A stretch of 40,235 nt of DNA. Origin: a virus. The stretch spans positions 1 through 40,235 of the IMG/VR virus record IMGVR_UViG_3300027734_000139. One strand, 5' to 3'. Under the pieces are notes generated by a model. It saw nothing but the letters and a program-made list of their open reading frames with translations. It did not search any database and had not been told where the DNA came from. The position numbers and the translations under genes were made by a program. This document shows positions 1 to 40,235 of this stretch, piece after piece (position 1 is the first letter of the stretch; the number at the start of each line of letters is the position of its first letter).

Positions 1-27
1 CAGTACTACTTGGAGAAGAAAGCATGA
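1..27 (+). CDS. 3' end of an upstream gene (partial)
   Basis: Frame 1 reads QYYLEKKA and then a TGA stop at 25-27, which overlaps the ATG of the next gene at 24 in the ATGA form seen throughout this operon. Only the last eight residues are inside the window, so no function can be given. The main support is the coupling pattern. Confidence 0.5.
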   Translation, partial: QYYLEKKA

Positions 28-194
28 AAGCACTGGAAGAACTCAACGCCAAGTACGGCGCGGGGGAAGTGTGTGACCGACTGCTGCGGCTTGGTTCAAT
101 CGTCAAGAAGCTTGAGCGCGAACTAGGTAGAAAGCTAACACTAGAGGACTGGAAAAACTTGGCAGCAGTTGCAGGAGGTGAGTATGCGGACTGA
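24..194 (+). CDS. small phage protein, 56 aa, unknown function
   Basis: An ATG at 24 follows a GGAG Shine-Dalgarno sequence at 12-15 and overlaps the stop of the preceding frame. The product is a charged, helix-prone 56-residue protein (MKALEELNAKYGAG at the start, then a K/E/R/L-rich stretch and a LTLEDWKNL segment). It ends at TGA 192-194, overlapping the next start at 184 by 11 bases. I do not recognise the family. Its place in a chain of tiny coupled early genes suggests an accessory early function. Confidence 0.6.
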   Translation: MKALEELNAKYGAGEVCDRLLRLGSIVKKLERELGRKLTLEDWKNLAAVAGGEYAD

Positions 195-765
195 AGAAGA
201 CGAAGCCTTTGACGACCTTGCCAAGCGGCAGGGTGCATGGGGCGGTGGCTTTCAAGCCAAGCGGCAGATGGCTGCGGACAAGTTGCACTGGTCTGACTGC
301 GCGGTGCATAACGGGCCAGCCTATCCTGCGGGTGAGTGTGATTGCGGTGTAGAGAAGGGGCAAGAAGATTGGGGTGCGCTTGCTGAAAAGCAGTTGGCAT
401 CAATTAAACGTGACACGCAGGCAAGCTTTGAAGACGCAATGGTTCGCGCTACGCATAAAGTGATGGCTGAATTTGAGGCACAGCCAGCGCAGGAGCCTGT
501 GGCGTGGGCAGTCGTTGGCGATGGGAAATTTGGGAAATATGAAATAGGGCGAGAAACTTTGACTGACATTGACTCTGCTAACTATTGGATAAGTAGAGGC
601 TACAAACTTGTATCAATTTACACCACCCCACCACAGCGCCCGTGGGTTGGGCTGACGGATGAGGAGATCAAAGACTGCCTTGGCCCTGAAGCTGTTCGTA
701 TTCCTTTGGGTTGGAGCAGGTTAACCCGAGCCATTGAAGCCAAACTCAAGGAGAAGAACACATGA
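184..765 (+). CDS. conserved phage early protein, 193 aa
   Basis: The frame is open upstream to a TTG at 169, but the ATG at 184 is preferred because a full AGGAGGTG Shine-Dalgarno lies just before it at 173-180. The product starts MRTEEDEAF. It has a Cys/His-containing part (CAVHNGPAYPAGECDCG, about residues 39-55) that could bind a metal. The C-terminal half contains EPVAWAVVGDG, IYTTPPQRPW and VGLTDEEI segments. From memory, this half resembles a hypothetical family common in phages and prophages of Burkholderiales. The function is unknown. It overlaps the next gene by 4 bases. Confidence 0.75.
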   Translation: MRTEEDEAFDDLAKRQGAWGGGFQAKRQMAADKLHWSDCAVHNGPAYPAGECDCGVEKGQEDWGALAEKQLASIKRDTQASFEDAMVRATHKVMAEFEAQPAQEPVAWAVVGDGKFGKYEIGRETLTDIDSANYWISRGYKLVSIYTTPPQRPWVGLTDEEIKDCLGPEAVRIPLGWSRLTRAIEAKLKEKNT

Positions 766-929
766 CAAAACGCAAAGAACTGATGGAGTTGTTCAAAGAT
801 TTGCCAAATGATGAAACATGGTTGGAAGGTGTCATGGAACGCCTCAAAGAAAAAGAACCAGTCATCTATAACTACATGATTGCAAGCGCGAAAGAACGAC
901 TTGTTGAACTCGAGGGGAAGAACACATGA
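762..929 (+). CDS. small phage protein, 55 aa, unknown function
   Basis: The ATG at 762 overlaps the previous stop (ATGA), and the stop at 927-929 overlaps the next ATG at 926. Upstream GGAGAAG supplies a Shine-Dalgarno. The protein is short, charged and helix-rich (MTKRKELMELFKDLPND at the start, ELEGKNT at the end). The ends of this and the previous gene are alike (K.KNT with GGAGAAGAACACATGA in DNA), so the junction sequence itself is repeated at 750-765 and 914-929. No function is assigned. Confidence 0.65.
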   Translation: MTKRKELMELFKDLPNDETWLEGVMERLKEKEPVIYNYMIASAKERLVELEGKNT

Positions 930-1177
930 TTGAAGAAGACATCCACTCCTGCGGTTACCACTGCCAAATCCCTGCGTGTATCAAGGCGCAGCGGGATGAG
1001 TTGGTAGATAGGTTTGTCAAAGACACAGCAGACCTCGCGGCAAAAATGACCGAACACTACGTCGACGGATGGAACAACGCATTGGATGAGGCCGCTGGTC
1101 GCATCAACAATGTCCGGGGTTTCGGGCAAACAACCCAAGACAGCTTTGCTGTATTTATTAAAGGACTGAAGAGATGA
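926..1177 (+). CDS. small early protein, 83 aa, unknown function
   Basis: It starts at an ATG overlapping the previous stop and ends overlapping the next start at 1174. The N-terminal part (MIEEDIHSCGYHCQIPACIK) has three cysteines and two histidines in about 20 residues and may bind a metal. The rest is predicted helix, with DGWNNALDEAAGRI in the middle. I do not recognise the family. The position inside the coupled cluster makes it a real gene. Confidence 0.7.
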   Translation: MIEEDIHSCGYHCQIPACIKAQRDELVDRFVKDTADLAAKMTEHYVDGWNNALDEAAGRINNVRGFGQTTQDSFAVFIKGLKR

Positions 1178-1359
1178 ACATAGAGGTAATCAACGACTAC
1201 GCCAAGCCGTGTATGGACGCGGAGAAGGCACTCAAGGACGCGCACGATGCGGTGCTGAATGGCAAGCTGGAACAAGCTATGACCCACACTATGGATGCCA
1301 TCATTGCCGCACGGTTGATGTACGGCGCGTTGCGGCTGATGAAAGAAAAGCAAGTATGA
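1174..1359 (+). CDS. small early protein, 61 aa, unknown function
   Basis: The ATG at 1174 overlaps the previous stop, with GGACTGAAGAG upstream. The 61-residue product looks all-helical (MNIEVINDYAKPCMDAEKAL at the start), with Ala-rich amphipathic segments. No family is recognised. Its stop overlaps the ATG at 1356 of the zinc-ribbon gene, so the two are probably translated together. Confidence 0.7.
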   Translation: MNIEVINDYAKPCMDAEKALKDAHDAVLNGKLEQAMTHTMDAIIAARLMYGALRLMKEKQV

Positions 1360-1517
1360 AGTGTCCGGCATGCAGTACTTGGGTGCGTGTCTTGGAAACT
1401 CGTGACAAACCAAACAACCAAACTTACCGCCGGTACGAATGCGCCAATATGCACCGGTTTTCAACCATTGAGTCGTTAAAGGAAAAGAAAAATGTTACCC
1501 GCGCACCAACAATTTAG
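1356..1517 (+). CDS. NrdR-like zinc-ribbon microprotein, 53 aa
   Basis: The ATG at 1356 overlaps the previous stop (ATGA), which fixes the start over the longer open frame beginning at 1209. The product starts MKCPACSTWVRVLETR and continues YRRYECANMHRFSTIE. This is the layout of the N-terminal zinc ribbon of the NrdR repressor: MKCPxC, an (S/D)xR-type strand, then a second Cys-containing knuckle and RF(S/T)T. The second knuckle here is C-x3-H rather than C-x2-C. There is no ATP-cone domain, so this is not NrdR itself. It could be a small DNA- or RNA-binding regulator, which is an inference from the zinc ribbon alone. Confidence 0.7.
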   Translation: MKCPACSTWVRVLETRDKPNNQTYRRYECANMHRFSTIESLKEKKNVTRAPTI

Positions 1518-1692
1518 ATTAGCTGCTGTAGCCAACAGGCACCGCACCAACTGGACCCAAGAGAACGCTCTCTTGGAAGAAGTCATTGCGGACATCAAGT
1601 ATTGCTACCCCGAGAAATTTCACAACAACTCCACCTTGGATAAGCGCAAGTTTGCAGGTATGCCGCCGGGGGTCAAACGTGAACGACGCTGA
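1492..1692 (+). CDS. small early protein, 66 aa, unknown function
   Basis: The ATG at 1492 lies after AAAGGAAAAG and overlaps the end of the zinc-ribbon gene by 26 bases in another frame. The product (MLPAHQQFRLAAVANRHRT at the start, PGVKRERR at the end) is basic and helix-prone. I recognise no domain. The start is the first ATG and is plausible but not certain. Confidence 0.55.
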   Translation: MLPAHQQFRLAAVANRHRTNWTQENALLEEVIADIKYCYPEKFHNNSTLDKRKFAGMPPGVKRERR

Positions 1693-1876
1693 ATTTATTG
1701 CGGCCATGGATGTAGTCATAGAAGCTATGGATAACTTGGCCCGTGCGTACCGAAGAACCAATGGTTTGGATGGCGCATGGGACGAGGAACTACGGGTTGC
1801 GGAAGAGATAATTACGGAGTACAAAGCTGCTAAAGCCGAGCACGACGCTTCCTCAACCCTTCCAAAGGAGAACTAA
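1679..1876 (+). CDS. small acidic early protein, 65 aa, GTG start
   Basis: The open frame begins at 1586, but the GTG at 1679 sits after a GGGGG run and overlaps the previous gene by only 14 bases. This fits the spacing of the cluster better than a 100-base overlap. The product (VNDAEFIAAMDVVIEAMDNL at the start) is acidic and helical, and AMDVV offers an alternative ATG at 1709. No family is recognised. A GGAG just before the next ATG lies at its 3' end. Confidence 0.55.
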   Translation: MNDAEFIAAMDVVIEAMDNLARAYRRTNGLDGAWDEELRVAEEIITEYKAAKAEHDASSTLPKEN

Positions 1877-2152
1877 ATGCCCTACGTCAACAAACCCCGT
1901 CCGTACAAGAAAGAGTACGAGCAACAGCAAGAGCGCGGAGAACTGCCCAAGCGCATGGACCGTCAGCGGGCAAGGCGGGCGATGGATGCCAAGGGCGTCG
2001 ACCGGACCGGTAAGGATATTGACCACGTTACCCCGCTGTCCAAGGGCGGCACAAACGCACCAAGCAATCTGAAGCTGAAGTCGCCCAGTGCTAACCGTTC
2101 GTTCAGTCGTAACTCGGACCACACAGTAAAGACTAACAAGCCAAAGAGATGA
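1877..2152 (+). CDS. HNH-type endonuclease, 91 aa
   Basis: The start at 1877 follows AAAGGAGAACTAA. The N-terminal half is basic (MPYVNKPRPYKKEYEQQQER). The core reads KDIDHVTPLSKGGTNAPSNL, which matches the first two elements of an HNH beta-beta-alpha metal nuclease: the DH pair, then N and NL after the SKGG turn. The last histidine of the classic motif is less clear (SANRSFSRN and SDH follow), so catalytic activity is inferred. Small HNH proteins of this type often lie in phage replication or packaging modules. Here the gene overlaps the SNF2-type helicase start by 4 bases, suggesting joint action on DNA. Confidence 0.8.
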   Translation: MPYVNKPRPYKKEYEQQQERGELPKRMDRQRARRAMDAKGVDRTGKDIDHVTPLSKGGTNAPSNLKLKSPSANRSFSRNSDHTVKTNKPKR

Positions 2153-3534
2153 TTAAACAAAACTATAAGTGGCCAAGACCGATAGGGTTTACGCCATTCG
2201 ATCACCAAAGAGATACATCTGAATTCCTGACGAACAACTCCCGGGCGTTCTGCTTCAACGAGCAGGGCACGGGCAAGACGGCGTCAGTTATCTGGGCCGC
2301 GGACTACCTGATAAGCGTGGGACTAATCAAGCGTGTGCTTGTTGTGTGCCCCCTGTCAATCATGCAATCCGCGTGGCAAGCCGACCTGTTCAAGTTTGCT
2401 GTGCACCGCACAGTGGAAGTGGCTTACGGCAACGCAGAGAAGCGCAACAAGATCGCCAACAGCACAGCTGAGTTTGTCGTCATAAACTACGATGGCATAC
2501 CGGCTATTGCTACAGATGCAATCGGCAAAAGCATGTTCGACCTCATCGTGATTGACGAGGCCAATGCGTACAAGAACGTCCAGACCAAGCGTTGGAAGTT
2601 GATGCGTAAGCTGGTTACGCCAGACACATGGCTGTGGATGTTGACCGGTACGCCAGCAGCACAATCTCCTGTGGATGCCTACGGGCTTGGCAAGCTGTGT
2701 GTACCCACACGAGCCCCAAGATTCTTAGGCGACTACCGCGAGTCGGTGATGGTGAACGTGAGCAAATTTCGTTGGGTGCCGCGCCCCGATGCGCAGAACA
2801 CAGTGTTCAACATGCTCCAGCCCGCCATCCGGTTTGAAAAGTCGCAGTGCTTGGACTTGCCTGATGTGACGCACACAAGCCGCTTCGCTCCGCTGACGCC
2901 CCAGCAGAAGAAGTACTACAAGGAACTCAAAGACCGCTTGTTCGTAGAGGCAGCGGGCGAGGAAATCAGTTCGGTCAATGCTGCGGCCAAGATGAACAAG
3001 CTGTTGCAGATATCAGGTGGTGCGGTGTACTCAGACACGGGCTCTGTGATTGACTTTGATGTCAGCAACAGGCTCGCTGTGGTCGAGGAAGTGATTGAAG
3101 AATCCAGCCACAAGGTGTTGATTTTTGTACCGTTCCGTCACACCATAACTTTGCTGCAAGCCCATCTGCTCAAGGCCAACATCACATGTGATGTGATTCA
3201 CGGTGATGTGCAAGTGCGTAACCGCACAAGTATCTTCAAACAGTTTCAAGAATCAGCCGACCCTCGCGTGCTTATCATACAACCGCAGGCTGCGGCACAC
3301 GGGGTAACCCTAACTGCTGCGAGCACCATTATCTGGTACGCTCCTGTGACGTCTACAGAGACGTACCTACAAGCCAACGCCCGCATTGACAGACCCGGGC
3401 AGCGCAACCCAATGACTATCGTGCACATCGAGGGTAGTCCCATTGAGCGTAGGCTCTACACAATGCTGCAAAGCAACATAAACAATCACGAAAAAGTGGT
3501 TGAGCTTTACAAAAAAGAACTAGATGATGCTTGA
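2149..3534 (+). CDS. SNF2/DEAD-like superfamily 2 helicase, 461 aa
   Basis: This is an ATP-dependent DNA translocase of helicase superfamily 2, SNF2-like. Visible motifs are Walker A EQGTGKT at residues 38-44, DEAN at 136-139 (Walker B, variant of DEAH/DEAD), LTGTP at 165-169 (motif III region), and motif VI QANARIDRPGQ at about 408-418 with the usual two arginines. The FCFNEQGTGKT opening and the APVTSTETYLQANARIDRPGQ end are typical of compact phage SNF2-like proteins without accessory domains. The ATG overlaps the HNH gene stop. A likely role is DNA remodelling in replication or recombination. A promoter -35 box overlaps its stop codon. Confidence 0.9.
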   Translation: MIKQNYKWPRPIGFTPFDHQRDTSEFLTNNSRAFCFNEQGTGKTASVIWAADYLISVGLIKRVLVVCPLSIMQSAWQADLFKFAVHRTVEVAYGNAEKRNKIANSTAEFVVINYDGIPAIATDAIGKSMFDLIVIDEANAYKNVQTKRWKLMRKLVTPDTWLWMLTGTPAAQSPVDAYGLGKLCVPTRAPRFLGDYRESVMVNVSKFRWVPRPDAQNTVFNMLQPAIRFEKSQCLDLPDVTHTSRFAPLTPQQKKYYKELKDRLFVEAAGEEISSVNAAAKMNKLLQISGGAVYSDTGSVIDFDVSNRLAVVEEVIEESSHKVLIFVPFRHTITLLQAHLLKANITCDVIHGDVQVRNRTSIFKQFQESADPRVLIIQPQAAAHGVTLTAASTIIWYAPVTSTETYLQANARIDRPGQRNPMTIVHIEGSPIERRLYTMLQSNINNHEKVVELYKKELDDA

Positions 3535-3559
3535 CAAAGTCAAGCAGCGCCCCCATAAT
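3531..3559 (+). promoter_or_regulatory. sigma70-type promoter for the 3584 gene and downstream genes
   Basis: A perfect TTGACA -35 box at 3531-3536 is followed after exactly 17 bases by CATAAT at 3554-3559, one mismatch from the TATAAT consensus. The -35 overlaps the helicase stop codon, and the start of the next gene lies 25 bases beyond the -10. A host-sigma70 early or middle promoter for the replication genes is the natural reading. No transcript evidence is available. Confidence 0.7.
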
Positions 3560-3583
3560 CTAGTCTCACTTTAAGGAAATAAC

Positions 3584-3982
3584 ATGGACTCAGAATCTGT
3601 AGATCAACTGTCAGCGGAATACCTAGAACTGCGCGTTAAGCGCGAAACATTAAAGGCCGCATTCACCGCCGAAGACAGCGTCTTTGAGACGCGAATGAAC
3701 GAAATTGAGAACGCCCTTGTTGATGCACTCAACAGCACCGGGGCAACCAGCATGTCCACAGAAAACGCCATCATCATTCGGCGTGTGGCCACACACTACA
3801 GCCCGACCGATTGGAACAGCATCTACCAGTTGGTCGACAAGCACAAGGCTTTTGGACTGTTCTTTAAGCGGCTGAACACCGTGAACATGAAACAGTTTTT
3901 AGAAGAACATCCGGACGAGTTTCCCGCTGGTCTGAATGTGGATAGTCGGTACGCAGTCACTGTTAAACGTAAGTCATCGTAA
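3584..3982 (+). CDS. conserved phage protein, 132 aa, unknown function
   Basis: The ATG at 3584 follows TTAAGGAAATAAC, a good Shine-Dalgarno. The first about 50 residues are a predicted coiled-coil helix (LSAEYLELRVKRETLKAAF and on). A beta-rich segment follows (STENAIIIRRVATHYSPTDW), and the end is SRYAVTVKRK. From memory, similar proteins occur beside single-strand-binding or recombination genes in phages, but I cannot name the family. It is the first gene after the promoter at 3531 and lies directly before the structured leader at 3992. Confidence 0.75.
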   Translation: MDSESVDQLSAEYLELRVKRETLKAAFTAEDSVFETRMNEIENALVDALNSTGATSMSTENAIIIRRVATHYSPTDWNSIYQLVDKHKAFGLFFKRLNTVNMKQFLEEHPDEFPAGLNVDSRYAVTVKRKSS

Positions 3983-3991
3983 ATAGTTTTT

Positions 3992-4058
3992 TGGGAGCGT
4001 GTCGGCGTAAGCCGGGACGAGTAGACGCAGTAAGCCGAAATGTACTGAACACGCCCCA
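3992..4058 (+). ncRNA. candidate structured RNA leader (three-way junction) before the 4085 gene
   Basis: The 102-base gap between two genes folds by eye into a three-way junction. The closing stem pairs 3992-4002 with 4049-4058 (10 pairs, A3996 bulged). A second helix CGGC/GCCG (4003-4006 with 4011-4014) is capped by GTAA, a GNRA-type tetraloop, and stacks directly on the first. A third helix pairs CAGTA 4028-4032 with TACTG 4043-4047. The octamer GTAAGCCG occurs twice (4007-4014 and 4030-4037), so the CGGC arm has two possible partners. A T5 run follows at 4063-4067 and a GGAG Shine-Dalgarno at 4074-4077. It could be a cis-regulatory leader, an attenuator or a processed RNA. The class is not identified. 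Confidence 0.5.
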
Positions 4059-4084
4059 CCCATTTTTAACCACTGGAGAACCAT

Positions 4085-4954
4085 ATGAGCAATGTAGCTA
4101 CATTCAAAGAAAACCTTCCCGCCCACTTGCAGAACGTCAAGCTGGACGACTTCACTAAATCCTTCTCCGCTTCGGGCGGCAGCAACAAGCGCATCACGAT
4201 GCGGGGCCGTGTGTTCCGCTTGGTGGACGGCGGCAAGGAGATTGCCAAGAACACTGACCCCAGCATGGACGTTGTGGTGGTCAACGGCACCCGTACTGTG
4301 CAGAAGACCTTCTACGCGGGCGAGTATGACCCTGACCAGACTAGCATCCCTGATTGCTGGTCCAGCGATGGCGAGCGCCCCGATGCGGATGTGGCCAACC
4401 CACAGCACGGGCGTTGCAAGGACTGCCAACAAGCCATCAAGGGTTCTGCTGGTGCGGGCCGTGCGGCATGCCGCTACTCCATGCGCCTTGCGGTGGTAAT
4501 GAAGAACAATGTCGGTGGGGATATCTACCAGTTGATTCTTCCGCAGAAGTCCCTGTTTGGCCAAGGCGACGTTGAACATATGCCGTTTTTGCAATACGCC
4601 AAGTACGTTGCCGGTTCGGGCTACAACTTGAACATGCTGGCGACGCGGCTTACGTTTGATACGGACAGCGACTTTCCCAAGCTGTTCTTTAGCAATGCGG
4701 AGTTCTTGGACAAAGAGACCTACGACATTTGCATCGAGCAAGGTGAATCCCCGATTGCCGTTAACGCTGGCAAGCTGAGTTTCTCCAAGAAAGCTGAGGC
4801 AGCGCCCGCTCTGCCCCAGCTGGTAGCACCGGCCAACTCTGCCGCCGCAGAGATTGCTGCTCCGGTCAAGCGGGCAGAGAAGCCGAAGGAAGAAAAGCCC
4901 AAGGCCAACAAAGCGGGCTTGGCTGCAATGGTCGATGACTGGGGCGACGAGTAA
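4085..4954 (+). CDS. candidate single-stranded DNA-binding protein, 289 aa
   Basis: The start follows CTGGAGAACCAT. Four cysteines at about residues 91, 111, 114 and 129 (the last pair of knuckles being HGRCKDC and AACRYS) look like a structural zinc site inside a beta-rich core of about 230 residues. A low-complexity Ala/Pro/Lys linker then leads to an acidic end, MVDDWGDE. A core plus flexible linker plus acidic tip is the plan of phage single-strand-binding proteins such as T4 gp32 (also a zinc protein) and T7 gp2.5. The position between a helicase and a primase-helicase agrees. The function is inferred from architecture and context, not from a recognised domain. A recombination protein is an alternative. 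Confidence 0.6.
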   Translation: MSNVATFKENLPAHLQNVKLDDFTKSFSASGGSNKRITMRGRVFRLVDGGKEIAKNTDPSMDVVVVNGTRTVQKTFYAGEYDPDQTSIPDCWSSDGERPDADVANPQHGRCKDCQQAIKGSAGAGRAACRYSMRLAVVMKNNVGGDIYQLILPQKSLFGQGDVEHMPFLQYAKYVAGSGYNLNMLATRLTFDTDSDFPKLFFSNAEFLDKETYDICIEQGESPIAVNAGKLSFSKKAEAAPALPQLVAPANSAAAEIAAPVKRAEKPKEEKPKANKAGLAAMVDDWGDE

Positions 4955-5181
4955 TGCCCGGTTACTCGCAGACTATTGTTAAGCGCAACAGAGATGCCGA
5001 CCCCACCAACTGGGGGGTGAAGCTAGGGAAATACTGCATTGCCAAAGACATACCGGTGGCTCACGTAGCTGAGTTCTTCGGGGTGTCTAGGCAGGCGGTG
5101 TACAACTGGTTCACTGGCTTTAATAGGCCCACCAGCATTTTTGCTGAGGCTATTCAAGGTTTCTTGAAGCGCGCTAAATAA
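4954..5181 (+). CDS. small helix-turn-helix DNA-binding protein, 75 aa
   Basis: The ATG overlaps the previous stop in TAATG form. Residues 33-58 read as a helix-turn-helix (IPVAHVAEFFGVSRQAVYNW), with GVSRQAVYNW as the recognition part, like Cro/XRE-type proteins. The N-terminus is basic. It is probably a repressor, or a DNA-binding accessory of the replication module. The repeat-rich gap just downstream (5187-5267) is a natural candidate binding site, which is an inference from proximity only. Confidence 0.75.
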   Translation: MPGYSQTIVKRNRDADPTNWGVKLGKYCIAKDIPVAHVAEFFGVSRQAVYNWFTGFNRPTSIFAEAIQGFLKRAK

Positions 5182-5186
5182 GTTAC

Positions 5187-5267
5187 GGGGGCAACTAGCT
5201 CGACGGAGCGAACGGGGATTCCGTCTGCCCCTCGTTGCCCCCTCCTCTCTCGACGGTGAACGGATTC
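5187..5267 (+). repeat. nested inverted repeats and an imperfect direct repeat upstream of the primase-helicase gene
   Basis: A perfect 9-base inverted repeat GGGGGCAAC (5187-5195) / GTTGCCCCC (5234-5242) encloses a second one, GACGGA (5202-5207) / TCCGTC (5220-5225). The sequence CTCGACGG with a following GAACGG and ATTC occurs twice, at about 5199-5221 and 5249-5267, with small gaps between the copies. The element fills the gap between the helix-turn-helix gene and the primase-helicase gene. It may be an operator, an mRNA leader fold or part of a replication origin. There is no T-run, so it is not a simple terminator. Confidence 0.6.
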
Positions 5268-5270
5268 AAA

Positions 5271-8102
5271 ATGGCGGATATTGAATTGCTGCGCAGTGTT
5301 GTCCCTGATACGGACGGGTGGTACTGCGTATTCTCATTGTTGGATGGCAAGGGGCCACAGCAATCCCATTTCAAAACATTGGAAGAAGTAGACGATGAAG
5401 CAGACCGATTAACCGGCCTTGGCCGTGACGTTTACTTTGGCTGCGGTAAGTTCATCACAGACGAGAACCGTGATGCAGCCAACTGCGGGTGGATGCAGTC
5501 ATTCTTCCTAGACATAGACTGCGGGGCTGACAAGGCCAAGCCCGACAAGCATGGCCGCATCAAGGGCTATGTTGACCAGACCACCGGCATGGTTGCGCTC
5601 AAGGACTTGTGCAACACGCTCAAGTTGCCGCGCCCCACCATCGTGGACTCTGGCCGTGGCTGGCACATCTACTGGCCGCTTACCGAGCCCGTGGACAAGG
5701 ACAAGTGGTTGCCGGTGGCCGAGGCGTTCAAGGCTCTGTGCCTCAAGCACAAGTTCATCGTTGACCCCGCTGTGCCAGCAGATGCAGCGCGGGTGCTGCG
5801 GATACCCGGCACCAAGAACTTTAAGGACGAGCCTGCAAACGATGTAAACACTTTGTTTACAGGCAAGCCCATGACGTTTGAAGACTTTGCTGCGCTGATG
5901 GGCCCCATAGCACCGGTCAAACCCGTGTACGCGCCCAGCCAGTTGGACGAGTTCACCAAGGCCATGCTGGGTAACAAGCAGTCACGGTTCAAGCTAATCG
6001 TTGACCGAACGATTGATGGCGTGGGATGCGACCACATCCGCTACATCATGGAGAACCAAGAGGATGTGGAAGAACCATTGTGGCGGGCGGGGCTGTCCAT
6101 AGCCAAGCATTGTGTAGACGGCGGCAAGGCCATCCACATCATGTCCCGCCAGCACCCGCAGTACAACCCTGACAAGACAGAACAGAAGGCCAACCTGATC
6201 AAGGGGCCATACACATGCGAGACATTCAACGACTACAGGCCGGGGGTCTGCCAGAACTGCCCGCACTGGAAGGTAATCAAGTCACCCATCGTCATTGGGC
6301 ATGAGATTGCCAAGGCCGCAGAAGGCGCAGTAATACAGCAGAAGGACAGTACGAGCGGCGCGATGTCCGAGTTCGTAATCCCGCAGATGCCGTCCAAGTA
6401 TTTTCGTGGCAAAACCGGCGGCATCTACATCTACACCAAGGAAGAAGACGAAGAAGGTAGGCGCGGCGTTGAGTGCGTTTACGAGTACGACCTGTTTGTG
6501 GTCAAGCGTCTGTTTGACCCCGCCAGCGGAGAGACCATACTGCTCCGCTTGTCCCTGCCCAAAGACGGCACCAAAGACTTCTCAATCACCACCGAGGAAC
6601 TGCTCAGCAAGGATGAGTTCCGCAAGAAAGTGTCCTTCAACGGCGTTCTTGCTAAGCAGACCCAGATGCAGAACATCACGAACTACGTGATCGACTGCGC
6701 CAAGGAATTACAAGTAGTACAAGAGGTAGAAACTATGCGGCTTCAATTCGGATGGGCTGACGAGGACTCAAAGTTTATCTTGGGTAGCCGAGAAATCGGC
6801 CCAAGCTATGTGCGGTACAGCCCGCCATCCAAGAGCACTGTGGAGGTAGCTGGTGCGCTGGTCGCCACCGGCAGCTTGCAGGAGTGGAAGAAGATCGTCA
6901 ATACCTACGGCATGCCCGGGTTTGAACCCCATGCCTTTGCTGTGTTCACCGCGTTCGGTGCACCGTTGGTCAAGTTCATGGGCATCAAGGGCGGCATCAT
7001 TAACCTGATTAACAAGCGCTCAGGCACAGGCAAGTCGACCATCCTGCAAGTGATGAACAGCGTGTGGGGCCACCCCGACAAGCTGATGCTCCAGTGGCGG
7101 GATACGCTCAATGTGAAGCTGCACCGACTGACCGTGATGTGCAACCTGCCTTTGGGGGTGGACGAGATAACCAAGATGAGCGGCGATGACTTCTCCGACT
7201 TGGCCTACAGCGTTACCCAAGGAGCTCCGCGCAGACGCATGAAGGCGTCGGTGAACGAGGAGCGTGAGGCGCAGGGGTTCTGGGCGAGCATGATGGTGGC
7301 CACCGGCAACTCAAGCATGACCGATAAGCTACAAGCGATGAAAGCTACGTCTGAGGGCGAGTTGATGCGGGTGATGCAGTACAAGATTGAGCCCACCAAC
7401 AACTTGGACAAGGCCGAGGCCAAGCGCATATTCGGTGGCTTGCAGAACAACTACGGGCTGGCCGGTGAACCCTACGCACAGTTTCTTGTGCAGAACCTAG
7501 AAGAAGTCATTGAGATGGCCTTGCAGGTGCAGGCGAGGTTCGACGTTGCAGCCCGCATAGACACGCGGGAGCGGTTCTGGTCAGGGATGATTGCGGCCAA
7601 CCTAGCGGGCGGGATGATTGCCAAGAAGCTGGGCTTGCATGACATACCCATACAGGCCATATTCAACTGGGCGGTCAAGGAAGTGGACAACATGCGGGAG
7701 TCCACCAAGCTGTCCATGGACGACTACGCAGCAATGATTGGCGAGTTCCTGTTGAAGCACAACATGAACATCCTGATTATCAACCGGCACAGTACGTCCA
7801 AGAGCGGCATTGCCGCTACGCCCATCGTCCAGCCCCGCTCGTCCATCTATGTGCGGTACGAACCCGACACGGAACGTATCCAGATTGTCCGCTCCGTCCT
7901 CAAAGAATTCTGTGTCGACAAGCAGATTACCTTCAACGACTTGCTGGACGGGTTGAACCGCGAGGGCTCGTTCATAAGCTCAGCCCGCACCCGCATAGAC
8001 ATCGGTACAGACATGCACGCCCCGCCCGTGGAGGTGCTGGAGTTTGACGCATCCAAGCTGGGGGTGATGCCTACTATGGGTACAGCGAGCGATGAAGATT
8101 GA
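5271..8102 (+). CDS. primase-helicase: AEP-type primase fused to a DUF927-like helicase, 943 aa
   Basis: This protein probably primes and unwinds DNA at the phage fork. The N-terminal part has the archaeo-eukaryotic primase signatures: FFLDIDC with acidic residues D81 and D83, SGRGWHIYW with H132, and a DAARVLRIPGTKNFK segment near residue 170. A CxxCxH cluster (C316, C327, C330, H332) suggests a zinc knuckle as in other phage primases. The C-terminal part has Walker A GTGKST at 585-590 and Walker B-like LGVDE at 628-632, arranged as in DUF927-type helicases. The frame is open to a TTG at 5235 and a GTG at 5256. I chose the ATG at 5271 because the earlier codons lack a Shine-Dalgarno and would translate the repeat region. 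Confidence 0.85.
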   Translation: MADIELLRSVVPDTDGWYCVFSLLDGKGPQQSHFKTLEEVDDEADRLTGLGRDVYFGCGKFITDENRDAANCGWMQSFFLDIDCGADKAKPDKHGRIKGYVDQTTGMVALKDLCNTLKLPRPTIVDSGRGWHIYWPLTEPVDKDKWLPVAEAFKALCLKHKFIVDPAVPADAARVLRIPGTKNFKDEPANDVNTLFTGKPMTFEDFAALMGPIAPVKPVYAPSQLDEFTKAMLGNKQSRFKLIVDRTIDGVGCDHIRYIMENQEDVEEPLWRAGLSIAKHCVDGGKAIHIMSRQHPQYNPDKTEQKANLIKGPYTCETFNDYRPGVCQNCPHWKVIKSPIVIGHEIAKAAEGAVIQQKDSTSGAMSEFVIPQMPSKYFRGKTGGIYIYTKEEDEEGRRGVECVYEYDLFVVKRLFDPASGETILLRLSLPKDGTKDFSITTEELLSKDEFRKKVSFNGVLAKQTQMQNITNYVIDCAKELQVVQEVETMRLQFGWADEDSKFILGSREIGPSYVRYSPPSKSTVEVAGALVATGSLQEWKKIVNTYGMPGFEPHAFAVFTAFGAPLVKFMGIKGGIINLINKRSGTGKSTILQVMNSVWGHPDKLMLQWRDTLNVKLHRLTVMCNLPLGVDEITKMSGDDFSDLAYSVTQGAPRRRMKASVNEEREAQGFWASMMVATGNSSMTDKLQAMKATSEGELMRVMQYKIEPTNNLDKAEAKRIFGGLQNNYGLAGEPYAQFLVQNLEEVIEMALQVQARFDVAARIDTRERFWSGMIAANLAGGMIAKKLGLHDIPIQAIFNWAVKEVDNMRESTKLSMDDYAAMIGEFLLKHNMNILIINRHSTSKSGIAATPIVQPRSSIYVRYEPDTERIQIVRSVLKEFCVDKQITFNDLLDGLNREGSFISSARTRIDIGTDMHAPPVEVLEFDASKLGVMPTMGTASDED

Positions 8103-8310
8103 TGGCATTACCTACACCGTAGACTGGAAGAAGTTCCGGATTGGCAGTTCGTTCTTTGTCCCGTGCGTGGGTATCGGCATGGGCAAGAAAGCTATTCAGA
8201 AGAAGATGCAGCGCCTTGGCTTCGTGGTAATCATTAAGGTAGTAATAGAAGACGATATCCGCGGGCTACGCATCTGGAGAAAAACCAAGTACACTACGGC
8301 GGCAACCTAG
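8092..8310 (+). CDS. conserved small phage protein, 72 aa
   Basis: The start overlaps the end of the primase-helicase gene by 11 bases, and this is the last gene of the plus-strand block. It reads MKIDGITYTVDWKKFRIGSS, then a hydrophobic strand (FFVPCVGIGMG), a helix of KKAIQKKMQRLGF and a beta strand VVIIKVVIED. This gives a small alpha/beta fold with a WKKF motif. From memory, similar proteins follow primase or helicase genes in other phages. The function is unknown. Confidence 0.7.
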   Translation: MKIDGITYTVDWKKFRIGSSFFVPCVGIGMGKKAIQKKMQRLGFVVIIKVVIEDDIRGLRIWRKTKYTTAAT

Positions 8311-8338
8311 TTGCATCTCTGTTTTCCTTGGTGACTTT

Positions 8339-8371
8339 AAATCCCCGCGTTGGCAACTTCGCGGGGATTTT
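8339..8371 (+). terminator. intrinsic terminator between the convergent blocks
   Basis: AAATCCCCGCG at 8339-8349 pairs perfectly with CGCGGGGATTT at 8360-8370 around a 10-base loop, followed on the plus strand by a run of Ts to 8372. It ends the plus-strand early transcript. On the minus strand the same hairpin is followed by the A/T-rich TTTAAAG, so it may also stop the late transcript, which ends with the gene finishing at 8372. Confidence 0.9.
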
Positions 8372-11300
8372 TTAATCCCGCAGCTTGTCGATGTACGAGT
8401 GGTTATCAAGAACCCCGCGCAGCTTCTTGTCGAGGTACAGCCCGTGGTCCATCTGCGTTGACTTTTCCAAGTGGCCCTTGATCGACTTGGTCAACGTGCC
8501 CGCTGCAATAGACACACTGGGGTGCTTAGCGTTGAACTTGTCGATGTTGTCGTAGGCTGTATCCAGCGTATCAGAATCGTTCGACATGAAGGCCAAGGCG
8601 TACAGGTTAAGCAGGTTCTGACGTTGTTTCAGAATAGCTTGCTCTTGGCCCTTGATGTTCGTGTTGTAAAACTGTATTTCTGAGAGTTCAGCAGACCGCA
8701 AGCCCAAGGACTGCGCCATCAAGTGGAACGGACTCACGTCTTCCATGAGCGGGTCACCACCCAGAGTGTTCACTCCTTCGGAGGCGTAGCGGGCAGCGAC
8801 CAACGGGTTCTTGATGAATGCCGGGGCCATCATCTCCAGAGCGCGGTCGCCATGACCCTCGTTCCAGAGTTTGCGTGCCTCGGCCACGTTGACCAGCAAG
8901 CCCGCAGTGGGCCCAAGCAAGTCCACAAGGAAGGTCTGCAACGCCTCTACTTCGTCTTGATTCTTGCGGCTATCCCGGAACCACATGTCGTCCAGCTTCA
9001 CACGGCTGGCAACATCAAGCCCTGTTAGCGCGTTGGCAGCGCCACGGGTAATCAGAGTGCCCATGTTTGCGCCGAACGTCTCCACGGCCCAGTTCACGAA
9101 CTCTAGTTCAAAGTCAAACACCTCTTCGTCGTCATCGTCTTTGAGCCCGTTCACAACGGCGTTGATGATAGATGCCACGGTGGAGAAGCCCCAAATACCA
9201 GTTCCTCCCGCCATAATAGCTGCCATGCCCATGGTTCCGACAAACCGTGCCCGCGCTTCCCGCCGCGTAGACTCGTCCATGCCCTTGAACATGTTGATGG
9301 CGTTGTGCGCAAGGAAGAACGTCATCTGCTGCGGGAACTGTTTGAACTGTAGTACCACCCGTGCAACCGGATTCTGGAAGTAGCGCGGCTTGTTTGCGGA
9401 GGAGTAGTCAAACATAGCCCGCTGGGTGACATCCTTGGCATCCGCAACGGCCTCAGCAAAGGCTAGATTCTGGTCGGCATAGCCCTTACGTTTTTCCATA
9501 GCCGCCCGGAACGAGGACATGGCCATGACTTCACGGTTGAACCGCTCAGCGTTGTGGAACAGGGCCGTCAAAGCTTCCATGGCACGGTTCTTCACCCCGC
9601 CATAGCTTTCAGTTGGTGCAGCAGCCAGACCCGACTGGTCGTACGCAGCAGTGATGTCGATAACCCCGTCGGCCACAAACCGTTCGTATGCTTGCTTGTC
9701 TATGTCGGTCATGGAGTCTGACCGGCTCAAGGTTGGAAACTGCAACCGGAAGTCCCGAACGCGTTTGCCTGTTTCTACTTCAAACCCGGTGGCTATGATT
9801 TGCCCAGCTACAGTCTTCATCTGCCCCAGTGCTTCTAGCGTAGCCTTCGTGTACGACTTGCCGGGGTTCATCCGCACGTTCTGGCCGATGAGTGTGGGCA
9901 ACCCGATGACCATACCGCCCACCACGTTGACGATTGCAGAGGCAGGTGCGGTCAAGTACCAGATGAATCCGATGTTAGACAACAGCGACGGGATAGTCCC
10001 TACGTCGGTTGGGTTGAGCATCAGCTTCAACCGCTTGTCCATCTCTGTTACATAGTCGCTGAGCTCGTTGTTCTCCCTAGACAACTCTTTGTCAAACCCA
10101 CCGGCTTCGTCTTTCCTGTCCTTAATTTGCATGCGGGCGGCTTGCACTTGGGAGAACATGTCCGGAGAGTGTTCAAAGCGAGCAAGCTGGTACGCCATGT
10201 GGAACGACGACTTTGCAAAGTTGCGCAGAGCGTCTTCTGAGTAGCCCGCCACATTGTTCCGGTGCATGAACTGAGTGCGGAAGCTGCTCTCCGGTTGGAT
10301 AGCCAGAAAGTTTTGGTAGATGGTATCTTTCAGATTCTGGGCGGGCATGCCAGCAAATGTGGTGCTGCTGACACCATCTATTGCGCTAAATACGGTACGC
10401 AGGAAGTTGGACTGTTTGGCATGCAGGTCCATCTGCTGGGCGTACTCTGAACCTTCCTTGACGGGCAAGTTGGGGTCTTGGCTAATGCGTTCAGCCATGT
10501 GGGCTTCTTTCGCGCCCGCAGTCTCAAACATGTAGTACTCACGGTCTTTTCCAGTACCAATCTGATACCAAAACCGCCCGTGGCGCATCAGTGGGAAGTA
10601 TGGCCCCCTAAACTTGGTGTTCTCAAACTCGTTACGTATCTCAAGAATAGTGGCTTCAGACACACCAAGGTTACGCATCTCAATGATGCGCTTAGCCATA
10701 ATACCTTTGTACTCAGCCTGCCGGTGTTCGTAAAAGTCTCGCACCCGCCGGTATATGTTTTTGGATGTAGGGTCAAGCACCTTCCAAGCATCGGCCACCA
10801 TTATTTCTCGGGGGTTTCTGCCGTACCGGATTTTGTCTGGGTCAAACTGAAGAATCGTAGCCTCATGCATAACTTTAGCAAGTGCCTTGGATTCTTCGGG
10901 ATTGGAAGACTGCATGCGCTCCCAGACGTTAAGGATGTCTCCGGACTCCTTCAAGATGTTGTTCTTGCGGGCAAGGAACTCCTCGGTCAACCGGATGAAG
11001 TTGTTGACCTGCGGGACACGGTTGCGCACCAAGTCCCCAATCTGGCGCAGCGTAAGCGCTCCGAGCAACGCGGGCCGACTAGCAGCCTTTGCCGAGACTA
11101 TTATTTGGCTGTATGGTTTTTGGGCTTCTTCCCAAGTACGTGATTTCAGTACCAGCTTGAGTGTGTTTGGGGTGTTCTGCATCCCCGCCGGGACAGCAGC
11201 TATGCGCCCGGCTATGGCCTTGGGCTGCCCTTTAGTTTCCGTGGGTTCTTTAGCGCCCTCTATGCCTTCCAACGAAGCCTCGCCCGGAATCAAGATGTTG

Positions 11301-14300
11301 GTGGCCCGCATAACCTCCATCATCACGTCGCTGTCTTTGCTCTTGGCGTCCATGCGGAACAACTGTGCGATGGCCCGCGAGAACGCGTCCCACAAGGAGA
11401 ACGGAGCAGCTTTGTAGCGAAGCACTCGGAGGTCCGCTTGGAACACCGGGTTAGTCATTGCCTCGGAGATGAACTCGTGCAGGTCTTGCAACCCGTAAGG
11501 AGTGGTGTCGCTATTTTGTACGGCAAGCTTGCCTCTGGAATACTCGTACAACTCTACAAGCCGGTTGTACGCATCCTTCCGAACGCCCCGCAGCTTGTCT
11601 GCGTTGTCGATCAGGTCTGACGTTACGGCGTGCAGGACTTCGTGCAGGAACGTGTGGTTGCTTATCGTTTTGTTCCGCAGCATGATGGTGTCGGATGCTG
11701 GGTCGTACTTACCTATCCAACCATATTGTTCGTTCAAGAAGTCAAATGCCTGCTTAGCAATCTCCCGCTGGGAGTCGTTGGTAAAGTTCTTCTGGAGGTT
11801 CTTAACCTCGGTCATCACCGCCTGCAAATTGTCGGACTTGAGGTTACGAACCATTACCCCTTGGCGTTCCGTCGGGATGGAGGTCTCAATCATTTTTACC
11901 AGCGTGGCTATCTGGTTCTTAAACGTCTCTTTTACATTGGGGTCGTTTGACAGCGGCAGTATTTTGTTGGGGTTGATAACTTCTATCTTGGCCGTTGGCT
12001 TTGCGGCTAACAGTCGTTCGGCCAAGACTTTGTAGTAGCCGTCCTCAGAGTCAGCCAAAGTCTCCAGCGCTTCAGTTAGGTTGCCTTTCTCTACCATCCG
12101 CAGAACCGCGGGGTGTATGGTCCCTAACGAGTGCTTGAATTTTTCAGTCGGTGTGTCTTCTTGCTCACCAGCCTCAGTTTCTTTGATACGCTCGCTAATA
12201 TTTGGCCGCTTGCTAGGGGTTTTTTCTAGCTTTTTCTTGGCTGTCACTTCGGCGGCTGCGCGTTTCTTCTCCGCAAAACCATCCAAAGCGTCGTTGTATT
12301 TGCTTATTGCGGCGTTGTACTTTTCGGTCTCAGCAACATTTAGCTTGTGGACCGCAATGAGGTCATTGAGGGTATCAACTGTGCTTTGGTCTAGGTTGTC
12401 GTTAATCCACTTTTGAAACGCCACCGCGTACTTACCACCTTCACCGTAGAAAGTGCTGTTAGCAGCCTCGTTAGTAGCAATGTCATAGGCCAAGTCATTG
12501 AGTGCATCCCCAAACGTCTCCCGTCCGGGGTTCTCCATGTAGTTCTTAGCCGCTAGCTGCTCAGCTGACGGTGCTCCACGAGCGGCAATCAGTTGCTTGA
12601 TAGCACGCCACGCAGTACGCAACTTAGTGTCTTGCACCACAAACCGTTTTTTCTCTTGATCGTCCAGACTAGGACGGCGGGGTTTGCCTTCTGAATTAAC
12701 GCCACGCTCTTTGGCCTTAATAGGGGTTGCTTCTATTTCACTCTCGTAGGGGATAACCCCAATAAACTTACCCGTTGCAGGAGCGGGCATGTTCTTCGTA
12801 GAAATTTGGACGCCGGTTCGCTCGTCCCCGGTCTGCTTGCGCATGATGGGCAGCTCATCAAGCTCCTTACCTACACGGCTGGCAAAGCCTTCCAAGCCTC
12901 TGCGGCTTGTCAGGTTGGGCAGGCCAAACCGGTTAAATATGGCCTGCTGAACAGACGGAGACTTGTTCTGCTCCAGCTGCTCTATCATGGCGTTTAGTTT
13001 GTCACGCCCGCCCACTAAGCTACCAATGTAGTCCAGTACTTCACGTAGCCCAAGGCTTTTGGTCTCGCCGGGTTTTGCAATATCGTAATTAAGTACGTCT
13101 TTACGTACAGCACCCTTTAGCGCTGTGTGCTTATCGACTTCTCCGGGTGAATCAGTAGAAGGCACAAGCGCATCGAAGAACCTGTTTATCAGCTTACCTT
13201 CGTTAGTAGCGTTGATGTGCTCTGTGCTTATTAACGGAGCTGTTTCAGTTTCCTTCTGGGACACCGGCTTTTGGCCTGTGCCTTTTGTTTCGGGTTTAGC
13301 GCCCACTTCCTCGGCACCAAAATCTTGTCGTGGGTCTTCACCAAGCAACAGGCCCATCAGAGTTTTTTCTAGGTCTGTTGATTCTTTTGTCTTACCCGTT
13401 GAGGTCTTTTGTTTTTCACCCCCAAACAAACTTTCTTGCACGGGAGCGTCGGCCATCGACTCTCTGGGTTTTCGAGGTAGTTTTGGTTTTTCTGGTTCAC
13501 CCCGAAGCCAACCAGCGTTCGTATCGGTTCTCTGGTCAGCGGGCAATGCTAGTTGCGCGTTTAGTTTTTCTAGGTCATTTTGAAGCGCAGCGCGCTGTCG
13601 ACTGTAACTATCTACTTGCTCTTGGGCAGCGGTCAATTTTTCAACCGTAACTGTAGCCCCTCTTCCAGCTACAGCGGCGGCGTTAATTTTTTGCAATTCC
13701 GCAAGTTGTTCTTGCGAAGCTTTTAACTTTGCCTCAGTTTCTTGCAACGAGTTGGTCAAAATCTTGGCGCGTTCTTCACCGCTAAGATTTGTGACATCGG
13801 TTGAGTACTTGTCTTTCTGGGCAAGTTCTTTCCGGTTGAACAAGTTGCCTTGCATTGCACGAGGCTGGCCAACACTAGGCAGCCCAGCAATAGCTTGGTC
13901 AATGGTTTCAAGTGTCCGCTTTTTAGCTTCCGCGACCAAAGCGTCTCTGTTGGCCATGGCTTGCGCGGCGTTCATGTCAGCGCTACGACCCAGACGCATA
14001 ACCTCTGCGTCGCTATGCTCGTAGTCCATGACGCGTTGCTTGCGGTTCTTTAGCTCTTGCGCAGCTTTCACGGGGTCTTGGCCCGCTAGAGCCATAGCTC
14101 CTGTGATTGCCCGGCCAATTTGTTCGTTGGTACTGAACATCTCCCCTTGCATAGCACGAGGGGCTTTTTTGTTGGATGCTAGCTTGATGGTAATTCCGTC
14201 AACTACATCAGACAATGGTTCGCCATCAATCGTATCTTTCAGATATCGTTGATAGTCAATATCCACTAACTCGCCGCGTAAACGACCCAACATGTTGTCT

Positions 14301-15676
14301 TGGACGGCGTTGCGAGAAGGCTGTCTAAGCAGGGCATTTATGTGCTCTCGCACATCGTCGTAGGCTTCTTTGGCATCCGCAGAAGCTGCCTGTACTTCCT
14401 CGTCGGTTAACGACGGAGTTGGTGGTGGCGGTGGCGGTGGCGGGGTAGTGCTAGCTAGTGCACCGGGTTGGCCAGCTTCTCCACCTGTAGTCCCCGGAGC
14501 ATTCTGTCCAGAAACATCCACTCCAGTTCGCTGAGTTCCCGCAGTTCCTGCGGCGGGGGCTCCAGTGTCGGGCTGTCCAGCCACTGTAGTGCCTGCTCTA
14601 TCTGGGGTACTGACAGGTTCTGTAACATCTGGTTCCCTTTCTACATCTCTACTGGCCCCGGTGACGTCTTTGCGCAAAAGGGCTTGGCCTTCGGGAGTGC
14701 CGCGTGCAGCGGCGGTGTCCCGCAGCTTACTATATGCGCCCATCGGTCCGCCCAACAAGAGCGCACCGCCCGCAGCTTCCAAATATTCTTTTGCCGCGTT
14801 GGGGTCAGTGAACGGGTCAAGCGCGAGGCCCGCTTGCCACCGCTCCAGCACTTGCTGGGATACTTCTTGCGGAATCTCAAACGCAATACCTTCCGCAGTG
14901 CCCCGGGCAACCGCACGAGCGTAGGCTCTGGGCTGCGTGGCCTTGGCAACGATTTCCATTGCCGCTTTTTCAGCAACAGCCTTACCCTCAAGACCCACTA
15001 ACCGGCCCAAGGGTTTGAACAGTTTGAACCCAAAAATGTCCAAGGCGGTTGAGCCCGCAGCGGCAGTCACACCTTTTAGCCGGTTGATGTCCTCATAGGG
15101 TTTACCCGCAGCTGCTTGCTCTTCCTTTTGGCGGGAGATGTTATCCGAGAGGTACGAGCCCAAGGATATGAGGCCAAAAGCCGCCGTGCCCGCAGCAGCG
15201 GCAGGAATAGCAACAGGTGCTGCCGCTACGGCTGCGGCAGTGCCTGCACCCGCAACCATCGCCGGGGCCATAGACCCGAGAGAGGAGCCCGCTACTTCTT
15301 TGAACTTGTCGACCGTTTTGCCAAGAGCTTGGGTGAAGTTGCCCTGCCTGAATGCATCACCAATCTCACCAAACTCGGTGTTCTTGTAGGCGTTGTTAGC
15401 TTCTTCTTTGTGTCTGGCCAGCTCATCTACCGCAGCCTTCTGGTCACCAAGCCCGGTGAATATTTTTGCTGTGGGTAGAGCAGTCGTCGCCCGCTCTTTG
15501 AGGGCAGAGCCAAACGACCCGAAGAACCCGCCAGATTCAGTAGGTGCTGGTGCTACTGGTGCTGCTTGCGTAGCAGATTGGTTGTGGGTGTAGTTAGCCC
15601 ACTTCCACGCCGTGTTCTCGTCTGGGGCGTCTACTTGATAGGTGGACGACCCGACTTTAACTTCGTATGTAGGCAT
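8372..15676 (-). CDS. giant polyvalent/internal virion protein with a zinc-peptidase motif, 2434 aa
   Basis: The longest and last gene of the late block. The N-terminus (MPTYEVKVGSSTYQVDAPDE) has a small beta domain. A hydrophobic Ala/Gly-rich stretch at about 131-180 may cross or insert in a membrane. A Pro/Gly/Thr-rich linker holds a run of eight prolines near 412, and coiled coils lie around 640-710. The middle has HEVLH at 1345-1349 (HExxH zinc peptidase site) with HEFISEAMTNP about 55 residues later, where E1405 could be the third zinc ligand. The C-terminal about 700 residues contain further hydrophobic helices (PASAIVNVVGGMVIG and others). Size, position and layout fit an ejected internal virion protein with several domains, as in T7 gp16-like and large polyvalent proteins. 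The Shine-Dalgarno before the ATG is weak. Confidence 0.75.
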   Translation of the reverse strand: MPTYEVKVGSSTYQVDAPDENTAWKWANYTHNQSATQAAPVAPAPTESGGFFGSFGSALKERATTALPTAKIFTGLGDQKAAVDELARHKEEANNAYKNTEFGEIGDAFRQGNFTQALGKTVDKFKEVAGSSLGSMAPAMVAGAGTAAAVAAAPVAIPAAAAGTAAFGLISLGSYLSDNISRQKEEQAAAGKPYEDINRLKGVTAAAGSTALDIFGFKLFKPLGRLVGLEGKAVAEKAAMEIVAKATQPRAYARAVARGTAEGIAFEIPQEVSQQVLERWQAGLALDPFTDPNAAKEYLEAAGGALLLGGPMGAYSKLRDTAAARGTPEGQALLRKDVTGASRDVEREPDVTEPVSTPDRAGTTVAGQPDTGAPAAGTAGTQRTGVDVSGQNAPGTTGGEAGQPGALASTTPPPPPPPPTPSLTDEEVQAASADAKEAYDDVREHINALLRQPSRNAVQDNMLGRLRGELVDIDYQRYLKDTIDGEPLSDVVDGITIKLASNKKAPRAMQGEMFSTNEQIGRAITGAMALAGQDPVKAAQELKNRKQRVMDYEHSDAEVMRLGRSADMNAAQAMANRDALVAEAKKRTLETIDQAIAGLPSVGQPRAMQGNLFNRKELAQKDKYSTDVTNLSGEERAKILTNSLQETEAKLKASQEQLAELQKINAAAVAGRGATVTVEKLTAAQEQVDSYSRQRAALQNDLEKLNAQLALPADQRTDTNAGWLRGEPEKPKLPRKPRESMADAPVQESLFGGEKQKTSTGKTKESTDLEKTLMGLLLGEDPRQDFGAEEVGAKPETKGTGQKPVSQKETETAPLISTEHINATNEGKLINRFFDALVPSTDSPGEVDKHTALKGAVRKDVLNYDIAKPGETKSLGLREVLDYIGSLVGGRDKLNAMIEQLEQNKSPSVQQAIFNRFGLPNLTSRRGLEGFASRVGKELDELPIMRKQTGDERTGVQISTKNMPAPATGKFIGVIPYESEIEATPIKAKERGVNSEGKPRRPSLDDQEKKRFVVQDTKLRTAWRAIKQLIAARGAPSAEQLAAKNYMENPGRETFGDALNDLAYDIATNEAANSTFYGEGGKYAVAFQKWINDNLDQSTVDTLNDLIAVHKLNVAETEKYNAAISKYNDALDGFAEKKRAAAEVTAKKKLEKTPSKRPNISERIKETEAGEQEDTPTEKFKHSLGTIHPAVLRMVEKGNLTEALETLADSEDGYYKVLAERLLAAKPTAKIEVINPNKILPLSNDPNVKETFKNQIATLVKMIETSIPTERQGVMVRNLKSDNLQAVMTEVKNLQKNFTNDSQREIAKQAFDFLNEQYGWIGKYDPASDTIMLRNKTISNHTFLHEVLHAVTSDLIDNADKLRGVRKDAYNRLVELYEYSRGKLAVQNSDTTPYGLQDLHEFISEAMTNPVFQADLRVLRYKAAPFSLWDAFSRAIAQLFRMDAKSKDSDVMMEVMRATNILIPGEASLEGIEGAKEPTETKGQPKAIAGRIAAVPAGMQNTPNTLKLVLKSRTWEEAQKPYSQIIVSAKAASRPALLGALTLRQIGDLVRNRVPQVNNFIRLTEEFLARKNNILKESGDILNVWERMQSSNPEESKALAKVMHEATILQFDPDKIRYGRNPREIMVADAWKVLDPTSKNIYRRVRDFYEHRQAEYKGIMAKRIIEMRNLGVSEATILEIRNEFENTKFRGPYFPLMRHGRFWYQIGTGKDREYYMFETAGAKEAHMAERISQDPNLPVKEGSEYAQQMDLHAKQSNFLRTVFSAIDGVSSTTFAGMPAQNLKDTIYQNFLAIQPESSFRTQFMHRNNVAGYSEDALRNFAKSSFHMAYQLARFEHSPDMFSQVQAARMQIKDRKDEAGGFDKELSRENNELSDYVTEMDKRLKLMLNPTDVGTIPSLLSNIGFIWYLTAPASAIVNVVGGMVIGLPTLIGQNVRMNPGKSYTKATLEALGQMKTVAGQIIATGFEVETGKRVRDFRLQFPTLSRSDSMTDIDKQAYERFVADGVIDITAAYDQSGLAAAPTESYGGVKNRAMEALTALFHNAERFNREVMAMSSFRAAMEKRKGYADQNLAFAEAVADAKDVTQRAMFDYSSANKPRYFQNPVARVVLQFKQFPQQMTFFLAHNAINMFKGMDESTRREARARFVGTMGMAAIMAGGTGIWGFSTVASIINAVVNGLKDDDDEEVFDFELEFVNWAVETFGANMGTLITRGAANALTGLDVASRVKLDDMWFRDSRKNQDEVEALQTFLVDLLGPTAGLLVNVAEARKLWNEGHGDRALEMMAPAFIKNPLVAARYASEGVNTLGGDPLMEDVSPFHLMAQSLGLRSAELSEIQFYNTNIKGQEQAILKQRQNLLNLYALAFMSNDSDTLDTAYDNIDKFNAKHPSVSIAAGTLTKSIKGHLEKSTQMDHGLYLDKKLRGVLDNHSYIDKLRD

Positions 15677-15679
15677 TGG

Positions 15680-17671
15680 TTATGGTTTTACGAGTTTTAC
15701 TGCATTGGGTGGAGGAGCGTCGCCCGCTGCTCTTGCTACGTCCGCTCTTACTTTTTTCTCTATGTCATTAATTTGGGTTTGGATTGCGGCTCGTTTGGCC
15801 GGGTCTTTTGTACCCGCTAGACGTTGCGCCAATCCTTCGGTCTGTGCCCGTATTTCAGCTTGGACTTTTATCTCGCGCTCGACTTCTTTGTCTTGCCCAC
15901 CATACTTGACCCCACCGCTAACCGAACGAATTTTCTCTTGCTGCGCCAGCCATGCATCCGCAGCAGCTTGTCCTTCTGCCTTAACCTTTGCAAAGTACTC
16001 ATTGGCAAACCGTTCCTGCTCAGACGGCCTATTAGCCCCCGCCCTAGTAGCTGCTGCATATATTTCGGCAACTTTTTGCGCGCTGACGTTGTTTGCGGCT
16101 GCAACTTTTTCAGCGGAAGCAGTTCTTTCACGTTCTGCTTGCAAGCGCATCTCGTCGCCAAGTACAGAAGTAGCAGCTTGAGTTCCTGTTTGTTGGCGCA
16201 AACCTTCGGCTTGGGCTTGAATTTTCTTGGCCTCAACGCCTGCGGCTTTCCACTCCTGCAAAGCCTTGTCTTTAGCCGCTTTGGTCTTGAGAATTTCGGA
16301 GGCATTACCAGTGCGAATAGCTTCGTCTGCTAGCTCAACAGTGGCCATCAACGCATCCTGAGCAGTCTGAAACTTTTCCCGTGCATCACGTTCGGCTTCG
16401 TTTAGCTCAACGCTACGCTGACCCACATCTCCGGCCCTAGCGCCCGGGCGTGAGAAAGCTGTGCCCAACGAAATTAGCTGGTCTAACTTAGACATCCTGT
16501 TGGCTTCAAATTCTTTAGCCCGTTTTTCCATCTGCTCTCGACGGTTTTTTCCGTATGTACCAATACCGAGAGCCTCATTCAACGCCAGCTGATCGGCAAT
16601 AGCTTTTTGTTGGTCATACGCGGCGGGTTGCGCCGCTGCTTGCGCGGTGTCAATCCCCTCTATGTACTTGTTGCTAGGAGTAAGTTGCCCCAGAAGTTGT
16701 TTAACCCGGTCAACACTATTCAACGAACCAAGACCTTGGCCAGTTGTTGCGGCAGCGGCGGGAGCAGCCGCAGAAGCGGCAGGAGCGGCAGGCGCGGCGG
16801 CAGGAGGCCGAGGTGCGGCAGCAGGCCGAGGCGCAGGCGGTGGAGGTGGGGCAGGCGCAGCCGGTGACGCACTAGCTATACCAATAGGTTCGCGGCCTCC
16901 TTGCAACAGAGTAGAGATGCCACTGCTGTTTGCTGTATTTGCTGCCGCTGCCCGCATCTCTTCTTGCGATAAAGTCTTCTTACGTGCAGAACCAACATCT
17001 TGCGGGGTTGTGTAAACACTTTTAGGTATTTGCCCCGCTTCTTTACGTTTAGCTAGCTCTGCAAGACGCTCTTGTTCAGTTTGGTCCTGTAACGCTAAAT
17101 CTTTTTGTAGTTGGGCGTCGGCTTGCGCTCTAATTTGCCGCTGCCTAAATTGCTCAAAAGACTCGTCAGGTTGACGTTCTTTAAGCTTGTCCTTGTCTTT
17201 AACTTCGCCCTCTTTTGCAAACGCCACGATGCCACCGGGGGCAAAGTTGAACATGTCCGGGTCAGTTTGCGCATGCAAGATGCCGCCATGTGCAGCCATG
17301 ACTTCTTGGGGCATCTGCGGCATCTGTTCTGGCTGCGGCATAGGTGCGGGCTGAGGAACGCCTTCGGGGGCCGGGCCGGGCGCAGTAATGCCTTGCTGCA
17401 TCATGTTCTGTTGCATCTGCTGCTGGCGACCGTTCATCATGCCCATGTTTGCAACGGAGCGTTCAAGGTTTTGCTTGACCGTGCCTTGGGGCATCTGCGG
17501 TTGTTGCGAGTGCTCAACCATTGCCTTTATTTGCTGCAAGCGGCCTAGCGCCATGTAGCTGGGGATGTTGGGGTTGGACCCGTTGGCCAACTTCATAAGC
17601 ACCGGAATGCTTTCCTTCACCAGCGGAATGGAGTTAACCAGCGATGTCGCTTCGTTCAGATTCGGGGTCAT
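15680..17671 (-). CDS. low-complexity virion protein, 663 aa
   Basis: The start follows AAGGATAAGAA. The first about 75 residues are helical. A Gln/Met/Pro-rich region follows (many MPQPEQMPQ-like units), then the segment FAPGGIVAFAKEGEV near residue 145, a GGIVAFA-type motif I associate with structural proteins of marine and freshwater podophages. Residues about 265-310 are nearly all Ala and Pro. The C-terminal 300 residues are charged long helices rich in Ala, Glu, Lys and Gln, likely coiled coils. It is probably an internal virion or tail protein, since it lies directly before the giant internal protein. The exact role is unknown. Confidence 0.7.
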   Translation of the reverse strand: MTPNLNEATSLVNSIPLVKESIPVLMKLANGSNPNIPSYMALGRLQQIKAMVEHSQQPQMPQGTVKQNLERSVANMGMMNGRQQQMQQNMMQQGITAPGPAPEGVPQPAPMPQPEQMPQMPQEVMAAHGGILHAQTDPDMFNFAPGGIVAFAKEGEVKDKDKLKERQPDESFEQFRQRQIRAQADAQLQKDLALQDQTEQERLAELAKRKEAGQIPKSVYTTPQDVGSARKKTLSQEEMRAAAANTANSSGISTLLQGGREPIGIASASPAAPAPPPPPAPRPAAAPRPPAAAPAAPAASAAAPAAAATTGQGLGSLNSVDRVKQLLGQLTPSNKYIEGIDTAQAAAQPAAYDQQKAIADQLALNEALGIGTYGKNRREQMEKRAKEFEANRMSKLDQLISLGTAFSRPGARAGDVGQRSVELNEAERDAREKFQTAQDALMATVELADEAIRTGNASEILKTKAAKDKALQEWKAAGVEAKKIQAQAEGLRQQTGTQAATSVLGDEMRLQAERERTASAEKVAAANNVSAQKVAEIYAAATRAGANRPSEQERFANEYFAKVKAEGQAAADAWLAQQEKIRSVSGGVKYGGQDKEVEREIKVQAEIRAQTEGLAQRLAGTKDPAKRAAIQTQINDIEKKVRADVARAAGDAPPPNAVKLVKP

Positions 17672-17685
17672 TTCTTATCCTTACC

Positions 17686-18564
17686 TTAGACCGGCGCTGG
17701 TGTATTAGGGATAACCCCAAGGGTCTTCAGCAACGCCGTTGCGTCGGTTACGTTACCAACTGCTTGCTGGCCCGATGTTTGTGCAACCGGTGTGTTGTAC
17801 ACCGTGGAGATAGGTAAGCCCTGCAACATAGACTGCAAGAATTTAAGCTGAGTCTGTGGGTAGTCGCGCTGGTTTACAAACTCGTTGTAGTCCGCGGTCA
17901 CACCTTGCTGCTCAAGTCCTTGCTGAGTGCCGCCTTGCTGAGCAATCATATCGGCTAGGGTCTTGGATTGACCCTGCTCAACATTGAACTGATTCATGGC
18001 CTTATCGTACGCATTTGCGTACCCGGTGCCAATCGTCTTGTTCATCTCCTGCATCATGTTGCGCTCGTTCTCAGAACTCTGTAGCGCGTTGCGGCTACCA
18101 CCAAACGCACCTTGAGCCGCAGCTTGGGAGTTCAACTTGTTACCCGAAATGTCGTACTGCCGACGCAACTCATCAAGCTGCGGGGTCAACACGTTTTGCA
18201 AGTACGGGTTCATGTAGCTGGATGCTACGTTTGTCCCACTGCCCGACGTAACCCCGCCCGGTGTAGCCCCAGCAGCGTTGTACTGCGGTACTTGGTACGA
18301 GCCTGTAGAACTAAAAGACGCGCCGAGGTTGCCCGGAAAGGCTAGGTTACCCAGCCCTTGGAACACTTTGTTCTGAAGCTCTGAAGGCCCAGCAGTGAGC
18401 GGGCCTTGGTATGTTTGGTAGGGTTCAGCCGCAGATGCTTGGGATTTGCCAAGCATGTTTGTTACATACGGGCCCGCCCATTCGGACAACGTGGATGAAT
18501 TTGTGCCCCCCGCAGTGGGGGTAGGGAGGGTAGAAGTACCCGATGTAACACTTGCTCCGGCCAT
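17686..18564 (-). CDS. conserved virion-associated protein, 292 aa
   Basis: The start has AGGAG seven bases upstream. The N-terminal third is Ser/Thr/Gly-rich. The centre carries SSYMNPYLQNVLTPQLDEL, then GAFGGSRNALQSSENERN, followed by a long helix and a Gln-rich stretch (QQGGTQQGLEQQGV). I have seen this MNPY...GGSR arrangement in short-tailed phage structural clusters, always without an assigned role. It is probably part of the internal core or tail tip, given its neighbours. Confidence 0.7.
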   Translation of the reverse strand: MAGASVTSGTSTLPTPTAGGTNSSTLSEWAGPYVTNMLGKSQASAAEPYQTYQGPLTAGPSELQNKVFQGLGNLAFPGNLGASFSSTGSYQVPQYNAAGATPGGVTSGSGTNVASSYMNPYLQNVLTPQLDELRRQYDISGNKLNSQAAAQGAFGGSRNALQSSENERNMMQEMNKTIGTGYANAYDKAMNQFNVEQGQSKTLADMIAQQGGTQQGLEQQGVTADYNEFVNQRDYPQTQLKFLQSMLQGLPISTVYNTPVAQTSGQQAVGNVTDATALLKTLGVIPNTPAPV

Positions 18565-18572
18565 ATATGCTC

Positions 18573-19838
18573 CTACGCGGGTAAATACTTGTCCGCTTTG
18601 GAATTAGCGGCTACGTTTTTAAGAGTCTTGCCCCTAGCTTTTTGTACGCGGTCCATCATAGCGTATAGCTTACGGGCACCGGCTTCGGTTGAGCCGTTTC
18701 CAATCTCGGAAACAATGCGTGCTGGCACCACAAACTCACCGTCCGCAAGCCTAGCTGGCTGCTTCTTGCCGATTGTCGCAGGAATTGAGTCCGATATGCC
18801 ATCGCCGGGGCCGCGCAAGAGCCGCCCGCCATCCGAGTAACCGCCGAGGGAGCTAAGCCCGCCTGCGGCTCTGGCTATAGGGGGCATATACACTATGTTT
18901 GGCGTAGAAAACTCAAGGGTTGGCCTAGAGTACGCGCCCGGTGCGCTTGCTGGAGCATCAGACGCGGAAACAGTTGCTGTACTTGCGGGTTTAGTTATGG
19001 GCTCGTATGGAACTACATTTGGCGTGGAAAACTCAAGGGTTGGCCTAGAGTACGCGTCCGGTGCGGGAGATGAAGCTGCTATACCTGCTGCCGGTGCGCT
19101 GGATGCGGGGGATGTGGGAAGAGCCGCTATGCCCGCTGCTGGGCTAGGCGCAGTGTCAGATGTAGCGGAACCCGCTGCGGTGTACCGCATGGGGCTGAAG
19201 TAAGTTATCCCGCCTTGGCCGGGGCGACGGGCAACGGTGTTCCCAGAAGCGTCCGTCGTTGTGGTAGGGATGGCGTTCATAGTCCGGGTAGCGGAGTAGT
19301 TGGGGATACTGCCTTGGTAGCCCTTGTAAATCTCGCCTGTACCCTTGTTACCCATAGCTTGAAGAAGCGCCGCTATGCCGCCAATCCCGACTGCTTGACC
19401 CGTAGAGGTTTTTAGAAAATTACCTATGCTGTCAAGAAAACTTGGAGCAGCGGCAGGGGCCGCAGTAAGCGCCTTAGTAACAGCCGATTGGACCGGGCCA
19501 GAAAGACTTTTAAGGGCTTCAGACGTAAGAGCGCCAGATTTAACAGCCGCCACCAACGCGCCAATATAGTCCGTAGTTGTTCCGGGGCCCCCGCTTGTAG
19601 CGGTATTGGCATTGGACATACCCTGCGCGGCTTTTATTGCAGCTTGCTTGTCCGCTTCTGTCCATGTGATGGAGTCCCCCGCTTCAGGAGTTAAATTGTA
19701 AAGGTCAGCAAAACTACTATCTGGATTTACAAGGTCTGTTGCGCTAGACCCGTAGGTTATCCATGGGTCTGTGGGTTCTACAACATCTTGAAACGTGTCG
19801 TCGTACCAATATCCGTTGTCGTCTTGGACGTAGGCCAT
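18573..19838 (-). CDS. virion protein with duplicated segment and conserved C-terminal module, 421 aa
   Basis: It starts MAYVQDDNGYWYDD after AAAGGACTTTGAT. The middle is Ala/Ser/Pro/Thr-rich and contains YSRPTLEFSTPN twice (about residues 258-274 and 298-314), encoded by the DNA repeat at 18898/19018. The C-terminal 90 residues form a recognisable module: GGRLLRGPGDGISDSIPATI, then a LADGEFVVPARIVSEIGNGS segment and AGARKLYAMMDRV. From memory, this module recurs in structural proteins of many short-tailed phages. It may be an assembly or docking domain. The precise role is unknown. Confidence 0.7.
   Translation of the reverse strand: MAYVQDDNGYWYDDTFQDVVEPTDPWITYGSSATDLVNPDSSFADLYNLTPEAGDSITWTEADKQAAIKAAQGMSNANTATSGGPGTTTDYIGALVAAVKSGALTSEALKSLSGPVQSAVTKALTAAPAAAPSFLDSIGNFLKTSTGQAVGIGGIAALLQAMGNKGTGEIYKGYQGSIPNYSATRTMNAIPTTTTDASGNTVARRPGQGGITYFSPMRYTAAGSATSDTAPSPAAGIAALPTSPASSAPAAGIAASSPAPDAYSRPTLEFSTPNVVPYEPITKPASTATVSASDAPASAPGAYSRPTLEFSTPNIVYMPPIARAAGGLSSLGGYSDGGRLLRGPGDGISDSIPATIGKKQPARLADGEFVVPARIVSEIGNGSTEAGARKLYAMMDRVQKARGKTLKNVAANSKADKYLPA
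18898..19065. repeat. 48-base direct repeat pair inside the 421-aa virion gene
   Basis: Positions 18898-18945 and 19018-19065 are identical at 46 of 48 bases (differences at 18906/19026 and 18937/19057) and start exactly 120 bases apart. Both copies are in frame and encode YSRPTLEFSTPN. The distance is a multiple of three, so recombination between copies would add or remove 40 residues without breaking the frame. Confidence 0.9.
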
Positions 19839-19839
19839 A

Positions 19840-21636
19840 TCAAAGTCCTTTCACTATTGCAAGTAATTCTCGGTGGGACATTGGGCCCCCGCTTTGCTCA
19901 ACTATGTGTCTTATATACGCATCAATAGCATCGTCTTTATTGTCCGCGATACGGCCTCCCGAGGCAAGTCCTTGGTCTTGGTTTTCGAAGACTAGCTGGT
20001 TGTTCTCATCAAGTTTCTGCTTCTTAGAGCCAGTGTCTTTGCCGTAGTAAAACACGTTGGCCAGCTGCGGAAATGCGTTGGTCATTTGCTGGGTTTGAGG
20101 CGCGGTCAAACCCAAGGGGTTGAACAAGTTTCCCTGCGTGCTTATGGTACTTGCACCCGTACCTGTTGTGCTTGCTCCGGGCGCTATTGTTGGCGTTGTT
20201 GGCGCTGTAATGGAAGGCGTTGTTGATGGTGGAGCAGGCGCTGTTGGCGCATTGGATGAGCTTTTGCTGGCGCTATCAAGGTAATTTGATAGCGTGTCCT
20301 GCGTACTGACACCAGTGTTTACTGTCTCGCCAGTAGCGCTGTTGGGGGCACCTGCGCCCGCCGTGATGCCCAAGTTCCTCAAGCCCTCGTTGAAAGCATT
20401 GGAGATTGCTTTTGTGGTGCCCCAGTTCTGATTCAGGCCGCTGGTGGACTTACCAATTTCCCCATAAAGGCCAGATTCTTTACCCAAAATTCCGGTGAAA
20501 ATTGGGTTGGTGCCAAGTTCTTTTGCTGCGTAGGAATTGATTTGGCCAACCAGCGCCGAAGACAACATGTTGCCCGGATTGCCGTTGAGGGCATTTGTAA
20601 CTATGCCAACGGGAATTTTTAAATTCTTGGCAAGCATACTGAGCAAGACGCTAGATGCAACCTCCCCTGCCGTGATTTTTCCGGTGTACATGTCGTTCAG
20701 GGTCAATGCCAAACTCATGCCGGGGATAAAAAACGCAGCCGCTCGTGCCAACGGCTCCACAAAGTTCACAAAATCTGTAGTCGCAACAATGCTGTCAGCG
20801 GTTTGACCGGGGTCGTTGTAAGTGAGACCCTCTACGCCCTCCACGGACGCATTCATGTTGGTCAAGTTTTTTGCATTGACGCCTGTTATGTTTCCAAGCC
20901 CAGCCGCTTGAAGTGCCTTGGATTCAGCGTAAGTTGGTGACCGCCCAAAGGCATCAACAAAAGTGTTTTGCGGAACATCAACGCTGACTTCTCTGCCTTC
21001 TGGGTTGTTTTTTCCGCCGCCGAGCATCATGGTCTGCTTGGTGAGCGGCCCCATCAAATCTTTATAGACATTGACTACAGCATTTGGGTCTTTGTCTGCC
21101 GTGGTGGCGTATTTGTTTGCATCTTTCCCATAATACGAGGCCAATTTTTCATTGGCTTGCTGCCGCAGGGCATTGACTTGCTCTGTTTTAGCTAAATTGG
21201 CCTCTTGCTTGGATGACAAGCTAACGTCTGAAAAAGGAGAAAGGCTTTGGTTTTCTCCCGCACCGCCCATCAGGCTTGCGGCTGCGGCCTGCTGTGCTTC
21301 TGCTGCTCTTTGTGCTTCTGCCGCTGCGGCCACCGTAGTTGCCCGCTCACGAGCAATATTGTCTGCGGCAGTTTTGTCAGCCTCAGATGGCGCGGCTGGA
21401 GCATCGGGTGCAGCCGCCACTGGTGCGGGCGCAGATTCCGCTGGAGCTTGACCGCCTCCACCACTAGGAGGCGCACTACCATCGCTTGGCGCAGCACCGC
21501 TGCCTTCACCAACATGAGCGCCACCGCCACCCCTGCCAGTGTCCCCGGGGTTGCTGCCTCCACCGCCGCTGCCGCCCCCACCACCACCCATGTAGCAGTG
21601 GCCTAGCAGCTTGCGTTTTTGCTCAAGAATGTTCAC
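19840..21636 (-). CDS. low-complexity virion protein, 598 aa, GTG start
   Basis: GTG at 21636 overlaps the previous stop (GTGA) and has GGAGGT seven bases upstream. Residues 17-45 are almost pure Gly/Ser, residues 60-130 are Ala/Pro-rich with heptad-like charged helices, and residues about 290-370 contain hydrophobic helices (AAFFIPGMSLALTLNDMYTG; KIPVGIVTNALNG). The C-terminus has LASGGRIADNKDDAIDAYI and ends HRELLAIVKGL, again like other podophage structural proteins with a GGRI-type motif. It is likely an internal or tail-tip protein. No enzymatic motif was found. Confidence 0.7.
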   Translation of the reverse strand: MNILEQKRKLLGHCYMGGGGGGSGGGGSNPGDTGRGGGGAHVGEGSGAAPSDGSAPPSGGGGQAPAESAPAPVAAAPDAPAAPSEADKTAADNIARERATTVAAAAEAQRAAEAQQAAAASLMGGAGENQSLSPFSDVSLSSKQEANLAKTEQVNALRQQANEKLASYYGKDANKYATTADKDPNAVVNVYKDLMGPLTKQTMMLGGGKNNPEGREVSVDVPQNTFVDAFGRSPTYAESKALQAAGLGNITGVNAKNLTNMNASVEGVEGLTYNDPGQTADSIVATTDFVNFVEPLARAAAFFIPGMSLALTLNDMYTGKITAGEVASSVLLSMLAKNLKIPVGIVTNALNGNPGNMLSSALVGQINSYAAKELGTNPIFTGILGKESGLYGEIGKSTSGLNQNWGTTKAISNAFNEGLRNLGITAGAGAPNSATGETVNTGVSTQDTLSNYLDSASKSSSNAPTAPAPPSTTPSITAPTTPTIAPGASTTGTGASTISTQGNLFNPLGLTAPQTQQMTNAFPQLANVFYYGKDTGSKKQKLDENNQLVFENQDQGLASGGRIADNKDDAIDAYIRHIVEQSGGPMSHRELLAIVKGL

Positions 21637-22046
21637 AGTTTGACCTCCGCGATAAGGTACTTCTCTTGGAACCCAAGCCGTGACCAGAGTCGGAAGGTGG
21701 ACGGACGCATAGCCGCTTCAATCATGGTAGCGCCGTCCTTTTTGCAGATGTCTTGCAGTTGTGCCCAATTGTCATCAGTGGTCATCCCCTCACCCGCCAA
21801 GCAGGTGATGAACGCCACGCGGTCATTGGCGCGGTTCTGGTAGACCATTGCCAGCGCACCGATGATGGTCTCACCCTCAGTCACGGTGAGCAGCCACCAG
21901 TCACCCAAGCCCAGCTTCATCTTGATTTGGTCAAGCGTGTACTCGCCTTTGGTATGTGGCTCGACGGCGGCAAAATACTTCTCCACCAGCGGCCATGTCT
22001 GGTGAACTTGCGCGAAGGGGACTTTAGCTACGATGGCCATGCTCAC
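21633..22046 (-). CDS. GNAT-fold internal virion protein A-like, 137 aa
   Basis: GTG at 22046 overlaps the upstream stop (GTGA); ATG at 22040 is the alternative. The layout WPLVEKYFAAVEPHTKGEYT, DWWLLTVTEGETIIGALAMV, then a central strand, a helix, and RLWSRLGFQEKYLIAEVKL matches the GNAT acyltransferase fold with its final Gly-Phe strand. Degenerate GNAT proteins of this size occur in T7/SP6-like phages as the gp13-type internal or assembly protein. Here it lies between the nozzle-like gene and the internal protein genes. A canonical acetyl-CoA loop (Q/RxxGxG/A) is not obvious, so it may be structural rather than enzymatic. Confidence 0.7.
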   Translation of the reverse strand: MSMAIVAKVPFAQVHQTWPLVEKYFAAVEPHTKGEYTLDQIKMKLGLGDWWLLTVTEGETIIGALAMVYQNRANDRVAFITCLAGEGMTTDDNWAQLQDICKKDGATMIEAAMRPSTFRLWSRLGFQEKYLIAEVKL

Positions 22047-22393
22047 CCTATTTTCCAGTTGGTTCCATCCGAATAGACAGGGACTTTGTTAGCCCCAGTA
22101 CCAGCAGCCGTGGAAGCAAACGTAGTAGCCGTCGCATCAGACACAAAAGCCCGCGCCCCAACCCCGGCAATAGCCGCGCTAGGGAGGGTAGCTACTGTGT
22201 AAATGGTTGGCGCGGGGATGTACCCGGAACTTGAACTCAACTGCCCTAGTATGTTATCTATTTGGTTGAAGTACAACCGTAAGACATTGTTGAGTTGGTT
22301 GATGTAATTAATATCGTACTGCACCGTTGCCGCAGGCAAACGCGGAGCAACTGTCCTATTGAGTTCGGTACTAGATGTAATAACGTAAGTCAT
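22043..22393 (-). CDS. small virion protein, 116 aa
   Basis: ATG at 22393 overlaps the stop of the upstream 712-aa gene. The N-terminal half is helical (YDINYINQLNNVLRLYFNQI). The C-terminal half reads TVATLPSAAIAGVGARAFVS, then DATATTFASTAAG and NKVPVYSDGTNWKIG, a short beta module common at the ends of phage tail and fibre proteins. It is probably a minor tail or neck component made with its neighbours. The exact role is unknown. Confidence 0.75.
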   Translation of the reverse strand: MTYVITSSTELNRTVAPRLPAATVQYDINYINQLNNVLRLYFNQIDNILGQLSSSSGYIPAPTIYTVATLPSAAIAGVGARAFVSDATATTFASTAAGTGANKVPVYSDGTNWKIG

Positions 22394-24528
22394 CTTCTTC
22401 CATCTTGCCTAATATCAAGTCTAGGAGACCCAAGTTGCCACTGTATGCCGACGGTATCGGAGTAAATCCGGATGGACATTTGCCTGCCACGCACGCGGAT
22501 ATTTATCTGTCCAGTGTACGTGTCAAGGTCAATTGGGTAAGTTTGGGTTGCTGTTACAGCCTGCGTAGCCGTTGAATCTGTACCCCCCACAGATTTAGGG
22601 TTGTTGTAGCCAGAACCAGAATTTTGCAACGGCAGCAATTGCATGTACAGACTTGGGGTGGTTCCGCTTGTAGAACCGCGGAAGGTCAAGTCCGGAAGTA
22701 TTCTCCAGACAAACGCAAAATTATTACCGTCGTCCAAGTCAAATTGCGCGGAAGTGATGGACGCAGCTATGGGAAGTGTTGTACCAGTCTCATTGTTATC
22801 TACTCCATCTTCATGGTTCACAATGTTGTAGCTGTAGGTAGCAGCAATCGGGAAGTTGCGCAAGCCAGTATCTAACCAAGCAGTGCGAGCCATAGTGCCG
22901 TATTGCCATATGTCTTCTGCGTAGTTGTAAATTACGTACCGGTCAATTCTGCTGTCTACACTATTTTGCGAACAATAGAACCACCAGACCTCATTGAAGC
23001 CCTCGTTCGTCCCGGCAAATATCTGGTCGTACTGGAGCGGGTTGATATCACTGTAGATGTACTGGCGTACGTCGCAACGCAAGGTTTGAACGCGCCCGTC
23101 GTATTTGTAAAACTTGTCTATGCCCATCCAATAGGTAACACCCGAAGCAAGCGCAGCCGCATTGGGGCCAGCGATTGACACGTTATCTACAAGCAGTTGT
23201 GTGCCCCACACATACGGAGGGCCAAGGTACTGAAGCGAATAAAGGGCTTGGTCAGTGAAGACCAGAATCTCCTGACGGCTTTGCAGCGAAGTGACAATTT
23301 TGGAACCGTGAGATAGGCGAACACTACCAGCCTGATTGGTTGCGGCTGGATACCAAACAGTCAGCGATTCCTGATCAGACCACCGGATAAGCATGGGGTC
23401 AAGCGTAGTGCTGGTGTAATCGTTCGTGCCAAACACAATCAAAAATCGGCTGGCGTCCGATACGGTAAAATAGTTTTGGAATAACGGGGTATACCCATCC
23501 GCGCCGCTTAGAGAAGACAACAGCACTCCATTAGAGTTGAGGGTCTGATTGCCAGATTGTGTGCCACTTGTGTTAATAGAAGCACCGCCCGCTGTAGCTG
23601 CTAAATTAAATGTGGTGGCAGTGATGTACTTTGTGTAGTACGTGACCCCCGGAAGTATCCCTGTTGGAAGCCAGCCAGAGGTTGAAAAGGTGACCGGCGT
23701 TGCATCGGCGAGGTTAATGTTGGCCGTGACTACGCAAGGTGTTGCAATGGTCAGCGTTGCTATGGAGCCGTTCACATTCTTAGCTGCGTCCCAGTAATAC
23801 AAAGGCCCACCACGGGGGCCGTACACAAGGTCTTCACCCCAGTTAACTTGGTTCCAAATGCGCAAAGCGTCCGTAGACGCAGTACCAATACCCCAAGCGC
23901 CAGAGCCCCAAGTACTTGAACCCCATCCAACCAAAGGAGCCGCATAAGACGGGCCGGTGTTAATTTGGTAGACAGCATAGATGGTTCCGCCGCCAGCAGA
24001 ACTTGCCGATGCTGTGCCGGTTACCGTGATGTTGTAGGTCGTTGAACTTACATACGTAATCTGGTACTCAGTATTAGTGGTGATGGTGATGCCGTTAAAC
24101 GTGACCGAGGCCGCGCCGCCTACATTGAAGGTAACGTAATCGTTGTTGATGAACCCGCCGTTGGCATCAGTGACCAAGACCGTAGTGGTTGTGCCTGTGT
24201 TGGTAGACGTAGCTGTGGTGAACGGATTAGTTAGTGTAGTTGTGGTACGGATGGGGGTGATGTCATAGTAAGCACCGCCGCGCTCGATGTAAAACTTGAG
24301 GTTAGTACCGACCCCCAGCAAGTTCAAAGAACCCAGCGTTATCCAATTCCACAACGACCTACAAACGCCCACAAACGTGCTGGCCGAAATACGTTGCCAC
24401 CCACCAATTTTTTCAGGTGTGCCTTGGCGGAACCGAACCTTGTCGGACTCGTACCAGCCGTTCTCGTTGGTGTACCTCGTGTTCTCACGGTTTACACCCG
24501 GCTTGAGGACAATTTTTTTTATGGGCAT
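22390..24528 (-). CDS. tail nozzle/stabilisation-like virion protein, 712 aa
   Basis: The product starts MPIKKIVLKPGVNRENTRYT and continues YESDKVRFRQGTPEKIGGW, a well-conserved opening I know from short-tailed phage structural genes. The body is almost all beta, with a repeated blade-like pattern and aromatic strands, as expected for a propeller-like nozzle (compare P22 gp10 or T7 gp12 in role). Two Thr/Gly-rich inserted modules at about residues 115-185 and 255-330 resemble FCCH-like beta inserts. The C-terminal end (ISIRIYSDTVGIQWQLGSPR) is also conserved. The Shine-Dalgarno is poor, so translation may depend on coupling. The nozzle function is an inference. Confidence 0.7.
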   Translation of the reverse strand: MPIKKIVLKPGVNRENTRYTNENGWYESDKVRFRQGTPEKIGGWQRISASTFVGVCRSLWNWITLGSLNLLGVGTNLKFYIERGGAYYDITPIRTTTTLTNPFTTATSTNTGTTTTVLVTDANGGFINNDYVTFNVGGAASVTFNGITITTNTEYQITYVSSTTYNITVTGTASASSAGGGTIYAVYQINTGPSYAAPLVGWGSSTWGSGAWGIGTASTDALRIWNQVNWGEDLVYGPRGGPLYYWDAAKNVNGSIATLTIATPCVVTANINLADATPVTFSTSGWLPTGILPGVTYYTKYITATTFNLAATAGGASINTSGTQSGNQTLNSNGVLLSSLSGADGYTPLFQNYFTVSDASRFLIVFGTNDYTSTTLDPMLIRWSDQESLTVWYPAATNQAGSVRLSHGSKIVTSLQSRQEILVFTDQALYSLQYLGPPYVWGTQLLVDNVSIAGPNAAALASGVTYWMGIDKFYKYDGRVQTLRCDVRQYIYSDINPLQYDQIFAGTNEGFNEVWWFYCSQNSVDSRIDRYVIYNYAEDIWQYGTMARTAWLDTGLRNFPIAATYSYNIVNHEDGVDNNETGTTLPIAASITSAQFDLDDGNNFAFVWRILPDLTFRGSTSGTTPSLYMQLLPLQNSGSGYNNPKSVGGTDSTATQAVTATQTYPIDLDTYTGQINIRVRGRQMSIRIYSDTVGIQWQLGSPRLDIRQDGRR

Positions 24529-24536
24529 GGCGGCGG

Positions 24537-24875
24537 TTACACGTTCCGTTCAAAGTGCGGGCAGTCTACCAAGGAGCGGAAGTTACCGCCCCAACGGTTC
24601 TTGGGGTGCAAGGTTTCCCAGTACGCGCCAAGCGGAGCCAGAATCCCCTTGTCCCAAATGATTTTGCCATCACGGAAGAAGTTAAGGTCGGCAGCGCAAC
24701 GCTTGAGGTGGATGGAGTTCATGGTCTTGCTGCGGCCTGTCTTGAAGTAGATAGCTTGCTGCTCCGGTGTACGGGCAAGTTCCCCGCCGGTAACCATAAA
24801 ACCTTGGTCTGTGGCGTACTGCACCAGCTTGCAGAAGTCCAGCAAAAACGCTGCTTGTTCGGTACTAAGACTCAT
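24537..24875 (-). CDS. M15-family peptidoglycan endopeptidase (endolysin), 112 aa
   Basis: The frame is open to 24896, but ATG 24875 follows AAAAAAGGGGT, an appropriate Shine-Dalgarno. The protein shows GELARTPEQQ at 32-40, SIHLKRCAADLNFF with zinc ligands H56 and D63, and VDCPHFE with H107 as the third ligand and D104 nearby. This is the VanY/L-alanyl-D-glutamate peptidase arrangement of metallo-endolysins. It would cut cross-link peptides in host peptidoglycan. It is the last gene of the lysis cassette and overlaps the preceding small cysteine-containing gene by 11 bases. No signal peptide is present, so it depends on a holin for release. Confidence 0.9.
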   Translation of the reverse strand: MSLSTEQAAFLLDFCKLVQYATDQGFMVTGGELARTPEQQAIYFKTGRSKTMNSIHLKRCAADLNFFRDGKIIWDKGILAPLGAYWETLHPKNRWGGNFRSLVDCPHFERNV

Positions 24876-25065
24876 GATTACCCCTTTTTTGAACAACTAG
24901 GTCAATGCACGTTGCGTCTACCGTCGCACCCATATCAATATAGTCCTGCTTCTTTGACCGCACGGCTGTCATGCATTGCTGCCTGTCAGTGTAGTGGGTA
25001 AGCTGTTGCAGGAACTCGCAGTGTGCGTTCATGCAGATGTAAAGGACGGGAATGAAGATGCTCAT
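24865..25065 (-). CDS. small exported/cysteine-containing lysis-cassette protein, 66 aa
   Basis: ATG at 25065 overlaps the stop of the holin-like gene (ATGA), with AGAGGAACC upstream. The first 14 residues are hydrophobic (MSIFIPVLYICMNAHC), followed by a polar body with cysteines at 11, 16, 31 and 53. The short hydrophobic start and cysteine pattern suggest an exported or membrane-attached protein that forms disulfides. Its position between holin and endolysin is where spanin-like or regulator genes are found. It shows no clear lipobox, so I do not call it a spanin. Confidence 0.6.
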   Translation of the reverse strand: MSIFIPVLYICMNAHCEFLQQLTHYTDRQQCMTAVRSKKQDYIDMGATVDATCIDLVVQKRGNHES

Positions 25066-25292
25066 TTTGGTTCCTCTTCTTTCTCGCCGTGGGACAGTTT
25101 CACGCCAGCCAGCAGTCCGATAAAGCCGCCAACAATAGTCTGGAAAGCAGGGCTGATGAGCTTGAAGATTTCGCCGTTGTCCACGATTGGGTCAAACAGA
25201 CCCGCCATAAGTACCGCGACCATTCCTATGATGACAACGCACAGCGTAAAGCTGACCATTAGGGTCACGAAAAACGTCAGCTTGGCTTTCAT
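25062..25292 (-). CDS. holin-like protein with two membrane segments, 76 aa
   Basis: ATG at 25292 overlaps the upstream stop. Residues about 5-31 and 46-66 are hydrophobic (the first includes TLMVSFTLCVVIIGMVAVLM, the second TIVGGFIGLLAGVKL), and the tail is charged (SHGEKEEEPK). Two transmembrane helices with a charged C-terminus are typical of class II holins. It follows another holin-like gene, so it may be a second holin or an antiholin that sets lysis timing. Confidence 0.7.
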   Translation of the reverse strand: MKAKLTFFVTLMVSFTLCVVIIGMVAVLMAGLFDPIVDNGEIFKLISPAFQTIVGGFIGLLAGVKLSHGEKEEEPK

Positions 25293-25801
25293 TTTTTGCT
25301 TCTCATGTCTGCCAGCTTCTCAATGGTACGTCCGCCGAAGTACGCACCCATGATGAGCATGCCCCAATTCCCCAGCAGGGTTACATAGGATTCATTGGCG
25401 TTGTAGCCATACGCGCTCATCATGGCAAACACGGAGTACATAACGAAGATAGCAATCAAGCTCATGGGACGAATGTTCTTTGACAGCCAAGAGTCGGATG
25501 TCATGTCTGCCTGCCAACGGTCTGTGATGTTGTCGGCATCGGCTTGTGCAGCCTTTGCAAGCAGTTCGAGTTCAGCCATTTCCAGTTTGGCTTTCTCGAT
25601 GCCCAACTCAATCAGGCGCTCTTCATGCTCATACTGAAGCTGCCGCAACTTTTCAACGTCGGCAGGAGTGGGGCTGTCGGGTATTTTGATGCCGAGCGTG
25701 TTCTCTACAACTTCCTTGCCTTTGGCCTGAATAGCAGAGGACAGCAGCCCCAAACCGTTTTCAGCCAGTGTTCCCAGCAATGCACCGATGATTGGAATCA
25801 T
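25289..25801 (-). CDS. holin of the 3TM/GTA-holin type, 170 aa
   Basis: The N-terminus is hydrophobic (MIPIIGALLGTLAENGLGLL). A long charged helix of about residues 45-90 follows (VEKLRQLQYEHEERLIELG). Then comes the segment DRWQADMTSDSWLSKNIRP leading into two membrane helices (about 113-130 and 140-157) and the end YFGGRTIEKLADMRS. This WQADM..SWLSKNIRP..FGGRTIEK layout is what I know as the 3TM holin family also found in gene transfer agents. It would form the inner-membrane lesion that releases the M15 endolysin. The start overlaps the upstream stop as TAATG. Confidence 0.85.
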   Translation of the reverse strand: MIPIIGALLGTLAENGLGLLSSAIQAKGKEVVENTLGIKIPDSPTPADVEKLRQLQYEHEERLIELGIEKAKLEMAELELLAKAAQADADNITDRWQADMTSDSWLSKNIRPMSLIAIFVMYSVFAMMSAYGYNANESYVTLLGNWGMLIMGAYFGGRTIEKLADMRSKK

Positions 25802-26291
25802 TAGAAGCCCCTATTTGTGATAACGTGAAATGCAACACTGACCAATGGAACGATGATAGCGGAAGCACCGGTAATCCAGAGCGTGTTCATAATGATTGCC
25901 ACCTTCATTTCCTTGTCCTTCTGTTTGCGCTCCGCTTCTTCTCTTTCCAGCGTGTTGCGCTCTTTAATCAGCCTTGTCCGCTCTGCCATCATCTCCTCCC
26001 ATACCGGGGCGTTGCCGCTGTAGAAGAGTATGTCCTTCAATTCCTTTTCGTGCTCCCGAAGCGCCTTGGATGCCAGTGCAATTTGGAGTGCTTCAGAACT
26101 AATTTGTGCATTCGTCTTACCTATACTAGCAATCCGCGCTTTACTGCTTGCTAGGTGAACCGTGTCCGCTGCTTGGTAAAAACTGCTGAATTCTTTATAT
26201 AGGCTGTGGATATCCTTACCAAGAGCGACTGCTTTTTTATACCGGCTACCGCACCTTGAGCAAGGGCAAAAGCTGTAAATGGGTCAATCAC
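25801..26291 (-). CDS. coiled-coil membrane protein of the lysis cassette, probably made by -1 frameshifting, 163 aa
   Basis: Translation would begin at GTG 26291 (AGGTG a few bases upstream, at the end of the preceding gene). Zero frame reads VIDPFTAFALAQGAVAGIKK and meets A AAA AAG at 26238-26232. A -1 slip continues with AVALGKDIHSLYKEF, a helical region, RKQKDKEMKVAIIMN and one membrane helix (about TLWITGASAIIVPLVSVAF), ending at 25801. The joined frame is convincing: the AGIKK|AVALGKDI join is smooth, and coding continues far upstream of TTG 26040, the only start within the long frame. Without the slip the product is only 46 aa (stop at 26153-26151). From memory, similar coiled-coil plus C-terminal membrane proteins precede holins in other phages. 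The function is unknown, and a homopolymer sequencing error is the alternative explanation for the split frame. Confidence 0.75.
26168..26257 (-). promoter_or_regulatory. programmed -1 ribosomal frameshift signal
   Basis: On the minus strand the order is: Shine-Dalgarno-like AAGGTG (26257-26252), 13 bases, the slippery heptamer A AAA AAG (26238-26232, in correct phase with codons ATA AAA AAG), an 8-base spacer (26231-26224), then the stem CTTGGTAA (26223-26216) pairing perfectly with TTACCAAG (26179-26172). The stem extends by GCT/AGC past one bulged C, which would shorten the spacer to 5. The loop is 36 bases and contains the palindrome GGATATCC. Slippery site, internal Shine-Dalgarno and downstream stem are the three elements known from dnaX of Escherichia coli. 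Confidence 0.7.
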
Positions 26292-26292
26292 A

Positions 26293-26733
26293 CTACACCT
26301 GTGGGGTCTCGACTACGGGTTCAACGACTGGCTCTACCGGGGTCTCCACAACAGCTTCAACCACAGGCTCTACTACGGGCTCAGGGATGGGGCGTAGGTC
26401 GCCTTGCACCCACACGCCTTGCTCTTGGTTCCATGTGTAGAAATACGCATCCACAGGCATATCCACAGGCGGCTTCCACAGCCATGTGCCTGTATCCAAG
26501 ACCCAGTTGTCAAAGGGCTGCGGCGCGACAAACACATCGTTCACGCTGTCAAAGGTGTACCCAATCCCAGCGTAGTTGCCGCGCAGTGGGCGACCTTCAG
26601 GGTGCTGATTGCCGTGCGTGTTGTAGCTGGTCTGCACCCAGCCGTGGCCCAGCGCACCGGTGTCGATGAAGTCCTGCTCGGCAACAATCACCTGAGTGAC
26701 GATGCCGTTCTCTACTTTTGCAAAATGGCTCAT
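26293..26733 (-). CDS. tail-associated virion protein with EPVV-repeat tail, 146 aa
   Basis: The start follows TAAGGAGAACAC. The product reads MSHFAKVENGIVTQVIVAEQ, then WVQTSYNTHGNQHPEG, NYAGIGYTFDSVNDVF and WVLDTGTWLWKPPVDMP. This aromatic-rich beta pattern is widespread in phage tail modules, usually without an assigned function. The last 30 residues are imperfect repeats of PVVE/PVVEAVVE type, an extended acidic tail. It is probably a fibre-associated or chaperone-like protein, since it follows the large fibre gene. Confidence 0.75.
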   Translation of the reverse strand: MSHFAKVENGIVTQVIVAEQDFIDTGALGHGWVQTSYNTHGNQHPEGRPLRGNYAGIGYTFDSVNDVFVAPQPFDNWVLDTGTWLWKPPVDMPVDAYFYTWNQEQGVWVQGDLRPIPEPVVEPVVEAVVETPVEPVVEPVVETPQV

Positions 26734-26742
26734 GTGTTCTCC

Positions 26743-29700
26743 TTAACGAGCGTTACTGTACTTGAATGGGTTCTCGGCGAAGGCCATATAGATGTACGTC
26801 CCACCACTCGCATTGATGTAGACAGGGCTTGAACGAACTTTGAATCCATTAGACAAAGAATCAATCATGCGGTTTGAATCCGTTGTTTCGGTGTAATTTC
26901 CATTTGGAAACAATGTTGAATTCATTACATCGTATGTGTTTCTTGATGTATCAAACACAATCCAATCATCTGTTGAATCTGTACGCTTAAACATAACCCA
27001 TCTTGGTCTAAACCCAAGGAACACAAACGGCCCATCCGTAGAGCCATTGCCCGTGTAGCTGCCAAATGCGCTGTACCCTGCTACTGCGGCAAAGACGTAG
27101 GCGACAAATGTGTTAGTACCCCGATTAACCCTGTCGTTTGTCCCAAGTGAAAAAACGGAACTAGTTGGGGCAGTTGAATTAAATGTAGTGGCATTTCCCC
27201 CTGTTGCGGCATCAGTATTATTCAACTCCAATGTAGTAGAAGCGTTTGCAAGGCTTGCATGATATACAGCCCAGTTGTAAACGCTAGTCCTATTCTTAAA
27301 TATCATCATGCTTGGCACGACACCCAGCCCATGCCCTACAGTAGCGTTTGCGCCTGAACCCGTGTAGGTCACCACGCTGAACCCAGCCGTAGTGTTTGCG
27401 CTCACCGTGCTGGTGATAGAGCCGCTGGTGTTGGTTACGCCTGTGCCGTTGGCTTTCCATTGCCAGCCGACATATGTTTCGCCACTGCCATTTGCATTTG
27501 ATGTGCTTCCAATCGAGTATCCATTTGAATTGAAAGAAGTCAAAGTGCCAGCCACAGAACTTGCCGCCCCAGCTGTATTCGATGAAAGCAAATCCAATGC
27601 GCCACGAGTAACGTCAAACAAACCGTGGTCACGGGCAACGCTTCTGTCTTTGTACCAAACAAAGTCAGGCTGGAATGAGGTTCCATTGACAGCATTGCTG
27701 ATTGATTGGCTTGTTCCATTACCCGTATAGGTCGTAGCCGCCATGTACACCGCGCCGTTGGGTATCGTAGGCGTGGTCAGGTTGTAGGTGTTCAGCGCAA
27801 CAAAGCCGCTTGGTGCGGTGTAGGTGAATGGCTGCTGCCCGAAGTTAGCCGCCAACGTCACAGCAAACCCGCCCGAACCGCCGCCCGTGTCGCTTACTAC
27901 TGGCGTAAAAATGCCACTCAAACCAGTAAACGCCGTGCCTTGGCTGCTGTTGTTCTTGTAGAAAACTATCGTGCCAGCGTCCATGTCCAGCGCAACACCA
28001 ATCACATCTCCAACTGTGTAGCTTGCGCCGTATGCAGTAGCAGTGCCGTTGTTGTATTTGTTGCCAGCAATGCCGTTGTATATGTACGCCGTGGAATAGT
28101 TGCCGGGAAATTGCGTCATCTGAGTTGACGCCAAAATTATTCCAACATTTCCCCTAGCAGCGCCAGCGGTTTGTGTTATTTCCCAATACCATTTTCCTGT
28201 GGATACCCCAAGCGTTCCTTTTACTGCTCCGGGGTTTCCAGTGCCAGTGGTGGCAATTTGCAAGTTACCATTTGATATGGTTGGGTCGCTGTTGTAGTCC
28301 AGCGGGTTGAATGTGCAGTAGTTTGCCACTGTCGCGCTTGTCAGCGTAGGCACATCCAGCATGGAGTCGTAGGTCGTGCCAGCGGTCACGCTGATGTTGT
28401 TCGTCGTCCAGTTGTTGCCCTGCGGGCTGGTGTCGTAGCCCAGCGTGGTGGTCGATGTGTTGTCACCAAAGGTCAGGTAGAACCCGTTCGTGCCATACGA
28501 GCCGCCGTAGGTGATGGGTTGCCATACGCCGTAGCTGTTGAACGTGCCAAAGCTGGATGGGGTCAGGGCTGTGCCGTCAACAAAGTTGACCTCTGCCATG
28601 TAGCCATCAAAATTTTCAGTTGATGGGTAATCGCATCCAAGATAGTGCGTAATGGTGCTGTTAAATTGTGTATCGTAATTTTGTGATGGATAGTTTGTAC
28701 TTGAAAATGACGTTACCTGTACGCCATTGATATACAGCTTTACCCTATCAGCGGCTGTTGCTTGTGTGGTATCGATTGCGACAACAACGTGATACCAAGC
28801 AGATGGGTCACGATACAGCGCGGTAGTGTAAGTACCACCAGAAGTTCCAGATGTAAATGAAATTTGAATTTGATTGGAACTATCCCAAATCAAACCTCCC
28901 CAAGGGGCCGACGTTTTTGCAGTAAAAAAGTATTGCGCCGCGCCAGTAGCAAGACTTCCGCGCTTAACCCAACCACTCCATGTCCATGTTTTACGATTGC
29001 CAGCAACTGTAGGAGTGCGAGTTAGATAGGCATTGTTGCTTGCACGGAACCGCAGTGAACGGCTTGCGTACTTGATGGGCGTGAGGTAGCCGCTGGAGGT
29101 GAATGTGTGGATGACATTGCCGCCAGAGATGGTCACCGTGCCACCAGCCATTTGCTGGGTAGAGCCGGAGTAAGAGATGATGACGATGCCTGAGCCGCCT
29201 GCACCGCCAGCAGTTCCACCAGCGCCCGAACCACCACCTCCCCCGCCACCCGTATTTGCCGTAGCCGCAGTGCCAGCAGCAGCAGCGCCGCCTGCACCTC
29301 CACCCCCAGCACCACCTGTGCCTCCAGTGCCGCCACCAATACCGCCACCACCACCGCCAGCGTAGGTTACTGACGCGCCAGAGATGGATGAAGCCGTACC
29401 CGCGCCGCCTGCGCCGCCAACAGACCCAGCGCCGTTTGAACCAGCAGCACCCGCCCCGCCACCGCCACCAGAGCCGTAACTTGCCGCTGCGCTTGGCCCA
29501 GTGCCACCAGCGTTACCTTGTCCAGATGTGCCAGCACCACCAGCAAAAGTTCCTGCGCTTGTCCCCGCGCCACCGCCGCCCGAACCACCAGCAGAGCCAA
29601 CGGCGTTGCCATAACTACCGCCACCGCCGCCAACCGCAGCAGTAGCAACTGCGCTAAAGCTGGAATTGTTTCCGTTTACGTTTAAGGCGGTTGCTTGAGC

Positions 29701-30693
29701 GCCACCCGCGCCAACCGTTACAACGTAGTTGGAGTTGGTGTCAATCGTGAGTCCAGTGCTTGTCAGCAAGCCACCAGCACCTCCACCACCAGAGTTTGCC
29801 ACTCCGTTTGTTCCCAATCCCCCGCCACCGCCGCCCGCAACAATCAGGTACTGCGCTGTCAACGAAGACAAAGGCGACAGGGTTCCCGATGTGGTGAACG
29901 TGTGGATGGTGTTGCCACCAGAGGATGTGACGACACCGCCACCGAATTGCTGTGCGCCAACGTAGGAAATGATTACGACACCGGAGCCGCCAGAAGTTTG
30001 AATAGTGCCAGTACCGCCTCCTGAACCGCCACCCAAATTTGCAGTTCCGTTTGTAGCATTACTTGGGGTTGCTATATTTCCTCCAGTTCCACCGCCTCCG
30101 CTACCACCAGAGCCACCGCTTCCTAATCCTCCGTTGCCGCCACCGCCTCCTGCATAGGTGACGCTACTTCCAGTTATGCTGCTTGCAGTACCAGCACCGC
30201 CATTTCCACCATTTGCACCTGCATTAGCACCAACAGCACTAGCACCACCACCACCACCGCCCGTATAGGGACTAGAAAAATTACCAGTACCGCCAGCAAA
30301 ACCTTGACCAGAAACTCCTGTGCCAGAAGCGCCACTAGCCCCGCCAGAACCACCACCGCCAGAACCACCATTTCCAGCTACATAACTACCTACAGCACCC
30401 GCGCCACGACCTCCGCCCGTAGCTGTAATCGTAGTTATGCCTGTTCCGCTTAGTACAGAATTTGCACCATTAGCGGTATAAGCACCGCCAGCACCAACGG
30501 TAACTGTGTATGAAAGGGTTGGGTTTAATGATGCTGTGCCAGTTAATAAACCTCCAGCACCGCCACCGCCGGGTGAATCGGAATTTCCACCACCCCCACC
30601 AGCAACGACAAGGTAGGTAGCCGTGACGGACGAACCCGAAGTCCAGCCAAAGGCAGCAAGTGCGGCGGCTCCTATTTTTGAAAGGCGTGGCAT
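26743..30693 (-). CDS. large glycine-rich tail fibre/adhesin with LamG-like and SPRY-like domains, 1316 aa
   Basis: The start follows AAGGAATAGCTG. Residues about 26-275 and 278-540 are two related glycine-rich domains, each starting YL(V/I)VAGGGGG and including GGGGAGGLLT and (Y)xVTVGAGGA, so an internal duplication is visible. A LamG/concanavalin-like jelly roll follows at about 544-745 (SLRFRASNNAYLTRTPTV; WTWSGWVKRG; AWYHVVVAIDTTQ; VKLYINGVQV). A SPRY-like beta domain lies at about 809-964 (GKWYWEITQTAG; GVALDMDAGTIVFYKN). The last part repeats VVTYTGSGANATVGHGLG and YSAFGSYTGNGSTDGPFV type units, like the module known as DUF7483. It is a probable receptor-binding fibre, with the glycine-rich and lectin-like domains touching host surface sugars or proteins. 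Confidence 0.85.
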   Translation of the reverse strand: MPRLSKIGAAALAAFGWTSGSSVTATYLVVAGGGGGNSDSPGGGGAGGLLTGTASLNPTLSYTVTVGAGGAYTANGANSVLSGTGITTITATGGGRGAGAVGSYVAGNGGSGGGGSGGASGASGTGVSGQGFAGGTGNFSSPYTGGGGGGASAVGANAGANGGNGGAGTASSITGSSVTYAGGGGGNGGLGSGGSGGSGGGGTGGNIATPSNATNGTANLGGGSGGGTGTIQTSGGSGVVIISYVGAQQFGGGVVTSSGGNTIHTFTTSGTLSPLSSLTAQYLIVAGGGGGGLGTNGVANSGGGGAGGLLTSTGLTIDTNSNYVVTVGAGGAQATALNVNGNNSSFSAVATAAVGGGGGSYGNAVGSAGGSGGGGAGTSAGTFAGGAGTSGQGNAGGTGPSAAASYGSGGGGGAGAAGSNGAGSVGGAGGAGTASSISGASVTYAGGGGGGIGGGTGGTGGAGGGGAGGAAAAGTAATANTGGGGGGGSGAGGTAGGAGGSGIVIISYSGSTQQMAGGTVTISGGNVIHTFTSSGYLTPIKYASRSLRFRASNNAYLTRTPTVAGNRKTWTWSGWVKRGSLATGAAQYFFTAKTSAPWGGLIWDSSNQIQISFTSGTSGGTYTTALYRDPSAWYHVVVAIDTTQATAADRVKLYINGVQVTSFSSTNYPSQNYDTQFNSTITHYLGCDYPSTENFDGYMAEVNFVDGTALTPSSFGTFNSYGVWQPITYGGSYGTNGFYLTFGDNTSTTTLGYDTSPQGNNWTTNNISVTAGTTYDSMLDVPTLTSATVANYCTFNPLDYNSDPTISNGNLQIATTGTGNPGAVKGTLGVSTGKWYWEITQTAGAARGNVGIILASTQMTQFPGNYSTAYIYNGIAGNKYNNGTATAYGASYTVGDVIGVALDMDAGTIVFYKNNSSQGTAFTGLSGIFTPVVSDTGGGSGGFAVTLAANFGQQPFTYTAPSGFVALNTYNLTTPTIPNGAVYMAATTYTGNGTSQSISNAVNGTSFQPDFVWYKDRSVARDHGLFDVTRGALDLLSSNTAGAASSVAGTLTSFNSNGYSIGSTSNANGSGETYVGWQWKANGTGVTNTSGSITSTVSANTTAGFSVVTYTGSGANATVGHGLGVVPSMMIFKNRTSVYNWAVYHASLANASTTLELNNTDAATGGNATTFNSTAPTSSVFSLGTNDRVNRGTNTFVAYVFAAVAGYSAFGSYTGNGSTDGPFVFLGFRPRWVMFKRTDSTDDWIVFDTSRNTYDVMNSTLFPNGNYTETTDSNRMIDSLSNGFKVRSSPVYINASGGTYIYMAFAENPFKYSNAR

Positions 30694-30703
30694 CAGCTAT
30701 TCC

Positions 30704-31900
30704 TTATGCAAACTTGGTCTGCGAGGCCAGCACGGTAAAAGCGGCAGACCCTGTCTTGATAATTACATAGGTGTAACTGTCTATGGAGCTTGCATTCCCG
30801 CTTGTCGGTGCAGTCCCACCTTGCCACTTCGGAGTAACAGAAACACCGTCAACCGTTACAGCAGAGTTGTAGTAGGCCGTTGTGCCGTTGGTGACAAGGA
30901 AGGTGGCAGACAGAGATTCGCCAGTAGACATCACGGTGTTCAGTGTCGTGCCGCTTGAGCCACGGAAATTCAGCGTCCAATTACCGGATGCGTTGCTGGT
31001 GTAGTACAGAACCGATTGGGTTGTGTTGTCAAAGTTAATCGTGCCTGTTGCCGCAGTTGCAGAGACGGTTGCAGTCTCAAGCATATTCGTTGCTTTATGG
31101 CTTGCATTTGAAGAAGTGCCACTGAAGGTCTGTAGACCTGTAAACGTGTTTGCTACGTTGACTACGGGGAGATTCGCTCCAGCCAGAGTGGACGCTCCAG
31201 TACCGCCGTTTGCGATTGGCAATGTTCCTGACACATCCGAGGCAAGAGCAACCGCCCCAAACGTAGGCGCTCCTGATGCATTGCCGTGCAATACGGTAGC
31301 GGTGGTTCCCAAGCTTCCTAAAACAGTGGGAGAAGCCCCAGCTCCACCGCCAAGAACAATAGCGTTTGAAGTGAGTGCGGCCGACGATGCAATCGTTCCT
31401 GCTGCTGTAAATGCAAGAACGCCACCGGATGTGCCTGACGTAATGCCTGTGCCGCCATTGGCTACAGGAACGGTCCCGGTAAGGGCTGTAAATTGGTTGG
31501 ATGAAACCTTAACAAAGTCAGTGCCATTCCAAGCACAAACTGCGTATTCCCCCTTAATGACTGTAACGCCTGTGGTGGGGCCCGCACCCACTAGCTTGAT
31601 GCTCTGGGTGCTGGAACTTGCATTGATGACAATGTAAGCCTTGGATTGAGCTGGGGCCGTAATGGTTCGGGTTACTGTACCGCCCGCCGTCCACAGCAGG
31701 ATTGCTTCGCGGGAAGTGTTGGCGGCTCCAGTGGTGGTCGTTAGGGTTACGTCAGCATCAGAACTGAGTGTGGTCGTGCCAGCGATGGCAGAGTCCAACA
31801 ACGAAGTGATGGAGTTGTTAACCGTGTCGCCCCACGTACCCGACAGTTCGCCCGTCACCGGAAGGGCGAGACCCAAGAGGGAGGTGTATGCAGTAGTCAT
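30704..31900 (-). CDS. tail fibre-like virion protein, 398 aa
   Basis: The start follows TGAGGTAACAA. The N-terminal motif TSLLGLALPVTGELSGTWGD is a conserved opening of phage fibre-type proteins. PVANGGTGI and PIANGGTGA repeats at about residues 147 and 230 are short beta-turn units of trimeric fibres. The body is Thr/Ser/Ala/Gly-rich beta, and the C-terminal part (TPKWQGGTAPTSGNASSIDS) is conserved in such proteins. It lies directly before the large glycine-rich fibre gene, so it may form the shaft or connect that fibre to the tail. Confidence 0.75.
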   Translation of the reverse strand: MTTAYTSLLGLALPVTGELSGTWGDTVNNSITSLLDSAIAGTTTLSSDADVTLTTTTGAANTSREAILLWTAGGTVTRTITAPAQSKAYIVINASSSTQSIKLVGAGPTTGVTVIKGEYAVCAWNGTDFVKVSSNQFTALTGTVPVANGGTGITSGTSGGVLAFTAAGTIASSAALTSNAIVLGGGAGASPTVLGSLGTTATVLHGNASGAPTFGAVALASDVSGTLPIANGGTGASTLAGANLPVVNVANTFTGLQTFSGTSSNASHKATNMLETATVSATAATGTINFDNTTQSVLYYTSNASGNWTLNFRGSSGTTLNTVMSTGESLSATFLVTNGTTAYYNSAVTVDGVSVTPKWQGGTAPTSGNASSIDSYTYVIIKTGSAAFTVLASQTKFA

Positions 31901-31908
31901 TTGTTACC

Positions 31909-32517
31909 TCAATTTGATATGGTATTCCAATTTGCCATTTGGGTGTTGTTTATATTTTGCCAGTTCGCGGTCTGCATATCATCAATTAACTTCCAATAAA
32001 CAGCAATCACAACACCAATATCGCCTTGGGCGTAATTGCCCGTAAGCGCAAAACTTCTCGGCCCAATGCTCATGGAGCCTACCGAGCCACTTGCGGAGTT
32101 ACCCGTAAGTGCAACAGTTGTCTCAAACCCAACTGCACCAATTTCACCTATTGCCGTATCTGGTAGCAATGGGACGATGGGAGAACCCAGCGCACCCATA
32201 GCTTCAACACCCACCAGTACAGGAAATCCTTCTGGTAAAACGGTTCCAACCGCCCCGCTGGCTGACTTACCTGACAAGGCTGGTGCGCCGCTAGCCTCTA
32301 AAGTACCAACAGCTCCTGACCCTACAACTCCTGCTAACGCAAAACTCTGTGTCGGTGTTGTAGTCCCTACCGCTCCAGCAGCAGAAACCCCCGTAAGGGC
32401 GACTGTGACATTAACGCTTGCTGTGCCTACGGAACCGGTTGCCTCATCCCCTGCAAGGACGGTTTCGCCAATACCCCAAGGGCCTAGACCCCAGCCGCCT
32501 ACGCCCCAGCCAGACAT
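31909..32517 (-). CDS. repeat-containing virion protein, 202 aa
   Basis: After a Trp/Gly-rich start (MSGWGVGGWGLGPWGIGE), about seven imperfect repeats of 20-25 residues follow, with the pattern (A)LTGxSAxGxVGxxxxxxxx (examples ALTGVSAAGAVG, ALAGVVGSGAVG, ALSGKSASGAVG, ALTGNSASGSVG). The C-terminal 35 residues change to an Asn/Trp-rich segment (WKLIDDMQTANWQNINNTQ). Repeats of this kind give regular beta structures and are common in phage tail or capsid decoration genes. The Shine-Dalgarno is AGGTAGGG. Confidence 0.75.
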   Translation of the reverse strand: MSGWGVGGWGLGPWGIGETVLAGDEATGSVGTASVNVTVALTGVSAAGAVGTTTPTQSFALAGVVGSGAVGTLEASGAPALSGKSASGAVGTVLPEGFPVLVGVEAMGALGSPIVPLLPDTAIGEIGAVGFETTVALTGNSASGSVGSMSIGPRSFALTGNYAQGDIGVVIAVYWKLIDDMQTANWQNINNTQMANWNTISN

Positions 32518-32526
32518 GCCCTACCT

Positions 32527-33003
32527 TTAGGTTGTCGCCAACCGCAGCAAAGCAGTAGTCGTGGTGTTAGATGGCATAGTCAACGTAAACGTACCAGCGG
32601 TAACAGTCTGACTACCAAACGTGTAAACAGCCACAGCCTTATTGCTCTGCGTCGAGTTGTACATCAGCACCGTATCAAACGCCGTAGTCAAAGTGACCGA
32701 TGTGTACGTGATTGATGCAGACGGAGTCCAGTACGCTACCCCAGCTGTAGCGGAGCTGTTAGTCGCTGTAGGAGCCGTAGCGTTAGTTACTGTGACTCCA
32801 CCGGCCGAATAGCCCGTACCAGAAACTTCACCGGTAACAGTGTAAACCGTAGTGGAGGCGTTGATAGTTGCCGACGCAAGGTAAAGCGCGGCTTTAAAAG
32901 TATCCGCAGCGGTTGTCCCACGGGTAGGGGCCACACCAAAATTATGTGTAGCAGTCAGGAGTTCCCCCATAAAGGAGGTGCACATTGAAGCGGTGTTTGC
33001 CAT
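32527..33003 (-). CDS. beta-rich virion protein, 158 aa (paralogue of the 33198-33614 gene)
   Basis: The start follows TTAAGGATTCATC. The order of elements is GTTAADTFKAALYLASATIN, then TTVYTVTGEVSGTGYSAGG, VLMYNSTQSNKAVAVYTFGS and FTLTMPSNTTTTALLRL. The same order occurs in the 138-aa protein encoded just upstream in transcription. A virion decoration, neck or fibre role is likely from its position. No enzymatic motif is present. Confidence 0.75.
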   Translation of the reverse strand: MANTASMCTSFMGELLTATHNFGVAPTRGTTAADTFKAALYLASATINASTTVYTVTGEVSGTGYSAGGVTVTNATAPTATNSSATAGVAYWTPSASITYTSVTLTTAFDTVLMYNSTQSNKAVAVYTFGSQTVTAGTFTLTMPSNTTTTALLRLATT

Positions 33004-33012
33004 GATGAATCC

Positions 33013-33201
33013 TTAAAAAGTACCGGTTTCGCCGCCCAGTGGAGGCATCTTTTTCAACGTCACATGCACTGACCGATGAACCAATTCACCGTTCAGCCAA
33101 TACTCTGTCCACGTAGTTGCTTCATTGTCGTTGTCAACCGTGCCGGTACGATGCTCCAGCAAGGAGGTATCCATATCGCCTTTGGTCGTAGTGACAATCA
33201 A
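33013..33201 (-). CDS. conserved small virion-cluster protein, 62 aa
   Basis: It lies between the two paralogues, and its ATG overlaps the stop of the upstream one. The sequence MIVTTTKGDMDTSLLEHRTG, then WTEYWLNGELVHRSVHVTLK, is a short beta sheet with a strongly conserved EYWLxGELVHRSVHVTLKK segment that I recall from many phage structural clusters. The role is unknown. The tight linkage suggests it works with the flanking beta proteins. Confidence 0.75.
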   Translation of the reverse strand: MIVTTTKGDMDTSLLEHRTGTVDNDNEATTWTEYWLNGELVHRSVHVTLKKMPPLGGETGTF

Positions 33202-33614
33202 TTTGAACTCCTGATGAGTGCGGTGGTGGACGTGTTGGAGGGCATGGTGATTGTAAAGGTCGTAGTCGACGTTTTGTCTGACCCAAAGTCAATCACTGCA
33301 ACAGATTTATTACCCTGCGAAGCGTTGTACATCAGCGCACACCGGGCCGTCAAAGCTGCGGACCAGGATGTATTTGCCCAGTTTGCATATGCCGTGTAAC
33401 CTGAAGAACTGATAGCCACACCAGTCAGTGTATTACCGCCCGCTGTATAGCCAGACGCTACAACCTCATTGGTAGTTGTATATACAGTCGTGTTCTCATT
33501 CAAGTTAGCATTGCCGGTGTACAACGCAATCTTGATGATGTCCGTAGACAGGTCATGGATGCCCTGATACAACTCCTTCTTGAAGCTGGTGGTCTGAGTT
33601 TGAATAATGCTCAT
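33198..33614 (-). CDS. beta-rich virion protein, 138 aa (paralogue of the 32527-33003 gene)
   Basis: The start at 33614 overlaps the upstream stop. The product shows FKKELYQGIHDLSTDIIKIA, then TTVYTTTNEVVASGYTAGG, ALMYNASQGNKSVAVIDFGS and FTITMPSNTSTTALIRS, element for element like the 158-aa protein. Such proteins lie near head-tail connector genes in many freshwater phages. A minor capsid, decoration or tail role is inferred from context. Confidence 0.75.
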   Translation of the reverse strand: MSIIQTQTTSFKKELYQGIHDLSTDIIKIALYTGNANLNENTTVYTTTNEVVASGYTAGGNTLTGVAISSSGYTAYANWANTSWSAALTARCALMYNASQGNKSVAVIDFGSDKTSTTTFTITMPSNTSTTALIRSSN

Positions 33615-34261
33615 GCCACAGACACCCTAACTTGGCCATCACGGTACGCATCCATGCGTTGCTTACCATCGCCCAGATTTTTCAGCAGGGTAACCGACTG
33701 TACGTACATCTCTTGGTACAACTTGACCAAGTCTGGCTCACCCTTCATAAACCGGATGGCCTCAACCAACGCGCCGTTCAGCAGCACGGAATCAAAGTTA
33801 TCGCCCAGCCATGACGTGCCCGCGGTAACAATGGACTCAGGGTAATAGTAGTAGTGCAGTTCAGCGGAGTAAGTTGCATCTGGCGTAGGGCCAAGGATGA
33901 AAGAAAGCTCGGTCACATTTGCGGACTGGGGGCCAAATATCGCGTAGTACTTAGGAGTTCCAGAATCGGTTGGTGTTGGATACGCCTCTCGAATAAAGTT
34001 CACGTCCTTGTTGATAAGGTACGAGTACGGGCCTGTGCCCGAAAAAACCGCAATTGAATACGTAGACAAAAAGTCGTCCGGGCACGACAAATACTTGTTC
34101 CCGGAAGTGATAGTTCCGACCACATTTTTCCGAAGGTTAGCTAACTGAACCGTGTTGTAGACACGCTGTTCAGTCTGCTTAGTAAACATCGCGTACTCAT
34201 CCGCTGTGAACGTGTTCTCACAGATGTCCGCAATGTTTGCCTTCAGTTCGGTGTAGTTCAT
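33611..34261 (-). CDS. head-tail adaptor/tail-tubular-like protein, 216 aa
   Basis: The product starts MNYTELKANIADICENTFTA and contains FTKQTEQRVYNTVQLANLRK, then YLSCPDDFLSTYSIAVF, NKDVNFIREAYPTPTDSGTP, FILGPTPDATYSAELHYYYY and WLGDNFDSVLLNGALVEAI. This is a well-conserved phage virion family that resembles the tail tubular A/adaptor group (T7 gp11-like role): an N-terminal helix bundle, a central beta domain, and helical ends. It would sit between portal and tail nozzle. The start overlaps the upstream stop (ATGA). The family name is from memory. Confidence 0.75.
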   Translation of the reverse strand: MNYTELKANIADICENTFTADEYAMFTKQTEQRVYNTVQLANLRKNVVGTITSGNKYLSCPDDFLSTYSIAVFSGTGPYSYLINKDVNFIREAYPTPTDSGTPKYYAIFGPQSANVTELSFILGPTPDATYSAELHYYYYPESIVTAGTSWLGDNFDSVLLNGALVEAIRFMKGEPDLVKLYQEMYVQSVTLLKNLGDGKQRMDAYRDGQVRVSVA

Positions 34262-34521
34262 GCCATCGGGCCTCGTGCCATCACGCCTTTAGTGGCGCAG
34301 CCAGTACCGCGGATTTTGATGCTAGTTGTTTTAACAGGCTCATTACCAGCAGATTTGCTGTACTGACCAAGGCTGACATCAGCGGTGTCTAGCTTGCTAC
34401 GGTTAGGCTCTTTGCCGGGGCTTGAAGCAATCTTCATTCTTTTCCCGTCCATCGTGTGCGGCTCGGCGTAGACGCTGGCCGGGCCAACTTCTTTGCCGCC
34501 TTTTTTCATACTGTATGCCAT
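34258..34521 (-). CDS. small basic virion-cluster protein, 87 aa
   Basis: The product MAYSMKKGGKEVGPASVYAE is followed by a Lys/Ser-rich region and ends TSIKIRGTGCATKGVMARGP. The ending IK(I/M)RGTGxATKGxxxRGPMA is a conserved tail of small phage proteins I remember from podophage clusters. It is distantly like the RADGIAQKGKTKGKM tag described elsewhere in this window. It is probably a minor structural or DNA-associated protein. Confidence 0.7.
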   Translation of the reverse strand: MAYSMKKGGKEVGPASVYAEPHTMDGKRMKIASSPGKEPNRSKLDTADVSLGQYSKSAGNEPVKTTSIKIRGTGCATKGVMARGPMA

Positions 34522-34524
34522 GGT

Positions 34525-34722
34525 TCACCCCGTTTTCTGGTTAGCTGCACGCGACAGACCGCGACCGAGGCGCATACGATCTTCGGACGTAGGCCCACCT
34601 TTTTTGAGCTTGAGCGTAGTGCCCTTGCCGCCTTTGTGTTCTTGCGCATCATGCTGCTTGAACGCCTTCTTAATCATGGCCTTGTCTTGCGCCGTATCAC
34701 TTTTCATACCTTCTTTAGCCAT
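34525..34722 (-). CDS. small basic virion-cluster protein, 65 aa
   Basis: Two ATGs are adjacent (34725 and 34722). AGGAG is three bases from the first and six from the second, so 34722 is preferred. The product is Lys-rich (KAMIKKAFKQHDAQEHKGGK) and ends with GGPTSEDRMRLGRGLSRAAN, a motif I recognise from other phage structural clusters. It is a likely minor virion component. The function is unknown. Confidence 0.7.
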   Translation of the reverse strand: MAKEGMKSDTAQDKAMIKKAFKQHDAQEHKGGKGTTLKLKKGGPTSEDRMRLGRGLSRAANQKTG

Positions 34723-34731
34723 CATGGACTC

Positions 34732-35121
34732 CTATGAAACCGTTACCGTTACTGTACCAACACTTGTGGTTCCGACCAAGTAGTTAGGAGTCAGACCCAC
34801 ATCAAAAAAACTAGCCCCGCCGATGGGGTTCCACCCCCACTGGATGTCCCTAGACCCCCCGGCAGAATACCCATCAGCATTTATACCCGATACCACATAC
34901 GTAGTATCTCTGCGAGGATTGCGCACTGCCTGCGGGTCATCCACCGGAAACGTACCGAGCATCAACTGCGGCTGGTCTGGGTCCCAACATTCAGGGCACA
35001 CCAGCAAGTCATACTTTCGCTGCTTAATAACTTCGGTCTTCAGTCTCTTCAGTAAAAATTGCTGCCCGCAGCGGTCACACATGGCAATCGCCCGTTTGCC
35101 AGACGTAAACCTATTGCCCAT
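34732..35121 (-). CDS. zinc-ribbon virion protein, 129 aa
   Basis: The ATG overlaps the upstream stop (TAATG). The N-terminal half is a four-cysteine zinc ribbon: CDRCG at about 15-19 and CPEC at about 42-45, in the pattern MCDRCGQQFLLKRL..LLVCPECWDPDQPQ. The C-terminal half is beta-rich with GWNPIGGASFFDVG. The pattern of a zinc knuckle followed by a LGxxPVDDPQAVRxPR segment is conserved in short-tailed phages. It may help assemble the head-tail connector, as its neighbours are adaptor-like. Confidence 0.75.
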   Translation of the reverse strand: MGNRFTSGKRAIAMCDRCGQQFLLKRLKTEVIKQRKYDLLVCPECWDPDQPQLMLGTFPVDDPQAVRNPRRDTTYVVSGINADGYSAGGSRDIQWGWNPIGGASFFDVGLTPNYLVGTTSVGTVTVTVS

Positions 35122-36047
35122 TATGAAGTCCCGATAAACATCTGCCTAGGCACAAACCGCAACGCCGCAGTCTCTCTATCTTCAGTAGCCGCTAGCTCCC
35201 AAGCCTCATCGTATTGGGCCTTCAGGACATCTAACCGCTGTGTTCCGTTTGGCACTTTGAGCGCCAAGTAGTAGGCCAAGCCCGCAACCATGCAAGGGAT
35301 GAACCTGAACGGTACATCCATGGTGTTTGCGCCGTTGCCCGCATCATCAATGCGGCGCATGCGCCAGTACACGAACTGATAAGTAGTCGTGTCGTCCGGC
35401 ACCGGCCAGACAGTCACACGGGGCAGGTTTTGTACGTACACGGAGTCACCTATGGTGTGCGATGCTGCGGTCGTGCCGTTCTGACCCCGAGCGCAACCGG
35501 ACAACGAAGTACCCGATATAGAGTCGTAATAGATGGTCTCCGTGCCGATCAGCACGTAGCCGTCGGCTGCTAGCCCCGCAACGGACGCGACTGTGATGGT
35601 GGTGGCCGTAGATGTAATACTGGCGCTGAGCGTAGTGCCAATCGCCGAAGTCTGACCATCAAGCCGTTGGAACCATACCTGAATAGGCCGGGCCTGCGTC
35701 AGTTTGTTGGGGATGGTGGCGTAAGTAGAAACGCTGATACGCGTGATGGTCAGGTCGGCTTGGGTAGAGACGTTACCCGCGCCCGTACGAATCACGTTCT
35801 CCAGTAGGTCCACTGTATCAACCGGGATAGGGTAGGTAGACAGTCCTGCGGTCAGGGTAATGATGCCCTGCTCAAACGTCCACATGTTGATGCCCCGGTT
35901 CGCCCAGTCAGCAAACAACAGGTTCAGCGAACGCCTAGCCGTCTTCAGGTCATAGCCCGAACGCAACTCCGTGCCCGCACGTTCAAAGGCTTCCTCTACG
36001 ATTTCCGTGAGGTCCAGATTGAACGAAGCTGTGCCGGAGATTGCCAT
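35121..36047 (-). CDS. tail/adaptor virion protein with inserted beta domain, 308 aa
   Basis: The ATG overlaps the upstream stop by one base. The product has VEEAFERAGTELRSGYDLKT, then SLNLLFADWANRGINMWTFE at the N-terminal side and RMRRIDDAGNGANTMDVPFR and FIPCMVAGLAYYLALKVP at the C-terminal side. These are a conserved core I know from P22 gp4-like or tail accessory proteins. Residues about 138-205 are an insert that includes TLSASITSTATTITVASVAG and ends with CARGQNGTTAASHTIGDSVY, a mobile beta module found in many phage proteins. It likely forms part of the head-tail junction. Confidence 0.75.
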   Translation of the reverse strand: MAISGTASFNLDLTEIVEEAFERAGTELRSGYDLKTARRSLNLLFADWANRGINMWTFEQGIITLTAGLSTYPIPVDTVDLLENVIRTGAGNVSTQADLTITRISVSTYATIPNKLTQARPIQVWFQRLDGQTSAIGTTLSASITSTATTITVASVAGLAADGYVLIGTETIYYDSISGTSLSGCARGQNGTTAASHTIGDSVYVQNLPRVTVWPVPDDTTTYQFVYWRMRRIDDAGNGANTMDVPFRFIPCMVAGLAYYLALKVPNGTQRLDVLKAQYDEAWELAATEDRETAALRFVPRQMFIGTS

Positions 36048-36280
36048 TATCTAAACCCTGCTGTTTTCTTTGCGATGCTCTTGGGCTGGGCTACAAACTG
36101 TTTACCTGCTGCTTTACCAGCGCGTTTTGCTTTGGTAGTTGCAGCGTACTCAGATGAGGACAAGGACTTTATAGCAGCTTCAGGGAGATAACGCTCACCT
36201 GTTTTTGACGACGGCTTCCCCGACTTGGTACGCCATTTCTGGTCGCCCCAATCTTTCAGGGATTGCTGTGGTGCTTTCAA
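36047..36280 (-). CDS. small basic protein, DUF5872-like, 77 aa, TTG start
   Basis: The frame is open to 36346, but the first 22 residues have a non-conserved composition and overlap the neighbour. TTG at 36280 overlaps the upstream stop as TTGA and lies after GTACAAGGA, so I prefer it. The product LKAPQQSLKDWGDQKWRTKS continues GERYLPEAAIKSLSSSEYAA and ends in a Lys/Ala-rich tail. W..QKWRT.SGK and YLPEAA match what I know as a DUF5872-type domain. The role is unknown. The basic charge may allow DNA or capsid contact. Confidence 0.65.
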   Translation of the reverse strand: MKAPQQSLKDWGDQKWRTKSGKPSSKTGERYLPEAAIKSLSSSEYAATTKAKRAGKAAGKQFVAQPKSIAKKTAGFR

Positions 36281-36552
36281 TCCTTGTACCCCCCGCCCGC
36301 AGCCTTGTACTTCTTGGCTACAAGCTGCGCTTTTCTCGCGCTCCATTGCCCCGCACCCGTACCTTGCGCAGCCGAAGCTTTTACTTGGGCCAAGATGCGT
36401 TTACGAAGAGCCGGTTTGGTGTAGTTTCCCGCAGCATTTACCTTACCGCCTTCAGCGTATTGCGTAAAGTCAGTATCATCCCGCCGGGCAGTTTTCTTGC
36501 CCTTTGGCATCTTGGACGGGTTGATATCACCCATGCCGCGTGAAGCTCTCAC
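36277..36552 (-). CDS. small basic virion-cluster protein, 91 aa, GTG start
   Basis: GTG at 36552 overlaps the upstream stop (GTGA), which is better than the ATG at 36588 that would overlap the neighbour by 40 bases. The product begins VRASRGMGDINPSKMPKGKK and continues YAEGGKVNAAGNYTKPALRK and GQWSARKAQLVAKKYKAAGG. RxSRGMGxINPSKMPKGKK and the AEGGKVNAAGNYTKP segment are familiar from other phage structural clusters. It is strongly basic, so it may be a small DNA-binding virion protein. The function is not known. Confidence 0.7.
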   Translation of the reverse strand: MRASRGMGDINPSKMPKGKKTARRDDTDFTQYAEGGKVNAAGNYTKPALRKRILAQVKASAAQGTGAGQWSARKAQLVAKKYKAAGGGYKD

Positions 36553-37070
36553 AGCATCTTGCCCCGGGTTTTGCCTTTTTGGGCGCAACCATCTGCACGT
36601 TTGGAGGCAGAGCTTACGGAACCGCCTTTGGCGTAACCTTCGTCTTTCAACCCCTGCCGCATACCCTTTTTAAAAGTAGCGCGTTCATCCATGCCTAATT
36701 TACCAGACACATAAGCGTCAGCGTCATCAAATTTATCCCCGACAAATTGCCCCGCTCTTTCGGCATATGCCAGCGGAGTACCCAATACGCCCCCGCGCTC
36801 CGATGCGGTTTTTTGGCGTTTAATGCCTTCTTCGCGCCCCATTTCCCGCGCTTGTTGCGCTTGCTCTGCTAACTTGTTGCGCCTTTTTCTTTCGTATTCG
36901 GCATCGCCACCGTAAGCGGGCACAAAATCTTTTTCCGGCATCCCCCGCCGTACTACTTCCCCATCCGGCCCAATTCTGGAAGCATTTTTGTATGCTTCAT
37001 TAGTCTTCTTGAGAGTTTTCGCGTCCGTTACTTCATCGTAGTTAGAAGGTTTTTTTCCACCATCAGCCAT
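36549..37070 (-). CDS. virion-cluster protein with C-terminal RADGCAQKGKTRGKML tag, 173 aa
   Basis: The frame is open to 37145, but ATG 37070 follows AAGGAGAAAATT and lies after the upstream stop. The product starts MADGGKKPSNYDEVTDAKTL. The middle is charged and helix-rich (RRNKLAEQAQQAREMGREEG), and residues near FVGDKFDDADAYVSGKLG are acidic. It ends YAKGGSVSSASKRADG, CAQKGKTRGKML. That ending is shared with two other genes here. It is a likely minor virion protein. Confidence 0.7.
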   Translation of the reverse strand: MADGGKKPSNYDEVTDAKTLKKTNEAYKNASRIGPDGEVVRRGMPEKDFVPAYGGDAEYERKRRNKLAEQAQQAREMGREEGIKRQKTASERGGVLGTPLAYAERAGQFVGDKFDDADAYVSGKLGMDERATFKKGMRQGLKDEGYAKGGSVSSASKRADGCAQKGKTRGKML

Positions 37071-37080
37071 AATTTTCTCC

Positions 37081-37452
37081 TTAGCAGGCCATGCCGCCTT
37101 TGTTGAGCATTTTGCCTTTGGTCTTGCCTTTTTGGGCAATACCATCAGCGCGAGTAGAAGCGGAACCGCCTTTGGCCATTTTCTTCATGCCATCTTTAGC
37201 CGTGTCCATGCCTTTTTTCATGGTCGGCTTGCCCATTGCGGAAGGAGCAGCGCCCTTCTTCTTAGCCATCATTGCCATAAAACCGGGATTCATTTTGGAA
37301 GCCATATCACCACCTTGTTTAAAAGTCTTGCCTTTGTCGGCGTTGCTGAAATCTTGGCCCACAGATTGTGGAACCCCTGCTTTCTTGGCAAACGCAGGGC
37401 TATGCGCCACTGCCGCCATGAAATTGTGTTGTTTCTTACTTGTGCTCGGCAT
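37081..37452 (-). CDS. virion-cluster protein with RADGIAQKGKTKGKML tag, 123 aa
   Basis: The product starts MPSTSKKQHNFMAAVAHSPA and continues KKAGVPQSVGQDFSNADKGK, a conserved opening in short-tailed phage clusters. The middle is Met/Lys-rich with GGDM and KGGSAS turns. The tag STRADGIAQKGKTKGKML is followed by NKGGMAC. It overlaps the upstream gene by 17 bases. It is probably a small, basic structural protein. The function is unknown. Confidence 0.75.
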   Translation of the reverse strand: MPSTSKKQHNFMAAVAHSPAFAKKAGVPQSVGQDFSNADKGKTFKQGGDMASKMNPGFMAMMAKKKGAAPSAMGKPTMKKGMDTAKDGMKKMAKGGSASTRADGIAQKGKTKGKMLNKGGMAC

Positions 37453-37636
37453 CGTCGTCTTTTTTACGGTTCATGAGTTTCTTCACGGTATCTGTTTCGT
37501 AGATGCGGATTGCCACCCAGACAATACTAAGAACCGCAGATACGGCGGGTAAGAATTCCACAAGTGTTCCTATCACGGTAAGGATAGAAGCACCGTCAAG
37601 TACGTGCTTCAGCGTTTCTTGGTTTTGCTCGTTCAT
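37436..37636 (-). CDS. small membrane protein, holin-like, 66 aa
   Basis: The ATG overlaps the upstream stop (ATGA). The product starts MNEQNQETLKHVLDGASILT, has a hydrophobic region of about residues 14-46 that can form one long or two short membrane helices (TVIGTLVEFLPAVSAVLSIV), and ends with a charged YETDTVKKLMNRKKDDD tail. The size and layout suit a small holin, but it lies in the head-tail gene cluster, far from the lysis cassette. A membrane-active virion or assembly protein is an alternative. Confidence 0.7.
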   Translation of the reverse strand: MNEQNQETLKHVLDGASILTVIGTLVEFLPAVSAVLSIVWVAIRIYETDTVKKLMNRKKDDDAEHK

Positions 37637-38268
37637 ATGAACCTGCCTTTTGTTTTGCCGCGCTGGGCTATGCCGTCGCCACGGGATGATGCGGAGACTT
37701 TGCCACCAGATGCCATCTTCTTAACAACACCGCCTTTTTTCATTGGCCCCGGCCTGTCGTCATAAGCATTGCGGTAAGCCTGAGACGCCGCTTGGTTCTC
37801 CGGGGTAAGGGTGTCAAACTTGCTTAATGGTTGGTCTTTTTCGCGGAGAAAACTGGGCGAAGGACGATCTTCTAAGCGTTTGATTGCTGCGCCAATTGCG
37901 GGGCGTGCCGCTCCATACGCCGCCCTGCCAATGCGAACAGCGGGGTTTAGTGAAGCCAGCCCCAAACCCGCCGCAAGAACAGCTTCTTTGTCTACGTCTT
38001 TGTAGATATCAACGTCGCGCCCTTGGTCGACCAAAGAACGCGCTTTGGCGGTCGATGGGGTGGGTGTGCGTGGTCGATCAACGTACCTAGTGCCCGCTTG
38101 TATTTCAGTTGGCGCGTCTGCAACACGAGCAGGCATTTTGTCAATCCGTTTTTGTTCATCGTCCGCAGTGGTCGTGCCATACGATTTACCGTTGAACGTA
38201 AACGTCTTCTTGCCCTCAGCACGAGCTTCTTTAAACGCTTCTTCAAAGGGGGATAGTTTTTTGGCCAT
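37633..38268 (-). CDS. virion-cluster protein with C-terminal RGDGIAQRGKTKGRFI tag, 211 aa
   Basis: The start follows TAGGAGTACGAC. The N-terminus (MAKKLSPFEEAFKEARAEGK, then KTFTFNGKSYGTTTADD) is a short motif found in several phage structural proteins, and resembles the NGKSY beta unit. The middle contains an Ala/Gly helix (EAVLAAGLGLASLNPAVRIG). The end GGKVSASSRGDGIAQRGKTK plus GRFI is the third copy of the shared tag. The function is unknown, with a likely virion role. Confidence 0.7.
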   Translation of the reverse strand: MAKKLSPFEEAFKEARAEGKKTFTFNGKSYGTTTADDEQKRIDKMPARVADAPTEIQAGTRYVDRPRTPTPSTAKARSLVDQGRDVDIYKDVDKEAVLAAGLGLASLNPAVRIGRAAYGAARPAIGAAIKRLEDRPSPSFLREKDQPLSKFDTLTPENQAASQAYRNAYDDRPGPMKKGGVVKKMASGGKVSASSRGDGIAQRGKTKGRFI

Positions 38269-38277
38269 GTCGTACTC

Positions 38278-38535
38278 CTAGCATTTCCATCTTGCCAAGG
38301 AAGCCGCCTTGCGGGTAGGCTTACCTTTTTCGTCTTTCATCGGCCCCGGCATGCCACTCATACGGGCGCAGAACGAGTCTTTGCGCGGGCCACCTTGGGG
38401 CTGTGGGGCCTTGAGGTTGCTGCCTGTTGCAGCGTTGTACTTGGCGCGGCCCTTAGCCGTCAACCCGGCCCCTTTGGAGACGGGCAGCTTCTCGCCACGA
38501 CCGACCGAGAGAACCGGGCCTTTCTTCTTAGCCAT
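38278..38535 (-). CDS. DUF6321-like basic protein, 85 aa
   Basis: The ATG overlaps the end of the glycosyltransferase gene by 8 bases. The product reads MAKKKGPVLSVGRGEKLPVS, then GLTAKGRAKYNAATGSNLKA, SFCARMSGMPGPMKDEKGKP and ends ARWKC. LxxKGRxxYNxxTGxNLKxP and SFCARMxGMxGPMKDxKGxPTRK are the pattern of what I know as DUF6321, a small phage structural-cluster family. The protein is strongly basic and ends in Cys. The function is unknown. Confidence 0.75.
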   Translation of the reverse strand: MAKKKGPVLSVGRGEKLPVSKGAGLTAKGRAKYNAATGSNLKAPQPQGGPRKDSFCARMSGMPGPMKDEKGKPTRKAASLARWKC

Positions 38536-39271
38536 TTACTACTTTCAACTGCAAGCGCGCATGCTCCTTCAGGAGCGGTTGCAAAGCGTCTTGTTCAAAG
38601 TTGCGGGTGAACTCTTGTGTGCCAATGTGCGGCAGGCTAATCATGGGGTCAAGGAAAATCTTGAACCCTTCGGCCCGGGCGCGGCGGCAGAACGTATAGT
38701 CCTCACCGATGTACTGGCCATCCACAAGCGTGAAGTCAAACACGGCGTACTCATCTTCCCCATCACCGTCGCCCGCATACCGCCACTCGGGATGAGTAGA
38801 AATCATATGCTCAAGGACATGGCGGCGAATCAGCATGAACCCAGTGGCCACGCTCTCTACGCGCATCAGGCCGTTCTCGTCAAACTCCAGCTTGTTCTCT
38901 TCGTCCAAGTAGAAGTCGAGGAAAAACTTGGCGTCCGCAGCACGGCGCGGGTAGGTCCCGGCCACTACGTCTTTGTCGGTGGACAACGCCAGCAAGCGGG
39001 TGACCGCCTCGACGTTGATGACCACATCCGCATCCACGAAAAGCAAGTCAGTGCAGTCGGTAGCCATGAAGTTGCTGACCAGCTTGTTCCGCGCTTTGGA
39101 GATGATGGAGCAACCGGACAGGTGCACCAGATGAATCTGGACCCCCATCCTATCTAGCTTGGGTACAAGCTGTGCAATGGCAAACGCGGTCTTGATGTTG
39201 ACTTTGCCGTCATAGCACGGGATGGCAAGCATCAGCTTGCGGCCCACTAGATTGAAGCTCTTATCAACCAT
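38528..39271 (-). CDS. GT-A type glycosyltransferase, 247 aa
   Basis: The product has a Rossmann-like start (LMLAIPCYDGKVNIKTAFAI), SKARNKLVSNFM, and the DxD metal and sugar-nucleotide motif FVDADVVINVEA (D80 and D82). Further on it has a GTYPRR turn and GEDYTFCRRARAEGFKIFLD near the acceptor end, as in family 2-type glycosyltransferases. It would transfer a sugar from an activated nucleotide donor. The acceptor could be a virion protein, a host surface glycan or a modified base. The gene lies among virion genes, overlapping neighbours by 8 bases on both sides, so it is expressed late. The Shine-Dalgarno is weak, so coupling is likely. Confidence 0.85.
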   Translation of the reverse strand: MVDKSFNLVGRKLMLAIPCYDGKVNIKTAFAIAQLVPKLDRMGVQIHLVHLSGCSIISKARNKLVSNFMATDCTDLLFVDADVVINVEAVTRLLALSTDKDVVAGTYPRRAADAKFFLDFYLDEENKLEFDENGLMRVESVATGFMLIRRHVLEHMISTHPEWRYAGDGDGEDEYAVFDFTLVDGQYIGEDYTFCRRARAEGFKIFLDPMISLPHIGTQEFTRNFEQDALQPLLKEHARLQLKVVNG

Positions 39272-39770
39272 AAAAAATGTTCACCGATAACAGATTGGAC
39301 ATCTGCGCGTAGATACCGTTTACAGCTATCACGCCATCATCAGGGATGAATGGGGAGTTGTTAAAGGTATCGCTTGCGCTTACATCGTAGCTCATCAACC
39401 AACGGCTTGCGTAGACCATAGTAGGAGACGCTGTGATTGTTCCGGAGTTAATATCCGTAACCGTAAATGTGCTGGAGTTTGTAACAGTTACAACGTAATT
39501 GCCGTTAGTAGCTGTGCCGCCTGTACCAGCAGCAAAGTCAATCCCAATTACGTCACCGGTAGCAAGCCCATGCGCTGACTGAGTGACGGTAACTGTAGTC
39601 CCGGAACGACCATATGTAGCCGTTGTCACTGGGGCTGTAGCGGTATCAAACAACGCTACATAGCCCGCAGTGGCAGTTCCAACAAAGGAGATGCCTTTTA
39701 CGCGGTTACGCCCAAGGACAAGAAACCCACTTGCGTTTAGATGCGCCTGTTTTACAGGTGTCTGATTCAT
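39264..39770 (-). CDS. virion protein with FCCH-like beta insert, 168 aa
   Basis: The start follows TAGGAGATTAGTT. The core is split: NQTPVKQAHLNASGFLVLGR with FVGTATAGYVALFDTATAPV at the front, and WLMSYDVSASDTFNNSPFIP with GIYAQMSNLLSVNIFYG at the back. Between them (about residues 50-115) lies the beta module TVTVTQSAHGLATGDVIGID with STFTVTDINSG, which resembles the FCCH-like inserts found in phage proteins. The core resembles a small virion protein family found near capsid genes. The role is unknown, possibly decoration or neck. Confidence 0.7.
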   Translation of the reverse strand: MNQTPVKQAHLNASGFLVLGRNRVKGISFVGTATAGYVALFDTATAPVTTATYGRSGTTVTVTQSAHGLATGDVIGIDFAAGTGGTATNGNYVVTVTNSSTFTVTDINSGTITASPTMVYASRWLMSYDVSASDTFNNSPFIPDDGVIAVNGIYAQMSNLLSVNIFYG

Positions 39771-39788
39771 AACTAATCTCCTATGAAG

Positions 39789-39806
39789 CGGGGGCCGAAG
39801 CCCCCG
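39789..39806 (-). promoter_or_regulatory. UUCG-capped hairpin between late genes
   Basis: On the minus strand CGGGGGC TTCG GCCCCCG forms a perfect 7-bp stem with the very stable C(UUCG)G tetraloop. It lies between the stop of the partial gene at 39814 and the start at 39770. No T-run follows (CTTCATAGGAG is next), so it is not a full intrinsic terminator. It probably stabilises the 3' end of the upstream message or acts as a weak attenuator. Confidence 0.75.
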
Positions 39807-39813
39807 AGACTAA

Positions 39814-40235
39814 TTAAGCAGACGCTGGGAACTGCGTACCGTTAGAGTCGGCTACGGTGTAGAGAATTGTGTACTGCACCGTGCCAGCAGTCACCGCAGC
39901 AACCGTTGGGGTCATTGTGGCAATTACTTTGACATCCGTTGCACCAATACCGATACCGTTAGGCGAAGCGGTAGAGGTCGCGCCGCACCATGCGCCCAAC
40001 TTAGTGGCCGCATTGCTAGTTGCCGCACGACCTTGGGCTGTAACGTCTGTAGAGGCCCAATACAAAGCGGCGGTAGTGCCGTCACCAATAGTCACGTTGG
40101 CTGCGGTAGAGCCTGTAAACGCCACAATGGTATCAATATGGATGTTGTGAATCTGAGCGCCAGCAGGGAGAACACAGATAGTGTCAGTGGTTGCCGAGGC
40201 AGCTTGACCGGTGTAGTTCTTTTTAAAGGTCTGAG
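39814..40235 (-). CDS. virion protein, C-terminal part (5' end outside the window)
   Basis: The frame is open to the window edge. Reading inwards, QTFKKNYTGQAASATTDTIC, then LPAGAQIHNIHIDTIVAF and TIGDGTTAALYWASTDV, shows coding sequence before the GTG at 40125, so that GTG is internal. At least 139 residues are present. The fold looks all-beta with small residues. The motif PAGAQIxxIxxDTxVAF is typical of small phage structural proteins near capsid genes, perhaps decoration or stabilisation proteins. It has its own hairpin downstream (39789-39806). Confidence 0.75.
   Translation of the reverse strand, partial: QTFKKNYTGQAASATTDTICVLPAGAQIHNIHIDTIVAFTGSTAANVTIGDGTTAALYWASTDVTAQGRAATSNAATKLGAWCGATSTASPNGIGIGATDVKVIATMTPTVAAVTAGTVQYTILYTVADSNGTQFPASA

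Follow-up and report, generated by a model that had tools for sequence, protein, structure and literature searches.

A conserved -1 frameshift signal in a lysis-region gene of an environmental phage lineage

The split gene and its neighbours

The window analysed here is the whole of IMG/VR record IMGVR_UViG_3300027734_000139, a stretch of 40,235 bases, and the gene of interest lies on its minus strand, divided between two frames. The zero frame (26151-26291) opens with GTG at 26291, closes with TAG at 26153-26151 and encodes 46 residues, its first 20 codons being common to the full product. The slip heptamer A_AAA_AAG (26238-26232) sits in zero-frame phase inside ATA AAA AAG C (26240-26231). 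Beginning with the G of the heptamer, the -1 frame part (26232-25801, minus strand) runs for 143 codons to TAA at 25803-25801 with no earlier stop and carries the marks of selection described below; joined, the two frames give a product of 163 residues. Every element of the original prediction was found in its place: the GTG start, the in-phase heptamer, the 46-residue zero frame, the open -1 frame, a downstream stem and an upstream AAGGTG. The heptamer string alone is not rare, occurring 11 times on the two strands of the window, and no copy is in phase in any of the 23 other window ORFs checked. Chance occurrence of the slip site can be excluded because it is conserved in relatives. Elsewhere on the minus strand, a single ORF of 2434 codons for a very large phage protein occupies 8372-15676.

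The split gene has a tail-fibre gene and a 146-aa gene of unknown function (26293-26733, minus strand; phrog_7759) upstream, and a holin-like gene and an endolysin candidate downstream, so the setting is as first claimed. The holin-like gene (25289-25801, minus strand; 170 aa) matches the holin family phrog_3427 at E 1.1e-12, with a Pfam match to GTA_holin_3TM below the cut-off. The endolysin candidate is of the M15 type (24537-24896, minus strand) and matches PF13539 above the cut-off.

The ATG of the holin-like gene overlaps the stop of the -1 frame as TAATG (25801-25803). Across 92 distinct alleles, including two 'moved' alleles described below and leaving out 5 loci that were too short, the commonest arrangement is a 1-nt overlap between this stop and the next start (78 alleles), followed by a 4-nt overlap (8 alleles), the remainder having a gap of 1 nt (3 alleles) or 14 nt (3 alleles). 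At least two types of next gene occur, mostly 170 or 164-165 aa long; the 170-aa type matches phrog_3427, and the 164-aa next gene of one locus, L088, finds nothing better than families without an assigned function or a weak tape-measure match. The overlap was considered as a feature special to the split lineage, an idea rejected on finding TAATG in 7 of 17 single-frame sisters as well. Because the -1 frame ends on the start of the holin-like gene, frameshifting might set the flow of ribosomes to that gene, and translational coupling to the overlapping next gene is plausible from this arrangement.

The encoded protein and its family

The fused product matches phrog_32327, a family of unknown function (E 4.6e-12; residues 1-146 against positions 1-139 of a 152-position profile), as do 26 of the 28 members of the set A3. 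The relatives in this family examined outside the split lineage have a single frame, whereas the window gene is split. A Pfam search with the fused product returned no match at E 0.001 and no relation to DNA polymerase, and a single-frame sister, L136, gave three weak Pfam matches, all below the cut-off and none to a polymerase. No holin family was matched by the product of the split gene in PHROGs or Pfam.

A structural model of a sister protein, built from a 28-sequence alignment (mean pLDDT 78.7, pTM 0.57), has four helices, the last of them long and closing with the family's hydrophobic stretch, which is also seen in the window product. On the strength of this model, the full product is predicted to be helical and to have a hydrophobic C-terminus. 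When the sister model was used for fold searches, no PDB match reached E 0.001 or better, and the BFVD matches at that level were all unnamed or uncharacterised. At six loci (L170, L178-L180, L187 and L190), a weak second match to the N-terminal part of the family lies about 250-300 nt upstream of the main gene, perhaps a short upstream paralogue.

Conservation of the slip site

Protein scans, each taken to its best 80 loci, yielded 150 split loci that reduce to 81 distinct alleles, and ATAAAAAAG is present in 81 of 81 among the matches listed. In the scan with the -1 part as query (best 80 of 162 relatives), the join was read by eye and found to be ATA AAA AAG in 79 of 80, the exception, L068, being incomplete. 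A DNA pattern in which the Ile codon and the first Lys codon were left free and AAG was fixed found at least 119 stretches; with the window included, ATAAAAAAG was present in 120 of 120 pattern loci among the matches listed, and a continuous-frame version of the same peptide was seen in two contigs. As counts among the matches listed, these may have let rarer variants escape. Sorting by a sequence motif covered 281 loci, contig repeats included and loci outside the motif such as L018 left out, and gave 256 split, 18 continuous and 7 other, the last comprising 4 loci incomplete upstream and 3 of the moved sublineage.

Identical and truncated sequences were dropped for statistics, which left 90 split alleles, each unique and full-length; a subset of 67 share less than 95% identity with one another. 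A comparison of homologues had been proposed as a check of the original prediction, and in these 90 alleles the slip site and its phase are invariant while the surrounding codons vary. Within 497 nt, no stretch of 6 nt or more is invariant apart from ATAAAAAAGC. Among 92 codons that have an invariant amino acid and available synonyms, parsimony counts an average of 12.0 codon changes. Just four codons show no change at all, three of them making up the site (ATA, AAA and AAG) and the fourth being a Glu codon far from it. Because the G of AAG must also begin an Ala codon in the -1 frame, it is the third bases of ATA and AAA that carry the argument. In single-frame sisters, the corresponding Ile codon is ATC or ATT in 20 of the 20 loci listed. 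The in-phase heptamer is, then, conserved beyond what coding demands.

The downstream stem

Structures that stimulate frameshifting usually sit a few nucleotides past the slip site. In the window, a 16-pair stem can be formed between a 5' arm at 26229-26214 and a 3' arm at 26181-26164 (minus strand), the latter with two bulged bases. A spacer of 8 nt separates the heptamer from CTTGGTAA, which pairs with TTACCAAG around a loop of 36 nt, and the strong pairs of the whole stem begin 5 nt past the heptamer. The 70 nt after the site fold more stably than their shuffles (mean z -1.55 over 67 alleles), with z between -0.1 and +0.5 at four other places in the gene. Over 65 distinct windows, 92.2% of the cells of the 16-pair stem are paired, compared with 38-52% in controls with slid partners; the stem is weak in 5 of 90 alleles, which keep 10-13 of the 16 pairs.

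The covariation of the stem rests essentially on one pair, 26224/26170, formed by the third bases of two Ala codons and therefore synonymous. This pair is C-G in 47 cases, U-A in 40 and C-C in 3, and it ranks first by mutual information among 9730 third-position pairs. All 4 changes inferred at 26224 fall on branches with a compensating change at 26170, and one further change at 26170 breaks the pair. A structure that lies close to the site and covaries is present, mainly through this pair. Care must be taken in reading the stem as a whole, as 2 of five measures are not exceeded by the real stem in a shuffle control: the number of pairs changed on both sides is reached by 154 of 500 shuffles and the number of further pair types by all 500, neither being unusual, and the number of cells changed on both sides is reached by 10 of 500. 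Coding accounts for some of the stem, because 19 single-frame sisters form 8-15 of its pairs, with L196 forming 15. No Rfam match was found in a search of 25700-26800.

An upstream Shine-Dalgarno-like element is an optional feature of bacterial frameshift sites of the A_AAA_AAG class. The candidate in the window, AAGGTG (26257-26252, minus strand), lies 13 nt before the heptamer and is not conserved; a motif of the AAGG, AGGG, GGAG or AGGA kind occurs upstream in 62 of 90 alleles and likewise in 17 of 19 single-frame sisters. The inclusion of this element in the signal, as first suggested, is not supported.

Selection in each frame and the short product

Counting amino acid changes among codon changes shows which frame is constrained on either side of the site. 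Upstream, the zero frame has 44 amino acid changes in 245 codon changes, and the other two frames, with 232 in 241 and 237 in 238, are unconstrained. Downstream, it is the -1 frame that is constrained, at 292 in 1631, and the other two are not (1463 in 1651 and 1543 in 1622). Purifying selection on the -1 frame thus starts at the slip site. Synonymous change is reduced in the overlap, the stretch that holds the stem, at 7.1 versus 13.2 per codon (p=5e-5).

The same approach can be applied to the short product of ribosomes that stay in frame. In the original prediction, the gene had two functional products, one short and one long, whose ratio could tune the timing of lysis. Where the frames overlap, the amino acid is altered in 159 of 179 codon changes in the zero-frame tail and in 11 of 172 in the -1 frame, and the zero-frame product ends at two places, after 21 residues in 25 of the 90 alleles and after 45-46 in the other 65. 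As the tail is unconstrained and comes in two lengths, the short product is best seen as a by-product. The conserved N-terminus of about 20 residues is common to both products and could be taken as a mark of a shared role, but single-frame relatives keep this N-terminus too, so its conservation is explained by the full product. A two-product switch was not borne out by these data and is considered unlikely.

Origin of the split state

For the same 163 residues, the gene takes up 489 bases in single-frame sisters and 488 in split loci. The eight closest single-frame loci, among the matches listed, are identical at 94-111 of the 163 residues (58-68%). In a family-wide scan, the best 80 of 397 loci are single-frame as far as they reach, the query being a single-frame protein, which favours such loci. 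An INPHARED search with the -1 part alone gave no match at E 0.01. The fused protein, searched at E 10, brought up 54 records, from which 30 weak Pseudomonas phage matches (E about 2) were excluded; 14 of the remaining 24 were taken, and their regions are all single-frame, with one, L110, a weak and longer relative. A scan of genome contigs found no relative. The split state is derived, since the single-frame relatives are one base longer, and it apparently arose by a one-base deletion.

In a codon tree of 92 tips, the split alleles and the two moved alleles form one group with moderate support (UFBoot 79), and the moved pair, L272 (on the contig of L088) and L273, from two contigs, is nested inside it (UFBoot 98). 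At the site, this pair reads ATC AAA AAG GCC; the frame is continuous and the slip site is lost. In L088 (2929-3417), a TTG start gives one ORF of 162 aa, with which the old ATG is not in phase. L088, L272 and L273 carry an additional base close to the former start, and their TTG overlaps the previous stop. For the moved pair, a TTG-started continuous ORF of 162 aa seems a simpler account than a +1 shift at CCT TTT C. These alleles would fit a site that is kept only where it is needed, on the example of one sublineage, L272/L273. The endolysin type also varies between these phages: L088 has a glycosyl hydrolase 108 (4138-4662) where the window has the M15-type candidate, and the split or moved gene stays in place.

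Single-frame homologues lacking the site had been named beforehand as the case that would speak against a programmed frameshift. Such homologues exist, in the sister and outer lineages and in the one nested sublineage, and a distribution of this kind fits a derived frameshift and does not refute it.

Mechanism and alternative explanations

The best reading of these observations is that the gene is expressed by programmed -1 ribosomal frameshifting, which we hold to be very probable, and to this extent the original prediction stands: through a conserved -1 frameshift signal, two frames yield one protein of 163 residues that has a hydrophobic helix at its C-terminus. In the mechanism that we propose, one base was probably lost from the A run of ...GGN ATH AAA AAR GCN..., splitting the gene in this lineage. 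Two tRNA-Lys on AAA_AAG would slip to AAA_AAA, stimulated by the downstream stem, and the ribosome would go on to complete the helical protein, including the hydrophobic anchor at its C-terminus. Without a slip, ribosomes would stop after 21 or 45-46 residues and release the by-product. From the signals, we infer that ribosomes rather than RNA polymerase slip, as well as any efficiency of the slip and any regulation through it, including coupling to the holin-like gene.

The alternative in which RNA polymerase slips would have an A added at the A6 run, after which ordinary translation makes the protein. A runs can serve both mechanisms in dnaX and in transposases, and dnaX genes with shorter A runs may also use transcriptional slippage, as argued by the authors in the available text of PMC3711429. 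However, the run here has just six As, and the cases given in that text are at A runs longer than 7 (PMC3711429). All split alleles kept have a shift of -1, which by the same account favours ribosomal shifting (PMC3711429), and an RNA stem that covaries at frameshift distance would be unexpected. Given six As and a covarying stem, transcriptional slippage is a minor rival and improbable.

A further possibility is that there are two separate genes, or that translation is initiated internally in the -1 frame. The window does have a TTG in this frame at 26040, and a possible start close to the site or upstream of it is seen in 8 of 90 alleles (a TTG just 3' of it in 5, a start upstream in 3). In the other 82 of the 90 unique alleles, there is no ATG, GTG or TTG from the upstream stop of the -1 frame to +60, yet constraint on this frame begins at the slip site, and internal initiation is rejected on this count. 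Two genes are at odds with the lack of constraint on either other frame upstream of the site and with relatives that encode one protein across the join, so that this explanation as a whole is very improbable. A pseudogene or assembly error, for which a one-base deletion relative to the sisters would be the simplest origin, is rejected as contradicted by conservation and has next to no probability, because many contigs show the same split state, with both parts under purifying selection and the site invariant.

Implications

If ribosomal frameshifting operates here, an environmental phage lineage apparently needs a frameshift for one of its lysis-region proteins to be made in the first place, a protein that its relatives make without any. 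The family offers a natural experiment in which a programmed frameshift has been gained, tuned (through the covarying stem) and lost. Such genes are also easily split or shortened in annotation.

A more speculative idea is that of a lysis valve, in which the frameshift controls both how much of the membrane-anchored protein is made and how many ribosomes reach the holin-like gene. We regard this as possible but doubtful. Were it true, lysis would respond to the state of translation late in infection, for instance to the supply of lysyl-tRNA, and selection would have retained a signal that first arose when a single base was deleted.

Comparison with known systems

The site was originally described as dnaX-like, a description that is apt for some features and misleading for others. 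In E. coli dnaX (tau/gamma), as in the phage gene, A_AAA_AAG is followed by a downstream stem-loop, but the dnaX shift makes a shorter product (from the available text of PMC5009743) and the phage shift a longer one. The Shine-Dalgarno stimulator that matters in dnaX has no conserved counterpart in the phage gene. The likeness is therefore one of heptamer and stem, and extends neither to the Shine-Dalgarno element nor to the outcome; the phage product also shows no Pfam match to DNA polymerase III tau/gamma, the homology that marks dnaX.

In tailed phages, -1 frameshifting is known from lambda gpG/gpGT, and AAAAAAG is listed for several phage tail assembly chaperones, in the available text of PMC3483164. 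In the lambda case, a complete protein gains an extension, whereas the zero frame of the phage gene ends after 21-46 residues; the gpG/gpGT genes lie next to the tape-measure gene, and the phage gene lies between the tail-fibre region and a holin-like gene. An identity as a tail assembly chaperone of the G/GT type was rejected on the short zero frame and these neighbours. More broadly, the dsDNA-phage frameshifts in the literature examined, as far as its available text goes, are used to lengthen tail chaperones or structural proteins, with examples in tail genes in PMC3483164, PMC3556154, PMC6316719, PMC10868258 and PMC7266877.

The original prediction knew of no frameshift of this type in a holin-linked gene. 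A programmed frameshift in a holin-linked dsDNA-phage gene was likewise not found in the literature searched, which was largely open-access and leaves absence unproven; the nearest case is the lysis gene of MS2, an ssRNA phage, for which a later study, judging by its title, reportedly credits translation termination. The proposal there was that frameshifting in the coat gene provides a route to the lysis gene: the shifted ribosome terminates early and restarts at the overlapping lysis gene, in contrast to the fused product here, and the available text of PMC10885494, where this proposal is described, mentions neither a fused protein nor a conserved slip heptamer.

A final comparison can be made with 'corrective' frameshifting of indels, reported mainly from mitochondria and also from endosymbionts and herpesvirus TK, in which a one-base indel is compensated and the product made without a shift is useless (PMC5009743, available text), apparently the situation here as well. 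Unlike those cases, the phage gene has a slip site of the classic bacterial, stimulated type, whose stem covaries and which has been maintained throughout a diverse lineage of phages. The mechanism is a known one, and its placement in a lysis-region gene appears to be new.
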